Assembly: GCF_007954405.1 (NCBI RefSeq)
Contig: NZ_CP042344.1
Location: 1,612,001 to 1,676,000, forward strand
Direction of reading: 5' to 3'
Origin: Comamonas flocculans
Lineage (GTDB): Bacteria; Pseudomonadota; Gammaproteobacteria; Burkholderiales; Burkholderiaceae_C
Length of the DNA: 64,000 nt
The notes under the pieces were generated by a model. It made no database searches. It was not told the DNA's origin and was given only the letters and a program-made list of their open reading frames with translations. The translations under genes were made by a program, and so were the position numbers. Below, in pieces: positions 1-64,000 of this stretch (its first letter is position 1; every line of letters starts with the position of its first letter).

Positions 1-1
1 C

Positions 2-691
2 TATGAATATGGCCAGTCGGCCGTGGCCACCTTCAAGCAGTTGCTGAAGGCCGCCCAGCCGGACGTGGAATTCGTCGCCGAGCAGGCCACGCCGCTGGGC
101 AAGGTGGACGCGGGCAGCGTGGTGCAGGCGCTGGCCGACGCCAAGCCGGACGCCATCTTCAACGTGCTGTTTGCCACCGACCTCGCGAAGTTCGTGCGCG
201 AGGGTGAAACCCGCGGCCTGTTCGAGGGCCGCAAGGTGGTGGGGCTGCTCAGCGGCGAGCCCGACTACCTCGACCCGCTCAAGGCCGAGGCGCCCGTGGG
301 CTGGATCGTCACTGGCTACCCCTGGTATTCCATCACCACGCCCGAGCACCAGGCCTTCCTGGACGCCTACCGCAAGCGCTTCAACGACTACCCGCGCAAC
401 GGCTCCGTCGTCGGCTACAACGCCATCCTGTCGATCGCCGCGGGCCTGAAGAAAGCCGGCAGCAGCGACACCGAAAAGCTGATCGCCGCCTTCACCGGCC
501 TGCAGGTGAACACGCCCTTCGGCCAGATCACCTACCGCGCGCAGGACCACCAGTCCACCATGGGGGCCTACGTGGGCACCACGGCAGTCCAGGATGGCAA
601 GGGCGTGATGGTGGACTTCCGCTATGAAGACGGCGCGAAGTTCCAGCCCTCCGACGAAGAAGTGAAGAAGCTGCGCCCCGCCGCGCAGTAA
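2..691 (+). CDS. ABC transporter substrate-binding protein, Liv type (5' end outside window)
   Basis: C-terminal 229 residues of a periplasmic type-I binding protein. The frame is open from the first bases, so the signal peptide and first lobe lie upstream. The visible part has the leucine/amide-binding pattern: a DAIFNVLFATDLAKFV stretch, the YPWYSI cleft segment, a YNAILSIAAGLKKAG helix, and a C-terminal VDFRYEDGAKF end. It is followed after 28 nt by the permease and then the ATPase genes of the same transporter. It should capture the ligand for this importer. The ligand (branched-chain amino acid, urea, amide or aromatic acid) cannot be told from sequence alone. Confidence 0.88.
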   Translation, partial: YEYGQSAVATFKQLLKAAQPDVEFVAEQATPLGKVDAGSVVQALADAKPDAIFNVLFATDLAKFVREGETRGLFEGRKVVGLLSGEPDYLDPLKAEAPVGWIVTGYPWYSITTPEHQAFLDAYRKRFNDYPRNGSVVGYNAILSIAAGLKKAGSSDTEKLIAAFTGLQVNTPFGQITYRAQDHQSTMGAYVGTTAVQDGKGVMVDFRYEDGAKFQPSDEEVKKLRPAAQ

Positions 692-719
692 GCCGCGCCC
701 GGCACGCGCGCGCCGCCGC

Positions 720-2624
720 ATGGACTTGTCGGGTCTGCTCGTCCAGCTGCTCAACGGCCTGGCGGGTGGCGCCACGCTGTTTCTGGTGGCGGCCGGCCTG
801 TCGCTGGTCTTCGGCGTCACGCGCATCGTCAACTTCGCCCACGGCTCGCTCTACGTGCTGGGGCTGTACGTGGCCTACAGCAGCGTGGAGCGGCTCGGCG
901 GCGCGATCGGCTTCTGGCCCGCGCTGCTGCTCGCGCCCCTGGCCGTCGGGCTGCTTGGCGCGCTGATCGAGATTGCGCTGCTGCGCCGCATCTACCACGC
1001 GCCCGAGCTGCTGCAACTGCTGGCCACCTTCGCGCTGGTGCTGGTCATCCGCGACGCCGCGCTCTGGCTCTGGGGCGCGCAAGACCTGTTCGGCCCGCGC
1101 GCGCCGGGGCTCGCGGGCGCGGTCAGCATCCTGGGGCGGCGCTTTCCCACCTACGACCTGTTCCTCATCGCCGCCGGGCCGCTGGTGCTGCTGGCACTCA
1201 CCCTGCTGCTGCGCCGCACGCGCTGGGGCACGCTGGTGCGTGCGGCCACGCAAGACCGCGAGATGCTCTCCGCGCTCGGCGTGCAGCAGGCCTGGCTGTT
1301 CACCGCGGTGTTTGCCCTGGGCGCGCTGCTGGCCGGCCTGGCCGGGGCCTTGCAGCTGCCGCGCGAACCGGCCAATCTGGAGCTGGACCTGCCCATGGTG
1401 GCCAGCGCCTTCGTGGTGGTGGTGGTGGGCGGCATGGGCTCGCTGCCCGGCGCCTTCGTCGCCGCCCTGCTGATTGCCGAGCTCAAGGCGGTGTGCATCT
1501 GGCTGGGCGTGGTGCAGCTCGGGCCATTCACCGTGGCCTTTCCCAAGCTCACGCTGGTGGCGGAATTCCTCGTCATGGCCGTGGTGCTGGTCTGGCGCCC
1601 CTGGGGCCTGATGGGCCGCCCGGATGCCGTGGTGCGGGGCGACGCCGTCCAGCCCGGCCTGATGCAGGCCGATGCCTGGGGCCGCTGGGCCTGGTGGTTG
1701 CTGATCGCGGGATTGGCCGCGCTGCCGCTGCTGGCAGGCAGCCAGAGCTACACCGTGGTGCTGCTCACCGAAATCGCCATCGCCGCGCTGTTTGCCGCCA
1801 GCCTGCAGGCCATCGTCGGGCCGGGCGGCTTGCACTCCTTTGGCCATGCGGCCTATTTCGGCCTCGGGGCCTATGCCGCCGCGCTGCTGGTGCATGCGGC
1901 CCATCTGCCGCTGCTCGCCGCCCTGGCCCTGGCCGTGCTGGTGGGCGCGGCGGGGGCCCTGGTCTATGGCTGGTTCTGCATGCGCCTGAGCGGCATCTAC
2001 CTTGCCATGCTCACCCTGGCCTTTGCGCAAATCACCTGGGCCGTGGCCTTCCAGTGGGACGACTTCACCGGTGGCAGCAACGGCATCACCGGCGTGTGGC
2101 CGCCCGCCTGGCTGAGCGACGGCGCGGGCTTTTACTGGCTGGTGCTGCTGCTGTGCGCCGCCGCCATTTACGGCCTGCGCCGCGTGCTGCACGCACCCTT
2201 TGGCTGGGCGCTGCGCGCCGCGCGCGATTCGGTGCCGCGTGCCGAGGCCATGGGCCTGCCCACGCGGCGCGTGCAGTGGGCCGCGTTCACGCTGGCCGGG
2301 GCGGCGGCGGCGCTGGCCGGGGCCTTGTTTGCCTTCTCCAAAGGCGGGGTGGCGCCCGACGTGCTCTCCGTCAGCGCCTCGGTGGATGCGTTGGTCATGG
2401 TGCTGCTGGGCGGCGTGCACGCCCTGGCCGGCCCGGTGGTGGGCGCGGCCGCCTTCACCTGGCTGCACGACAGCGTGGCCCGCGCCCTGCCCTGGTGGCG
2501 GGCGGTGCTGGGTGGCGTGGTACTGCTGCTGATTCTGGTATTTCCACAAGGAATTTCGGGTGTAACGCAGAGCCTGCAAGCGCTGGCAGCTTCCAGAAGA
2601 AGAGCAAAAGAGGTGCGCCCATGA
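720..2624 (+). CDS. Fused LivH-LivM permease of a branched-chain amino acid-type ABC transporter
   Basis: 634-residue inner-membrane protein joining two permeases that are usually separate. Residues 1 to about 295 match LivH: the N-terminal motif GVTRIVNFAHGSLYVLG and the loop VVVVGGMGSLPGA. Residues from about 315 match LivM, with GPGGLHSFGHAAYFGLGAY, RLSGIYLAMLTLAFAQI and VMVLLGGVHALAGPVVGA. It starts 28 nt after the binding protein, and its stop overlaps the next start as ATGA, so it is translationally coupled to the fused ATPase. The fusion fixes permease stoichiometry at 1:1. Substrate is unknown. LivH alone is about 300 residues, so the length fits a full fusion rather than a chance readthrough. 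Confidence 0.93.
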   Translation: MDLSGLLVQLLNGLAGGATLFLVAAGLSLVFGVTRIVNFAHGSLYVLGLYVAYSSVERLGGAIGFWPALLLAPLAVGLLGALIEIALLRRIYHAPELLQLLATFALVLVIRDAALWLWGAQDLFGPRAPGLAGAVSILGRRFPTYDLFLIAAGPLVLLALTLLLRRTRWGTLVRAATQDREMLSALGVQQAWLFTAVFALGALLAGLAGALQLPREPANLELDLPMVASAFVVVVVGGMGSLPGAFVAALLIAELKAVCIWLGVVQLGPFTVAFPKLTLVAEFLVMAVVLVWRPWGLMGRPDAVVRGDAVQPGLMQADAWGRWAWWLLIAGLAALPLLAGSQSYTVVLLTEIAIAALFAASLQAIVGPGGLHSFGHAAYFGLGAYAAALLVHAAHLPLLAALALAVLVGAAGALVYGWFCMRLSGIYLAMLTLAFAQITWAVAFQWDDFTGGSNGITGVWPPAWLSDGAGFYWLVLLLCAAAIYGLRRVLHAPFGWALRAARDSVPRAEAMGLPTRRVQWAAFTLAGAAAALAGALFAFSKGGVAPDVLSVSASVDALVMVLLGGVHALAGPVVGAAAFTWLHDSVARALPWWRAVLGGVVLLLILVFPQGISGVTQSLQALAASRRRAKEVRP

Positions 2625-4138
2625 GCCTGCTTCAGGCCAGCGGCCTGCGCAAATCCTTTGGCGGGGTGCATGCGGTGCAAGGCGTGTCGCTGCAGGTGCG
2701 GGCGGGCGAGCTGCTGGCGCTGATCGGCCCCAACGGCGCGGGCAAGAGCACCACCTTCCAGCTGATTGGCGGCCAGTTGCGCCCCGATGCGGGCCGTGTG
2801 CTGCTGGACGGCGCGGACATCACCGGCGTAGCCGCGCGCGAGCTGGCGCGCCGGGGCGTGGGCCGCACCTTCCAGATCGCTGAAACCCTCGCCAGCTTCA
2901 CCGCCCTGGCCAACGTGCAGATGGCCCTGCTGGCGCACGATGGCCGCTGGCGTGGCCTGTGGCGCGGCGCGGGCGGCTACCGAAGGCAAGACGCGCTCGC
3001 CCTGCTGGCCCAGGTGGGCATGCAGGCACAGGCCGATCGCCCCTGCAGGGAGCTGGCCTACGGCGACGTCAAGCGCCTGGAGCTGGCTCTGGCCCTGGCG
3101 GGCACGCCGCGCCTGCTGTTGATGGACGAGCCCACCGCCGGCATGGCCCCGGCCGAGCGCGGCGCGCTGATGCAGCTGGTGCGCGAGCTCGCGCGCGAGC
3201 GGCAGATCGGCGTGCTGTTCACCGAGCACAGCATGGACGTGGTCTTCGCCCATGCCGACCGCGTGGCCGTCATGGTGCGCGGTGAACTGCTGGCCGAGGG
3301 CCCGCCCGCCGCCATGCGCGCCAACAGCCAGGTGCAGCAGGCCTACCTGGGCAGCGGTCTGCAAGCGCCCGGATCACCGCCCACCCTGCCCGTGGCCGAA
3401 CAGCCCATGGAGCGAGCCCCGCTGCTGCGCGTGCGCGATCTGCAGGCCTGGTACGGCGCGGCGCAGGCGCTGCATGGCGTATCGCTGACGGTGCGCCCCG
3501 GCGAAGTACTGGCCCTGATGGGGCGCAACGGCGCGGGCAAATCCACCACGCTCAAGGCGATTGCCGGGCTGATGGCGCGCAGCGGCGGCAGCCGCCACTT
3601 CATGGGCGAGGACATCGGCCGCTGGAGCGCCCACCGCATCGCCCGCGCGGGCCTTGGCTACGTGCCCGAGGAGCGGCGCATCTTCGGCGACCTCACGGTG
3701 CTGGAGAACCTGGAGGCCGGCCGCCAGAGCCCGCGCCGCTGGCCAGGCGGCACGCCGCTGCCGCCGTGGACGGTGCAACGCCTGTTCGCGCTCTTCCCCA
3801 ATCTCGGTGAAATGCCCGAGCGCCGCGGCGCGCGCATGAGCGGCGGCGAGCAGCAGATGCTCACCGTGGCGCGCACCCTGATGGGCCAGCCCTACCTGGT
3901 GCTGCTCGACGAACCTTCGGAGGGCGTGGCCCCGCTCATCGTCGAGCAGATGGCGCGTGCCGTGCGCGAGCTCAAGGCCCAGGGCATGGGCATCCTGCTG
4001 TGCGAACAGAACCTGGCCTTTGCCCAGGCCGTAGCCGACCACGTGGTGGTGCTGGAGCAGGGCCGCGTGGTGCACGCGGGCGACATGGCCGGCTTCATGG
4101 CGGACGCGGCCCTGCGCCGCAGGCACCTGGGCCTGTAG
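2621..4138 (+). CDS. Fused LivG-LivF ATP-binding protein
   Basis: 505-residue cytoplasmic ATPase with two complete ABC domains. Domain 1 (about 1-245, LivG-like) has Walker A GPNGAGKST, Walker B LLLMDEPTAGMAP and a TEHSMD switch region. Domain 2 starts near residue 263 (LivF-like) with Walker A GRNGAGKST, signature MSGGEQQM, Walker B LVLLDEPSEG and the CEQN switch. The first domain has AYGDVKRLELA where a classical LSGGQ signature would lie, which is usual for LivG. The start is the ATG overlapping the permease stop; the open frame continues far upstream inside the permease gene but that part is shadow. It powers the fused permease. Confidence 0.93.
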   Translation: MSLLQASGLRKSFGGVHAVQGVSLQVRAGELLALIGPNGAGKSTTFQLIGGQLRPDAGRVLLDGADITGVAARELARRGVGRTFQIAETLASFTALANVQMALLAHDGRWRGLWRGAGGYRRQDALALLAQVGMQAQADRPCRELAYGDVKRLELALALAGTPRLLLMDEPTAGMAPAERGALMQLVRELARERQIGVLFTEHSMDVVFAHADRVAVMVRGELLAEGPPAAMRANSQVQQAYLGSGLQAPGSPPTLPVAEQPMERAPLLRVRDLQAWYGAAQALHGVSLTVRPGEVLALMGRNGAGKSTTLKAIAGLMARSGGSRHFMGEDIGRWSAHRIARAGLGYVPEERRIFGDLTVLENLEAGRQSPRRWPGGTPLPPWTVQRLFALFPNLGEMPERRGARMSGGEQQMLTVARTLMGQPYLVLLDEPSEGVAPLIVEQMARAVRELKAQGMGILLCEQNLAFAQAVADHVVVLEQGRVVHAGDMAGFMADAALRRRHLGL

Positions 4139-4285
4139 CGCCAGCGCACTCTGCCGAGCGCGTTTCGGCGCCGAGGCATCCGCACCGCGCCATCGCCCTC
4201 CGCAAACGGCCGGCGGGTGACGAAAGTCACTGGTCGGGCTGCCCGGCCGGGCCTAGGATGCGGTTTTTGACAGCTGCGCCTGCCC

Positions 4286-5227
4286 ATGCCGCGCCCCTCG
4301 CACCTCTGGCTTCTTGCTGCCTGTCTGGGTTTGAACGCCTGTGGCAAACCTGCCGAGACCGCTCCCGCGCCGGACTCTGCCTGCGTCTCCGCCCAGGCCT
4401 GGCAAGCACAAGGCAAGGGGCGCTTGGAGGTGAGCGACAGCGCCGACGACCAGCGCTACGAGCTGCGCTTCAGCGTGCAGCGGGCGGGCGCGCAGTTTTC
4501 CGCAGCCGTACAGCTGCCGGTGGAGATGGCCGCCGCCGTCACCAACGCGCCGGGCGAGGACCCGGCGCAGACCCAGGTCTGCGCGGACCAGTGGTTCATT
4601 CAAGAGCTGGTGCAGGAGCGCGGCGGCAGCCTGGTCATCGGCGAGCTGGTGGATGGCCAGTTGCGCTTGAGCGTGCGCGGCTACGACAGCGGCGACGAAG
4701 AAACCATGCATATCGTCTGGGGCCGGGGCGAGCCGGTGCTCGTCAGCAGCACCGGCAAGGCGGTGGCACTCGCGGAGTTGCCAACCGTGCCGCTGCCGAC
4801 GAGCGCGCAAGCGGGCATGCCGCCCGGCATGAAAACCCTGGAGTGCGCGTTGCAGGAGCCCGGCAACGCCCACTTCCTCACGCTGCGCGTGGGCGCGCAA
4901 GGCCGCCTGCAAGGCCTGAGCTACACCGCCGCCACGCCCGGCGGCAATTGCGCCGTGGACGCCGACCGCGAGGACGGCGCCACCACCTGGCGCGATGCCG
5001 CCGACGCCACCACCATCACCTGGCCGGACGGACGGACGGACGAGCCGGACAGCGCGTCCAGCCTGCGCGTCACGCGCGAGGGCGACGGCTACGCGCTCAA
5101 CATGGCGCATTTGCTGCCCGGCAGCTTTTGCGGCCAGAGCGCGCAGACCGCCGGCTTCATCGACCTCATGCCCGGCAGCGGCCGCTGCACCGTGCAGGAG
5201 CGCGAGAGCGAACCCGGGAACGACTGA
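4286..5227 (+). CDS. Putative lipoprotein of unknown function
   Basis: 313 residues with a short signal peptide ending in the lipobox LNAC (Cys at residue 19), so probably a lipid-anchored periplasmic or outer-membrane protein. The mature part is rich in acidic residues and contains several cysteines (positions near VCADQW, LECALQ, GNCAVD, SFCGQS and RCTVQ) that could form disulfides. I recognise no domain. Its stop codon overlaps the next start (TGATG), so it is co-translated with the LprI-domain protein. This is the first of five consecutive genes for envelope proteins. Gene reality is well supported by the signal peptide and coupling; function is unknown. Confidence 0.75.
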   Translation: MPRPSHLWLLAACLGLNACGKPAETAPAPDSACVSAQAWQAQGKGRLEVSDSADDQRYELRFSVQRAGAQFSAAVQLPVEMAAAVTNAPGEDPAQTQVCADQWFIQELVQERGGSLVIGELVDGQLRLSVRGYDSGDEETMHIVWGRGEPVLVSSTGKAVALAELPTVPLPTSAQAGMPPGMKTLECALQEPGNAHFLTLRVGAQGRLQGLSYTAATPGGNCAVDADREDGATTWRDAADATTITWPDGRTDEPDSASSLRVTREGDGYALNMAHLLPGSFCGQSAQTAGFIDLMPGSGRCTVQERESEPGND

Positions 5228-7170
5228 TGCCCTCGCACCCGCCCCGTCTTTCCCGCGCGAGCGCCGCGCTGATCGGCCTGGCCCTGGGCTGCTGTGCCAC
5301 GCCGATACACGCCGCGCCGCCCCTGCCCACCGAAGTGCAAAGCGTCCCGCCCGCGCTGCTCAGGCAGATCGGCCTGATGCAACCAGGCTGCATCGCCGCG
5401 CAAGGCGCGTTCGATGACAGCGGCCAGATGCTGGCGATCGAAGTCAACTGCGACGCGGCCGACGCCGGGCGGCGCGTGTGGCTGATCGAGCGCGGCGAGC
5501 GCGCGCTGCCCGCCACCCCGGCGCTCGGCGCGGGCGACCCGAACGGCGAGGCGGTCTTCGCCACCGGCACCCATCTGTTCTGGGACGGGCCCACGCTCTA
5601 CACCATCACCTCGATGCGCGGCGACAAGCAGCATGCCGACACCTGGACACCGCGGCGCTTCAGCGCCAGCGTCGCGCGCGGCGTGAAGGAGATCGTGAGC
5701 CTGCCCGAGGACGTCTTGCCGCGTTACAACGAGCGCCTGCAAGGCCTGATCGGCTACGCACCCGACGAGCTGACCGATGACCCCGACGCCGTCGCCGACA
5801 CCGTCCGGCTGCTGGGTCGCACCATCGACAGCCGTCCGAAGTCCCGCTACGCGCGCGGCCATCTCGTCCACGCCAAGCGCGTGCTCTGGCTGCGCGCGCT
5901 GCCCCAAGACCGCTACGCCCTGCTGACGCAAGCCCGGCAAGACCAGCCGCCGCCCGCCACCGAGCTGGCGCGCGGCGGGCCTGAACTGGGCCAGTTTCGC
6001 GCCGCCAACTGGAGCGTGGTCTACCCCTCGGCCCAGGGGCTGCAAGTGCATGAGATGCTGGAGCGCCGGACTTGGCGCATCCCCGGCACCAGCAAAGGCG
6101 ACATGCCGCTGGCGTGGCGGCAAACCGGGCAGAGCCACCGGCTGGCCTGGCTCAGCGCGCGCCCCTGCGACGAATCCCGAGGCGCGGCAAAGGGCACGCC
6201 CCAGGCCCCGCGAGCACCGGCTCTGTGCCTGGCCACGGTCACGGGCCTGATCTATCGCCCCGAGGACGGCTGCGATGCGGCCGCCGCGCAAAGCGCCACG
6301 GCCCATGCCTGCCTGCCCGCCGTGGCCCGCACGGCCGCCTTGCCGCCCGCCGCGCCCACGGCCGACGCCCAGCCCAGCTTCGACTGCGCCCGGGCGCGCA
6401 GCACCACCGAGCACCTGCTGTGCGAGCGCGCGCCGCTGGCGGCGCTCGACGTGGAGCTGGCCGGGCTGTACCGCCAGGCGCTCGATCGCGGCGCCAACCC
6501 GGGCGCCCTGAAAAAACAGCAGGCCGACTGGCTGCGCGAGCGCGATCAAGGCTGCATCGCGGGCCAAACGCTGGCGCAGGCGCGCGCAAACCTGGCCGTC
6601 GATGCCTGCTTGCGCGAGCGCTATGGCGCGCGCATCCGCCTGCTGCGCGGCCAGGTGGCACCCGACATCGGCTTCACCCGCCTGCAGGGCCGCCCGGCCG
6701 ATGCCGCCATGGCCGAGCGCGCGCCGCCGCCGCGCGCCGCCGACCCCCGGGCCGTGGCCGCCATCCGGGTGCTCGGCGATGAAGGCCTGGTCGCAGGCAG
6801 CGCATTGCTGCTGGGCCCGCACCTCATCTGGCTGAGCGACCAGGGGCGGGGCAGGCTCGTCTTGCGCATGCGGCGCCAGGGCCAGCCCGGCACTGCCGAG
6901 CTGCAGCGCGGCGGCTGGGAATTGCAGCACCTGCTGCACGACCAGAGCCACCTGATCTACCCGAGCGACGACGGCCTGATGTGGCTGGACCTGGCCACGG
7001 GCCGCGCGCACCGCATCCGCCAGACCGCGGCGGGCGACCTGCCGCTGGCCTGGAACCCCGCGACGCGCGAGCTCGCCTGGACCAGCCCGCGCCTGTGCGG
7101 CATCACCGAAGGCGGCGAGCGGCTCGGTCCGCAGCGCTGCAGCGCGGTGCTCGACACGCCGCGCCCCTGA
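5227..7170 (+). CDS. Exported protein with LprI-type (DUF1311) domain and internal duplication
   Basis: 647 residues with a signal peptide ending near IHA|AP. Around residues 380-475 lies a cysteine-bearing helical domain (FDCARARSTTEHLLCE, LKKQQADWLRERDQGC, ACLRERYGARIRLLRG) with the LprI/DUF1311 pattern, a family first described as a lysozyme inhibitor in mycobacteria. Two similar segments flank it: ELARGGPEL..VVYPSAQGLQ..GDMPLAW..LAWLSARPC before, and ELQRGGWEL..LIYPSDDGLM..GDLPLAW..LAWTSPRLC after. This looks like a duplicated beta-rich module. The start overlaps the upstream lipoprotein stop. Secreted and disulfide-stabilised is likely; lysozyme inhibition is only a family-based guess. 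Confidence 0.78.
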   Translation: MPSHPPRLSRASAALIGLALGCCATPIHAAPPLPTEVQSVPPALLRQIGLMQPGCIAAQGAFDDSGQMLAIEVNCDAADAGRRVWLIERGERALPATPALGAGDPNGEAVFATGTHLFWDGPTLYTITSMRGDKQHADTWTPRRFSASVARGVKEIVSLPEDVLPRYNERLQGLIGYAPDELTDDPDAVADTVRLLGRTIDSRPKSRYARGHLVHAKRVLWLRALPQDRYALLTQARQDQPPPATELARGGPELGQFRAANWSVVYPSAQGLQVHEMLERRTWRIPGTSKGDMPLAWRQTGQSHRLAWLSARPCDESRGAAKGTPQAPRAPALCLATVTGLIYRPEDGCDAAAAQSATAHACLPAVARTAALPPAAPTADAQPSFDCARARSTTEHLLCERAPLAALDVELAGLYRQALDRGANPGALKKQQADWLRERDQGCIAGQTLAQARANLAVDACLRERYGARIRLLRGQVAPDIGFTRLQGRPADAAMAERAPPPRAADPRAVAAIRVLGDEGLVAGSALLLGPHLIWLSDQGRGRLVLRMRRQGQPGTAELQRGGWELQHLLHDQSHLIYPSDDGLMWLDLATGRAHRIRQTAAGDLPLAWNPATRELAWTSPRLCGITEGGERLGPQRCSAVLDTPRP

Positions 7171-7183
7171 AACAGAGAACACG

Positions 7184-8083
7184 ATGAGCGACAGCCACCT
7201 CTTTGAATGGCTCGGCCTCGCCGGGCTGGTGATCCCGGTGCTGATCTGGCTTGTCGTCGCGCTGGTGATGCGGCGCGTGTTTGCCCGCGTGTTCGGCTTG
7301 GCGGGCTTTCGCATCGGCGGCTCGCTGCCGGGCCGCCTGTTTCCGAAAGCGCGCTGGATCGTGCGCGCGGGCCTGAGCCTGTTTGCCGGCCTGATGATCG
7401 CCACCGCGGTCGGCGCGGTGTTCCCGCCCGTCGTCCTGCCCGCCGCATCGCTGATCTGCGATGGCGCCGTCGAGCTGCACTCGCAGGGCTACTCGTACAA
7501 GCCCGGCCAGCGCGGCGTGAGCCATGTGATCTCCTGCACGCAGGCCGACGGCCGCAGTGAAGCCATCACGCTGGCCACCATCGGCGTGGCCTGGCTGGGG
7601 TATTCGGCCGCCCTCTTCGCGCTGGCTTCGCTGTGGCACCTGCTGGGCAGCGCCGCCCTGCGCAAGGGCGACGACGATGCGCAGGACTTCAGCCTGCCGG
7701 GCCTGGGTGCGCCGCCCGCCGGCCCCTCGTTCACCGGGTCGCCGCAGGGCCACACCAACCCACCCGGCGCCTTCACCACCATGCGCACGACGGTGTCCGT
7801 CGATGACGCCGCGAAGCTGCAGGGCCTCGCCGGGCTGAGCGATGTGCTGCGCCAGACCCTGGGCGGCAAGATGGCCGAAATGGTTGGCGAAGCACTGGAG
7901 CAAGCCAGGAACCAGCCACGCGACGGCCGGCCCATCGTCATCGACGGAGGCACGCACATCCTCCAGGGCGGTGGGCAAGACGCCGCCAGCCGCCTGCGGG
8001 CCTTGCAGGCGCTGCGCGATCAGGGCCTCGTGACCGGCGCGGAATACGAGGCCAAGCGCGCGGACATCCTGAGCCGCCTGTAG
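7184..8083 (+). CDS. Membrane protein with C-terminal SHOCT domain
   Basis: 299 residues. Hydrophobic helices lie at about 10-30 (GLVIPVLIWLVVALVM), 60-85 and 125-150. Between them is a short segment with two cysteines (LICDGAVEL and VISCTQAD) that would face the periplasm if the N-terminus is cytoplasmic. The last 30 residues (RLRALQALRDQGLVTGAEYE..RADILSRL) match the SHOCT short C-terminal domain, often found on membrane proteins and thought to mediate oligomerisation. It starts 13 nt after the LprI-domain gene, so it is probably in the same transcript. The biochemical role is unknown. Confidence 0.75.
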   Translation: MSDSHLFEWLGLAGLVIPVLIWLVVALVMRRVFARVFGLAGFRIGGSLPGRLFPKARWIVRAGLSLFAGLMIATAVGAVFPPVVLPAASLICDGAVELHSQGYSYKPGQRGVSHVISCTQADGRSEAITLATIGVAWLGYSAALFALASLWHLLGSAALRKGDDDAQDFSLPGLGAPPAGPSFTGSPQGHTNPPGAFTTMRTTVSVDDAAKLQGLAGLSDVLRQTLGGKMAEMVGEALEQARNQPRDGRPIVIDGGTHILQGGGQDAASRLRALQALRDQGLVTGAEYEAKRADILSRL

Positions 8084-8093
8084 AGCGAAGGAA

Positions 8094-8501
8094 ATGGTGC
8101 GCCCCGTCCTGCTGCTCTTCACGGGTCTGATGACCCAGGGCTGCACCAGCCGCATGGACGCGGCGCGCGATCTGTTCATGCAGGCAAAGACCTGCCCCGC
8201 CGAGCGTGTGCAGGTGCGTGAACTCGAAGGCCTCACGCTGCATGCAAGGCGCGAGAAAAAGCGGATGACAAACGCGGTGCAAGCCCCCGACGACGTTCGC
8301 GCCGACCCGGCCCGGCTCGCGCTGTGGCAAGCGCAGCAAGCCGAGGCCGCGCGCATCCGGCAATGGATCGATGAGCGCTTTCTCCTCTACCGCGCCAGCG
8401 GCTGCGGCCAGCAGCAGGACTACGCCTGCGAATTTCTCTGGTCGCAAAAAGGCTGGCCACGCGGGCGTTGTGATGTGCTCAGCCAGAAGCTGATCGATTG
8501 A
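8094..8501 (+). CDS. Small putative lipoprotein of unknown function
   Basis: 135 residues. The N-terminus MVRPVLLLFTGLMTQGC resembles a lipoprotein signal peptide, though the lipobox (TQGC) is imperfect. The mature part is charged and helical, with cysteines at KTCPAE, SGCGQQ, YACEFL and GRCDVL that could form two disulfides. It begins 10 nt after the SHOCT gene and its end abuts the RCC1 gene. No family recognised. The spacing suggests one operon with its neighbours. The frame is supported by close packing and by the signal-like N-terminus, but such a short ORF in GC-rich DNA carries some doubt. Confidence 0.6.
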   Translation: MVRPVLLLFTGLMTQGCTSRMDAARDLFMQAKTCPAERVQVRELEGLTLHARREKKRMTNAVQAPDDVRADPARLALWQAQQAEAARIRQWIDERFLLYRASGCGQQQDYACEFLWSQKGWPRGRCDVLSQKLID

Positions 8502-8524
8502 ACCGGAAAACGGCAGGTGATCCC

Positions 8525-9643
8525 ATGCAGCCACCCCGACGCACCGTCGCGTGCGCCCTCGCCCTGTTCTTTGGCATCGGCGCATCCGCCGTGCCGCCCA
8601 CCCGGACCCCAAGCATGAAAGTCACCACCATCGCCGCCGGCGGCATGCACGGCATGCTGCTGACCAGGGACGGCCAGCTCTGGGCCATGGGCAACGACGC
8701 CTATGGGCAGCTTTGCGATGGCGATACGGTGGCCAAGCGCACGCCGGTCCAGGTGCTGGCCGACGTGCGCGCCGTGGCGCCGGGTGGGCAGCACAGCCTG
8801 GTGCTCAGGCAGGACGGCAGCCTCTGGGCCTGCGGCAACAACGAGTTCGGCCAGGTCGGCAACGGCGGCACCAGCACGGCGGGCCAGCCCGTCAAGGTCA
8901 TGGACGGCGTGGTGGCGCTCGCCGCCGGCCGTGCGCACAGCCTGGCCATCAAGCAGGACGGCAGCCTCTGGGCCTTCGGTCGCAACACCTTCGGGCAGTT
9001 GGCCACGGCTGACGCCGACAACCGCTCAAGTCCCGTCAAGGTGATGGACGGCGTGCGCGCCGCCAGCGCGGGCGAGGCCCACAGCCTGATCCTCAAGCAC
9101 GACGGCAGCTTGTGGAGCGTGGGCCAGAACCGCAACGGGCAGCTGGGCACGGGCGACCGCGCCGATCGCAGTCAAGCCGTGAAGATCATGGAGGGCGTGG
9201 CGCAGATCAGCGCCGGCGCCGCGCACAGCCTGGTGCGCAAGACGGACGGCAGCGCCTGGGCCTTCGGCTTCGACGGCGGCGGGCAGCTCGGCGATGGCGG
9301 CAACACCAACCGCAATGCGCCGTTCCCGTTGCGCGCCGGTGGCATCGCCGCCGTCGGCGCGGGCGAGCTGCACAGCCTGCTGCTGGCGCAGGATGGCACG
9401 GTCTGGGCCTTTGGTTACAACGACAGCGGCCGTCTGGGTACCGGGGATGCCGCAGACCGGCATGCTCCCGTGCAGGTGGCCAGCGGTGTCGCGCACATCG
9501 CGGCCGGCGGGTCGCACACGCTGGCGCTCAGGCAAGACGGCAGCGTGTGGGTGGCGGGCAGCAACGGCTCGGGCCAGATCGGCCTGGGGCAGAGCGTGCG
9601 CGAGGCCAGGAGCTTCACCCGGCTCGCGCTGCCCGGCCGCTGA
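8525..9643 (+). CDS. Exported RCC1-repeat (seven-bladed propeller) protein
   Basis: 372 residues. A signal peptide (ALALFFGIGASAVPP) is followed by seven RCC1-type repeats of about 48-50 residues, each with the core AGxxHSLxLxxDGSLWAxGxNxxGQLG. Seven repeats would close one RCC1 beta-propeller. In eukaryotes RCC1 is a Ran exchange factor; bacterial copies are secreted or surface binding proteins with mostly unknown partners. I chose the ATG at 8525 over a TTG at 8498 because AGGTGA lies just upstream at a proper distance and the ATG gives a clean signal peptide. It ends the five-gene envelope cluster and converges on lrgB. Confidence 0.85.
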   Translation: MQPPRRTVACALALFFGIGASAVPPTRTPSMKVTTIAAGGMHGMLLTRDGQLWAMGNDAYGQLCDGDTVAKRTPVQVLADVRAVAPGGQHSLVLRQDGSLWACGNNEFGQVGNGGTSTAGQPVKVMDGVVALAAGRAHSLAIKQDGSLWAFGRNTFGQLATADADNRSSPVKVMDGVRAASAGEAHSLILKHDGSLWSVGQNRNGQLGTGDRADRSQAVKIMEGVAQISAGAAHSLVRKTDGSAWAFGFDGGGQLGDGGNTNRNAPFPLRAGGIAAVGAGELHSLLLAQDGTVWAFGYNDSGRLGTGDAADRHAPVQVASGVAHIAAGGSHTLALRQDGSVWVAGSNGSGQIGLGQSVREARSFTRLALPGR

Positions 9644-9656
9644 AACCCGGGCGGGC

Positions 9657-10385
9657 TCAGGCCGCGCCCTGCAAGCCCAGCGCCCACACCACCAGCGGGA
9701 TCAGGACTGCCGTCAGTGCGCCGTTGAGCCCCATGCCCAGGCCGGCAAAGGCGCCGGCCTGTTCATTCACTTCAAACGCCCGCGCCGTGCCTATGCCGTG
9801 CGCCGTCACGCCCAGCGCAAAGCCGCCGGCCACCGGGTCGCTGCGCACCAGGCGGCCCAGCAGCGGCACGCCAAAGGCGGCGCCCAGCACGCCGGTGATC
9901 ACGACGAACACCACCGTCAGCTCCGCGCTGCCGCCGATCTGGTCGGACACGCCCATGGCGATCGGCGTGGTGATCGAGCGCGGCAGCAGCGACAGCAGCG
10001 TGCGCCCGTCCACGCCCAGCAGCCAGCACAACGCCACCGTGGACAGGATGCCCGCGAGCGCGCCCACCAGCAGCGCCACCGACAGCGGCGCCAGGCTGCG
10101 CCTGAGCACCGGCAACTGCTGCACCAGGGGCACCGCCAGCGCCACCGTGGCTGGCCCCAGCAGAAAGTGGATGAACTGTGCCCCGTCGAAATAGGTCTGG
10201 TAGCCGGTGCCGGTCAGCAGCAGCAGGCAGACGATGGCCGCGATCGACACCAGCACAGGGTTGCACAAGGCCAGTCCGCCCACGGCCAGATACAGGCGTC
10301 GCGCCAGCCAGAACAGCGTGACGGTGAGCGCCAGCCACAGCAGCGGCTGGCTGGCCAGGTAGACCCAGATGGCATTCAGCCGCAT
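9657..10385 (-). CDS. lrgB: LrgB/CidB family membrane protein
   Basis: 242-residue polytopic inner-membrane protein of the LrgB family. Recognisable segments are LLPRSITTPIAMGVSDQIGG, GVLGAAFGVPLLGRL and GFALGVTAHGIGTARAFEVN, which are among the most conserved parts of the family. LrgB works with LrgA. The pair has been linked to control of murein hydrolase export and cell lysis, and in other bacteria and plants to glycolate/pyruvate-type metabolite transport. The gene begins 3 nt after the lrgA stop, so the two are an operon. No regulator gene sits next to it. Confidence 0.9.
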   Translation of the reverse strand: MRLNAIWVYLASQPLLWLALTVTLFWLARRLYLAVGGLALCNPVLVSIAAIVCLLLLTGTGYQTYFDGAQFIHFLLGPATVALAVPLVQQLPVLRRSLAPLSVALLVGALAGILSTVALCWLLGVDGRTLLSLLPRSITTPIAMGVSDQIGGSAELTVVFVVITGVLGAAFGVPLLGRLVRSDPVAGGFALGVTAHGIGTARAFEVNEQAGAFAGLGMGLNGALTAVLIPLVVWALGLQGAA

Positions 10386-10388
10386 GGG

Positions 10389-10748
10389 TTAGTCCCGCGG
10401 GCCGCGCGCGCGGGCGCGCGCCAGCAGCCAGTGCAGCGTCCAGGCGGTGGTCACCAGCGTGATCGCCGCGCCCAGCACCAGCACCACGGTGATGCGTCCG
10501 GCCTGCCCGGCCACTTCATGCCAATGCGCGACGATGCCCACGCCGGCGGGCACGAACAGCAGCGAGAGGTTTTCCAGCAGCGTCTGCGCGGTGCGCGACA
10601 GCGCCTCGGGCACCTGGCGGCGCCACGCCAGCCAGGCGAACAGCAGGAACATGCCGAGCACCGGCCCCGGCAGCGGCAGGCGCAGAAACTGCACCAGCAA
10701 GGTGCCCGCCAGCTGCATCAGGAGCAGCGTTGCAATCGCTCCGACCAT
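10389..10748 (-). CDS. lrgA: LrgA/CidA family holin-like protein
   Basis: 119 residues, four predicted membrane helices, with the LrgA/CidA signature LPLPGPVLGMFLLFAWLA and the loop LLFVPAGVGIV. The length matches the family (about 110-140). A purine-rich GGAAGGGGAAG stretch precedes the ATG, giving a good ribosome-binding site. It is the upstream gene of the lrgAB pair. In Gram-positive bacteria such proteins act like holins or antiholins. Glycolate oxidase genes glcEF lie 4 kb away, and LrgAB-type proteins have been linked to glycolate transport, but that link is only suggestive here. Confidence 0.88.
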   Translation of the reverse strand: MVGAIATLLLMQLAGTLLVQFLRLPLPGPVLGMFLLFAWLAWRRQVPEALSRTAQTLLENLSLLFVPAGVGIVAHWHEVAGQAGRITVVLVLGAAITLVTTAWTLHWLLARARARGPRD

Positions 10749-10776
10749 GTCTTCCCCTTCCTGCGGCGCGGGCTTG

Positions 10777-11172
10777 TCACTGCCCGCCCGGTTGCCACTC
10801 GGGACTGAAGCCGCCCAGCGCCGGGTGCAGCATCTCGTCGCCCGCGTGCTGGGTGAATTCCACGTTCAATCGCTCGGGTGCGATGTCCAGCATCTCGACG
10901 CAATGGGCGCACAGCGCCCGGGCCACGCGCAGCCGCTGCTCGGGCGGGCGCCCGCGCCGGATGTCCAGCACCAGCATTGCTGCCGGCTCGGGGTCGGCGC
11001 CCGCTTGCGTCGTGCGCCAGATGCCGCCTTCGCCCAGTTCCCGGATCGCCACGGTAATGCGCCGCGGGTCCGTCGCCATGATTTCGGCGTAACTCGCCAT
11101 CAAGGCCCCGGCCAGGCGCTGCTTCATCGGCGCGGGGTAATGGGCGTTCACGTCAAGCTGGATGTAGGGCAT
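10777..11172 (-). CDS. Tautomerase-family protein (double 4-OT-like unit)
   Basis: 131 residues beginning Met-Pro-Tyr-Ile-Gln-Leu. After removal of Met the N-terminal proline would be the catalytic base, as in 4-oxalocrotonate tautomerase. At 131 residues it is about twice a single 4-OT subunit, and a second beta-alpha unit starts near MLVLDIRRGRPPEQR, so it looks like a fused-dimer tautomerase such as the MSAD or cis-CaaD groups. I chose this start rather than the longer upstream one because only it puts Pro at position 2. Substrate unknown. It lies 28 nt upstream of lrgA on the same strand and may share its transcript. Confidence 0.75.
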   Translation of the reverse strand: MPYIQLDVNAHYPAPMKQRLAGALMASYAEIMATDPRRITVAIRELGEGGIWRTTQAGADPEPAAMLVLDIRRGRPPEQRLRVARALCAHCVEMLDIAPERLNVEFTQHAGDEMLHPALGGFSPEWQPGGQ

Positions 11173-11285
11173 GGGTTCTCCCGGCGATTGTGGCTGGCGC
11201 CGCCCGGCGTCCGCGCGGCGCCAGCCGCGGGGGGTGGCAGGGCAAGCCATTGTCCGCCGATGCGCGCCCGATGGGGCAAGCGAAC

Positions 11286-11801
11286 TCAGCGGCTCTGCGC
11301 CTCAAGCCGCGTCAGGATGTCTTGCATCTGCTCGATCTCGGCGCGCTGCCCCGCCTCGATCTGCCGGCACAGCGCGATCAGCTCGGCGTCCTGCAGCGCC
11401 GCCTTGCGGCACATGAGTATCGCGCCGGAGTGGTGCGGAACCATGGACAGGATGAACTGGCGGTCGTGCACCAGCGCCTGCGACCGCGTGGCCCAGAAGG
11501 AGCCCGCCGTCAGCACGGCGAACAGCACGCACAGCGCCAGATTGGCCTGCCGGTTGGGGTACATCCCGGCCATGGTCAGCAGCATGAAGATGCCCATCGG
11601 CGCCCACATCGTCACCGCCATGTACAGCATGTTGATGTTGTTGTGAAAGTCGACCCAGCCATTGATCATGGTGAACATCACCACATACATGACGACGAGG
11701 CTCAGGGCCAGATTGACCCACAGCATCAGGTAGGGGCGGTGGTGCGCGTGCTCGCCGTGCGGCGCGTGCGGGCGTGAATGCGGATGAGACTGCTGGGGCA
11801 T
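11286..11801 (-). CDS. Membrane protein with His-rich N-terminus and DUF305-like C-terminus
   Basis: 171 residues. The first 23 residues are rich in histidine (HPHSRPHAPHGEHAHHRP), which suggests metal binding. Three membrane helices follow (about 25-48, 55-80 and 87-108). The C-terminal part has FILSMVPHHSGAILMC and ends in an EIEQM helix, a pattern found in DUF305 proteins, which often sit with copper or other metal resistance genes. A strong ribosome-binding site (AAAGGAA) precedes the ATG; the longer open frame upstream has no support. A copper- or metal-related role is plausible but not shown, since no metal-resistance gene is nearby. Confidence 0.75.
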   Translation of the reverse strand: MPQQSHPHSRPHAPHGEHAHHRPYLMLWVNLALSLVVMYVVMFTMINGWVDFHNNINMLYMAVTMWAPMGIFMLLTMAGMYPNRQANLALCVLFAVLTAGSFWATRSQALVHDRQFILSMVPHHSGAILMCRKAALQDAELIALCRQIEAGQRAEIEQMQDILTRLEAQSR

Positions 11802-11895
11802 GCGTGATTCCTTTCTTTGCGGCGCCCGCCGCCCTTGCGGGCGCTGCCCCTGGCGCCTTGCGCCGCAAGCACGTCGATCGACCCCCCGCTGCAGT

Positions 11896-12258
11896 TCAAC
11901 GCGCTGGCGGGCCCTTGCCGCGCGGGCGCCGGGCGGCTGCGGGCTTGCGCGGCTTTGGTGCAGGCATGAGCAAGGCGGTTTGCACCAACAGCTCTTGCAG
12001 CGCTTGCGGGCAATCGAGCAGTTCGTCCGCCACCGGATACGCCTTGGCGCCGGGGTAGGGCGGGCGCCGCGGCAGCGTGGGGGCAAGCCGCGTTCCCGCT
12101 TCGGAGGGTTTCACGAACAGGCTGTTGTCGCAGGCCAGGGCGACCACCTTGCCATCCAGGTAGAGCGCGTACTCGCCGAACATCTTGCGCACGGTGAACC
12201 GGTCGCCGAGCGCCAGTTGCTCCGTGAGGTGGTCAATGAACTGCGTGCTGGTGGCCAT
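11896..12258 (-). CDS. TfoX N-terminal domain protein
   Basis: 120 residues. Residues 8-100 match the TfoX N-terminal fold: FTVRKMFGEYALYLDGKVVA, then NSLFVKPSE, then AYPVADELLDCPQALQELL. TfoX/Sxy proteins control competence in gammaproteobacteria, but single-domain versions like this are widespread and uncharacterised. The C-terminal tail after residue 100 is very basic (PKPRKPAAARRPRGKG) and could bind nucleic acid. The start at MATSTQ follows from where homology begins; the longer frame upstream is GC-rich shadow. comM, a gene also tied to transformation, lies about 1 kb upstream. Confidence 0.82.
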   Translation of the reverse strand: MATSTQFIDHLTEQLALGDRFTVRKMFGEYALYLDGKVVALACDNSLFVKPSEAGTRLAPTLPRRPPYPGAKAYPVADELLDCPQALQELLVQTALLMPAPKPRKPAAARRPRGKGPPAR

Positions 12259-12497
12259 GACTGCGCGTTGTGCTCCAGGGCATTGCTTGCGCAGGCAAGC
12301 GCCCACGCCGCGATGTGCGCCCGGCCTGGAGGTTCGGGCACTGCGGATGCGGTGGCCACCATCGCGACACGCGTGCGGCGGCCGGCGGTGTGCAGGGGTG
12401 CGCGGCGATGCGGCTGCTCCGGCGCCTGCAGGCCGGGCGAAGCCAGGAGGCACCCGAAGCCGCCCCGTCGAACGCGATGGCCTGCATCGGCGCCATC

Positions 12498-13217
12498 CTA
12501 GGGGCCGGGCTTGACGGGAACTTCCGCCACCGTCGCGTTGCCCGCCAAGGCGAGTTCGCGCACGCGCGCTGGCCAGTGACCGAAGCCCTCGGGGAAGTCG
12601 AAGTCCAGCAGCGCCAGCGCCTCGTCAAAGCGGCCCAGCTCGCGCAGGGCTTCGGCCTTGCTGCAGCGCTTGTGGGGATGCTCTTCATCCAGCAGCCCGA
12701 TCAATATTTGCAGATTGTGGACATGCAGACCGTTCAGGCGCCGCCCCGTGCTGCCGCGGATGGGGTCGTTGCCGGCCCACCAGAAACGCGTGCGCAGGTA
12801 TTGGCGCTTGCCCGGCGTGTCCCCCAGGCCGCGGGCCAGCGCGGCCAGATGGTCCATCGCGGACGGATGCAGCGCATACGGCAAATCGTGCCACTCGGCG
12901 GGCACCGGTGGCGGAGGGGGCGGGTCGGGACACAGCTCCTGCAGTTCCTTGAAGCCCTCGACATGGCTGAACCAGCGTATCGGCCCAGGCTTGTACGGGC
13001 GCTCGATGCGCCCGACCTCCTCGCAGTCGTCAACCCAGAACAGGACGCCTTCCGTCGGATGCTTTCTCAGCGCGTCGTAGAGAGGGCACATCGGCCCGCT
13101 GTCCTGGCCGTCGGTCCACAGGGTGGCGCGCAGGAAATTCACCGAAGCGAGGGTCCCCAGGCGCAGCAACTGCTTGCAGCCAGGTGCCTTGATGACGAGC
13201 GTGGGGCCGGCTCTCAT
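12498..13217 (-). CDS. Protein of unknown function
   Basis: 239 residues, no signal peptide or membrane helix. It has a run of prolines near residue 100 (CPDPPPPPPVP) that separates an N-terminal part containing VLFWVDDCEE from a helical C-terminal part with EALRELGRFDEALALLDFDF, which resembles a single TPR hairpin. I recognise no family. It is flanked by the TfoX-like gene and comM on the same strand, but gaps of 239 and 90 nt make co-transcription uncertain. The frame is long, and amino-acid composition is balanced rather than the Arg/Ala-only pattern of shadow frames, so I regard it as real. Confidence 0.65.
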   Translation of the reverse strand: MRAGPTLVIKAPGCKQLLRLGTLASVNFLRATLWTDGQDSGPMCPLYDALRKHPTEGVLFWVDDCEEVGRIERPYKPGPIRWFSHVEGFKELQELCPDPPPPPPVPAEWHDLPYALHPSAMDHLAALARGLGDTPGKRQYLRTRFWWAGNDPIRGSTGRRLNGLHVHNLQILIGLLDEEHPHKRCSKAEALRELGRFDEALALLDFDFPEGFGHWPARVRELALAGNATVAEVPVKPGP

Positions 13218-13307
13218 GTGTTCATTCCCGTGTCAAAAAATGGTTGCGCCCCGCCGCAGCGCGCGGCGGGAGCGGTTGCGTCGGGAGGAGCAGGGGTGCA
13301 TGGCCCG

Positions 13308-14840
13308 CTACTTTGCCGACAGCACCCGCCGGTACTGGATGGCCTCGCCCACGTGCGCCACGCCCACGTGCTCAGAGCCGCCCAGGTCGGCGATGGTGCG
13401 CGCTACCTTGAGCGCGCGATGGGTGGCGCGCGCCGACCAGGCCAGGCGGGTGGCGGCGGTCTGCAGGAAGCGGCTCGCGGCTTCGTCCAGGCCGGCCGCG
13501 TCCTGCAGCGCCTGGCCCGACAACGCCTGGTTGGGCTGGCCCTGGCGCGCGATGGCACGCTGGCGCGCGGCCACCACGCGCGCGCGCACCGCGGCGCTGC
13601 TCTCGCCCGGGGGCGCGTCCAGCAGTTCTTCGGCGGGGAGGTGCGGCACTTCCACGTGCAGGTCGATGCGGTCCAGCAGCGGGCCGCTGAGCTTGCCCTG
13701 GTAGCGGGCGATCTGCTCGGGCGTGCAGCGGCAGGCGCGCTGGCGCGAACCGGCGAAGCCGCAGGGGCAGGGGTTCATCGCCGCGACGAGCTGAAAGCGC
13801 GCCGGGAATTCGGCGCGCTGCGCGGCGCGCGCGATGGTGATGTGGCCGCTTTCCAGCGGCTCGCGCAGGGCTTCGAGCGCGCTGCGCGCGAACTCGGGGA
13901 ATTCGTCCAGAAACAGCACGCCGTGGTGCGCCAGCGATATCTCGCCCGGCCGCGGGGGCGAACCGCCGCCCACCAGCGCCACCGCGCTGGCGCTGTGGTG
14001 CGGGCTGCCGGTGGGCCGGCGCATCCAGCGCGCGGGCGTGAAGCGCCCGGCCAGGCTGGCCAGCGCCGCGCTCTCCAGCGCCTCCTGCACCGTCATCGGC
14101 GGCAGGATGGAGGCGAAGCGCTGCGCCAGCATGGACTTGCCCGAGCCGGGCGGGCCGGCCAGCAGCAGCCCGTGGCCGCCGGCGGCGGCGATCTCCAGCG
14201 CGCGGCGGGCGGCGGCCTGGCCCTTGACGTCGGCCAGATCCGCGCCGGGCTCGGCGTCGGCGACGGGCGCGGGCAGCACGCGCTGCCAGCCGCTGGGCTC
14301 GCCCGCCTGGCCCTCGGCGCCGGGCGGCAGGAACTGCGCCACCACGTCCAGCAGGTGCTCGGCGCCGTAGATTGGCGCGTCGGGCACCAGCGCGGCCTCG
14401 CGGGCGCTGTCCAGCGGCAGCACCAGGCGCGCCGCCTCACCCTGGCCGCGCAGCGCCAGCGCGGTGGCCAGCGCGCCGCGCACGCTGCGCAACTGGCCGG
14501 ACAGCGAGAGCTCGCCGGCAAACTCCCAGCCCGCCAGCCGGTCGGCGGCTATCTGCCCGCTGGCCGCCAGCAGGCCCAGCGCGATCGGCAGGTCGAAGCG
14601 CCCGGAGTCCTTGGGCAGGTCGGCCGGCGCCAGGTTGACCGTGATGCGCTTGTTCGACGGGAACTCCAGCCCGCTGTTGAGGATGGCCGCGCGCACGCGC
14701 TCGCGCGCTTCCTTCACTTCCACGTCGGCCAGGCCCACCAGCGTGAAGGCCGGCAGGCCGTTGGCCAGGTGCACCTCCACGGTGACGGCGGGTGCGGCCA
14801 GGCCCAGCAGGGCGCGGCTTTGGACCAGGGCAAGGCTCAT
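13308..14840 (-). CDS. comM: ComM/YifB-type Mg-chelatase-like AAA ATPase
   Basis: 510 residues. An N-terminal Lon-protease-like domain (SRALLGLAAPAVTVEVHLA, GLADVEVKEARERVRAA) is followed by the AAA+ core: Walker A GPPGSGKS near residue 225, Walker B GVLFLDEFPEF, and a Zn-like CPCGFAGS..CRCTPEQ segment. The C-terminal helical domain ends in RTIADL..HVGEAIQYR. ComM is a hexameric helicase that promotes branch migration during natural transformation. The ATG at 14840 matches the usual MSLALVQSRALLGL start; the frame running further upstream overlaps glcE on the other strand and is not coding. Length agrees with the family (about 500). Confidence 0.95.
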   Translation of the reverse strand: MSLALVQSRALLGLAAPAVTVEVHLANGLPAFTLVGLADVEVKEARERVRAAILNSGLEFPSNKRITVNLAPADLPKDSGRFDLPIALGLLAASGQIAADRLAGWEFAGELSLSGQLRSVRGALATALALRGQGEAARLVLPLDSAREAALVPDAPIYGAEHLLDVVAQFLPPGAEGQAGEPSGWQRVLPAPVADAEPGADLADVKGQAAARRALEIAAAGGHGLLLAGPPGSGKSMLAQRFASILPPMTVQEALESAALASLAGRFTPARWMRRPTGSPHHSASAVALVGGGSPPRPGEISLAHHGVLFLDEFPEFARSALEALREPLESGHITIARAAQRAEFPARFQLVAAMNPCPCGFAGSRQRACRCTPEQIARYQGKLSGPLLDRIDLHVEVPHLPAEELLDAPPGESSAAVRARVVAARQRAIARQGQPNQALSGQALQDAAGLDEAASRFLQTAATRLAWSARATHRALKVARTIADLGGSEHVGVAHVGEAIQYRRVLSAK

Positions 14841-15062
14841 GGGACGGGTTTGTTCAGGGGGTGGCGGCACTGTAGCGGGCGGGGCGGCGCATTGCATGGA
14901 TATGCGTGAAAGCAACAGGACGGACCAGGCGCCCTGGTTTGCGCGCCCGGCGCCGGCGAGGCGGCGTTGCCGTCCCAAGGGGCCTGCTGCGGGCCCGGCG
15001 CGAAACCCGGTGCTGCCGTCCTGCCTGCCACGCAGGCAGGGCGCCGGCGCTACCATGCGCCC

Positions 15063-16160
15063 ATGCCAGACACCCTTGCCCAACTTCAGGACTGCGTGCG
15101 CCAGGCGCATGCGCAGCAGACGCCGCTGGCCATCCGGGGTGGTGGCACCAAAGGCTTTCATCCGCTGGGTGCGCCCGCGTCGGGCCAGGCGCTGGACGTG
15201 GGCGCGCTCGCCGGCGTGCTGGAGCATGAGCCAACGGAGCTGGTGGTCACCGTGCGCGCCGGCACGCGGGTGGATGAAGTGCAGGCGCTGCTTGCGCGCC
15301 ACGGCCAGTGCCTGGCCTTCGAGCCGCCGCAGTTCGCACCCGGCGGCACCGTCGGCGGCATGGTGGCCGCGGGCCTGTCGGGGCCGGCGCGCGCCAGCGT
15401 GGGTGCGCTGCGCGACTTCGTGCTGGGCGTGGAGCTGCTCAACGGCCAGGGGGAGCTGCTGCGCTTTGGCGGGCAGGTGATGAAGAACGTGGCGGGCTAC
15501 GACGTCTCGCGCCTCATGGCTGGCAGCTGGGGGCAGCTGGGCGTGATCACCGAAGTGAGCCTGAAGGTGCTGCCCATGGCGCCGGCTGAGGCCACGCTGC
15601 GCTTCGAGCTGGACCAGGCCCAGGCGCTCGCGCAACTGCACCGCTGGGGCGGCCAGGCGCTGGCGCTGAACGCCAGCTGCTGGGTGCAGGACGAGGGGCG
15701 CGGCGTGCTGTACGTGCGCCTGCGCGGCGCCGCGGCAGCGGTGCGCTCGGCCTGCCAGCAGATGGGCGGTGAGCGCCTGCATGAGGTGCAGGGCGACTGG
15801 GACGCCTGCCGCGACCACGGCCTGCCCTGGTTTGCCGCGCGCCGGCCGCAGCATGCGCTGTGGCGCCTGTCGCTGCCGCAGACCGCGCCGGTGCTGGCAC
15901 TGCCGCCGGGCGTGGATGCGCCGCTGGTCGAATGGCATGGCGGGCTGCGCTGGGTGCAGGCGAGTGCGGCTGCGGGGGAGGCCCTGCGCGCCGCTGCGCG
16001 CGCCGTGGGTGGAAGCGCATCGATTTTCAGAGCTGCGGGCGCAGTCGGGGCAAGGGCTGGAGCCGGTTTTGACCCGGAAAACCCCGGCCTGCGGGCCATC
16101 CATGAGCGGCTCAAACAGGCTTTCGATCCCGCGGGCATCTTCAACACCGGGAGGGCCTGA
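15063..16160 (+). CDS. glcE: Glycolate oxidase subunit GlcE (FAD-binding)
   Basis: 365 residues with a PCMH-type FAD-binding domain: PLAIRGGGTKGF, the GTVGGMVAAGLSGPAR loop, VMKNVAGYDVSRLMAGSWG, and a C-terminal FDPAGIFNTGR motif. GlcE is the second flavin subunit of the GlcDEF complex that oxidises glycolate to glyoxylate at the membrane. It starts at the ATG giving MPDTLAQLQ. It is 3 nt upstream of glcF, so they are one operon. glcD, usually next door, is not found in this window: the upstream neighbour is comM on the opposite strand. Confidence 0.94.
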   Translation: MPDTLAQLQDCVRQAHAQQTPLAIRGGGTKGFHPLGAPASGQALDVGALAGVLEHEPTELVVTVRAGTRVDEVQALLARHGQCLAFEPPQFAPGGTVGGMVAAGLSGPARASVGALRDFVLGVELLNGQGELLRFGGQVMKNVAGYDVSRLMAGSWGQLGVITEVSLKVLPMAPAEATLRFELDQAQALAQLHRWGGQALALNASCWVQDEGRGVLYVRLRGAAAAVRSACQQMGGERLHEVQGDWDACRDHGLPWFAARRPQHALWRLSLPQTAPVLALPPGVDAPLVEWHGGLRWVQASAAAGEALRAAARAVGGSASIFRAAGAVGARAGAGFDPENPGLRAIHERLKQAFDPAGIFNTGRA

Positions 16161-16163
16161 GCC

Positions 16164-17402
16164 ATGCAAACCCATCTGTCCGCCGAATTTGCCGGCACGC
16201 CCGAGGGCGAGGAGGCCGAAGCCATCCTGCGCAAGTGCGTGCACTGCGGCTTTTGCCTGGCCACCTGCCCGACCTACCAGCTCATGGGCGACGAGCTGGA
16301 CAGCCCGCGCGGGCGCATCTACCTGATGAAACAGATGCTCGAAGGCCAGGAGCCGAGCGACAAGACCCAGCTGCACCTGGACCGGTGCCTGACCTGCCGC
16401 AACTGTGAAACCACCTGCCCCAGCGGCGTGGAGTACGGCAAGCTGCTCGACATCGGCCGGCGCGTGGTCGAAGAGAAAGTGGGGCGCAAACCGGTGGACA
16501 AGGCGCTGCGCTGGGCGCTGGCCCAGGGCCTGCCCTCGCCGCTCTTCGCCCCGGCGATGAAGGTGGGGCAGGCGGTGCGCGGCCTTCTGCCGCCGCGCCT
16601 GCGCGAGAAGGTGCCGCCGCGCCAGGACGCCGGTGCCTGGCCCACGGCGGCGCATGCGCGCAAGGTGCTGCTGCTGGCCGGCTGCGTGCAGCCGAGCATG
16701 GCGCCGGGCATCAACGGCGCCACCGCGCGCGTGCTCGACGCCGCGGGCATCCAGACCCTGGTCGCGCCCAGGGCCGGCTGCTGCGGCGCGGTGAAGTTCC
16801 ACCTCAACGACCAGGCGGGCGGCAAGGACGAGATGCGCGCCAACATCGACGCCTGGTGGCCGCATCTGGAGAGCGGCGAGGTCGAATGCATCGTGATGAA
16901 CGCCTCGGGCTGCGGCGTCACCGTCAAGGAATACGGCCACCTGCTGCGCCACGACCCCGAATACGCCGCCCGCGCCGCGAAGGTGAGCGCGGCCACGCGC
17001 GACATTTCAGAGCTGCTGCCCGAGCTGGCCGCGCTGCTCAAGGGCAAGGTGCGCGCCGGCGGGCGGCCCTATGCCTGGCACCCGCCGTGCACGCTGCAGC
17101 ACGGCCAGAAGCTGCGCGGCGGGGTCGAGGCCGGTTTGCGCGCGCTCGGTTTCGAACTGCGCCTGGCGGCCAGCGAGGCGCACCTGTGCTGCGGCTCGGC
17201 CGGCACCTATTCGGTGCTGCAGCCCGAGACCGCGCACCAGCTGCGTGACCGTAAACTCGCGCACCTTGCGCAATCTTTCGAGGACCAGCCGCCGCAGGCC
17301 ATCCTGTCTGCCAACATCGGCTGCATCACCCATCTGCAAAACGGCACCGACATCCCGGTGCGCCACTGGATAGAAGTGCTGGACGAAGCACTCGCGCCAT
17401 GA
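16164..17402 (+). CDS. glcF: Glycolate oxidase iron-sulfur subunit GlcF
   Basis: 412 residues. Two 4Fe-4S motifs lie near the N-terminus: CVHCGFCLATCP and CLTCRNCETTCP. Two cysteine-rich CCG domains follow, ending in AGCCGAVKFH and HLCCGSAGTYS. This is the electron-transfer subunit of glycolate dehydrogenase, passing electrons from the flavin subunits to the quinone pool. It lies 3 nt after glcE and its stop overlaps the start of the ProQ-type gene by ATGA. Length matches E. coli GlcF (407). Confidence 0.95.
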   Translation: MQTHLSAEFAGTPEGEEAEAILRKCVHCGFCLATCPTYQLMGDELDSPRGRIYLMKQMLEGQEPSDKTQLHLDRCLTCRNCETTCPSGVEYGKLLDIGRRVVEEKVGRKPVDKALRWALAQGLPSPLFAPAMKVGQAVRGLLPPRLREKVPPRQDAGAWPTAAHARKVLLLAGCVQPSMAPGINGATARVLDAAGIQTLVAPRAGCCGAVKFHLNDQAGGKDEMRANIDAWWPHLESGEVECIVMNASGCGVTVKEYGHLLRHDPEYAARAAKVSAATRDISELLPELAALLKGKVRAGGRPYAWHPPCTLQHGQKLRGGVEAGLRALGFELRLAASEAHLCCGSAGTYSVLQPETAHQLRDRKLAHLAQSFEDQPPQAILSANIGCITHLQNGTDIPVRHWIEVLDEALAP

Positions 17403-18100
17403 CCGACGAAACCGCCACCGACACCGCCCCGGCCACGCCAGCCGACAGTACCGACACAGCCGGCGCGCCCTCCGCCGCCGCCAAGGCCGCCCGCCGGCCC
17501 GCGCGCACGCCGCCCGCCCTGATGGCGCAGCTGGCGCAGTGGCATCCGCGCCTGTTCGGCGAGCGGCCGCTGCCGCTCAAGCGCGGCATCTTCCAGGACC
17601 TGATGGCCGCGCATGCGCCCGACAAGGACGAGCTCAAGCAGGCGCTGGCCTGGCACACGCGCTCCACCCGCTACCTCGTGGCCATGGCCAGCGGCCAGCC
17701 GCGCCACGACCTGCAGGGCAAGGTAGTGGAGCCGGTCGCGCCGGAGCACCTGTACCAGGCGCTCGTCGAGGTGTTTCGCCGCCGCCAGCGGCGCAGCCAG
17801 GAAGACCTGGGGCCGCAGTTGCGCCAGCGCATCGTGCGCGCCTACGAAGCCTCGGGCCTGACGCGCGAGGCCTATGCCGAGCGCGTGCGCGGCCCGCGCG
17901 CCGGTGCCGACGCCGACCTTGATGCCGCGCTGGCCCAAGCGGGCGAACACGACGCGCGCGCCGAGGCGCTGCTGCGCGCCTTCGAGGCCGCGGGCAGTGA
18001 GCTGCCCCGCTTTGCCGCCGACTACGGCCTGGCGCTGCCGCTGGTGCAGCGCCAGCTGGCCCGCGCGCGCCAGCTGCGCACCCTCGGCCAGCCGGCCTGA
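17399..18100 (+). CDS. ProQ/FinO-family RNA chaperone
   Basis: 233 residues. After a low-complexity Ala/Thr/Pro N-terminus, residues 40-105 form the ProQ/FinO domain: HPRLFGERPLPLKRGIFQDL, then ELKQALAWHTRSTRYL, then GQPRHDLQG. FinO-domain proteins bind sRNA and structured mRNA 3' ends. The C-terminal half is helical and charged, without a Tudor domain like that of E. coli ProQ. It overlaps glcF by 4 nt, so it is translated together with the glycolate genes. That coupling is unusual and may only reflect genome compaction. Confidence 0.88.
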   Translation: MTDETATDTAPATPADSTDTAGAPSAAAKAARRPARTPPALMAQLAQWHPRLFGERPLPLKRGIFQDLMAAHAPDKDELKQALAWHTRSTRYLVAMASGQPRHDLQGKVVEPVAPEHLYQALVEVFRRRQRRSQEDLGPQLRQRIVRAYEASGLTREAYAERVRGPRAGADADLDAALAQAGEHDARAEALLRAFEAAGSELPRFAADYGLALPLVQRQLARARQLRTLGQPA

Positions 18101-18180
18101 TGCGGCTTCGCAAGCAAAAAGACAACTGCGTTGCCTCGCCTTGCCGTACCAGGTGTATTGCCTGCGGCTGCGCGCCCATG

Positions 18181-18212
18181 AAAAAAGGGCATGCAGCCCC
18201 TGCTGCATGCCC
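18181..18212 (-). terminator. Intrinsic terminator of the repeat-rich exported protein gene
   Basis: Perfect 10-bp inverted repeat, GGGCATGCAG at 18187-18196 and CTGCATGCCC at 18203-18212, with a 6-nt loop. Read on the minus strand it is followed directly by six T (18186-18181). It is placed about 73 nt after the stop of the minus-strand gene ending at 18285, so it terminates that transcript. The plus strand has no T-run and is served poorly. The remaining sequence 18101-18180 shows no gene. Confidence 0.88.
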
Positions 18213-18284
18213 TTGGCATTTCTCTCTTGCGCCGGCCGGCGGCTGCGTCCCTGGTCGAGGCCCGGGTCGCGCCGCGCCGTGGCC

Positions 18285-18875
18285 TCAGGAAAGATTGCCG
18301 CTTTGCACGTGAAAACCGCTGGCCAGCGCCTCGCGGGTGCTGGCGCGCACCTCGGCGCGGCTCAGCGCGCTGGCGGGCAGCGCCGCCTGCCGTGCGGTGA
18401 ACTCACCGGCGGCGGGCGCGGCGCCCAAGGCATGGCTGCGCACCTCGGCCCGCGCCAGCGTGCTGGCGTTCATCGGCGCCTGGGCCAGGGGCAGGTTGCC
18501 CGCGGCCGGCCGGGTTTGCAGCGCCAGCGGCGTCGCCACCGAGGCGCGCGCCTTCACGCTGGCGCTGGCCGGCAGCGCGATGCCAAAGGGCGCAAGGCCG
18601 GCCGCGGGCTTGTGCGCCACGGCTTCGCTGCGCACCTGCTGGCGCGTCAGCACGCTGGTGGCCAGCTGCAGCGGGGCGGCGGGCAGTTCGCCGGCCAGGG
18701 GCGCCTCATGCGCGGCTTGTGCCCGCACCTCGGCGCGCTGCAGCTGGCTGGCCACGGGCAGGCTGTCGAACTGGAAGAAGGGGCCTTCGCCCGCGGCCGG
18801 GCCGGCGGCCAGGGCGCTGCCCGAAAGCACCAGGCCAGCGGCCAGAGCGGTGAGGGTGTGGTTCATGCGGATCAT
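18285..18875 (-). CDS. Repeat-rich exported protein of unknown function
   Basis: 196 residues. Signal peptide MIRMNHTLTALAAGLVLSGSALA with cleavage after ALA. The mature part repeats a short motif about every 30-40 residues: SQLQRAEVRAQA, SVLTRQQVRSEA, SVKARASVATP, STLARAEVRSHA, SALSRAEVRAST, often followed by an APAAGE or PLAGE turn. The LxRAxVRxE pattern resembles DUF4148, usually present once per protein in Burkholderiales periplasmic proteins. The ATG is preceded by AGGAG at 7 nt. The gene is monocistronic: it has its own terminator and a palindrome-rich upstream region. Function unknown. Confidence 0.8.
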   Translation of the reverse strand: MIRMNHTLTALAAGLVLSGSALAAGPAAGEGPFFQFDSLPVASQLQRAEVRAQAAHEAPLAGELPAAPLQLATSVLTRQQVRSEAVAHKPAAGLAPFGIALPASASVKARASVATPLALQTRPAAGNLPLAQAPMNASTLARAEVRSHALGAAPAAGEFTARQAALPASALSRAEVRASTREALASGFHVQSGNLS

Positions 18876-18989
18876 TTTTTTCTCCTGAGACAAAACGGTT
18901 CAAACAGGGCGCCCGGGCTGTCGCAAAAGCGGCTGCGGCCTGATCGCCTTCTTACGGAGCACCTTGGTTGCGTCCTCCGATGCCTCGTA

Positions 18990-19058
18990 GTTTCAGGGTT
19001 AACCCTGGTTAAAAAAAGACCCTGAAACGAATTACATTGTTTCGTCTATGGAAACAAT
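18990..19058. promoter_or_regulatory. Palindrome-rich control region (four GTTTC/GAAAC half-sites)
   Basis: The 380-nt stretch 18876-19256 holds no gene. Within it are GTTTCAGGG (18990-18998) facing CCCTGAAAC (19020-19028), the perfect palindrome CAGGGTTAACCCTG (18994-19007), and ATTGTTTC (19036-19043) facing GAAACAAT (19051-19058). The same GTTTC/GAAAC core thus appears four times in 70 nt. The region lies upstream of the minus-strand exported-protein gene and downstream of the EamA gene. It looks like a binding site for a dimeric repressor, TetR-like in symmetry, or a set of hairpins. A convincing -35/-10 pair was not found. The rest (19059-19256) shows nothing recognisable. Confidence 0.5.
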
Positions 19059-19256
19059 AAACCGACCTGCACTTGCGTCGGGCCTTGCGCGTGGGGCAGC
19101 GCCGGGGTGCGCAGCGGTCGCGCAGGCGCACCGGAAGGCGCATGCCGTGCGCAGGGAAGCGCCACGGAAGCGCCGTGGAAGGGGTAGGGAGGTAGCACGG
19201 ATGCCGTGCCCGGCCCCGCGGCGGTGCAACGCGGCCCGCCGCGGCGGGCGCGGGCT

Positions 19257-20135
19257 TCAGCGGCGCGCCTGCAGCGCCGCCAGCAGCGAGGCCGAGACGA
19301 TCAAGGCCCCGCCGGCCCAGGTGCGCAGCGTCGGCTGGGCCGCGCCGGCCGCCACCGACGAGGCGCTGGCAAACAGCACCTCGCACAGCATGACCAGCGC
19401 CGTCGTGCCCGCGGGCAGGCGGGTGGCGCCGTACTGCAGCGCCCAGTTGGCCAGCATCAGCGCCCCGGCCCACACCAGCAGCGGCACCAGCCAGGCGGCG
19501 TTGGCGCCGGGCAGCGCGGGCACGGCGCCCAGGCCCTGGCCGGCCGCGGCCGCCAGGCCCCCCAGCAGCGCGCCGCCGGCAAACATGGCCAGCACGCGCG
19601 CCTGCGTGGGTTCGTCGCGCAGGCGGCGCAGCGTGACGTTGGTGGCGGCGAACATGAAGCCGCCCAGCAGCGCCAGCGCATCGGCCAGCGAAAAGCCGCG
19701 GGTGAAGTGCGCCAGCTCGCCGTCCGCCGGCCAGAGCACCAGCACCACGCCGGCAAACGCCAGCAGCAGGCGCGCCATCGCGCCGCGCGTGGGCCGCTCG
19801 CCCAGAAAGCGCCAGGCCAGCAGGATGGACCAGGCGGGCATCAGGTAGAACAGGATGACCACGCGCACCACGTCGCCTATGGTCACCGCCCAGTTGAAGC
19901 CGACGTTGGTCAGCCCCGCCACCAGCACCAGCAGCCACAGGCCGGGTGCGCGCAGCAGCTGGCGCAGCGCGCCGGGGCGCAGCAGCAGCAGCGTGAGGGT
20001 GATGAGCGCGAACATCGCGGCGATGGCCCACAGCGGGTGCAGGCCGGCCTCGTACATGCGGCGCAGCGGCCACCAGGAAACGCCCCAGATCAGGGCATTG
20101 CACAGCAGGGCGAAAACGGGCAGGGACTTGTGCAT
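19257..20135 (-). CDS. DMT-superfamily (EamA) transporter
   Basis: 292 residues with about ten hydrophobic helices arranged as two EamA repeats of five: the first runs over 8-130 (ALLCNALIWGVSWWPLRRM start, LFYLMPAWSILLAWRFLGE end), the second over 150-290 (LLGGFMFAATNVTLRR start, RLPAGTTALVMLCEVLFA end). EamA proteins export small metabolites such as amino acids or import purines; the substrate is not predictable here. It is followed, in transcript order, by the unrelated exported-protein gene after the palindromic region. A fragment of the dispersed TAGCTG repeat lies just upstream. Confidence 0.88.
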   Translation of the reverse strand: MHKSLPVFALLCNALIWGVSWWPLRRMYEAGLHPLWAIAAMFALITLTLLLLRPGALRQLLRAPGLWLLVLVAGLTNVGFNWAVTIGDVVRVVILFYLMPAWSILLAWRFLGERPTRGAMARLLLAFAGVVLVLWPADGELAHFTRGFSLADALALLGGFMFAATNVTLRRLRDEPTQARVLAMFAGGALLGGLAAAAGQGLGAVPALPGANAAWLVPLLVWAGALMLANWALQYGATRLPAGTTALVMLCEVLFASASSVAAGAAQPTLRTWAGGALIVSASLLAALQARR

Positions 20136-20164
20136 GAAAACTGCCGCAAACGCAAGATTGTCAT

Positions 20165-20178
20165 GCGCTTGCAGCTAT
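20165..20178 (-). repeat. Fragment of dispersed TAGCTG repeat
   Basis: GCGCTTGCAGCTAT on the plus strand; on the minus strand it reads ATAGCTGCAAGCGC, preceded by TTTTTC. It shares the ATAGCTG core plus a nearby GCG with copies at 37041, 45449 and 46621. It sits between lplT and the EamA gene. This is the shortest and least certain copy. Confidence 0.4.
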
Positions 20179-20184
20179 GAAAAA

Positions 20185-21447
20185 TCATTTGTCGCGCCGG
20201 GCGATCACCTTCAGGCGCGACATCTCTTCGCGGTAGGCGCGCAAATTCCAGGCGTACCAGCGCTGGATCAGCCACATCACCAGCGTCACCGTCGCGCCGA
20301 AGGCGGTGACGGCGCCGAAGGCCGACAGGCCCCAGCTGCTGGCGATGCTGTAGGCCGCGCCCATCAGCAGGATGGCCAGCTGTTCGTTGAAGTTCTGCAC
20401 CGCGATGGAGCGCCCCGCCCCCATGAGGTGGTGGCCGCGGTGCTGCAGCAGCGCATTCATCGGCACCACCAGGAAGCCGCCCAGCGCACCCATGAAGACC
20501 AGGAAGGGCACGGCCACCCAGATGCTGTCGATCAGGTTCATCGCCATCACCAGCACGCCCATGCCTATGCCCCAGGGGATCACGCGCGGCGCGCGGTCCA
20601 GGCGGATGCGCAGCGAGGCGAACACCGCGCCGCTGGCCGTGCCCAGCGCCACCACGCCCACCAGCGCCGCGGCCTTGGTGGTGCCATAGCCCAGCGCCGC
20701 CGCCGCCCAGGCCAGCACCACGTAGCGCAGGTTGCCCGACACGCCCCAGAACAGCGTGGTGGAGGCCAGCGAGATCTGCCCCAGCTTGTCGCGCCACAGG
20801 CGCCGGTTGCATTCGCGAAAGTCGGGCAGCAGCGCCAGCGGGTTGCGCGGCATCGGCCGGCGGCGCGTGCGCGTCAGCGGGATGTGCAGGTTGAACCAGG
20901 CGGCCAGCAGGTAGACCGGGATCAGCGCGAAGATGGCGCCTTCGGCCGGCAGTTCGATGCCCGGCCACTGCCCGGCCAGCAGCAGCTCGGACACCTCGGG
21001 CGCGACCAGCTGGCCGCCCAGCACCACGCCCAGGATGATGGAGGCTATCGTCAGCCCCTCTATCCAGCCGTTGGCCTTGACCAGCCGCGAGGCCGGCAGC
21101 AGCTCGGTGAGGATGCCGTACTTGGCCGGCGAATACGCCGCCGCGCCCAGGCCCACCACGCCGTAGGCCAGCAGCGGGTGCGAGCCGGCGAGCATCAGCA
21201 CGCAGCCCAGCGCCTTGACGGCATTGCTGTAGAACATCACCCGCCCCTTGGGCAGCGAGTCGGCGAACGCGCCCACCCAGGGCGCGAGCAGCACGTAGAA
21301 CAGCGCGAACATCGGCACCAGCGCCGCCGCCTGCCAGGGGGGCGCGCCGTCGGTGCGCAGCAGTTCCACGGCCACGACGAACAAGGCGTTGTCTGCCAGC
21401 GAGCTGAAGAACTGCGCCGACATGATGGTGTAGAAACCGCGCTTCAT
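20185..21447 (-). CDS. lplT: Lysophospholipid transporter LplT
   Basis: 420-residue MFS protein with about 12 helices. It opens with MKRGFYTIMSAQFFSSLADNA, a start typical of LplT, and contains AYSPAKYGILTELLP and the KANGWIEGLTIASIILG segment of the same family. LplT flips lyso-phospholipids across the inner membrane for reacylation by the Aas acyltransferase. aas is not next to it here, unlike in enterobacteria. It is transcribed away from alr, with 145 nt between the two starts. Confidence 0.92.
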   Translation of the reverse strand: MKRGFYTIMSAQFFSSLADNALFVVAVELLRTDGAPPWQAAALVPMFALFYVLLAPWVGAFADSLPKGRVMFYSNAVKALGCVLMLAGSHPLLAYGVVGLGAAAYSPAKYGILTELLPASRLVKANGWIEGLTIASIILGVVLGGQLVAPEVSELLLAGQWPGIELPAEGAIFALIPVYLLAAWFNLHIPLTRTRRRPMPRNPLALLPDFRECNRRLWRDKLGQISLASTTLFWGVSGNLRYVVLAWAAAALGYGTTKAAALVGVVALGTASGAVFASLRIRLDRAPRVIPWGIGMGVLVMAMNLIDSIWVAVPFLVFMGALGGFLVVPMNALLQHRGHHLMGAGRSIAVQNFNEQLAILLMGAAYSIASSWGLSAFGAVTAFGATVTLVMWLIQRWYAWNLRAYREEMSRLKVIARRDK

Positions 21448-21592
21448 CAGGAGTTGGCAGACCGCCCCGGCCGGGGGGGCGAAGTAGAACTTGGGGAACT
21501 CCGTGGAGCGACGCGCGGGTTTATATCACGCAGCACCCGGCGCAGCCGGTGCGAGAATGCCCGCGCTTTTGCCCCGTTGCCCCTGGATAGAC

Positions 21593-22690
21593 ATGCCACG
21601 CCCCATCCTAGCGACCATTCACCTCGGCGCGCTGCGCCACAACCTTGCAGCCGCGCGCGAGCGTGCCCGGGGCGCGCGCGTCTGGGCCGTGGTCAAGGCC
21701 AATGCCTACGGCCACGGCATCGCCCGGGTGTTCGATGCGCTGCGCGGCGCCGACGGCTTTGCGCTGCTGGACCTGGCCGAGGCACAGCTGCTGCGCGAGC
21801 TGGGCTGGCGCGGGCCCATCCTGCTGCTGGAGGGCGTGTTCGAGCCGCGCGACCTGGAGCTGTGCTCGCGCCTGTCGCTGTGGCACGCGGTGCACACCGA
21901 TGCGCAGATCGACTGGCTCGGCCAGCACAAGACGCAGGCGCCGCACCACGTCTTCCTCTTGATGAACTCGGGCATGAACCGCCTGGGTTTTGCCCCCGGG
22001 CGCTATCGCGGCGCCTGGGCGCGGCTGAACGCGCTGGCGCAGGTCGACGAGATCACGCTGATGACGCATTTTTCCGACGCCGACGGCGCGCGCGGCATCG
22101 CCCACCAGGTGGCCGCCTTCGAGGCCGTCACGCGCGACCTGCCCGGCGGGCGCAGCCTGAGCAACAGCGCCGCGCTGCTGCGCCATGCGCACGACGCCGC
22201 GGTGCGCGCCGACTGGGTGCGCCCCGGCATCATGGTCTATGGCAGCGCGCCCGACTTTCCCGAGCACGACCTGCAGCACTGGGGCCTGCAGCCGGGCATG
22301 ACGCTGGCCGCGCGCGTCATCGGCGTGCAGCAGCTGCAGGCGGGCGACAGCGTGGGCTACGGCTCCACCTTCATTGCCGAGCGGCCCATGGTGGTCGGCA
22401 CCGTCGCCTGTGGCTATGCCGACGGCTACCCGCGCCACGCAGCCACCGGCACGCCGGTGCTGGTCGACGGCGCGCGCAGCCGCACGCTGGGGCGCGTGAG
22501 CATGGACATGCTGGCCGTGGACCTCACCGCCCTGCCCGGCGCCGGCCTGGGCAGCGAGGTGACGCTGTGGGGGCGCGCCGCCAGCGGCGCCGTGCTGGCC
22601 GTGGAAGAAGTGGCCGCCGCCGCCGGCACCATAGGCTACGAACTGCTGTGCGCGCTGGCGCCGCGCGTGCCGGTGCTGGTGCAGGACTGA
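21593..22690 (+). CDS. alr: Alanine racemase
   Basis: 365 residues. The PLP-binding lysine sits in [11 protein letters not shown] near residue 37; the catalytic tyrosine lies in GYGSTF in the C-terminal domain; [11 protein letters not shown] completes the active site. Alr makes D-alanine for peptidoglycan. The ATG giving [11 protein letters not shown] is the expected start; the open frame reaches 34 codons further but this lacks homology. Length is typical (about 360). It is transcribed with the small membrane protein gene that begins 20 nt downstream. Confidence 0.95.
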
Positions 22691-22710
22691 CGGGCGCGAG
22701 GGTCTGCGCC

Positions 22711-23238
22711 ATGCCCGCCCCGCGCAGCCGCTGGAGCGTCTTGCGCCTGCAGCGCCGGGCGCTGGAGCAGGATCTGCGCCGCCGCCACAGCCTGCGCCTG
22801 CACGGCTGGCTGATCGGCGCCCTCACGCTGGCGCTCACCTGGGGCGGTTCGGCGCTGCTGCGCCAGGCGGGCGTGCACAGCCTGGCGCTGCGCTACCTGC
22901 TGGCGCTGGCCGTGGGCTATGGCGCCTATCTGCTGGTGCTGCGCTGCTGGGCGCTGTGGCTGCTGCGGCCGGCCAGCGCTGGCCGCGTGCGGGCAGGTGA
23001 CGCGCTGGACGCGGCCGAAACCGGCGTGGATGCGGCCCAGGGGCTGCGCGCGCTGCTGCCCGAGGCGCAGGGCGGCGACGCGGCGCAGGGCGCGGCCCAG
23101 CTTGGCGAGGCGCTGGGCCTGGCCGGCGCGGTGGACGAAGGCGCCGTGGCCCTGGGCGCGGCGGTGGACCACTGGCTGCCCCAGGCGCGCAGCCTGCCCG
23201 AGGCGCTGCGGGCGCTGCACCTTGCGGCACCACGATAG
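22711..23238 (+). CDS. Small membrane protein of unknown function
   Basis: 175 residues. A basic N-terminus (RSRWSVLRLQRRALEQDLRRR) is followed by two hydrophobic helices, about 32-52 (WLIGALTLALTWGGSALL) and 60-85 (LRYLLALAVGYGAYLLVLRC). A soluble C-terminal part is rich in Ala, Gly and Glu. No family recognised. It lies 20 nt after alr and probably shares its transcript; the topology would place both termini in the cytoplasm. The hydrophobic pattern supports it being a real gene. Confidence 0.62.
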   Translation: MPAPRSRWSVLRLQRRALEQDLRRRHSLRLHGWLIGALTLALTWGGSALLRQAGVHSLALRYLLALAVGYGAYLLVLRCWALWLLRPASAGRVRAGDALDAAETGVDAAQGLRALLPEAQGGDAAQGAAQLGEALGLAGAVDEGAVALGAAVDHWLPQARSLPEALRALHLAAPR

Positions 23239-23252
23239 ATATTATCAAAAAC

Positions 23253-23334
23253 AATAGCTTTTAGCGCTCGTGTAGCAATGATCTCGGGTATTTTTATATC
23301 TGAAAACCTTGGTGGACAATCGCTGAAAGCTATC
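23253..23334. repeat. AT-rich spacer with imperfect inverted repeat (dispersed element)
   Basis: AATAGCTTTTAGCG (23253-23266) and CGCTGAAAGCTATC (23321-23334) form an inverted repeat with 12 of 14 matches. The spacer between alr's partner gene and radA (23239-23371) is strikingly AT-rich for this genome. The arms resemble the TAGCTG-nn-GCG elements near recQ and metH. It may be a decayed copy of that element or may act as a weak terminator. No gene is seen in the spacer. Confidence 0.5.
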
Positions 23335-23371
23335 AATTCATTGATCCTTCCCCGGGCGGCTAGCATCGGTC

Positions 23372-24754
23372 ATGGCCAAGGAAAAGACCCTCTACACCTG
23401 CAATGAGTGCGGCGCCAGCAGCCCGCGCTGGCTGGGCAAATGCCCCGGCTGCGGCGCCTGGAACACGCTGGTGGAAACGGCCGCCGAGGCTGCCGGCGCG
23501 GGCAAGAACCGCCTGGGCGGCGCGTCGTACGCGGGCCTGGCGCCGGCGCAGCAGGTCGTGCCGCTGTCCAGCATCGAGGCGACCGAAGTCGCGCGCACGG
23601 CCACCGGCATCGCCGAGCTGGACCGGGTGCTGGGCGGCGGCATCGTCGAGGGCGGCGTGGCGCTGATCGGGGGCGATCCGGGCATAGGCAAGTCCACGCT
23701 GCTGCTGCAGGCGCTCGACGCGCTGCAGCGCCTGGGCCTGCCGGTGCTCTACGTGAGCGGCGAGGAAAGCGGCGCCCAGGTGGCGCTGCGCGCGCGCCGC
23801 CTGGGCCTGGCGGCCAGCGGCGTGCAGGTGCTGGCCGAAATCCAGCTGGAAAAAATCCTCGCCACCGTCGATGCGGTGCAGCCCGCCGTCTGCGTGATCG
23901 ACTCCATCCAGACGATGTATTCGGACCAGCTCGCCAGCGCCCCCGGCAGCGTTGCCCAAGTGCGCGAATGCGCGGCCCACCTCACGCGCCTGGCCAAGGC
24001 CAGCGGCATCGCGGTGGTGCTGGTCGGCCACGTCACCAAGGAAGGCGCCATCGCCGGCCCGCGCGTGCTCGAGCACATGGTGGACACGGTGCTGTACTTC
24101 GAGGGCGACACGCATTCGAGCTTTCGTCTGGTGCGCGCGATCAAGAACCGCTTTGGCGCGGTGAACGAGATCGGCGTCTTCGCCATGACCGAACACGGCC
24201 TCAAGGGCGTATCCAACCCGAGCGCAATTTTCTTGAGCCAGCACAGCGAACCCGTGCCCGGCTCCTGCGTGCTCGTCACGCTGGAAGGCACGCGCCCGCT
24301 GCTGGTGGAAATCCAGGCCCTGGTCGATGGCGGTGGCCCCAGTCCGCGGCGGTTGTCCGTCGGTCTGGACCGCGACCGCCTGGCCATGCTGCTGGCCGTG
24401 CTGCATCGGCACGCGGGCGTGGCCTGCTTTGACCAGGACGTGTTCGTCAACGCCGTGGGCGGCGTGCGCATAGGCGAGCCGGCGGCCGACCTGGCGGTGC
24501 TGCTGGCCATCACCTCCAGCCTGCGCGCCAAGCCCCTGCCCAAGGGTTTCTTCGCCTTTGGCGAGGTGGGCCTGGCCGGCGAGGTGCGACCGGCCCCGCG
24601 CGGGCAGGAGCGGCTCAGGGAGGCCGCCAAGCTCGGCTTCACCGTCGCCGTCGTGCCCAAGGCCAATGCACCCAAGAAACCCATTGCGGGCCTGAGCATC
24701 CACGCCGTGGACCGCGTGGAGCAGGCCCTGGACGCGGTGCGCACCCTCGCCTGA
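23372..24754 (+). CDS. radA: DNA repair protein RadA
   Basis: 460 residues. N-terminal C4 zinc finger (CNECGASSPRWLGKCPGCG), a RecA-like ATPase with Walker A GGDPGIGKST, the RadA-specific KNRFG motif in IKNRFGAVNEIG, and a C-terminal Lon-like domain (GGVRIGEPAADLAVLLA). RadA is a branch-migration helicase in homologous recombination. Length equals E. coli RadA (460). It is followed after 3 nt by a small membrane protein gene. Confidence 0.97.
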   Translation: MAKEKTLYTCNECGASSPRWLGKCPGCGAWNTLVETAAEAAGAGKNRLGGASYAGLAPAQQVVPLSSIEATEVARTATGIAELDRVLGGGIVEGGVALIGGDPGIGKSTLLLQALDALQRLGLPVLYVSGEESGAQVALRARRLGLAASGVQVLAEIQLEKILATVDAVQPAVCVIDSIQTMYSDQLASAPGSVAQVRECAAHLTRLAKASGIAVVLVGHVTKEGAIAGPRVLEHMVDTVLYFEGDTHSSFRLVRAIKNRFGAVNEIGVFAMTEHGLKGVSNPSAIFLSQHSEPVPGSCVLVTLEGTRPLLVEIQALVDGGGPSPRRLSVGLDRDRLAMLLAVLHRHAGVACFDQDVFVNAVGGVRIGEPAADLAVLLAITSSLRAKPLPKGFFAFGEVGLAGEVRPAPRGQERLREAAKLGFTVAVVPKANAPKKPIAGLSIHAVDRVEQALDAVRTLA

Positions 24755-24757
24755 GCC

Positions 24758-25171
24758 ATGGCGCTGCGCCGCTTTGCCGCCCCGCTGGCGCTGGCCGCGC
24801 TGATCGCGCTGTGCTGGCGCGCCTGGGGCTGGCCTGGCGTGCTGGCCGGCGCGGGCGGCGCGCTGCTGTGGCTGCTGCTGCACTTCACGCGCCTTATGCA
24901 CGTCATGCGCCGCGCGGCGGCGCGCCCCATGGGCACGGTGGCCAGCGCGGTGATGCTGCATTCCCGCCTGCGCCGCGGGGTCAATCTGCTGCATGTGGTG
25001 GCGCTTGCGCAGGCGCTGGGCGAGCGCCTGGGCGCCGAGGGCGAGCAGCCCGAGCGCTGGGCCTGGCGCGACGCTGGCGGCGCGCGCGTGGTCTGCGAAT
25101 TCTCCGCCGGGCGCCTGACGCACTGGCACATCGAGCGCGCCGAAACCGGCGCCAGCCCGCGCGGATCGTAG
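24758..25171 (+). CDS. Small membrane protein of unknown function
   Basis: 137 residues. Two hydrophobic helices lie at about 8-22 (PLALAALIALCW) and 26-45 (GVLAGAGGALLWLLLHFTRL), then a basic segment (RRAAARPMG) and a soluble tail ending in FSAGRLTHWHIERAE. No family recognised. It starts 3 nt after radA, so it is almost certainly co-transcribed with it, and ilvE begins 39 nt further on. The close packing and the membrane pattern support a real gene. Confidence 0.68.
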   Translation: MALRRFAAPLALAALIALCWRAWGWPGVLAGAGGALLWLLLHFTRLMHVMRRAAARPMGTVASAVMLHSRLRRGVNLLHVVALAQALGERLGAEGEQPERWAWRDAGGARVVCEFSAGRLTHWHIERAETGASPRGS

Positions 25172-25210
25172 AATGCCCGGTTATTCTGATTCAGTTTACA
25201 GGGGATACAG

Positions 25211-26149
25211 ATGAGTTCCACAGCTCCTTCGCTCGCTGATCGTGACGGAAAGATCTGGATGGATGGCCAGATGGTCGATTGGCGCGACGCCAGGATCCAC
25301 GTGCTCACCCACACGCTGCACTACGGCTGCGGCGCCTTCGAAGGCGTGCGCGCCTACGAGGCCGAGGGCGGCACCGCCATCTTCCGCCTGCACGAGCACA
25401 CCCAGCGCCTGTTCAACAGCGCCAAGATCCTGCGCATGCACATCCCCTTCAGCATCGAGCAGGTCAACGAGGCGCAACGCGAGGTAGTGCGCGCCAACCA
25501 GCTCAAGTCCTGCTACCTGCGCCCGCTCATCTGGATCGGCGACAAGAAGCTGGGCGTCTCGCCCAAGGGCAACGACATCCACATCATGGTGGCCGCCTGG
25601 GCCTGGGGCGCCTACCTGGGCGAAGAGGGCATGAACAAGGGCATCCGCGTCAAGACCAGCAGCTACACGCGCCACCACGTCAACATCACCATGACGCAGG
25701 CCAAGACGGTGAGCAACTACACCAACTCCATCCTGGCCAACATGGAAGCCACCGACGACGGCTACGACGAGGCCATCCTGCTGGACAACGCCGGTTTCGT
25801 GAGCGAAGGCTCGGGCGAGAACGTCTACATCGTCAAGGACGGCGTGGTCTATACCCCCGACCTGTCGGCCGGCGCGCTCAACGGCATCACGCGCAACACC
25901 GTGCTGCACATCTGCAAGGATCTGGGAATCGAGGTGGTGCAAAAGCGCATCACGCGCGACGAGTGCTACATCGCCGACGAAATGTTCTTCAGCGGCACCG
26001 CCGCCGAGATCACCCCGATCCGCGAATACGACCGGCTGCAGATCGGCGCCGGCGCGCGCGGCCCCATCACCGAGAAGATCCAGGCGGCCTTCTTCGACAT
26101 CGTGGGCGGGCGCAACGCCAAGTACGCCCACTGGCTCACCCGGGTCTGA
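25211..26149 (+). CDS. ilvE: Branched-chain amino acid aminotransferase
   Basis: 312-residue fold-type IV PLP enzyme. Features: LTHTLHYGCGAFEGVRAYE near residue 35, the PLP lysine in AKTVSNYTNS, and SEGSGENVYIVKDG, all diagnostic of IlvE. It transfers the amino group between glutamate and the keto acids of Leu, Ile and Val, in the cytoplasm. The ATG has AGGGGA 6 nt upstream. Length agrees with E. coli IlvE (309). A zinc-finger gene follows at 5 nt. Confidence 0.96.
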   Translation: MSSTAPSLADRDGKIWMDGQMVDWRDARIHVLTHTLHYGCGAFEGVRAYEAEGGTAIFRLHEHTQRLFNSAKILRMHIPFSIEQVNEAQREVVRANQLKSCYLRPLIWIGDKKLGVSPKGNDIHIMVAAWAWGAYLGEEGMNKGIRVKTSSYTRHHVNITMTQAKTVSNYTNSILANMEATDDGYDEAILLDNAGFVSEGSGENVYIVKDGVVYTPDLSAGALNGITRNTVLHICKDLGIEVVQKRITRDECYIADEMFFSGTAAEITPIREYDRLQIGAGARGPITEKIQAAFFDIVGGRNAKYAHWLTRV

Positions 26150-26154
26150 ACGCC

Positions 26155-26361
26155 ATGCCCGAAACCATCGTCGAGCTGCTCGCCAAGGACCTGGACGGCA
26201 ACGGCGGCATCCATTGCCCCAGCCCCAAGGCCGATATGCAACTGTGGAACGGCCACCCGCGCGTGTTCCTGGAGATCGCGCGCCAGCACCAGGCGCGCTG
26301 CCCCTACTGCAGCACCATCTACCGGCTCAAGGAGGGCGAGGTTTTCAAGGGTGGGCACTGA
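26155..26361 (+). CDS. Small zinc-finger (CHCC) protein
   Basis: 68 residues. Metal-ligand pattern: Cys in IHCPSP, His in NGHPRVFLE, and CPYC near residue 50, matching the zf-CHCC domain found in NDUFS6-like and bacterial proteins of this size. It is found directly after ilvE in many Burkholderiales as far as I recall. It starts 5 nt after ilvE, so it is in the same operon. The exact role is unknown; zinc binding is a sound inference. Confidence 0.82.
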   Translation: MPETIVELLAKDLDGNGGIHCPSPKADMQLWNGHPRVFLEIARQHQARCPYCSTIYRLKEGEVFKGGH

Positions 26362-26410
26362 TGGCGGCCACGGGCCGTGCTTTCGGGGCACGGCACTGGA
26401 CAGGCCCTGA

Positions 26411-27679
26411 GTGCAATTGCGTCCCCTGAGCGCATCGGCGCTGCGCCCCGTCGATCTGGCGGTCTGGGCGCTGCTGGCGCTGTCGGTGAGCGTGCGCTCG
26501 GGCTATTCCATCGGCGCTTTCATGCTGCTGCTGGTCGGGCTGTGGCGCTGGCCCGCGCTGCTGCGCGGCGAGCTGGCCGTGCCGCGCGCCATGGCGCAAT
26601 GGGCCGCGGCCATCGTGCTGATGGCACTGGCATGGACCATGCACATCGTGGAGGACGGGCAGCTCATCACCAGCACCTTGGGGTTGGACCGGGTCAGCAA
26701 ATACTGGATGGTGCTGCTGCTGCTGCCGGCGTTACTCGCGCGCGTGCCGGCCACCTGGGCGCTGTTCTGGGGCTGCGTGCTGGGCGCCATCGGCGCCGGG
26801 CTGACCGCCCTGTGGCAGACCGCCGGCCTGGACTGGCCGCGCGCGCAGGGCTATACCAATGCGATCCAGTTCGGCAACCTCGCGCTGCTGCTTGGCCTTT
26901 GGTGCAGCATCTGGGCGCTGCACGTGCCGCAGCGCGCGTGGCGCGCGCTCGCCTGGCTGGGTGCGGCCATGGGCCTGCTGGCCAGCGTTGCCTCGGGCAC
27001 GCGCGGCGGCTGGGTGGTGCTGCCCCTGTGCCTGCTGCTGGTGCTCTACCTGGGCCTGCCGCGCGCGGGCGGCAGTCGCTGGGCGCCACTGGCCCGGGCG
27101 CTGGGTTTCACGCTGATGCTCTGTCTGCCCCTGGTCTTCATCTCGCCGGTGCACGAGCGCATACAGCTGGCGGTCTCGGAACTGGCCGCATCTGCGATCG
27201 AGGGCGAAGGTACTTCCATAGGGCTGCGGTTGGCAGAATGGCGGTTCGCCTGGCGCCAGGGCGCGGCGCACCCATGGTGGGGCGTCGGCCAAAAAGGCTA
27301 TGAGACGGCTCAACAGGCCGCCGTGGCAAGCGGGGAGGCGCCGGCGGAGATGGTCATGCTCAACCACGCACACAATGAATGGCTGGACCTGTTTGCCAAG
27401 CGCGGCCTGCCCGGCGTGATCGCATTGCTGGTCTTCTTCGGCCTGCCTGCCTGGTGGTTCTGGCAGGCCCTCAAGCGGCGGGACCGCGCTGCCCCGGTGC
27501 CGTCGGCGCAGCGGGCCGCCGCGCTGTGCGGGCTGGTGACGGTGCTGGGTTTTGCCGGTTTTGGCGCCACGCAGGTGATGTTTGCGCACAACAACGGCAA
27601 CCTGATGTACCTGCTGTCGGTGTCGATATGGCTCGCGGCCAGCGGCATGGGCCTGCGGCACAATCGCGGCGCCGACTGA
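26411..27679 (+). CDS. O-antigen ligase-like membrane protein
   Basis: 422 residues, about 10-12 hydrophobic helices, with the Wzy_C pattern: the periplasmic loop EGEGTSIGLRLAEWRFAWRQ, then HPWWGVGQKGYE, then MLNHAHNEWLDLFAKRGLPG. These are typical of WaaL ligases and Wzy polymerases that join or extend O-antigen on the periplasmic side. It starts at GTG (26411); there is no better ATG before the first helix. The glycosyltransferase gene follows 37 nt on, which fits an LPS or polysaccharide role. Ligase or polymerase cannot be decided. Confidence 0.85.
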   Translation: MQLRPLSASALRPVDLAVWALLALSVSVRSGYSIGAFMLLLVGLWRWPALLRGELAVPRAMAQWAAAIVLMALAWTMHIVEDGQLITSTLGLDRVSKYWMVLLLLPALLARVPATWALFWGCVLGAIGAGLTALWQTAGLDWPRAQGYTNAIQFGNLALLLGLWCSIWALHVPQRAWRALAWLGAAMGLLASVASGTRGGWVVLPLCLLLVLYLGLPRAGGSRWAPLARALGFTLMLCLPLVFISPVHERIQLAVSELAASAIEGEGTSIGLRLAEWRFAWRQGAAHPWWGVGQKGYETAQQAAVASGEAPAEMVMLNHAHNEWLDLFAKRGLPGVIALLVFFGLPAWWFWQALKRRDRAAPVPSAQRAAALCGLVTVLGFAGFGATQVMFAHNNGNLMYLLSVSIWLAASGMGLRHNRGAD

Positions 27680-27716
27680 TGCCCGCCGCCGCTGGCGCGC
27701 CGACCGGACCCTGCCC

Positions 27717-28814
27717 ATGGACCAGCCTTCCCCACCCAATGGCGCACCGCCGCTGCGCGTGCTGCACTTCGTCTCCGGCGGTTTCTCTGGTGCCACCCAG
27801 GTGGCCATAGACCTGTGCGGGCCGCAGTCGGGCCAGCAGACCTTTCTGGTGCTCCGGCGCCGCTCCGTCGACCCGGCGCCGCGCATGGCGCAGCTGCGCG
27901 CGCAAGGCATAGAGGTCGCCGTGGTGCCGCGCTGGCCGCACCTGGCGACCATCGTCGCCCTCGCGCGGCTGTGCCGCGCCTGGAAGCCCGACGTGCTGGT
28001 TGCCCACGGTTTCAGCGAACACCTCTGGGGCCGCTACGCTGGGCTGGTGGCCGGGGTGGCGCGCCTCATCCAGGTGGAGCACAACACGCGCGAGCGCTAT
28101 GGCTGGTGGCGGCTGCGACAGTCGCTGTGGCTGGCGCGGCGCACGGAGCGCATCATCGGCGTCTCGCGCGCGGTGCGCGACGCGCTGGTGCGCCGCGGCC
28201 ACCCGGCGCACAAGTGCACGGTGGTGCTCAACGGCATCGACCTGGCGCGTTGGACGGCGAGCCTGCCCTGGCACGAGCGCGAGAACGCCATCGTCATGCC
28301 GGCGCGCTTTGCCGCGCAGAAAGACCACCTCACGCTGATCCGCGCGGCCGCGCGCCTGGCCGAGCTGGGTTTCAAGCCGACCATCTATCTCGCGGGCGAG
28401 GGCAGGTCCTCATGGCGTCGGCGTGCGCAGCATCTGGCGGCGCGTCTGGGTCTGCGCGAGCAGGTGCGCTTTCTCGGCCACGTGCCCGAGCTGCCGGCGC
28501 TGCTGGGCCGGGTGAAGTTCTGCGTGCTCAGCAGCCACTACGAAGGCCTGGGCCTGGGCCTGATCGAAGGCATGGCCAGCGGCTGCTGCGGCGTCGGCAC
28601 GGACGTCGAGGGCATTCAGGAGGTGCTCGCCGACGGCGAGACGGGTTTTCTCGTGCCGCACAAGGATGCCGATGCGCTGGCGCGCCGGCTTGCCGCCCTG
28701 CTGCAAGACGATGCGCTGGCGCAGCACGTGGCGGCTGCCGGCCAGCAGCACGTGCAGCAAACCTTCAGTCGCGAGCGCATGCGCGAAGAGTACCTGGCGT
28801 TTTTTCGCGGCTGA
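27717..28814 (+). CDS. Glycosyltransferase family 4 protein
   Basis: 365 residues with a GT-B fold: an N-terminal Rossmann half starting VLHFVSGGFSGATQVAIDLC, and a C-terminal half with VVLNGIDLARW, FLGHVPELPALLG and the EX7E nucleotide-sugar motif in HYEGLGLGLIEGMASG. No signal peptide, so it acts at the cytoplasmic membrane face. With the ligase-like gene upstream it probably builds a surface glycan. The donor and acceptor sugars cannot be told. Confidence 0.88.
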   Translation: MDQPSPPNGAPPLRVLHFVSGGFSGATQVAIDLCGPQSGQQTFLVLRRRSVDPAPRMAQLRAQGIEVAVVPRWPHLATIVALARLCRAWKPDVLVAHGFSEHLWGRYAGLVAGVARLIQVEHNTRERYGWWRLRQSLWLARRTERIIGVSRAVRDALVRRGHPAHKCTVVLNGIDLARWTASLPWHERENAIVMPARFAAQKDHLTLIRAAARLAELGFKPTIYLAGEGRSSWRRRAQHLAARLGLREQVRFLGHVPELPALLGRVKFCVLSSHYEGLGLGLIEGMASGCCGVGTDVEGIQEVLADGETGFLVPHKDADALARRLAALLQDDALAQHVAAAGQQHVQQTFSRERMREEYLAFFRG

Positions 28815-28923
28815 GAACTTGCAACGCAGCGCCGCGTTGGGCGGCGACCTGGCGTGAATGCGAGAAGGGTGGATGGGCGGCCGACTGCCCTATCATCCCC
28901 GCGCATCCGCTTCCTGCGTTGCC

Positions 28924-30788
28924 ATGCCGTCCGCTGCCTCGCCCCAGCCCACTGCCGCCGCGCGCTGGCCGGGGCGGCCGTGGGCGCATCTGCGCCAGTT
29001 CCCCATCGTCAGCGACGACCCGATCGAACAGCACAAGCTGGAGCGCCAGGTCGCCGCACTCTTGATGGACGGGGTGCGCACCTCCATGCGCGCCACCTTG
29101 CTGGCGGTCTGGCTGGTGGCCGGTTTGCTGGTCTCCTTTGTCGATTGGCTGTGGGCCTGGGGGCCGGCGCTGGCGATCAGCGCACTGGCCATCGAACGCT
29201 GGTTCTTCCAGCGCCGCATTTCGGCCCGGCTGGCGTCTGGCGACAGCCTGCAAGCCACCTGGCCCTTCTCGCTGCTGTGGCGCATGGCCTTGATGGGCGT
29301 CGCGTTTGGCACCTGGACGCACGGGCCCATCATGTCGTCCGACCCGCTGGCCATGCTGTACGCTCTTTCGCTGGCGGTCATTGTCTCGGCGGTGGTCATG
29401 ACGCAGTACTGCCTCTGGCAGCCAGCCGTCTGGGCCATCACCGCGCCGCTGATGCTCGGCCTGGCGGCCCAGTTGCTGTGGATCGGCCAGCGCACGCCAG
29501 GGTTTGGCCACGCCGTCATCGCCGCGTACATGGTGATCCTGTGGTGGGTGCTGCTGCGCGCCACGCAGCGTTTCTCGCGTGCCATGCTCGACGATCTGGT
29601 CACTCGCCTGCGCAACGAGTCCCTGGTGGCCGAGCTGGACCAGCGCCGCGTGCAGGCCGAAGCCGCCAGCCATGCCAAGACCCGTTTTCTGGCCGCCGCC
29701 AGCCACGACCTGCGCCAGCCAGTGCACGCCATGCAGCTGCTCGGCGCCGCGCTGGGCGAGCAACTCGCCGGAACGCGCCAGGCGCCGCTGATGCGGCAGA
29801 TGAACACCGGGGTCGCCCAGTTTTCCGAACTGGTCGACGAAATCATGGATCTGGCGCACATCGATGCCCAGGCCATCCAGGCCCATCTGATGCCGACGCC
29901 CTTGCGCACCATGCTGGCGCGCGCGGAGGCGGCCTGACGCTGTGGCTGCGCACGCCCCGGCACGGCACCCTGCCCGCCGTGCTGGCCGACCCCGCCCTGC
30001 TGTGGCGTGTGCTGGGCAATCTGCTGTCCAACGCCTTGCGCTACACCCAGACGGGCGGCGTCATGCTGGCCGTGCGCCGCGCCCGTACCGCCAGCGGCTT
30101 GCCCGCCTGGCGCTTCGAGGTCCGCGACAGCGGCCCCGGCATTGCCGCGCTCCATCGCGCCACCGTGTTCGACGAGTTCTATCGCGCGCACGACGACGAC
30201 CGTACCCATCTGAACAAGGGCCACTGCCTGGGCCTGGCAGTGGCCCAGCGCATGGCCGCCCGGATGGGCACGCGCGTGCTTTTGCACCCGGCCAGCGAGC
30301 GGGGTCGCGGCTGCGTGTTCTCCATCACCTTGCCACGTGCCGACCTCACCGCCACCGTGCCCGCCGAACCCGCGCAAGCCGCGCCTTTGCAGCGCACCAT
30401 GCTGCCACCCGGCCTGCACGTTCTGGTGGTCGACGACGACCCGGCCGCGCGGCTGGCCCTGAGCACCCTGCTGCAGGGCTGGGGCGTGCGGGCCACGATC
30501 TGCGCCGGCCTGGAGCAGGCGCAGGCGGCCCTGCCGCAGACCGGCCTTGCCGACACGCTACATGTGCACGGCCTCATCACCGATCATTGGCTGGGGCAGG
30601 GCAGGCGCTCGCATGAGGTGCTCGATTGGGCGCGGCAGCGCTGGCCCGGTCTGGCCGCCGCGGTCGTCAGCGGCGGCGCCAGCAGCCAGGATGTCGACGC
30701 CATCACCCGGCACGGCGCCCGCTTCTGGCGCAAACCCCTCAAGCCCGACACCCTGCACACCTGGTTGGCCCAGTTGCCTCGTTCGTAA
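28924..30788 (+). pseudogene. Hybrid histidine kinase, disrupted by frameshift with probable small deletion
   Basis: The first frame (28924-29937) encodes a membrane sensor with about six helices and then the phosphoacceptor domain (KTRFLAAASHDLRQPVHAMQ, His in SHDLRQP). It stops at TGA 29935-29937. A second frame resumes at once (GLTLWLRT from about 29931) with the ATPase N-box LGNLLSNALRYT, RDSGPGI, and a receiver domain (VLVVDDDPAARLA, Asp in LITDHWLG, Lys in FWRKPLKP), ending at 30788. Compared with usual kinases about eight linker residues are missing at the junction, and the frame change fits a deletion of 3n+1 nt, such as 25 nt. It is thus more than a one-base sequencing slip. The upstream ATG at 28858 is a less likely start. 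Confidence 0.8.
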
Positions 30789-30818
30789 GTGCGTCTTCAC
30801 GATCCGGAAATGCCAAGC

Positions 30819-31454
30819 ATGCAAACCACGCCAATCCGCATCCTGCTGGCCGACGACCACGAAATCGTGCGCGTAGGGCTGGCCGCGCAGCTGGGCCTGC
30901 TGGGCTGCTACGAATTCGTTCACGCCTGGAGCCTGACCACCCTGCTGCAGGCCGCCGCCCAACCACCGGGTTGCGACCTCGCCATCGTCGACGTCTACAT
31001 GCCGGGCATGGGCGCCGGGCAGGGTTTGGCCAGCCTGTGTGAAGCCCATCCCCATCTGCCGCTCATCATCCTCAGCGGCGCCAGCACCCTGCCGCACGCC
31101 AGCCAGTGGCGGCGCTGGCCCAGCGTGCGCGCCATCCTGCACAAATCCGGCCCGCTGGATGGGCTGCGCGCCGCCATCGATCTGGCGCTGGCTGGAGCCG
31201 CGCCGTCGCCAGCCTCCATCGCGCTGCCCGCGCCCGATGTCTGGGGTCATCTCGACGCACTGGCCGCCTTGTCGGCGCGGGTCGCGCGCGTGGCGCGTCT
31301 GGCCGCGCAGGGCCTGTCCAACGCCCAGATCGCGGGCGAGCTGGGGCTGTCCGAAGGCTCGGTCAAGCAATACCTCAAGCAAGCCTTTCGCGAGCTTGGC
31401 GTGATGAACCGCACCCAGCTTTCCTTGCTGCTGAACACCACGCCCATGCCATAG
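30819..31454 (+). CDS. LuxR/NarL-type response regulator
   Basis: 211 residues. Receiver domain: RILLADDHEIVRVGL at the N-terminus, phosphoacceptor Asp in AIVDVYMPGM, and a Lys in ILHKSG. The C-terminal helix-turn-helix (RLAAQGLSNAQIAGELGLSE, then SVKQYLKQAFRELGV) is of the GerE/LuxR class, so it is a DNA-binding regulator. It lies 30 nt after the kinase and would be its partner. The start at MQTTPIRI has GGAAA upstream. The regulator is intact while the kinase upstream and the lipoprotein downstream are both broken. Confidence 0.88.
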   Translation: MQTTPIRILLADDHEIVRVGLAAQLGLLGCYEFVHAWSLTTLLQAAAQPPGCDLAIVDVYMPGMGAGQGLASLCEAHPHLPLIILSGASTLPHASQWRRWPSVRAILHKSGPLDGLRAAIDLALAGAAPSPASIALPAPDVWGHLDALAALSARVARVARLAAQGLSNAQIAGELGLSEGSVKQYLKQAFRELGVMNRTQLSLLLNTTPMP

Positions 31455-31685
31455 CGTGGCGAGACCTGAAGCCGATTCAGGCCCGAAGATTCGACCCGGT
31501 GATCTGATGGCGCTTGCGTGGCGCCCGCATTCGCAGCGTGACGGCGAACCCGGGCATTGCCGCGTTCTCGATGGCGCCGCGCGGGCACGGGCACGCCCTT
31601 TTCATTCACTTTGGGGAATGGCGCAGCCCGGCGCGCTGGCCCACCATGGCCGCAATCCTGTATCCATTCGCAAAGGAGCGCCGCC

Positions 31686-33886
31686 ATGAGAGAGAGACCC
31701 CGCCACCCTGTCGGCCGCTGGCTGATGTCCGCCCTGCTGGCCAGCGCCGCAGCCCTCTCCGCCTGTGGTGGTGGCGGCGACGCCACCGACCCATCCCTTC
31801 CCCCATCTCCGCCATCCGCTGGCACCTTCAAGCTCGATACCGAGCTGAGCGGCTTGCGCGCGGACCGCAGTCTGAGCCTGCGCATCACGCTCGACGGCCA
31901 GGCAGCGCCGGTTGAACGCACGCTCACCGAAAACGGCCTCAGCACGCTCCATGCCGGCCCTGCGGGCGGCTTCGGGCTGCACTGGAGCGCCTGCCCGACG
32001 GCCAGGACTGCGCCCTCAGTCCCGCCAGCGGCACGCTGGCTGCCGGCACGGCGCCGGTGCAGGTGAGCTGCACCGACCTGAGCTACCGCCTGGGCGGGCT
32101 GCTGGCCAGCCTGCCTGCGGGCGCCAGCGTGCAGTTGCGCAACAGCGCCACCGGCGAGGTGATCGCGCTGAACGCCGCCGGCCCCTTCCAGTTCAGGCAA
32201 ACCTTGCTTTGGGAGCAGGAATACAACATCACCGTGCTCAACCAGGCCGGCGGCCCCCTGTGCCTCATCACCGGCGGCAACGGCACGATGCGGGGCGATG
32301 CCCTGCACGTCGGCGTCAGTTGCGTCACCGTCGATGGCGGGCCTTCGGCACCGGCCCCGGCACCCGCCGTTTCGCCGAAACCGACCGTCCCCGCCAACCT
32401 GTCGGTCGGCTACCACGTCAAGGGCTACCAGTTCACCTGGGATCCGGCGGTCTACGCCGACTACTACGAGCTTGCCGAAGACCCCGACGGCGCCGGCCCC
32501 CTGCCCGAATCGCCCATCGGTGGCCCGCTGGCGAGCGCCAGCTACAAGCACAGCCTGGCACCCCAGTTGCTGCACCAGCGCCTGAACGCCAGCTACCGCG
32601 TGCGCGCCTGCAACATCGGCGGCTGCAGCGACTGGAGCGCGCCGCTGGTGCCCGACCTGACGCAGGCCATCGGCTACTTCAAGGCCAGCAATACAGGTAC
32701 CGGAGATTATTTCGGCGCCGCTTTAGCTCTCTCAGCCGACGGCAACACGCTGGCTGTGGGCGCGAGTTCTGAATCCAGCAACGCTACCGGCATCGGCGGC
32801 AACCAAGCCAACAATTCCGCCGGCAACGCTGGGGCCGTCTACGTATTCATCCGCAGCGGCAGCACCTGGAGTCAACAAGCCTATGTCAAAGCCAGCAACA
32901 CCAACGGGGACGACCGGTTCGGCTACAGTCTTGCCCTTTCGGCCGATGGAAACACTTTGGCCGTAGGTGCCGTTACCGAAGCCAGCAACGCTACCGGCAT
33001 CGGCGGCAACCAAGCCAACAATTCCGCCAGCAACGCTGGGGCCGTCTACGTCTTCATTCGCAGCGGGAGCACTTGGAGCCAACAAGCCTATGTCAAGGCC
33101 AGCAACACGGACGAGGAGGACATGTTCGGCCACAGCCTTGCGCTGTCGGCCGATGGGCACACCCTGGCCGTAGGTGCCATCTTTGAAGACAGCAACGCTA
33201 CCGGCGTCGACGGCAATCAAGCCAACAATTCCGCCAGCAACGCTGGGGCCGTCTACGTCTTCATTCGCAGCGGGAGCACCTGGAGCCAACAAGCCTATGT
33301 CAAGGCCAGCAACACCAATGCGGGTGACAACTTCGGCGCAAGCGTGGCCCTGTCAGCCGATGGCGGGACGCTGACCGTAGGCGCGGCCTATGAGCAGAGT
33401 AACGCCACCGGCGTTGGCGGTAACCAGGCCGACAATTCAGCCTTCGGCGCTGGCGCCGTCTATGTCTTCACCCGTAGCGGAGGTACCTGGAATCAGCAGG
33501 CTTACGTCAAGGCCAGCAACACCGGCCCCGGCGCTGAGTTCGGTTATAGCTTGGCCCTGTCGGCCGATGGAAACACCATGACTGTCGGTGCCAGGGGAGA
33601 ACGGAGCAAGGCCACCGGCATCGGCGGCAACCAGGCCGACAATTCAGCTTTCGGCGCAGGCGCCGTCTACGTCTTCACCCGCAGCGGCAGCACCTGGAGC
33701 CAGCAGGCTTACGTCAAGGCCAGTAACACTGGCATGGACGACATATTCGGCCCAGGCCTTGCCCTCACTTCCGACGGTCGCACGATGGCCGTGGGCGCCT
33801 ACCAAGAAGACAGCAAATCCGCCGGTATTGGTGGCGACCAGGCAGACAACAGCGCGCCGCTTAGCGGCGCCGTCTACCTGTACTGA
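31686..33886 (+). pseudogene. FG-GAP-repeat lipoprotein, frameshifted near 31980
   Basis: The ATG at 31686 has AAAGGAG upstream. The N-terminus is a lipoprotein signal peptide with lipobox LSAC followed by GGGGD. The frame carries on to about 31979 (AGPAGGFGLH); homology then continues in another frame (LERLPDGQDCALSPASGTL) through a fibronectin-III-like segment (about 32400-32660) to six FG-GAP/integrin-type repeats ending at 33886. The shift fits loss of a single base near 31980, so either a real mutation or a sequencing error. If joined, it would make about 733 residues. It would be an outer-membrane-anchored beta-propeller of unknown ligand. Confidence 0.78.
32675..33883 (+). repeat. Coding tandem repeats of 207 bp (5 full + 1 partial)
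   Basis: Six units of 69 codons; the last has 58. Each begins YVKASNT and carries FGxSLALSADGNTLAVGA, NATGIGGNQANNSA and AGAVYVFxRSGSTWSQQA. Units 2 and 3 are almost the same at DNA level: 33011-33108 and 33218-33315 differ at one of 98 positions, showing recent duplication. The sequence is visibly less GC-rich than the flanking genes. Confidence 0.93.
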
Positions 33887-33928
33887 AGTTGAAAGCCCGG
33901 CGCAAGGCGGTCCCGGGCCGCCATCTGC

Positions 33929-33960
33929 GTCCCCTTCGGTCACCGAAGGGGACGTTTGTC
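33929..33960 (+). terminator. Candidate intrinsic terminator after the FG-GAP gene
   Basis: Perfect 12-bp stem, GTCCCCTTCGGT at 33929-33940 and ACCGAAGGGGAC at 33942-33953, with a single-base centre, followed by GTTTGTCC. The T-run is weak, so termination may be partial. It separates the convergent lipoprotein gene and nitronate monooxygenase-like gene. Confidence 0.6.
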
Positions 33961-33996
33961 CCAAGAGCATGGGGGTTCTCGCGCAAGTTGATCACC

Positions 33997-35058
33997 TCAT
34001 GCCGCGCGCCACTCTTTTTCCAGCACCTCCACCAGCTCTCTCGCAGGCAGCACCCGCGATGCGCCCACGCCCTGCCCGGCCCACAGCGCCATGCGCCCGC
34101 CATCGCCCGCGGCGGCGGCCGCCTTGCGCACCGGACCCATCAGCGCGTTCTGGATCGGGTAGGCGGGCAGCGCGTCTTCTTCGGGCCCCAGCTCGCGCAT
34201 CGCGGCGTTGACGATGCCGCGCGCCCAGCGGCCCGAGAAAGCGCGGGTCAGCCGCGTGTCGCTGCCCTGGGCTTGCGCCAGCGCCTCGCGCCAGGCGGGC
34301 ACCAGCGCCGACTCCGGGCAGGCGAGAAAGGCCGTGCCCAGCTGCGCCGCCTGCGCGCCCAGCGCCAATGCCGCCGCGATGCCGCGCCCGTCCATGATGC
34401 CGCCGGCCGCGATCACCGGAATGGAGAGCGCATCGACGCATGCGGGCACCAGCGCCATCGTGCCGATCTGGCTCGCCGTCCAATCGTCCGCCGTGTGTGC
34501 GAGAAAGGTGCCGCGGTGCCCGCCGCCCTCGACGCCGCTGGCGACCACCGCGTCCGCGCCGACGTTCTGCCAGGCGAGTGCCTCCGCCACCGTCGTCGCG
34601 GTGCCGACGACGAGGCAGCCCGCGCGATGCAATTGCTCGACTTGCGCCGCCGAGAGCAGGCCGAAGGTGAAGCTGGCCACCGCCGGTCTGAGTTCCAGCA
34701 GCGCCTGCCACTGCGCGTCGAAGTCCTGGCACCAGCGCGCGGGCGGCGTCAAAGGCAGATCAAAGCGCGCGTACAGCGGCGCCAGGCGTTGCAGCGCCGC
34801 CTGCACCTCGGCCGGTTCGGGCGCGGGGTTTTCAAGAACGAAGAGGTTCATCGCGAAGGGCCGGTCGGTCATCCCGCGCACCTCGGCCGCGGCCTCGCGC
34901 ATCGCGGCGGGCGAGCGCGCGCCGCAGCCGAGCGACCCCAGCCCCCCGGCGCGCGAGACGGCCGCCGCCAGACGGGGCGTGTCCGAGCCCGTCATCGGCG
35001 CCTGGATGATGGGAAGCGTGATGCCTATGCGTTGCAGCAGGTGCGGTGTAGCCGTCAT
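33997..35058 (-). CDS. Nitronate monooxygenase-like flavin oxidoreductase
   Basis: 353 residues with a TIM-barrel FMN-binding fold of the 2-nitropropane dioxygenase group. Signatures: [12 protein letters not shown] at the N-terminus, [16 protein letters not shown], and the phosphate-binding [14 protein letters not shown]. Such enzymes oxidise nitronates or reduce quinones using FMN. The start is the ATG giving [12 protein letters not shown], where homology begins. It is divergent from the MFS gene, with 132 nt between starts; within this gap a CAGGTCCGACAG-like sequence occurs twice in opposite orientation (about 35097-35136), possibly an operator. Confidence 0.88.
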
Positions 35059-35190
35059 GGTCCGGGTCTCGAAGGGGTCTGGAGAAGGGGCTTGGAGCCT
35101 GTCGGACCTGGAGCGTCGATGTCCAGGTCCGACAGCCTCCTTGGTATGCGATGATTTCCGCCGCCATCTTACGGCGCGATCCGCTCCTTC

Positions 35191-36444
35191 ATGCCCACCC
35201 TGCCGCTTGCCCACACCGCCCCGCGCTGGCACCAGCGCCCCTGGGCCGTGGCGCTGGCGGGGCTGCTGGCGCTGGCGGTGGCAATGGGGGTCGGGCGCTT
35301 TGCCTTCACGCCGCTGCTGCCGATGATGCTGCACGACGGCGTGGTGACGCTGGCCGGAGGCAGTTGGCTGGCGACGGCCAACTACATCGGTTACCTGGCG
35401 GGGGCCATCGCCTGCAGCGCGCTGCCCTGGCTGGCGCCCGGCCTTTACGCGCGCCTGGGGCCGGCGCCCTTGGCGCGCGCCGGGCTGGTGGCCACCGTGG
35501 CGTTGACCGCGGCGATGGCCCTGCCACTGCCCGCGAGCTGGCCCACGCTGCGCTTTGCCGCGGGCGTGGCCAGCGCCTTCGTGCTGCTGAACGTGGCGGC
35601 GTGGTGCATGGTGCGTCTCACGGCGCTGGGGCGGCCAGGCATGGGTGGGCTGATCTTCGCCGGGCCGGGTCTCGGGATCGTGTTGACCGGCCTGGTGGCG
35701 AGCCTGATGGTGTGGCTCGATTGGCGCGCGGCCACGGGCTGGCTGGTCTTCGGTGCGCTGGCCGTGCTCTGGTGCCTGCCGATCTGGCCGGTGATGCGCG
35801 GGCGCGCCGACCTCCGTGCGCCCACGGCCGCCACACCGTCCGCCGTCCCGAAAAACACCGGCGCCGCCGCAGGCACGCGGCTGGCGCGCGGCCTGCACGC
35901 GCTGGGCTATGGCCTGGCGGGGCTGGGCTACATCGTCACCGCCACCTTCCTGCCGGTGATCGCGCGCACGGCGCTGGCGCCCGACTCGCCCTGGCCCGAT
36001 CTGTTCTGGCCGATGTTCGGCGTCGGCGCCACCGTCGGCGCGGTGCTGAGCGCGCGCACGCCCGAGCGCTGGGACCGGCGCTGGCTGCTGGCGCTGTGCT
36101 ATCTGGTGCAGGCGCTGGGCATCGCACTCGGCCTGTGGTGGCCGACGGCGGTGGGCTTCGCGGCAGGCAGCGCGCTGCTGGGCCTGCCCTTCCTGGCGCT
36201 GGTGTTCTATGCGATGCAGGAGGCGCGGCGGTTGTGGCCGGCGGCGGCGGACAGCTTCATGAGCCTGATCACCGCGGTCTACGGCCTGGGCCAGATCATC
36301 GGCCCGCCGATCACCGCCGCCCTGCTGGCGGCGCATGGGCAGGCGCGCGGCTTCGTGCTCGGGCTCACCTTCGCGGCGCTGGCGCTGGTGCTGGGCGCGC
36401 TGATCTACGTCGCGTCGGCGCTGGCGTGGAAGGCCGCACGATGA
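35191..36444 (+). CDS. YbfB/YjiJ-family MFS transporter
   Basis: 417 residues, about 12 helices. The N-terminal [18 protein letters not shown] is the hallmark of the YbfB/YjiJ family. Further parts are [21 protein letters not shown] helix 2 and [18 protein letters not shown] near the C-terminus. Substrate unknown; it may be an exporter. The start ATG at 35191 gives a short cytoplasmic N-terminus before helix 1. Its stop overlaps the mnmE start (ATGA), so the two are translationally coupled. Confidence 0.9.
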
Positions 36445-37838
36445 CGCCGCTGGCGCGCCATGGCGACCCGATCGCCGCGATCGCCACCGCACCCGGACGC
36501 GGCGCGGTGGGCATTGTGCGGGTGTCCGGCCAGGGCCTGGCGGCGTTCGCAAGTGCGCTGCTCGGGCGCGAGTTGGCCGCGCGCCAGGTGCATTACCTGC
36601 CCTTCCCCGATGCACGCGGCGAGGCCATCGACCGGGGTCTGGCGTTGTGGTTTCCCGCGCCGCACAGCTACACCGGCGAGGACGTGCTGGAGTTGCAGGC
36701 GCATGGCGGGCCGGTGGTGCTGCAACTGCTGCTCTCGCGCTGCCTGGAGGTGGCGCAAGGCGTGCTGCCGCGCCTGCGCCTGGCCGAGCCGGGCGAGTTC
36801 ACCGAGCGTGCCTTCCTCAACGACAAGCTCGACCTGGCCCAGGCCGAAGCCGTCGCGGACCTGATCGACGCCAGCACCGAGACGGCGGCGCGCAGCGCGG
36901 CGCGATCCTTGTCGGGCGCGTTTTCCACCGAGGTACACGTGCTGCGCGACGCGCTGGTGCACCTGCGCATGCTGGTCGAGGCGACGCTGGATTTTCCTGA
37001 GGAGGAAATCGACTTCTTGCGCAAGGCCGACGCGCGCGGGCAGCTATCAAAATTGCAGGAACAGGTGGCGGCGGTGCTGCGCCAGGCCCGCCAGGGCGCG
37101 CTGCTGCGCGAGGGCATCACCGTGGTCATCGCGGGGCAGCCCAACGTGGGCAAGAGCTCGCTGCTCAATGCGCTCGCCGGGGCGGAGCTGGCCATCGTCA
37201 CGCCGATCGCCGGCACCACGCGCGACATGGTGCGCCAGACCATACAGATCGAGGGCGTGCCGCTGCACGTGATCGACACCGCCGGCCTGCGCGAGAGCGC
37301 CGACGAGGTCGAGCGCATGGGCATCGCGCGCGCCTGGCAGCAGATCCGCCAGGCCGATGCCCTGCTGTTCCTGCACGACCTGACGCGCCGCGGTGACGCC
37401 GGCTACGAGCGCGCCGAGGCGCAGCTGGCGGCCGAGCTGGGCCAGGGGCCGGGGCGCGCCACCCGCGTGATCGACGTCTGGAACAAGGCCGACGCCGCCC
37501 CCGAAGGCGTCGTGGGGTCGGGCACGGCGGGCGTGGTGCTCTCGGCGCGCACCGGCCAGGGGCTGGCCGAGCTGCGCCGCGCGCTCTTGCAGGCCGTGGG
37601 CTGGCAGGCCGCGCCCGAAGGCGTGTTCATCGCGCGCGAGCGGCATCTGCAGGCCCTGCAGGCGCTGCGGCAGCACCTGCGCCAGGCGCTGAAGTGGCTG
37701 GATGCGCCCGAGCCGGCGCTCGACCTGCTGGCCGAGGAGCTGCGCCTGGGCCAGCAGGCGCTGGGCGCGATCACCGGGGAATTCACCGCCGATGATCTGC
37801 TGGGCACGATTTTTTCGCGTTTTTGCATCGGCAAGTAG
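36441..37838 (+). CDS. mnmE: tRNA modification GTPase MnmE
   Basis: 465 residues. Domains: an N-terminal folate-binding part ([20 protein letters not shown]), a helical domain, and a GTPase domain with G1 GQPNVGKSS, the switch [10 protein letters not shown]3 DTAGL, G4 NKAD, and the C-terminal CIGK. MnmE with MnmG makes the xnm5U modification at the wobble base of tRNAs. It overlaps the MFS gene by 4 nt. An exact TTTTGATAGCTG dispersed-repeat core sits inside the gene at 37041-37052, in the linker before the G domain, creating rare codons CTA and TCA. Confidence 0.97.
37041..37052 (-). repeat. 12-bp core of dispersed repeat inside mnmE
   Basis: CAGCTATCAAAA on the plus strand, i.e. TTTTGATAGCTG on the minus strand, identical to 46621-46632. 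It encodes QLSK in a surface linker of MnmE using codons uncommon in the rest of the gene. It could be a relic of an insertion, or chance. Confidence 0.45.
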
Positions 37839-37949
37839 GCGTGCTGGCTGGCGCGCGCTGTCGTGCCGGCGCGACGCGCTCCCCGGTGGGCGGCGGCGGA
37901 CACTGCTTTCGCTTGCCAGAGTGGCGCAGTCGCGCTACCTTGTGGAGCC

Positions 37950-38444
37950 ATGTCCAGCGAGCACTACTCCCCGACGACCATAGACCAGCTGCAGGCGCTG
38001 GTGAGCGCGATCCAGCAGGCGCCCGAGGGCGACAGCCTGGGCGGCGGGCTCAGCGCGGCCCAGTGGGCGCTGGTGGCGCCCTACCTGCAGCCGCTGGAGC
38101 TGGGACCGAGCCAGGTGCTGTTCGACCAGGGTAGCACCGACCGCTCGCTCTACCTGATCGAAAGCGGCTCGCTGAGCGTGCACTACCAGGACGCGAAGCA
38201 ACGCGTGCGCCTGGCCATCGTCGGCAGCGGCTCGGTGGTGGGCGAGGGGGCCTTCTTTTCGCACCGGGCACGCAGCGCCACGGTGCAATCCAATGGCGTG
38301 AGCCGGCTGTGGGGCCTGACGCCATTGCGTTTCGGCGAGTTGTCCAACCGCCAGCCGACCGCGGCCCTGGCGCTGGTGATGGCCGTCGGCGGCGTGCTGG
38401 CCAAGCGCCTGGCGAACCGGCGCCTGCGGGTGGCGGCAACTTGA
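37950..38444 (+). CDS. Cyclic nucleotide-binding domain protein without HTH
   Basis: 164 residues. Residues 40-130 form a Crp-like beta-roll: LELGPSQVLFDQGSTDRSLYLIESGSLSV, then VGSGSVVGEGAFFSHRARSATVQ. The usual phosphate-binding RxA pair is present in RARSATV. The protein ends after the dimerisation helix (ALALVMAVGGVLAKRL), so there is no DNA-binding domain. It may be a stand-alone cAMP/c-di-GMP sensor or a protein partner. The ATG giving MSSEHYSP is preferred over an earlier in-frame ATG at 37863. Confidence 0.8.
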   Translation: MSSEHYSPTTIDQLQALVSAIQQAPEGDSLGGGLSAAQWALVAPYLQPLELGPSQVLFDQGSTDRSLYLIESGSLSVHYQDAKQRVRLAIVGSGSVVGEGAFFSHRARSATVQSNGVSRLWGLTPLRFGELSNRQPTAALALVMAVGGVLAKRLANRRLRVAAT

Positions 38445-38509
38445 TTGGGCATTCGCGGGTCGGACGTTAAACTGCACCGCTGCCGACCCATACGTTTTCA
38501 GAGGTAAGC

Positions 38510-39238
38510 ATGTCGCTGCTGAGCTGGCTTTTCCCGTCCAAAACCAAAGGCGCGGTGCGCAATGCGTCGCCTGCCGCGCAGGCCGGGGCCGAGCGCTCGG
38601 CCAGTGAACGCACGCAGCGGCGCGAGCATCTGTACCTGGCGGTGCGCGATGCCATGGTGCGCTCGGCGGTGCTCTCCTCGGGCTACAAGTTCAAGGTCCT
38701 CTCGCTCGACACGGAGGGGCGCCAGTTCCTGGTGATGATAGACATCGCTCCGGGCTACGGTGCCGACACCGCGCGCCAGGGCCAGATGGAAGAGCTGCTG
38801 GTGCGCACCGCCAAGTCGCGTTTTCACGTGGAGGTGTCGGCGGTCTACTGGCGCCTGAACACGGCGCTGGCGGGGCCGGACCGGCCGCTGGTGGTCACGC
38901 CCTCGGTGGCGATGGCTCCGGAGCCGCCGCCAGCTCCCGTCCAGGCGCCCGCGCCGGCGGTGGCTGCGCCCGCCCCCGCCCCGCTTGCGCCTTCCGCCCC
39001 CGAGCCCGCATCCGAAGACGACGCCGACTTCGAGCCCATCGCGCCGGACGAGGTCGAGGCTTTCAAGCAGGCGCTGCGCAGGTCCGCGCCACCGCCCGCG
39101 CCCGTGGCTCCGCCCAAGGTGCAGCCGGGTCGCAGCGAAGGCGGCGCGGCGGCCGACGGTTTCGTCGATACCTTGATCGTGGACGAGGAAGAACGCGCCT
39201 CGCGTCTGGGCGCAACCCAGTACGGCGAGCTGCGCTGA
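38510..39238 (+). CDS. Conserved-looking protein of unknown function with Pro/Ala linker
   Basis: 242 residues, no signal peptide. Residues 35-125 are a compact charged domain (REHLYLAVRDAMVRSAVLSSGYKFKVLS..FLVMIDIAPGYG). A Pro/Ala-rich linker of about 40 residues follows, then an acidic tail (SEDDADFEPIAPDEVEAFKQAL). The final segment FVDTLIVDEEERASRLGATQYGELR looks like a short conserved motif. It is preceded by GAGGTAAGC before the ATG. No family recognised. It is convergent with apt. Confidence 0.68.
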   Translation: MSLLSWLFPSKTKGAVRNASPAAQAGAERSASERTQRREHLYLAVRDAMVRSAVLSSGYKFKVLSLDTEGRQFLVMIDIAPGYGADTARQGQMEELLVRTAKSRFHVEVSAVYWRLNTALAGPDRPLVVTPSVAMAPEPPPAPVQAPAPAVAAPAPAPLAPSAPEPASEDDADFEPIAPDEVEAFKQALRRSAPPPAPVAPPKVQPGRSEGGAAADGFVDTLIVDEEERASRLGATQYGELR

Positions 39239-39249
39239 ACCCGGCCCGC

Positions 39250-39807
39250 TCAGTTCCCGCCGCCGAAATCCACCAGCGTAAACAGCGCCAGACCGGCTTC
39301 GCGCAGCCGCTGCGAGCCCCCAAGCTCGGGCAGGTCCACGATGGCCGCGCCCTCGAAGACCTCGGCGCCGAGCTTTTCCAGCAGCTTCTTGCCGGCCATC
39401 ATGGTGCCGCCGGTGGCGATCAGGTCGTCCACCACCAGCACCCGGTCGCCGGGGCGCACCGCGTCGGCGTGCAGTTCCACCGTGGCGCTGCCGTATTCCA
39501 GCTCGTACGTTTCCTGCACCGTGGTGAAGGGCAGCTTGCCCTTCTTGCGTATCGGCACGAAGCCCAGGCCGAGCTCGTAGGCCAGCACCGAACCGATGAT
39601 GAAGCCGCGGGCGTCCAGCCCGGCGACCACGTCCGGACGCTGAGCGCGGTCCATGTAGCGGTGCACGAAGGTGTCGATCAGCACGCGAAAGACGCGCGGG
39701 TCCTGCAGCAGCGGGGTGATGTCGCGAAACTGCACGCCCGGCGCCGGCCAGTCGGGCACGGTGCGGATGTGTGAGCGCAGGTAGTCGGTGATGCTGGGCG
39801 TGGGCAT
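39250..39807 (-). CDS. apt: Adenine phosphoribosyltransferase
   Basis: 185 residues. PRPP-binding loop [14 protein letters not shown] near residue 123, and the N-terminal [17 protein letters not shown] typical of Apt. It salvages adenine to AMP with PRPP. The start [14 protein letters not shown] matches the family; length is close to E. coli Apt (183). It lies alone on the minus strand, diverging from kdsD with 88 nt between the starts. Confidence 0.95.
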
Positions 39808-39895
39808 GGCGTCCTGGGGTGGTGGCCGGCGGGCCGGCCGGTGTCGGGGCTGTGGCAGGCGCTATTGTGCGATGCTGCGCCGATAGAATTTGCCC

Positions 39896-40894
39896 ATGAC
39901 CCCTGCCACCGACACCCTGCCCGTCGACGCCGCGCGCATCCTGCGGCTCGGGCGCGAAGCCTGCGCGATCGAGGCCCTGGCGCTCGAGCAGATGGGCCAG
40001 CGCCTGGGCGCGCCCTTCGTGGCCGCGGTGCAGCGGATCCTGGCCACGCGCGGGCGGGTCGTGGTCATGGGCATGGGCAAGAGCGGGCACGTCGGGCGCA
40101 AGATTGCCGCCACGCTCGCCTCCACCGGCACGCCGGCCTTCTTCGTGCATCCGGCCGAGGCCAGCCACGGCGACCTCGGCATGGTCACCGCCGACGACCT
40201 GGTGCTGGCGCTGTCCTACAGCGGCGAGAGCAACGAGATCACCCTGCTGCTGCCGGTGCTCAAGCGCCAGGGCGTGCCGCTGGTGGCGCTCACCGGCGGC
40301 CTGCAGTCGTCGCTCGCGCGCCATGCAGACATCGTGCTGGACTGCAGCGTGCAGCGCGAAGCCTGCCCGCTCAACCTCGCGCCCACCGCCAGCACCACCG
40401 CGCAGATCGCCATGGGCGACGCACTGGCCGTGGCGCTGCTGGATGCGCGCGGTTTCCGCTCCGAAGACTTCGCGCGTTCGCATCCGGGCGGCGCGCTGGG
40501 CCGGCGGCTGCTGACCCTGGTGCGCGACGTCATGCGCGCGGGCGAGCAGGTGCCGCGCGTGCCGCCCCAGGCCGACTTCAGCACGCTGATGCGCGAAATG
40601 AGCGCCAAGGCCGTGGGCGCGGCCGCCGTGATCGATGCCGATGGCGCGCCCCTGGGCATCTTCACCGACGGCGACCTGCGCCGGCGCATCGAGGCCGGGG
40701 CCGACCTGCTGCACCTGCAGGCCGCACAGCTCATGCATGCGGCGCCGCGCATCATCGCGGCCACCGCGCTGGCCGCCGACGCGGCCCAGCTCATGGAGCA
40801 GCACCACATCACCAGCGTGCTGGTGGTCGATGCGCACGGCAAGCTGGTGGGCATCGTGCACATCGGCGACCTGCTGCGCGCCAAGGTCATCTGA
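39896..40894 (+). CDS. kdsD: Arabinose-5-phosphate isomerase
   Basis: 332 residues: an N-terminal SIS sugar-isomerase domain (GMGKSGHVGRKIAATLASTG, AEASHGDLGM, SYSGESNEI) and a C-terminal pair of CBS domains (IFTDGDLRRRIEAG, IVHIGDLLRAKVI). It converts ribulose-5-phosphate to arabinose-5-phosphate, the first step to Kdo for LPS. I chose the ATG at 39896 over TTG 39890. Its stop overlaps the kdsC start by one base (TGATG). First gene of an LPS operon. Confidence 0.94.
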   Translation: MTPATDTLPVDAARILRLGREACAIEALALEQMGQRLGAPFVAAVQRILATRGRVVVMGMGKSGHVGRKIAATLASTGTPAFFVHPAEASHGDLGMVTADDLVLALSYSGESNEITLLLPVLKRQGVPLVALTGGLQSSLARHADIVLDCSVQREACPLNLAPTASTTAQIAMGDALAVALLDARGFRSEDFARSHPGGALGRRLLTLVRDVMRAGEQVPRVPPQADFSTLMREMSAKAVGAAAVIDADGAPLGIFTDGDLRRRIEAGADLLHLQAAQLMHAAPRIIAATALAADAAQLMEQHHITSVLVVDAHGKLVGIVHIGDLLRAKVI

Positions 40895-41457
40895 TGGCCG
40901 AGCCGTTGCCGCCGCTGGTGCCTGTGCCCGAATTCGCGCCGCAGCTGCTGCTGCGCACCCAGCCGGTGCGCGCCCTCATCCTCGACGTCGACGGCGTGCT
41001 CACCGACGGCGGTTTGTACTTTTCGGGCGAGGGCGAGGTGCTCAAGCGCTTCGATTCGCTGGACGGCCACGGCCTGAAGCTGCTGCAGCAGGCCGGCATC
41101 ACGCCCGTGGTGGTGAGCGGGCGCGACGCGCCGGCGCTGCGCGTGCGCCTGGCCGCGCTGGGCATCACGCACCAGCGCCTGGGCGTCGAGGCCAAGCTGC
41201 CTGCCGCGCAGGCCCTGCTGGCCGAGCTGGCGCTGGGCTGGGGCGAGGTGGCGGTGATCGGCGACGACTGGCCGGACCTGCCCTTGCTGCGCCGCGCCCA
41301 GTTGGCCTGCGCGCCGGCGCAGGCGCATGCGCAGGCACGCGCACTGGCGCACTACCGCACGCTGGCCGCGGGCGGGCACGGCGCGGTGCGCGAACTGTGC
41401 GACCTGCTGTTGACCGCGGGCGGCCACTACGCGCGGCTGCTCGCGCAGCTGCCATGA
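40894..41457 (+). CDS. kdsC: 3-deoxy-D-manno-octulosonate 8-phosphate phosphatase
   Basis: 187 residues, HAD superfamily type C0 with no cap. Motif I LILDVDGVLTDGGLYFS, motif II VVVSGRDAP, and VIGDDWPDLPLL (motif IV, with Asp pair). It removes phosphate from Kdo-8-P, giving Kdo. It is fused by overlap to kdsD upstream and lptC downstream (ATGA). The first 25 residues are a proline-rich extension compared with E. coli KdsC (188), but overall length is the same. Confidence 0.94.
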   Translation: MAEPLPPLVPVPEFAPQLLLRTQPVRALILDVDGVLTDGGLYFSGEGEVLKRFDSLDGHGLKLLQQAGITPVVVSGRDAPALRVRLAALGITHQRLGVEAKLPAAQALLAELALGWGEVAVIGDDWPDLPLLRRAQLACAPAQAHAQARALAHYRTLAAGGHGAVRELCDLLLTAGGHYARLLAQLP

Positions 41458-42086
41458 AGGTGCTGAGCTGGCCGCGGGCGTGGGAGCGCATCACGCTGTA
41501 TCTGCCATTGAGCCTCATGGGTTTGCTGGCGCTGGGCACCTGGTGGCTGGTGCGCAATGCTCCGCAGGCGCTGCCGGCCCAGACCCAGAGCGCTCCGCGC
41601 CACGAAGCGGACTACTACATGCGCGACTTCGCAGTGCGCTCCTTCGACGCCGAAGGACGGCTGCAAAGCGTGATCAAAGGGGGTCTGGCACGCCACTTTC
41701 CGGACACCGACACGCTGGAGATCGAACAGGTGGACATCCGCTCCACCGGTGCCGATGGCCGCGTGATGACCGCCATCGCGCAGCGCGGCCTGAGCAATGC
41801 CGACGGCTCCGAAGTGAGCCTGCTGGGCGACGCGGTGGTCGAGCGCAACGCGCCGGCCGTGGCCGGGCAGCGTAGCAGGCCGGCGCTGCGCCTGGAGGGC
41901 CAGGCATTGCACGCCTGGGTGGAACAGGAGCGGGTGCAGTCGCACGAGCCGGTCACGCTGATCCAGGGCGGCGACCGGGTGACGGCCGACACCATGGACT
42001 ACGACAACAAGTCCGGCGTGCTCAAGATGGATGGCAACGTGCGCGGCCTGGTGCAACCGCGGCGCGCCGGGGCCGCGCCGCGATGA
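41454..42086 (+). CDS. lptC: LPS export protein LptC
   Basis: 210 residues. A single N-terminal membrane anchor (ITLYLPLSLMGLLALGTWWLV) is followed by a periplasmic LptC beta-jellyroll: DYYMRDFAVRSFDAEG, LARHFPDTDTLEIEQVDI, DRVTADTMDYDNKSGVLKM. LptC bridges the LptBFG transporter and periplasmic LptA in LPS transport. It overlaps kdsC and the next gene by 4 nt each. lptA and lptB, commonly next, are not in the window. Confidence 0.92.
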   Translation: MKVLSWPRAWERITLYLPLSLMGLLALGTWWLVRNAPQALPAQTQSAPRHEADYYMRDFAVRSFDAEGRLQSVIKGGLARHFPDTDTLEIEQVDIRSTGADGRVMTAIAQRGLSNADGSEVSLLGDAVVERNAPAVAGQRSRPALRLEGQALHAWVEQERVQSHEPVTLIQGGDRVTADTMDYDNKSGVLKMDGNVRGLVQPRRAGAAPR

Positions 42087-42865
42087 GCGCGCCCGCGCCC
42101 CTGGTCTTCATCACCGGTGCCTCCAGCGGCATTGGCCAGGCGCTGGCAGAACGCTACCTGGCCGACGGCTGGCGCCTGGCGCTGGTGGCGCGCCGGGGCG
42201 AAGCGCTGCAGGCCTGGCGCCAGGGCGCCGGCGCAGGGTCCGAGCGCTGCACCATCCATGTGGCCGACGTCACCGACGCTGCGGCCGTCGCGCGGGCCGC
42301 GCAGGCCTGCATGCAGCATCAGGGCGTGCCCGACGTGGTCATCGCCAATGCCGGCATCAGCGTCGGCATGGACCCGGCCCGGGCCGAGGACCTTGCGGTA
42401 CTGCAACAGCTTCTAGGCACCAACGTGGGCGGCCTGGCCGCGACGCTGCAGCCCTTCGTCGCGCCCATGATGCAACGCGGGCATGGGCGCCTCGTGGGCG
42501 TGGCCAGCGTTGCCGGCGTGCGCGGCCTGCCCGGGCATGCGGCGTATTGCGCCAGCAAGGCGGCCGTGATCAGCTATTGCGAGAGTCTGCGCAGCCAGCT
42601 GGCCGGCAGCGGCGTGCGCGTGCTCACGCTGTGTCCGGGTTTCGTTGCCACGCCGCTGACCGCGCGCAACCGCTATGCGATGCCTTTTTTGCTCGATGCG
42701 CCGGAATTCGCCCGGCGGGCGCGCCGTGCGATAGCCGGACGCGCCAGCTACCGCGTCATCCCCTGGCAGATGGGGCTGCTTGCGCGCATCTTGCCGCTGC
42801 TGCCCGATGCGGTGTTCGATCGCCTGATGGCCGCGCAGCCGCGCAAGCGGCGCGCGGGGGAGTGA
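42083..42865 (+). CDS. Short-chain dehydrogenase/reductase
   Basis: 260 residues. Rossmann fold with TGASSGIG at residues 11-18, NAG in IANAGISVG, catalytic Ser in VASVAGV and YCASK (Tyr-x3-Lys) near residue 155, so a classical SDR. The C-terminal part (MGLLARILPLLPDAVFDRLM) is hydrophobic, which may indicate membrane contact, as in YqjQ/DltE-like members. It overlaps lptC by 4 nt, where lptA often lies in related operons. Substrate unknown; its linkage suggests a lipid or LPS role. Confidence 0.88.
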   Translation: MSAPAPLVFITGASSGIGQALAERYLADGWRLALVARRGEALQAWRQGAGAGSERCTIHVADVTDAAAVARAAQACMQHQGVPDVVIANAGISVGMDPARAEDLAVLQQLLGTNVGGLAATLQPFVAPMMQRGHGRLVGVASVAGVRGLPGHAAYCASKAAVISYCESLRSQLAGSGVRVLTLCPGFVATPLTARNRYAMPFLLDAPEFARRARRAIAGRASYRVIPWQMGLLARILPLLPDAVFDRLMAAQPRKRRAGE

Positions 42866-42892
42866 GGTTGGCGAGCGGCGCGGACAGCAAAA

Positions 42893-42915
42893 AGGCTCCC
42901 GCAGGAGCCTCTTTT
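42893..42915. terminator. Bidirectional intrinsic terminator
   Basis: AGGCTCC (42893-42899) and GGAGCCT (42904-42910), 4-nt loop, with CTTTT on the right and AAAAA on the left, so it has a T-run in both directions. It ends the kdsD operon (+) and the RNA-binding protein gene (-), which converge here. Confidence 0.85.
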
Positions 42916-42932
42916 CAAGCAGAGCGCGCGTT

Positions 42933-43340
42933 TCAGTAACCGCCGCCGTCGTAGCCGCCGCGGCCACCGCCGTTGCGACCACCGCCGCCGTAGGGGCTGC
43001 GAAAACCGCCGCCGCCTTCACCGCGGCCGCCACCGAAGCCACCGCCACCGCTGCGGCCACCGCCAAAACCGCCGGAACGCGGAGGGCGCGGCTCCATCGG
43101 ACGGGCCTCGTTGACCACCAGGCTGCGCCCGCCCAGAGGCTGGCCGTTCATGCCGTTGATGGCCTGCTGCGCCTCGGCGTCGCTGCCCATTTCGACGAAG
43201 CCAAAGCCCTTGGAGCGACCGGTGTCGCGCTCCATCATGACCTTGGCGCTGGTGACCGCACCGAATTGGCCAAAGGCCTGTTGCAGATCTTCGTCGCGCA
43301 CCGAATAAGGCAGATTGCCGACGTACAGTTTGTTGCCCAT
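42933..43340 (-). CDS. Glycine-rich RNA-binding protein (RRM)
   Basis: 135 residues. One RRM with RNP2 KLYVGNLPY at residues 4-12 and RNP1 KGFGFVEM near residue 45. The C-terminal 55 residues are a Gly/Arg tail (GGFGGGRSGGGGFGGGRGE). Such small RRM proteins in cyanobacteria and betaproteobacteria are thought to be cold-shock RNA chaperones. AGGAG lies about 10 nt before the ATG. The 226-nt upstream spacer contains a strong hairpin (43452-43473) that could be in its leader. Confidence 0.9.
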   Translation of the reverse strand: MGNKLYVGNLPYSVRDEDLQQAFGQFGAVTSAKVMMERDTGRSKGFGFVEMGSDAEAQQAINGMNGQPLGGRSLVVNEARPMEPRPPRSGGFGGGRSGGGGFGGGRGEGGGGFRSPYGGGGRNGGGRGGYDGGGY

Positions 43341-43451
43341 GAAATGGGACTCCTAATAAACAAAAAATGGAACCACGGAGTCCCGAAACCGCCACCAGTG
43401 AATCACCTAAGAAGCCCTATGCGCGAAAACCGACGGATCACCGTAACCTTC

Positions 43452-43473
43452 TTGGCGGGCGCACGCCCACCAA
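43452..43473. other. Hairpin in the spacer between the RRM gene and recQ
   Basis: TTGGCGGGCG (43452-43461) and CGCCCACCAA (43464-43473) pair at 9 of 10 positions. It lies 112 nt upstream of the RRM gene ATG and 95 nt downstream of the recQ stop, both on the minus strand. It may be a recQ terminator without a T-run, or part of the RRM 5' leader. The rest of 43341-43567 shows no gene. Confidence 0.4.
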
Positions 43474-43567
43474 TACGTTACTGTTCTGCAATTCGCGGGG
43501 CGGCGCAAGCGGTTTTTTCGGGGAAATCGTGCAATACGCAACACAATCGCGAAAAAACCGCCCTGAT

Positions 43568-45487
43568 TCAGTCCTGCGCCGAGCGGCAGACCTCGATGAC
43601 CTGCGCGCCGTAGGCGTCCAGGCGCTTGGCCCCCATGCCGGCAATGCCGTCCAGATCGGGCAACGCGCGCGGGTTGCGCTCGGCAATCGCCGCCAGCGTC
43701 GTGTCCTGGAACACCACGTAGGCGGGCAGGCCGTGCTCGCGCGCCACTTCGGCGCGCCAGGCCTTGAGGTTGATGAAGCGCACCTGGGCCTCGGGGCCGA
43801 GCGCGGCCGCCGCGGCTGCCACGCCCGCGCGCCGTGACCGGGATTTGCCGCGGGCCGCGGCGCTGGACTGGCGCAGCAGCACCTGCTGCTCGCCGCGCAG
43901 CAGGGACCGCGCCTGGGCGCCCAGGGTCAGCGTGTCGAAGGCGTGCCCGCTGTCGAGCACGACGCGGCGCACCTCGGCCGCGCCCAGGGCGAGCAGCTGG
44001 CGCAGCACCGCGCGCAACTGCCTTTCGGAATAGGCGGCGCCCAAGCCGAAGGTGGACAGCCCTTCATGGCCGAACTGGCGCACCTTGTCGCTGGCCTGGC
44101 CGCGCACAATGTCCATCAGGTGCCCCATGCCGAAGCTCAGGCCGCTGGCCTGATGCACGCGGTAGATGGTGGACAGCAGCTTGCGGGCGGCGTCGGTGCC
44201 ATCCCAGACGGCGGGCGGGTGCAGGCAGTTGTCGCAATTGCCGCAGGGCCCGGACGTCTCGCCGAAGTAGGCGAGCAGCCGCTGGCGGCGGCAGTCCGTG
44301 GCTTCGGCCAGCGCCAGCAGCGCGTCGAGCTTGCCGCGCAGCACCGCCTTGAATTCCTCGGCCGCCTCGCCTTCGTCGATCATGCGCCGCTGGTTCACCA
44401 CGTCCTGCAGGCCGTAGATCATCCAGGCGTCGGCCGCCAGGCCGTCGCGCCCCGCGCGCCCGGTTTCCTGGTAGTAGCCCTCGATGTTGCGCGGCATGTC
44501 CACGTGGGCGACGAAGCGCACGTCCGGCTTGTCTATGCCCATGCCGAAGGCGATGGTGGCCACCATCACGATGCCGTCCTCGCGCAGGAAGCGGTCCTGG
44601 TGGGCCTGGCGCAGCTCGGACGGCATGCCGGCGTGGTAGGGCAGCGCCTGCACGCCCGCGTCCGCCAGCGCCCGGGCCATTTCCTCCACGCGCCGGCGCG
44701 ACTGGCAGTAGACGATGCCGGCCTCGTGCGCGTGTTCCTGAGCGATGAAGCGCAGCAGCTGGGCCAGCGGCTCCTTCTTTTCCTCGACGTGGTAGCGGAT
44801 GTTGGGCCGGTCAAAGCTGCTGATGAACAGGCGCGCCGCCTGCAGTTGCAGGCCTTCGAGGATGTCCGCGCGCGTGAGCGCGTCGGCGGTGGCCGTGAGC
44901 GCGATGCGCGGCACGCCCGCATAGCGTTCGGCCAGCAGCGCCAGCTGGCGGTATTCGGGGCGAAAGTCGTGGCCCCACTGGCTCACGCAGTGCGCCTCGT
45001 CGATGGCCAGCAGCGCCAGCTGCCCGCGCGCGTGCAAGCCGTCCAGCAGCGCCAGGAAGCGCTCGGTCATCACGCGCTCGGGCGCGGCGTAGAGCAGCGT
45101 GAGTTCGCCCTCGGCCGTCTGCTGCTCCACCTTCAGCGTCTGCGGCCAGTCCAGCGTGGAGTTGAGAAAGGCCGCGGCCACGCCCGCCTCGCGCAGCGCG
45201 CCCACCTGATCGTGCATCAGCGCGATCAGCGGCGAGACCACGACGGTGATGCCGCACCCCGCGCGCTGGCGTGCAATCGCCGGAATCTGGTAGCACAGGC
45301 TTTTGCCTCCGCCCGTGGGCATGAGCACCAGGGCGTCACCGCCGGCGCTGACGTGCTCGACGATGTCCGCCTGCGGGCCACGGAAAGCCTCGTAGCCGAA
45401 AACCTCGTGCAGGATGTAAAGTGAAGAAGACAAGAAAACTATCCGAAAGATAGCTGCCAGCGCTTGCGGGGCAAGCGTTTGAGCCAT
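43568..45487 (-). CDS. recQ: ATP-dependent DNA helicase RecQ
   Basis: 639 residues. Helicase core: Walker [30 protein letters not shown], motif [12 protein letters not shown]. The RecQ-C zinc site is in [11 protein letters not shown], and an HRDC domain ends the protein ([19 protein letters not shown]). RecQ is a 3'-5' helicase in recombination and fork repair. The only ATG available before the core is at 45487; this makes the first 14 codons ([14 protein letters not shown]) come from the dispersed palindromic repeat. An alternative TTG start lies downstream. Confidence 0.95.
45449..45477 (-). repeat. Dispersed palindromic repeat at recQ 5' end
   Basis: GATAGCTGCCAGCGCTTGC from 45449, then GGG, then GCAAGCG (45471-45477): a 7-bp perfect inverted repeat CGCTTGC/GCAAGCG with the TAGCTG core on its left flank. 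It overlaps the start of recQ and supplies its first codons. Related to 46621 and 37041. Confidence 0.65.
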
Positions 45488-45579
45488 ATTTCTTTCAAAA
45501 AATCCGATGGGGTCGTGGTGACCGGGTGCGGCGCCTATTGTCCGGCACGCGCGCAGCCTTGCCTTCCTACAATCGCCGC

Positions 45580-46614
<1,035 letters not shown>

Positions 46615-46620
46615 AGCTGC

Positions 46621-46661
46621 TTTTGATAGCTGGTGGCGACCGCCTGGCAAGCGTCAAAGCC
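46621..46661 (+). repeat. Dispersed repeat between metH1 and argC
   Basis: TTTTGATAGCTGGTGGCG followed by GCCTGGCAAGCGTCAAAG. The TTTTGATAGCTG core is identical to the minus-strand copy inside mnmE. Just after it AAGCC-TTGTTT-GGCTT (46658-46673) can form a hairpin. This is the spacer between two convergent genes, and it may serve as a terminator. Confidence 0.6.
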
Positions 46662-46687
46662 TTGTTTGGCTTGCAAACCTGACCAGA

Positions 46688-47620
46688 CTACATGCCCAGC
46701 ATGATCTTCAGGTTCTGCACCGCCGCGCCGCTCGCGCCCTTGCCCAGGTTGTCCAGGCGCGCCACCAGCACCGCCTGGCGGTAGTCCTCATTGCCGTAGA
46801 CGCGCAACTCCAGGTGGTTGGTGTCGTTGAGGGCCAGCGCATCGAGCTTGCCGCTCTCGGTGGCGGGCAGCACCTGGACGAAGTGCTCGGGCGTGTTGGT
46901 GCGGGCGTAGTGGGCGGCCAGCACCTCATGCAGGTCGGAGGCCCTGGGCGCGCCGCTGAGCAGGTCCAGGTGCAGCGGCAGCTCCACCAGCATGCCCTGG
47001 CGGAAATTGCCCACGGCCGGCACGAACAGCGGGCGGCGCTTCACGCCGGTGTACTTCATGATCTCGGGCAAGTGCTTGTGCGACAGGCCCAGCGCGTAGA
47101 GCTCGTAGGGTGCGGCCTCGCCTTTTTCATAGGCTTCGATCATGCTGCGCCCGCCACCCGAATAGCCGCTGACCGAGGGCAGCACCAGCGGGTAGTCGTC
47201 GGGGATCAGTCCGGCGTCCACCAGCGGGCGCAGCAATGCGATGGCGCCGGTGGCGTAGCAGCCGGGGTTGGCCACGCGCTCTGCGCTGCGGATCGCTTCG
47301 AGCTGCCCGGGGGCGAGTTCGGGAAAGCCGAATACCCAGCTCTCGGCGGTGCGGTGGGCGGTGGAGGCGTCGATGATCTTGATGCGCCGCCCGCCCTCGG
47401 CGGCGATGGCATCCACCATGGCCACCGTCTCGCGCGCCGCATCGTCGTGCAGGCACAGGATGACCAGGTCCACCCCGGCGACCAGGGTCCGCTTGGCCTG
47501 CGCGTCCTTGCGCAGCAGGGGGTCTATGCTGACCAGCTCGACGCCGGCGAGCTGTTGCAGGCGCTCGCGAATCTGCAGGCCGGTGGTGCCGGCTTCGCCA
47601 TCAATGAATACCTTGGCCAT
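46688..47620 (-). CDS. argC: N-acetyl-gamma-glutamyl-phosphate reductase (type 2)
   Basis: 310 residues. NADP-binding N-terminus [17 protein letters not shown], catalytic Cys in [10 protein letters not shown], and the conserved [14 protein letters not shown] loop. Length and the GEAGTTG start fit the short type-2 ArgC. It reduces N-acetylglutamyl-phosphate in arginine synthesis. AAGGAG precedes the ATG at the right distance; the longer upstream frame is excluded. It diverges from sucC. Confidence 0.95.
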
Positions 47621-47672
47621 GGGTGTGCTCCTTGGGGCGGTGGGGCAAGGCGGGTGCCGGGCGCCTTGCCTG

Positions 47673-47687
47673 TGTTGCGTCGCAACA
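47673..47687. promoter_or_regulatory. Palindrome between argC and sucC
   Basis: TGTTGCG (47673-47679), one T, CGCAACA (47681-47687): a perfect 7-bp inverted repeat in the 206-nt divergent spacer of argC and sucC. It is 53 nt before the argC start and about 140 nt before sucC. It looks like an operator half-site pair. No clear -10/-35 match could be fixed. Confidence 0.4.
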
Positions 47688-47826
47688 TGATACATTTGCC
47701 GATTGCCGAGGTCGTCGTGCCCCTGCGCTCGCAGCCGCGCCACGACCCCTGACCCGATCCCGCGCTCCTGGCAAGCGCTCTTCGGCAGCACGGGTAAGAC
47801 ACCATCCTTCCATTGAGAGAGCCCTC

Positions 47827-48987
<1,161 letters not shown>

Positions 48988-49002
48988 GACCGGGAGCATT
49001 TC

Positions 49003-49896
49003 ATGTCGATTTACATCAACAAAGACACCAAGGTCATCACCCAGGGCATCACCGGCAAGACGGGCCAGTTTCATACCGCCAAGTGCCAGGAATACGCCAA
49101 TGGCAAGAACTGCTTCGTCGCCGGCGTCAACCCCAAGAAGGCTGGCGAGAAGATCTTCGACATCCCGATCTACGGCACCGTAAAGGAAGCGGCGAAGGAA
49201 ACCGGCGCCACCGTGAGCGTGATCTACGTGCCGCCGGCGGGCGCCGCCGCGGCCATCTGGGAAGCGGTGGAAGCCGACCTGGACCTGGCGATCTGCATCA
49301 CCGAAGGCATACCGGTGCGCGACATGCTGCAGCTGCGCAACCAGATGAAGGCCAAGGAAGCCAAGGGTGGCAAGAAAACCCTGCTGCTCGGCCCCAATTG
49401 CCCCGGCCTGATCACGCCCGACGAGATCAAGATCGGCATCATGCCCGGCCACATCCACAAGAAGGGCCGCATCGGCGTGGTGTCGCGCTCGGGCACGCTC
49501 ACCTATGAGGCCGTGGCGCAGCTGACCGAGCTGGGCATCGGCCAGTCCACCGCCGTCGGCATCGGCGGCGACCCGATCAACGGCCTCAAGCACATTGACG
49601 TGATGCAGGCCTTCAACGACGATCCCGACACCGACGCCGTGATCATGATCGGCGAGATCGGCGGCCCCGACGAGGCCGACGCCGCGCGCTGGTGCAAGGC
49701 CAACATGAAGAAGCCCATCGTCGGCTTCATCGCGGGCGTGACGGCACCGGCCGGCAAGCGCATGGGCCACGCGGGCGCGCTGATCTCGGGCGGTGCCGAC
49801 ACGGCCGAGGCCAAGCTGGCGGTGATGGAAGAGTGCGGCTTCAAGATCACGCGCAACCCTTCGGAGATGGGGCGCCTGCTCAAGACGCTCATCTGA
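49003..49896 (+). CDS. sucD: Succinyl-CoA synthetase alpha subunit
   Basis: 297 residues. CoA-binding Rossmann domain with [45 protein letters not shown], and the phosphorylated histidine in [11 protein letters not shown]. It catalyses the CoA ligation step together with SucC. It ends 26 nt before a strong terminator, so sucCD is a two-gene operon. Confidence 0.98.
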
Positions 49897-49922
49897 GCGC
49901 TGCGGAACCTGAAGGAGACAAG

Positions 49923-49950
49923 GCCAGCTGTGCATTCAGCTGGCTTTTTT
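49923..49950 (+). terminator. Intrinsic terminator of sucCD
   Basis: GCCAGCTG (49923-49930) and CAGCTGGC (49937-49944) form a perfect 8-bp stem with a 6-nt loop, followed by six T (49945-49950). It lies 26 nt after the sucD stop codon. Confidence 0.95.
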
Positions 49951-50037
49951 CGCATGGGGCGGCATGATTTGCAATCTTTTGCAGATCCGGCGCCCGGCGG
50001 TGTTACAAACCTCCGTTCATCCAGACCGGCTTGACCG

Positions 50038-50823
50038 ATGCCCTTGCCCCTGACCTACGAGTTTTGCGCGCGCACCGACACAGGCCGGGTGCGCAGCAAC
50101 AACGAGGACTCGGTGGCCGTGAGCCGCGACGCGCGCATGGTCATCGTGGCCGACGGCATGGGCGGCTACAACGCCGGTGAGGTGGCCAGCGTGATGGCAG
50201 TGCAGATCCTGAACCGGGAGCTGCGCAACCGCCTGGTGGCCGCCGGCGGCGCCGCCGACGGAGAGCTGGTGCGCGAGATGCTGGCCACGGGCGTGGAGCG
50301 CGCCAATGCCGCGATCTACCAGGCAGCGAAGGCGCATGCCCACTACGCCGGCATGGGCACGACGCTGGTGGCCGGTCTGTTCGGCGACGAGCGGGTCATC
50401 ATCGGCCACATCGGCGATTCACGCGCCTACCTGTTGCGCGGGCGCCGCCTGAGCCGCCTCACGCGCGACCACACCTGGCTGCAGGAACAGGTGGACAAGG
50501 GCGTGATGACGCCGCAGCAGGCGCAGCGCTCGGGCATGCGCAGCCTGCTCACGCGCGCCATTGGCGTGGACCCCAGGGTTCGGCTGGAGATCAACGAATT
50601 CCCCGTGCAGGACGCCGATCTGTTCCTGTTTTGCTCCGACGGCCTGACCGACAGCATCGACGACGCCGAGCTGGCCATCTTGCTGCGCGACCCGCTGCCG
50701 CTGCCCAGACTTGCCGAGCGACTGATACAGCAGGGCAACGCCCTGGGCGGGCGCGACAACATCAGCGTCCTGCTGGTGCGCGCCATTGAGCCGGGCGCTG
50801 CGGCGCCTGGCGATCCCGGATAA
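50038..50823 (+). CDS. PP2C-type serine/threonine phosphatase
   Basis: 261 residues. All PP2C metal and phosphate motifs are visible: RSNNEDSVAV, VADGMGGYNAGEVAS, GHIGDSRAYLLR, FCSDGLTDSI, GRDNISVLLV. Manganese-dependent soluble protein phosphatase of the Stp1/PrpC class. It is followed 25 nt on by an FHA gene, a phosphothreonine reader, but no Ser/Thr kinase lies in the window. Targets unknown. Confidence 0.94.
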   Translation: MPLPLTYEFCARTDTGRVRSNNEDSVAVSRDARMVIVADGMGGYNAGEVASVMAVQILNRELRNRLVAAGGAADGELVREMLATGVERANAAIYQAAKAHAHYAGMGTTLVAGLFGDERVIIGHIGDSRAYLLRGRRLSRLTRDHTWLQEQVDKGVMTPQQAQRSGMRSLLTRAIGVDPRVRLEINEFPVQDADLFLFCSDGLTDSIDDAELAILLRDPLPLPRLAERLIQQGNALGGRDNISVLLVRAIEPGAAAPGDPG

Positions 50824-50848
50824 TTGCGCAAGAGAGAGGAAACATTGC

Positions 50849-51451
50849 ATGCCCAGTCTGGTTTTTCTGCTTGACGGAGCGGTAGTCAAGGAGGTCGAGC
50901 TCGTCAAGCCCCGCACGACGCTCGGGCGACGCCCCAACAACGATATCGTCATCGACAACCTCACCGTCAGCGGCGAACACGCGGTGCTGCACATGCAGGG
51001 GCATGCGGTGGAGGTCGAAGACCTGCAAAGCACCAACGGCACCTTCGTCAACGGCCAGCCGGTCGAGCGCCAGCTGCTGCGCGACGGCGACCAGATCATC
51101 ATCGGCAAGTACGAGGTGCGCTTTGCCGACGCGCGCCAGCGCTTTGCCAGCGCGCCGCAGCCGGCGGCGGTAGCGGCGCCGGTATCCGCTCCCCAGAGTG
51201 CCCTGGTGCGCGTGCTCACCGGGCCGGGTGCGGGACGCGAGGTGCAGCTGACCAAGGTCGTGACCACGCTGGGCAAGCCCGGCGAGTCGGTGGCCTCCAT
51301 CACGCACCGCCCGCACGGTTATGTGCTGGCGCAGGTCGACGGCAATACGCCGCCTTCGGTCAACGGGCAGGACGTGGCCGAACCCCGCGCGCTCGCGCAC
51401 GGCGACCGCATCCGGCTGGCCGACGTGGAGATGGAGTTCACGCTGCGGTGA
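50849..51451 (+). CDS. FHA-domain protein
   Basis: 200 residues. N-terminal FHA domain: TTLGRRPNNDIVIDNLTVSG, the conserved SGEH and DLQSTNGTFVNG. After a short Ala/Pro linker the C-terminal part (VRVLTGPGAGREVQLTKVVTTLG..VNGQDV) looks like a second, weaker FHA fold that lacks the usual Arg/Ser. FHA domains bind phosphothreonine. The start is MPSLVFLLDG at 50849, with AGAGAGGA upstream. It is grouped with the PP2C phosphatase. Confidence 0.9.
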   Translation: MPSLVFLLDGAVVKEVELVKPRTTLGRRPNNDIVIDNLTVSGEHAVLHMQGHAVEVEDLQSTNGTFVNGQPVERQLLRDGDQIIIGKYEVRFADARQRFASAPQPAAVAAPVSAPQSALVRVLTGPGAGREVQLTKVVTTLGKPGESVASITHRPHGYVLAQVDGNTPPSVNGQDVAEPRALAHGDRIRLADVEMEFTLR

Positions 51452-51577
51452 GGCCTCTTGCGGGCATTCCCCACGGATAATGCCGCCCAGTGCCCGGGCG
51501 GCGCGCTGAGCGGTGGCGGGCGCCGGCACGCTGTTTGCAGGCTGTATGGCATGAGCATGAAGTGTGGGTAGCAAACC

Positions 51578-52369
51578 ATGAAGGTAAGCGTGCTGGGATG
51601 CAGTGGCTCCATCGCCCGCGGTTGCCGCACGACCGCCTTCCTGCTGGGCGAGCATGTGCTGGTCGACGCCGGCACCGGTGTGGGTGAGCTCAGCGTGGCG
51701 CAGATGCGCGCGGTCAGCCACGTCTTTCTGAGCCATTCGCACCTGGACCACATCGCCGCGCTGCCGTTGCTGCTCGATACCGTGGGCAGCCGCCGCGCCG
51801 CGCCCCTGCAGGTGTTCGCCTTGCCACAGACCATCGAGGCCTTGCGCCGGCATGTGTTCAACGACGTCATCTGGCCCGACTTCACGCGCATCCCCAGCAC
51901 CCGGGCGCCCATGGTGCAGCTGCACCCCATCGGCGTGGGCGACGTGCTGGTGGCGGCCGGCATCACGCTGGAGGTGCTGGCCGCGCGCCACAGCGTGCCG
52001 GCCGTGGGCTATGCGGCGCGCGGCCAGGGCGCGTGGTGGGTGTTCAGCGGCGACACCGAAGGGCAGGAGCCGGCCTTCTGGCAGCGCGTCAACGCGCTGC
52101 AGGCCGAGGCGCCCGGCGTCGGCGCGCTGGTGATCGAAACCGCCTTCAGCGACCGCGAGCAGGTGCTGGCGCGCAAGAGCGCGCACCTGTCGCCTTCCAG
52201 CCTGGCGCAGGAGCTGGCCCAGTTGCAGCCCAGGGGGCGCTTCCCGATCTACCTGTCTCACTTCAAGCCCAGCGAGGGAGCAAGCATCCTGGCCGAAGTG
52301 CGCGCACTTGAGGCCGATGGGGCGCTGCAGATCATCGACCTGCAGACGGTGGATGAACTGCGACTCTGA
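51578..52369 (+). CDS. Metallo-beta-lactamase-fold hydrolase, class II cyclic phosphodiesterase-like
   Basis: 263 residues. Metal-binding SHSHLDHIAALPLLLD near residue 52, VFSGDTEG, and C-terminal YLSHFKPSEG give the HxHxDH pattern of the family, and the order of motifs resembles class II 3',5'-cyclic-nucleotide phosphodiesterases. The N-terminal MKVSVLGCSGSIARGCRTTAF is also typical. The reaction is therefore probably hydrolysis of cAMP/cGMP, but could be another phosphodiester. It lies 126 nt after the FHA gene and converges on metH with a 9-nt gap. Confidence 0.83.
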   Translation: MKVSVLGCSGSIARGCRTTAFLLGEHVLVDAGTGVGELSVAQMRAVSHVFLSHSHLDHIAALPLLLDTVGSRRAAPLQVFALPQTIEALRRHVFNDVIWPDFTRIPSTRAPMVQLHPIGVGDVLVAAGITLEVLAARHSVPAVGYAARGQGAWWVFSGDTEGQEPAFWQRVNALQAEAPGVGALVIETAFSDREQVLARKSAHLSPSSLAQELAQLQPRGRFPIYLSHFKPSEGASILAEVRALEADGALQIIDLQTVDELRL

Positions 52370-52378
52370 CGAGCGGTA

Positions 52379-55120
<2,742 letters not shown>

Positions 55121-55124
55121 CGAT

Positions 55125-55162
55125 CTCACCTGCGCGGAACGTGCGCGACGTAAACAGGTGAG
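55125..55162 (-). promoter_or_regulatory. Shine-Dalgarno/anti-Shine-Dalgarno pair controlling metH
   Basis: On the minus strand CAGGTGAG (55132-55125) is the metH ribosome-binding site. CTCACCTG (55162-55155), at the 3' edge of the riboswitch, is its perfect 8-bp complement, with 22 nt between. The first three bases of CTCACCTG also belong to riboswitch helix P1, so the two pairings exclude each other. This would give translation ON when SAH is bound. Confidence 0.75.
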
Positions 55163-55230
55163 CGCCGTTGGAGGAAATCCGCGTTTTCAAGCCTGACGGG
55201 CACGAATGGCCCGCTGCAGCGCTCCTTGAA
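55157..55230 (-). promoter_or_regulatory. S-adenosylhomocysteine (SAH) riboswitch
   Basis: Minus-strand sequence matches my memory of the SAH aptamer: AAGGAGCGCTGC at the 5' end, a TCAGGCTTG segment in the middle, and AACGGCGCTCACC at the 3' end. P1 pairs GAGCGC (plus 55219-55224) with GCGCTC (55160-55165). P2 is a CGGGC/GCCCG hairpin (55197-55213). CAAG (55225-55228) and CTTG (55188-55191) replace the commoner CGAG/CUCG pair, a compensatory change. SAH riboswitches usually control ahcY, metF or metH, in agreement with this place. Confidence 0.88.
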
Positions 55231-55334
55231 AAGGTTAGGCAATTTTATCGATGAGTGGCGCGCGCTGCAGTGCAGGGGCCAATGAGGCGCCGTAAGATGC
55301 CTCATCGTTTTGCCAGACATCACAAGGCCTCATC

Positions 55335-55586
55335 ATGCTCAGCTTGCTTGGAACCGCGCTTATCGGACTCGTCGTCGGCTTCATCGCCCGGGCCATCAAA
55401 CCCGGGAACGACAAGATGGGCTGGATCATGACCTGCGTGCTGGGCATCGCGGGCTCGTTCGCCGCCACCTATGCAGGGCAGGCCCTGGGGTGGTACCAGG
55501 TGGGGCAGTCGGCGGGCTGGATCGCCTCGGTGGTCGGAGCGATCGTGCTGCTGTTGATTTACGGCCTCCTGCGCAGGAAATCCTGA
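55335..55586 (+). CDS. GlsB/YeaQ/YmgE-family membrane protein
   Basis: 83 residues with three hydrophobic helices (LLGTALIGLVVGFIARAI, WIMTCVLGIAGSFAATYAG, WIASVVGAIVLLLIYGLL). GFIARAI-x-PG-x-D and GIAGSF match the transglycosylase-associated family of small stress-response membrane proteins. Full length for the family (about 80). It stands alone between the divergent metH leader and the convergent glycosyltransferase. Function of the family is unknown. Confidence 0.9.
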   Translation: MLSLLGTALIGLVVGFIARAIKPGNDKMGWIMTCVLGIAGSFAATYAGQALGWYQVGQSAGWIASVVGAIVLLLIYGLLRRKS

Positions 55587-55602
55587 TCGACCCGCGCGAG
55601 TC

Positions 55603-57087
55603 TCATCGCGCGCAAGCCGCGGGCACGTAGGCGCGCCAGTGCAGTGTCCAGGGCTCGCCGTCATGGGGCCAGCGCAACTGCCATTGGCCGCCGTGCCAGG
55701 AGCCATCGGCGGGAAGCCGATCCATCAGCGCCGCATGCCCTGACGGGTCATCGCCCGTCTGCCACAGCCATAGCCCACCGCGCGTTCGCAGGCGCTCCGG
55801 AGTGACCCAGGGGGATAAACGGGCGTCGCCGCCGATCAGGACCGACGGGCCGCTCGCCCGGGTGGCCGCGACCAGGCCCGACAGCCAGTCGTCTCCGGCC
55901 ACGACGTCCAACGGGCAGTGGCTGAGCTTTTGCCAGGTGCGCTGGGCATTTTGCGCCAGGGCCGCCTGCGGCCAATCGGTACGCGCGGGGCGCTGGCGCC
56001 ACTGGGCGCCGTAGGCCAGGGCCAGGCCGCTCAAGACCGAAACGGACACCAGCCAAAGCGCCAGTCCGCGCAACAAGCGGGGCCGTGCCGGGGCCAGCCA
56101 GGACTGGGGCCAAAGAGCCATCAGCAGCATTGCGCTGAAGGCCCACATCGGCACGCCCCACATGCCGCGCAAACGCGCACCCGTGACCACGCCAAGCAAG
56201 GTGACCAGCACGCCCGATCCCAGGGCCAGCGTCAGCACGTACCCTGGCCAGCGGCAGTGCCATCGCCACTGCGCCGCGCCCGCGCGCCTTGCACCCGATA
56301 GCGCCAGCAGGGCGATCACCGCCAGAGGCAGGTGGTTCAAGACTTGCGTGCCCAGGAAGCCAAGGGCCGCCCAGCGAGGATGGGCCGTGGTGGCCTCGGC
56401 GCGCGCGCTGGCATAGGCCATGGGAAGCCAATCGGTTTGCCACAGCCAATATAGATGCGGGGCAAACACCGCCAGCCCGACCAGCGCCGCCAGATACGGC
56501 CCGGGCTGCGAAAAGACCTGTCGCCGCGCGAACAGCAGGTACAGCCCCTGTACCGCCAGCAGAATCGCCACGGAATATTTGGTCAGCATGCCCAGCCCGG
56601 CGCACAGCCCCCACAGCAGCCAATCGCGCCGACGTCCGTCCTGCAGCGCCGCCAGCAGGCTGTAGCCCAGGGCCGCCCACAAGGGCATTTGCGCGATGTT
56701 GTGGTTGAATTCCAGCGCTGGCCGTGTGTAGTAGGCCACCGCCATGGTCAGCGCGGCGGCCAGGAAAGCGCGCTCACGATCCATCACGCGCAGGGCCGTG
56801 CGCCATACCAGCCACAGCGTCAGCGCGATGCATAGCTGACTCAGCAGAAACGGACCGGTCTTTCCCAGCAGCATGTGGAACACATGCAGCACCCAGGGGG
56901 CCAGGGGCGGGTGCTTGTAATAACCCCATTGCCATTCGCGGCCCCAGGTCAGGCTTTCGGTCACGTCCAGGGGAAGGCTGTCTATCAGCAGGGGCGGCAG
57001 CACGGACCACGCCAACAGGTACAACGAGGCAAGCACGCAGCAGGCGTACCCGGCAAGGAACAGGCGCGATCCGGCGGTCGATCTCAT
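55603..57087 (-). CDS. Glycosyltransferase of the ArnT/PMT-2 (GT39/GT83) type
   Basis: 494 residues, about 10-12 membrane helices. The first periplasmic loop has the acidic DVTESLTWGREWQWGYYKHPPL motif region (Asp-Glu and KHPPL), and FNHNIAQMPLWAALGYSLL follows, as in ArnT-like lipid-linked sugar transferases. A periplasmic domain lies after residue 390 (VVAGDDWLSGLVAATRASG). It moves a sugar from polyprenyl phosphate to an acceptor, perhaps lipid A or a glycan. It lies 50 nt downstream of the lipoprotein gene on the same strand. Confidence 0.87.
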   Translation of the reverse strand: MRSTAGSRLFLAGYACCVLASLYLLAWSVLPPLLIDSLPLDVTESLTWGREWQWGYYKHPPLAPWVLHVFHMLLGKTGPFLLSQLCIALTLWLVWRTALRVMDRERAFLAAALTMAVAYYTRPALEFNHNIAQMPLWAALGYSLLAALQDGRRRDWLLWGLCAGLGMLTKYSVAILLAVQGLYLLFARRQVFSQPGPYLAALVGLAVFAPHLYWLWQTDWLPMAYASARAEATTAHPRWAALGFLGTQVLNHLPLAVIALLALSGARRAGAAQWRWHCRWPGYVLTLALGSGVLVTLLGVVTGARLRGMWGVPMWAFSAMLLMALWPQSWLAPARPRLLRGLALWLVSVSVLSGLALAYGAQWRQRPARTDWPQAALAQNAQRTWQKLSHCPLDVVAGDDWLSGLVAATRASGPSVLIGGDARLSPWVTPERLRTRGGLWLWQTGDDPSGHAALMDRLPADGSWHGGQWQLRWPHDGEPWTLHWRAYVPAACAR

Positions 57088-57137
57088 GGATGACGTCTAC
57101 CGGATTGGCGTGGGCGCATGGGTGGCTTGAGCGTTCA

Positions 57138-57887
57138 TCAACGCACCGGCAGGAACTGCAGCAGCCCCGCGCCCAGCAGGCTCTGCACGTAGTTGATCGC
57201 GGCGCGGCGCATGCGCTCGTCGGCGAGCTGGGCCAGCAGATCCAGGCGCGCGATGATCTTGCCGAATTCGCGCTCGAAGCTCAGGTTGCGCGTGCCGTCG
57301 GGTGCGATCTCGTTGGCCAGCAGCAGCGGCTGGCCGCGCGCGTCGCGCCGCTGCGAAAGGATCCAGGCAGCGGTTTCCACGTTGCGCGCGGCGTTGTAGA
57401 CGTGCTGCGGATCGATGCCGTCGAGCAGGTAGAAGCTCGTCTTGCCGCCGTGCGCCGTGATCAGCATGTCCGCGGTGGCCAGGACGATGGCCGCGACGCG
57501 ATCCCCGGCGAACTCGCCGGACATGGCGTAGGCCATGGCGTCGATGTCGCGCCGCCCCTGCAGCGGCGCCCACGCCTGGTGCGAATCGATCGCGGTCTGG
57601 ATGCGCCGCAGTGCCTGCTCGCGGCTGGCGGCGCCTCCCGCGCGCCACTGCGAGGGGTTGCGCCGGTAGAGCTTGTCGGCCAGGCGCATCAGGCTCCGCA
57701 GGTTCTCGTGCATGGCAAGCGTCGCCGCGCGGTTGAGTTCGGATTGCGCCAGTTCGCCCTGGCTGGCCGGGGCGCCATGGACCTCGCCGCGCGTCGTCGG
57801 CGCGGGGCTGGAGCAGCCCAGCAGCAGCGCGGCGGCCATCAGGGCCAGTCCGTGGCCGAAGTGATGAAGGCGTCGCGCGACGTGCAT
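57138..57887 (-). CDS. Putative lipoprotein of unknown function
   Basis: 249 residues. Signal peptide with lipobox LLGC at about residue 25, then a soluble, mainly helical domain (ELAQSELNRAATLAMHENLRSLMRLADKLYRR; AMSGEFAGDRVAAIVLATADMLITAHGGKTSFYLLDG). The last third (EFGKIIARLDLLAQLADERMRRAAINYVQ) is also helical. I recognise no named family. It begins 4 nt after dinG, so it is co-transcribed with it; the link may be only positional. Confidence 0.78.
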   Translation of the reverse strand: MHVARRLHHFGHGLALMAAALLLGCSSPAPTTRGEVHGAPASQGELAQSELNRAATLAMHENLRSLMRLADKLYRRNPSQWRAGGAASREQALRRIQTAIDSHQAWAPLQGRRDIDAMAYAMSGEFAGDRVAAIVLATADMLITAHGGKTSFYLLDGIDPQHVYNAARNVETAAWILSQRRDARGQPLLLANEIAPDGTRNLSFEREFGKIIARLDLLAQLADERMRRAAINYVQSLLGAGLLQFLPVR

Positions 57888-57891
57888 GGGG

Positions 57892-60078
57892 TCATTCGGA
57901 TGCGTCGGCCAGTGCGGGGCGTTCGAGCAGCGTGAAGGCGGGCAGGCCGCGCAGCAGGCGGCGGCCGTAGCCGGTGTGCAGCAGGCGCTTGTCGTAGCAG
58001 GTCACCTGCGCGTGATCGTCCTCGCTGCGGATCGCGCGGCCCACCCATTGCGCCAGCCGCATGGCGGTGGCGGGCACGACGAGGTCCATGAAGGGGTCGC
58101 CGCCGCTGGCGCGCAGCCATTCGGCGCGCGCCTCGTCCACGGGTTCGTCGGGCGGGCTGAAGGGCAGCTTGGTGATGAAGAGCGATTCGCACAGCCGCCC
58201 CGGCAGGTCCAGCCCCTCGCCAAACGACTGCAGACCGAAGATGATGGACGCGAGGCCGCCCGTCACGCGCTCGCGGTGCTTCGCCAGCAGTTTCAGCCGC
58301 GGCAGCTGTCCCTGCACCAGCACCGTGGCGCGCAGCGCGTGCGGCAGCTGCTCCACGGCCTGGCGCATCTGCTCGCGCGAGGTGAACAGCACCAGCGCGC
58401 CGCTTTGCACCCGCGCGAGGTCCTGCAGCAGGGCCTCGATCATCTGCCGGGTGAAGAGCGCCACTTCGCGCGGCGCGGCGAGCGTGCCGCCGGCCGTCAG
58501 GGTGCCCTGGCGGGGGTAGTCGAAGGGGCTGGCGACCTGCAGGGCCGTCACGTCCGGGCAATCGGCCAGACCGGCTTCGCGCAGGAAGAAGTCGAAGCTG
58601 CCGCAGCTGGCGAGCGTGGCCGAGGTCAGCACCGCCGCGCGCACCGATGACCACAAGTGCGTGGCGAGCGCCGCGCCGGGCAGCAGGGGGCTGGCGTGCG
58701 CGCGCACCACGATGGCGCCGCCGTCGCTGTGCAGGGTGAACCACTTGGCCGCCGGGGCGCCGCCTTCGCCGGGCTCCTGCAGCAGCAGGGAAGCGGTCGC
58801 GTGCACGGCTTCGAGCCGGGGTGCGAGCTGGCCCACCTGGGCATACAGCTGCGACAGGCGCCGTGCGTCGTGCGGTTCCTCGCGGATGTGTTCGCGCAAG
58901 GCCTTGGAGATGGCGCGCAGGCCCTCCAGAAAGTCGCCAGCGTGTTGCAGCACCTGGGCGAGTGCCGTGGACAGTGCCTCGGGCAGCTGCCCCTGCGGCA
59001 CGCGCGCGCGGTGGCTGGCGCCGTGGCCAGGCGTGCGGGCCGCGGTGTCCCGCAGCGGCGCGCCGTACAGGTCGATGACGAGGCGCTCGGTGTCCTGCAG
59101 GGCCACGCGCAAGCGGCTGCTGCTGGCCGCCACGTCGCTGCCGTCGTCCACCCGCACCTGGGTGCCCACGCGCAGCGCGCGGGCGGCGAGCTGCTGCAGC
59201 CAGGCCAGGCGCGAGACGTCCATCTCGCAGGCGAACTGCGCCAGCGCGGTTTTCGGCAGGTGATGGGCCTCGTCGATGATGAGCAGGCAGTTGTCCAGGT
59301 CGGGCAGCAGCCGCGCGCCGATGGAGGACAGCAGCAGGTCGTGGTTGGCCACGATCACCTGCGCCGCCACCAGCTCCTTGCGGCGCTCGTAATAGGTGCA
59401 GACGGAAAACAGCGGGCAGTGCCGGCCGGTGCAGGTGTGCGCCACGGCGGCCACCGGCGCCCACAGCGCGGGGTCGGGCGGCGTCGCGAGCTGGTCGCGG
59501 TCGCCGTCCCACTGGCCGCTGGCCAGGTCGTCGGCCAGGCCCTTGTAGAACGCGCCGCGCGACGGTGCGGACTCCGCATCGCCGGGCGCGGCCTCGTCCG
59601 GGAAGAGGCCGTCTTCCTGGGCGGGATCGTCCCCCGCCAGGCGTTCGAGCTTGAGCTTGCAGACATAGCGCGCGCGCCCCTTGGCCAGGGCAAAGGTGAA
59701 GGGCTGGGGCAGGGCGGCGGCCAGCGCGGGCAGGTCCTTGTGCACGAGCTGCTCCTGCAGCGCCACGGTGGCGGTGGCGATCAGCACCCGCGTGCCGCGC
59801 GCCAGCGCCATCTGGATCGCGGGCGCGGCGTAGGCGAGCGACTTGCCCACGCCGGTGCCGGCTTCGATGACGGCGATGGCGCGTTGGGCGCTCTCGCCGT
59901 CGTCCACCTCACGTCGCAGCTGCGCCTGCGCCAGGGTCTGCGCCACCTGCCGCGCCATCTCCCGCTGGCCCGCGCGCGCGCGCAGGCCCGGCGTCGACGC
60001 GACCACGGCGTCGAACTGCCGCAGGGCCTCGGCGTCAAGGGAAGAGCCTGGCGTCAACGAACTGTCCGCGGGAAACAC
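57892..60078 (-). CDS. dinG: ATP-dependent DNA helicase DinG
   Basis: 728 residues, XPD-like superfamily 2 helicase. Walker A EAGTGVGKSLAYA near residue 72; the 4Fe-4S cysteines in YVCKLKLE, HTCTGRHCPLFSVCTYY; DEAH motif LLIIDEAHHLP; and C-terminal FTSREQMRQAVEQLP, FGEGLDLPG and QWVGRAIRSEDD. DinG unwinds R-loops and D-loops, helps forks through transcription, and is SOS-linked in E. coli. Length agrees with E. coli DinG (716). No LexA box was recognised upstream. Confidence 0.95.
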   Translation of the reverse strand: MFPADSSLTPGSSLDAEALRQFDAVVASTPGLRARAGQREMARQVAQTLAQAQLRREVDDGESAQRAIAVIEAGTGVGKSLAYAAPAIQMALARGTRVLIATATVALQEQLVHKDLPALAAALPQPFTFALAKGRARYVCKLKLERLAGDDPAQEDGLFPDEAAPGDAESAPSRGAFYKGLADDLASGQWDGDRDQLATPPDPALWAPVAAVAHTCTGRHCPLFSVCTYYERRKELVAAQVIVANHDLLLSSIGARLLPDLDNCLLIIDEAHHLPKTALAQFACEMDVSRLAWLQQLAARALRVGTQVRVDDGSDVAASSSRLRVALQDTERLVIDLYGAPLRDTAARTPGHGASHRARVPQGQLPEALSTALAQVLQHAGDFLEGLRAISKALREHIREEPHDARRLSQLYAQVGQLAPRLEAVHATASLLLQEPGEGGAPAAKWFTLHSDGGAIVVRAHASPLLPGAALATHLWSSVRAAVLTSATLASCGSFDFFLREAGLADCPDVTALQVASPFDYPRQGTLTAGGTLAAPREVALFTRQMIEALLQDLARVQSGALVLFTSREQMRQAVEQLPHALRATVLVQGQLPRLKLLAKHRERVTGGLASIIFGLQSFGEGLDLPGRLCESLFITKLPFSPPDEPVDEARAEWLRASGGDPFMDLVVPATAMRLAQWVGRAIRSEDDHAQVTCYDKRLLHTGYGRRLLRGLPAFTLLERPALADASE

Positions 60079-60220
60079 ATGACCGGGATGCTAAGGCAAG
60101 GCAGAACACTCTTTTCGCGTGCCCGCCATTTCACCCTGAAGCCGCGTGCCCGGCATGGCGCCCGCGTGTCCGGTTTTGTCCGGACCAGTGCAGGTGACCG
60201 CGAAGACGCCTGGGTCTGTG

Positions 60221-60457
60221 TCAGTTCGGAGGATTGCGGCGCACCATGGCGATGGCATCGAAGGGGCAGCGCACGGCACACAGGGCGCAGCCCGTGCAGG
60301 CGTCGGCGTCGTCCAGGAAGGAGCGCTTGGCCGCGCCCGGCACTTCCTCCAGAGGGTGCAGCGAAAGCACGTGCGGCGGGCATGCCGCCACGCACCAGCC
60401 GCAGCCGGTGCAGCGCTCCAGATCGATGGCCGGTATGGCCTTGAAGGCCCCTGACAT
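60221..60457 (-). CDS. Ferredoxin with two 4Fe-4S clusters
   Basis: 78 residues. Two motifs: CTGCGWCVAACPP near residue 16 and CTGCALCAVRCP near residue 53, each CxxCxxCxxxCP, typical of bacterial 2[4Fe-4S] ferredoxins. The start is uncertain: the frame is open to GTG 60481, with ATGs at 60469 and 60457. I took the last, just before the first conserved part. Redox partner unknown. The spacer 60079-60220 to dinG shows nothing. Confidence 0.85.
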   Translation of the reverse strand: MSGAFKAIPAIDLERCTGCGWCVAACPPHVLSLHPLEEVPGAAKRSFLDDADACTGCALCAVRCPFDAIAMVRRNPPN

Positions 60458-60562
60458 GCGTGCGAGCATGCCACGGCGCACAATGTCGACACCGGATCAA
60501 CGTTTTCGCGGTGGCGTGCCTTGCGCGGGCCCGCCCCGAGGTTTGACCACAGGAGAACCGCC

Positions 60563-61927
<1,365 letters not shown>

Positions 61928-62056
61928 GGCCGCAAGCGCAGCGGCGCCGACCCCCTGCCTTGCCCGGCGGGCCCGTCGCCCTTGCGTATGCGGCTTCGGC
62001 GGGCTGCGCGGATCGGCTGGGCGCCGCCGGGTTCTCGCGGTGCCTACCCGCGACGG

Positions 62057-62100
62057 TTGACGCCCAAGCGCGAATATCGTATACAAAAACGTATACAAAA
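62057..62100 (+). promoter_or_regulatory. maeB promoter with two tandem GTATAC operators
   Basis: A -35 TTGACG (62057-62062) is separated by 17 nt from a -10 TATACA (62080-62085). Two direct copies of GTATACAAAA (62079-62088 and 62091-62100) overlap the -10 and the expected start point. GTATAC in an AT-rich context is typical of GntR/FCD-type repressor sites, so repression by such a regulator is likely. The rest of 61928-62153 shows no gene. Confidence 0.7.
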
Positions 62101-62153
62101 CCATGCTGAACCGCTGGCGCCCGCGCGCGGCCAGCCACCAAGGGGCTTCATCC

Positions 62154-64000
62154 ATGCCAGACATGTCCGCTTCCGATACCTCCGCCGCCGACAAGCGCGA
62201 AGTGCTGCGCCGCGCTGCGCTCGAATACCACGAACACCCCAAGCCCGGCAAGATTTCCATCCACCCGACCAAGCAGATGGTCAGCCGCCACGACCTGGCG
62301 CTGGCCTATTCGCCCGGCGTGGCCGCGCCCTGTGAGGAGATCGTCAAGGACCCGACCGCGGCGTTTCGCTATACCGCGCGCGGCAACCTGGTGGGCGTGG
62401 TGACCAATGGCACGGCGGTGCTGGGCCTGGGCGACATCGGACCGCTGGCCGGCAAGCCGGTGATGGAAGGCAAGGGGGTGCTGTTCAAGAAGTTCTCGGG
62501 CATCGACGTCTTCGACATCGAGATCAACGAGAAGGACCCGGACAAGCTCGTCGAAATCATCGCGGCGCTGGAGCCGACCTTTGGCGGCATCAACCTCGAA
62601 GACATCAAGGCGCCGGACTGCTTCTACGTGGAGCGCAAGCTGCGCGAGCGCATGAACATTCCGGTGTTCCATGACGACCAGCATGGCACGGCCATCGTCG
62701 TCGGTGCCGCGGTGCTCAATGCGCTGCAGGTGGCGGGCAAGGACATTGGCGCGGTCAAGCTCGTGGCCTCGGGCGCGGGCGCGGCGGCGCTGGCCTGCCT
62801 GGGCCTGCTGGTCAAGCTCGGCCTGCCGCGCGAGAACATCTGGGTCAGCGACATCGCCGGCGTGGTCTACCAGGGCCGCACCGAGCTGATGGATGAGGCC
62901 AAGGCGCAGTTCGCGCAGCCGACCGAGGCGCGCCAGCTGACCGAGATCATCGACGGCGCGGACATCTTCCTCGGCTTGTCGGCCGGCGGCGTGCTCAAGC
63001 AGGAGATGGTGCGCAAGATGGCGGCCAACCCGCTCATCTTCGCGCTGGCCAATCCCAATCCCGAGATCACGCCGGAGGAAGTCAAGGCGGTGCGCGGCGA
63101 TGCCATCATCGCCACCGGCCGCAGCGACTACCCCAACCAGGTCAACAACGTCCTGTGCTTTCCGTACGTGTTTCGCGGCGCGTTGGACAGCGGGGCGACC
63201 ACGATCACCACCGAGATGGAGATCGCCGCGGTGCGCGCCATTGCCGAGCTCGCGCGCGCCGAACAGAGCGAAGTGGTGGCGGCGGCCTATGCGGGCGAGC
63301 AGCTCTCCTTCGGCCCCGAATACCTGATCCCCAAGCCTTTCGATCCGCGTCTGATGATGAAGATTGCGCCCGCGGTGGCGCAGGCGGCGATGGACAGCGG
63401 GGTGGCCAGCCGCCCGATCGCCGACATCGAGGCCTACCGCGACCACCTGCAGACCTTCGTCTATGCCTCGGGCACGATGATGAAGCCGGTGTTCATGGCC
63501 GCGCGCCAGGCCGAGCTCAAGCGCGTGGCCTTCTCCGAAGGCGAGGAAGAGCGCGTGCTGCGCGCTGCGCAGATCGTCTTTGACGAGCGCATCGCCCGGC
63601 CCACGCTGATCGGGCGACCGGCCATCATTGCCCAGCGCATCGAGAAATTCGGCCTGCGTCTGCAGGAAGGGCGCGACTACGACGTGGTCAACGTCGAGCA
63701 CGACGACCGCTACCGCGGCTTCTGGCAGACCTACCACCGCATGACCGAGAGGAAGGGCGTGACGGTGCCGATCGCGCGCATCGAGATGCGCCGGCGTTTG
63801 ACCCTGATCGGCTCCATGCTGCTGCACACCGGCGAGGTCGACGGCCTGATCTGCGGCACCTGGGGCAATACCGCGCACCACCTGCAATACATCGATCAGG
63901 TGATAGGCAAGCGCACCGGCGTCAACACCTATGCCTGCATGAACGCGCTGCTGCTGCCCGAGCGCGAGGTATTCATCGTGGACACCCACGTGAATTACGA
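62154..64000 (+). CDS. maeB: NADP-dependent malic enzyme with phosphotransacetylase-like domain (3' end outside window)
   Basis: First 615 residues, cut by the window end. Malic domain: [60 protein letters not shown](P) fold [16 protein letters not shown] and [13 protein letters not shown]. From about residue 445 the phosphate acetyltransferase-like part starts ([18 protein letters not shown]). It turns malate into pyruvate plus CO2 with NADP. I chose ATG 62154 with AAGGGG upstream; an in-frame ATG at 62103 is possible but would start inside the operator. Confidence 0.95.

Follow-up and report, generated by a model that had tools for sequence, protein, structure and literature searches.

A probable SAH-ON riboswitch controlling translation of metH2 in Comamonas flocculans

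The leader of metH2 in Comamonas flocculans is best read as an SAH-ON riboswitch that controls translation of this gene, and we regard this reading as very probably correct. Without SAH, the tail CUCACCUG at the 3' end of the aptamer would pair with CAGGUGAG, so that the Shine-Dalgarno (SD) sequence of the start codon ATG 55120 would be buried. With SAH bound, the pseudoknot helix P4 would capture the CUC at the start of the tail, and the mask hairpin, its base lost to P4, would open and allow ribosomes to bind the metH2 SD. At the level of sequence, the aptamer, the overlap of P4 with the mask, the recurrence of the mask and its compensatory changes can be seen directly.

Results

The SAH aptamer and the regulated gene

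The covariance model of the SAH riboswitch, RF01057, matches the minus strand at 55233-55153 with 67.6 bits and an E-value of 2.6e-10 (cmscan), against a gathering cut-off of 37 and over the full model (positions 1-78). It is the sole Rfam family to reach its gathering threshold within the window, by which we mean the whole 64-kb stretch of DNA that was analysed. A preliminary description of this DNA had placed an SAH riboswitch before metH and had suggested a search with the covariance model; the match to the complete model bears this out, and the coordinates given at the time, 55120-55230, are about right. Both helices of the RF01057 consensus structure are present on the minus strand. P1, UUUUCAAG/CUUGAAAA, comprises 8 bp (55232-55225 with 55191-55184), seven of which belong to the Rfam consensus structure, and is completely paired, while P2, CGGGC/GCCCG (55213-55209 with 55201-55197), has one non-standard pair at its loop end. 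In the Rfam alignment two pairs of P1 are altered on both strands, with UCAAG/CUUGA in the window against the consensus CCGAG/CUCGG, which is the compensatory CAAG/CTTG change that had been pointed out before.

The Rfam structure line for RF01057 does not draw P4, which we take to be formed in this riboswitch by a 5' GAGCG strand and a 3' CGCUC strand. By sequence, the helix has 6 bp here, GAGCGC/GCGCUC (55224-55219 with 55165-55160, minus strand). Among 184 aptamers the strands pair as GAGCGT/ACGCTC in 85, GAGCGT/GCGCTC in 79, GAGCGC/GCGCTC in 17 and otherwise in 3, with U-A, U-G or C-G as the last pair in 181 of the 184. The name P4 for a helix of this riboswitch class appears in a table of PMC7392346, in the part of that paper available to us. 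Selectivity for SAH over SAM is a defining trait of the class, and we infer that the metH2 copy binds SAH. A TAAAAT sequence at 55242-55247 on the minus strand, 8 nt upstream of the aptamer, could be a -10 box; a consensus scan of 55050-55400 returned no full promoter. As a whole, the leader folds no better than shuffled sequences (z = -0.53, with 59 of 200 shuffles equally stable).

The gene downstream, 52379-55120 on the minus strand, encodes 913 amino acids if the start is taken as ATG 55120. Its Pfam matches (PF00809, PF02607, PF02310, PF02965) correspond to the pterin-binding, B12-binding and activation domains of methionine synthase, and it matches the TIGR02082 metH profile at positions 323-1182 only. 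Since the first half of MetH is missing from it and the homocysteine S-methyltransferase half is encoded separately by metH1 (45580-46614, plus strand, 344 amino acids, PF02574), it is metH2, one half of a split metH, that is regulated. The earlier name metH was right as to methionine synthase and is made more precise, the product corresponding to the C-terminal portion of a MetH that is split in two. The two halves lie on opposite strands ca. 6 kb apart, and the riboswitch is found at metH2 only. Of the two RF01057 matches in the genome one precedes metH2 and the other ahcY, both SAM-cycle genes; metH1 has no SAH riboswitch match of its own. The closest named relatives of metH2, from Comamonas, Oryzisolibacter and Alicycliphilus, share 79-80% identity with it.

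The masking helix

The perfect 8-bp match CTCACCTG/CAGGTGAG that had been noticed between the 3' flank of the aptamer and the ribosome-binding site is real, and its 3' member is the SD of ATG 55120. On the minus strand, the tail at 55162-55155 is perfectly complementary to the strand at 55132-55125, with one further G-U pair possible; the masked strand contains the metH2 SD and ends 4 nt before ATG 55120. When the 30 nt that follow the 12-nt tail were base-shuffled 20,000 times, 0.06% of the trials gave an 8-bp Watson-Crick match with the tail. Such an 8-mer lies at most 25 nt upstream of the first ATG in one of the 120 open reading frames of at least 150 amino acids in the window, a set that surely includes many non-genes and in which the matching frame was not named. 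The stretch CUCACCU of the tail (55155-55162) resembles UCACCUCC, which we take to be the 16S anti-SD, and therefore the aptamer tail may be a stand-in for the ribosome's own anti-SD sequence.

The preliminary description had the masking helix share three bases with P1. Three bases are indeed shared (55162-55160, CUC), but the helix that they also end is P4; P1 (55232-55225 with 55191-55184) has no base in common with the mask. ViennaRNA ensembles, which carry neither pseudoknot energy nor ligand, were computed for the own leader. The mask forms with a probability of 0.91-0.99 in the free leader, of 0.72-0.93 with P1 and P2 forced and P4 left free, and of 0.04-0.05 with P1 and P2 forced and the P4 strands reserved. 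The probability of an unpaired SD rises from 0.002-0.03 in the free leader to 0.31-0.37 with the P4 strands reserved. With other ends of the leader the figures are weaker (free mask 0.75, SD window 0.15 to 0.28). We therefore reject P1 as the competitor of the mask: folding with P1 forced, which had been suggested as a check, leaves the SD masked, and P4 must be reserved as well before the mask opens. Because the mask persists with P1 and P2 forced and is nearly lost with P4 reserved, it is P4, rather than P1, that is mutually exclusive with the mask in silico. The claim that the full switching logic can be read from the sequence holds on paper, once the pseudoknot P4 takes the place of P1 as the competitor.

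The aptamer could also be real and act on transcription, through a terminator or Rho, with the SD complement as a by-product. An action of Rho would be compatible with the sequence, whereas an intrinsic terminator is not apparent: a consensus scan found no terminator-like site in 55050-55400, and the mask hairpin is followed by AUCGAUG with no run of U. In addition, the strand paired by the tail is the SD at its usual spacing, and we consider control of transcription very unlikely.

Recurrence of the mask in related leaders

RF01057 was surveyed in 299 genomes of the host's bacterial family and in a separate draw of 229 genomes from the wider class. It is present in 293 of the family genomes, with two copies in 236, one in 52 and three in 5 (counted by eye), and in 92 genomes of the wider class, with one copy in 85 and two in 7 (also by eye), three of these seven belonging to the host's family. 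As most genomes of the wider class that carry RF01057 have a single copy and the best 29 class-wide loci all precede ahcY, the metH copy looks to be largely a feature of the host's family.

Leaders were collected from 80 named metH2 loci and from the best-scoring RF01057 matches listed for further genomes, so that weak aptamers are under-represented. Of 232 loci, 213 have a loose aptamer match and 16 have none, while 3 had been set aside beforehand; 198 were classed by gene. A stricter filter retained 73 metH leaders, 34 of which stem from the 80 named loci, and 110 ahcY leaders. Locus L009, with its riboswitch before metH1, lies outside the 73 metH leaders, and L158 is absent from the folding set.

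The tail has a downstream partner over 6 or more contiguous pairs in 68 of the 73 metH leaders. By type, 49 leaders have a direct mask, 18 a distant helix and 5 no 6-bp helix. The mean helix score is 18.47, compared with 10.48 for dinucleotide-shuffled downstream sequence, and in 55 of 73 leaders the own partner scores above the mean of the partners from other leaders; since related leaders are not independent, these figures are not to be read as probabilities. Helix positions 1-6 are nearly invariant, the first three being fixed by the aptamer as well, and therefore give little covariation signal. Position 7 lies outside the conserved aptamer and is not fixed by it; it is paired in 54 of 73 leaders, whereas 500 shuffles averaged 36.1 and reached 45 at most. 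Position 8 is paired in 45 of 73 (shuffle mean 38.7, maximum 46).

The pairing of SD and anti-SD, which was to be compared across homologous leaders according to the preliminary description, thus recurs, and it does so with compensatory changes. The mask reads CTCACCCG/CGGGTGAG in L069 and L180 and CTCACCCA/TGGGTGAG in L101. In L158, L179 and L202 it reads TCATCGAT/ATCGATGA, TCGTCA/TGACGA and TCGTCG/CGACGA, respectively, and includes all or part of a start codon. With P4 reserved, the probability of an unpaired AUG increases from 0.45 to 0.91 in L179 and from 0.02 to 0.33 in L202, with the SD window hardly altered. L009 has a further version, CTCACT/AGTGAG; its RF01057 match (989-1069, 46.6 bits) precedes metH1, and metH2 follows ca. 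1.8 kb downstream of the riboswitch.

The complementarity might instead mirror two sequences that are kept independently, namely GCUCAC in the aptamer tail and an AGGUGA-type SD. The near invariance of helix positions 1-6 and the likeness of the tail to the presumed 16S anti-SD UCACCUCC would fit such a coincidence. Against it, GGTGAG precedes metH2 in 25 of the 34 riboswitch-bearing loci, compared with one of the 42 that lack the riboswitch (four loci cut at contig ends excluded), the exception being L030, which has AGGTGAG before metH2 and no RF01057 match at the gathering threshold. Moreover, pairing at position 7, which does not belong to the aptamer, exceeds that in all shuffles, and the altered tails CTCATCGAT, CTCGTCA and CTCGTCG of L158, L179 and L202 are accompanied by changed partners, now ATCGATGA, TGACGA and CGACGA. 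We therefore judge two independently fixed sequences to be a highly improbable explanation.

The relatives also bear on the start codon. GTG 55129, which is part of the masked strand and shares the reading frame of ATG 55120, was considered as a start; ATG 55120 is preferred because in 47 of the 49 proximal leaders the start lies 1-10 nt past the helix. A spacing of 4 nt between mask helix and start, as here, is the commonest (25 of 49). An in-frame GTG within the masked strand occurs in 35 of 55 leaders and disturbed the spacing count in that set.

Reserving P4 raises the probability of an unpaired SD in all 49 proximal leaders, from 0.152 to 0.373; as the reservation removes three mask pairs by construction, this is a sign of compatibility rather than proof. 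We infer the ON direction from the conflict between mask and P4 in these models and by analogy with ahcY, which the SAH riboswitch class is said to up-regulate in the available part of PMC7057144, citing Wang 2008. In the reverse arrangement SAH would turn translation off, the bound aptamer freeing ACCUG to pair with the CAGGU of the SD. Five of the eight mask pairs do survive P4 on paper, and the mean mask probability over the 49 proximal leaders is still 0.335 with P4 reserved. However, this mean has come down from 0.944, the mask of the own leader retains only 0.04-0.05, and activation is what the same source, as far as available, gives for ahcY; an OFF switch is barely credible to us.

A direct mask is not the only arrangement. 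The 6-bp helix is absent from five of the 73 metH leaders (L020, L024, L025, L185, L217). L020 and L025 keep the tail CTCACCTCCATC, and their SD regions, GCAGGACGAGCC and GCAGGATGAGCC, pair with it over 3-4 contiguous bases only; another expression platform may be at work there. In 18 metH leaders (L028, L032, L036, L040, L041, L045, L096, L099, L100, L110, L128, L143, L165, L180, L181, L189, L193, L219) 20-68 nt separate the end of the helix from the start codon, which makes a direct SD mask impossible and resembles the ahcY layout. The idea that a direct SD mask is universal among SAH riboswitches is not supported. From the 29 best loci of the wider class 25 tails (23 distinct) were scored, leaving aside L239, L244 and L257 with unclear starts and L241 with a long tail, and only 6 of the 23 distinct ahcY tails beat both controls. 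These six, L233, L245, L247, L250, L252 and L261, have long masks of quite different sequence. Most tails are short, and the own score exceeds the mean of other leaders in 10 of 23.

The riboswitch at metH2 tends to accompany a separation of the metH halves. Of the 80 named metH2 loci, 34 have the riboswitch and 46 were not counted as having it at metH2. Among the latter, metH1 lies within the fetched stretch in 40. In 38 of these 40, all but L009 and L079, the end of its match is no more than ca. 180 nt away from the match to metH2, as judged by eye. For the 34 with the riboswitch, the fetched stretch includes metH1 in 17 cases, in 14 of which it is at least 0.8 kb away. It is this difference, adjoining halves without and distant halves with the riboswitch, on which the association is based.

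The ahcY leaders

The SAH riboswitch before ahcY in the own genome (L002) is located at C1:884409-884490 on the minus strand, with the ATG of ahcY at 884338. The 110 ahcY leaders comprise 109 distinct tails, of which 106 were long enough for analysis and 103 were folded. In 102 of 106 the tail pairs with a GGTGAG-like strand over at least 5 bp, and this strand is not the SD. Three helices can be drawn: A, the tail CUCACC with GGUGAG; B, which uses the next tail bases, CCACGC or CCCGCA, with GCGUGG or UGCGGG; and C, e.g. GGGUUCC with GGAGCCC, which can cover the ahcY SD. Helix B scores 18.31, compared with 11.90 for shuffled sequences and 13.05 with other leaders, and the own score is the higher one in 97 of 106. 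Helix C is weak: its mean score is 14.83, while shuffled sequences give 12.70 and the sequences of other leaders 13.29; the own score exceeds the others in 63 of 99, and the 95% level of the shuffles is reached in 13 of 99. Some bases are common to A and B in 94 of 106 leaders, and to B and C in 91 of the 93 leaders whose C score is at least 11; this overlap is partly forced by the ranges searched for B and C.

These helices suggest a relay in which A would exclude B, B would exclude C, and C would hide the ahcY SD; SAH would break A, B would then form and C would open. With P1 forced and P4 reserved in the 103 folded leaders, the mean probability of A drops from 0.52 to 0.045, with a decrease in 97 leaders, and that of B climbs from 0.274 to 0.608, with an increase in 92; both changes partly follow from reserving tail bases. 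Helix C goes from a mean of 0.456 to 0.244 (lower in 78) and the unpaired SD from 0.278 to 0.373 (higher in 84). All four changes occur jointly in 61 of 103 leaders. In 34 of 103, including the own ahcY leader, the helix picked as C has a free probability below 0.05. For the own leader, the probabilities before and after are 0.86 and 0.006 for A, 0.03 and 0.55 for B, and 0.10 and 0.43 for the unpaired SD; the picked helix C is unformed in either state of the folding, and the minimum-energy fold has an interrupted hairpin over the SD which persists when P4 alone is reserved. As the changes in A and B arise in part by construction and the own helix C does not form, the ahcY relay is a lead and not a result. 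That in the host's family one aptamer tail drives two ON machines per cell, a direct mask of SD or start codon at metH2 and a three-helix relay at ahcY, is a tentative model to which we give somewhat less than an even chance. L241, an ahcY leader from the wider class whose long tail extends over 84 nt to the ATG, has the pairings CTCTG/CAGAG and TCTCCACCGG/CCGGTGGAGA, which resemble helices A and B of the family.

Discussion

The proposed masking helix gives a riboswitch whose target gene was already known a concrete expression platform that can be tested by mutation. An accumulation of SAH would raise ahcY and metH2 together, presumably with the physiological aim of recycling homocysteine to methionine. 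The two genes stand for two steps from SAH to methionine, and our analysis suggests that they are wired to one metabolite through the same aptamer and different downstream RNA. In this genome only one half of the split enzyme, metH2, is under the riboswitch.

An expression platform is reportedly proposed in the founding paper on the SAH riboswitch by Wang et al. in 2008. Neither the metH platform nor the ahcY relay is described among the open-literature matches listed, a scope that lies outside Wang et al. 2008 and the 2010 structure paper, or in the available parts of PMC4239095, PMC10907184, PMC7057144, PMC3766115, PMC2864571, PMC11014391, PMC11188199 and PMC7392346. The type of sensor and its place before metH are already known. 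Like other members of RF01057, the metH2 copy has the full model with the P1, P2 and P4 strands and a SAM-cycle gene downstream; its aptamer is no different in kind, and the stretch that follows the aptamer is here read as a direct SD mask. In the available part of PMC4239095, MetH is a taxon-specific member of the SAH-riboswitch regulon of the Comamonadaceae, with the same aptamer family and target enzyme as here. That part gives no expression platform for metH, whereas one has been worked out here for Comamonas flocculans, in whose genome only the metH2 half carries the switch. Finally, SAM/SAH (RF01727), SAM-II and SAM-III are, according to the available part of PMC10907184, translational riboswitches that occlude the ribosome-binding site. 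They regulate access to the SD, as is proposed for the metH2 leader; however, their ligand-bound fold takes up the SD, whereas the bound fold of the metH2 riboswitch should set it free.
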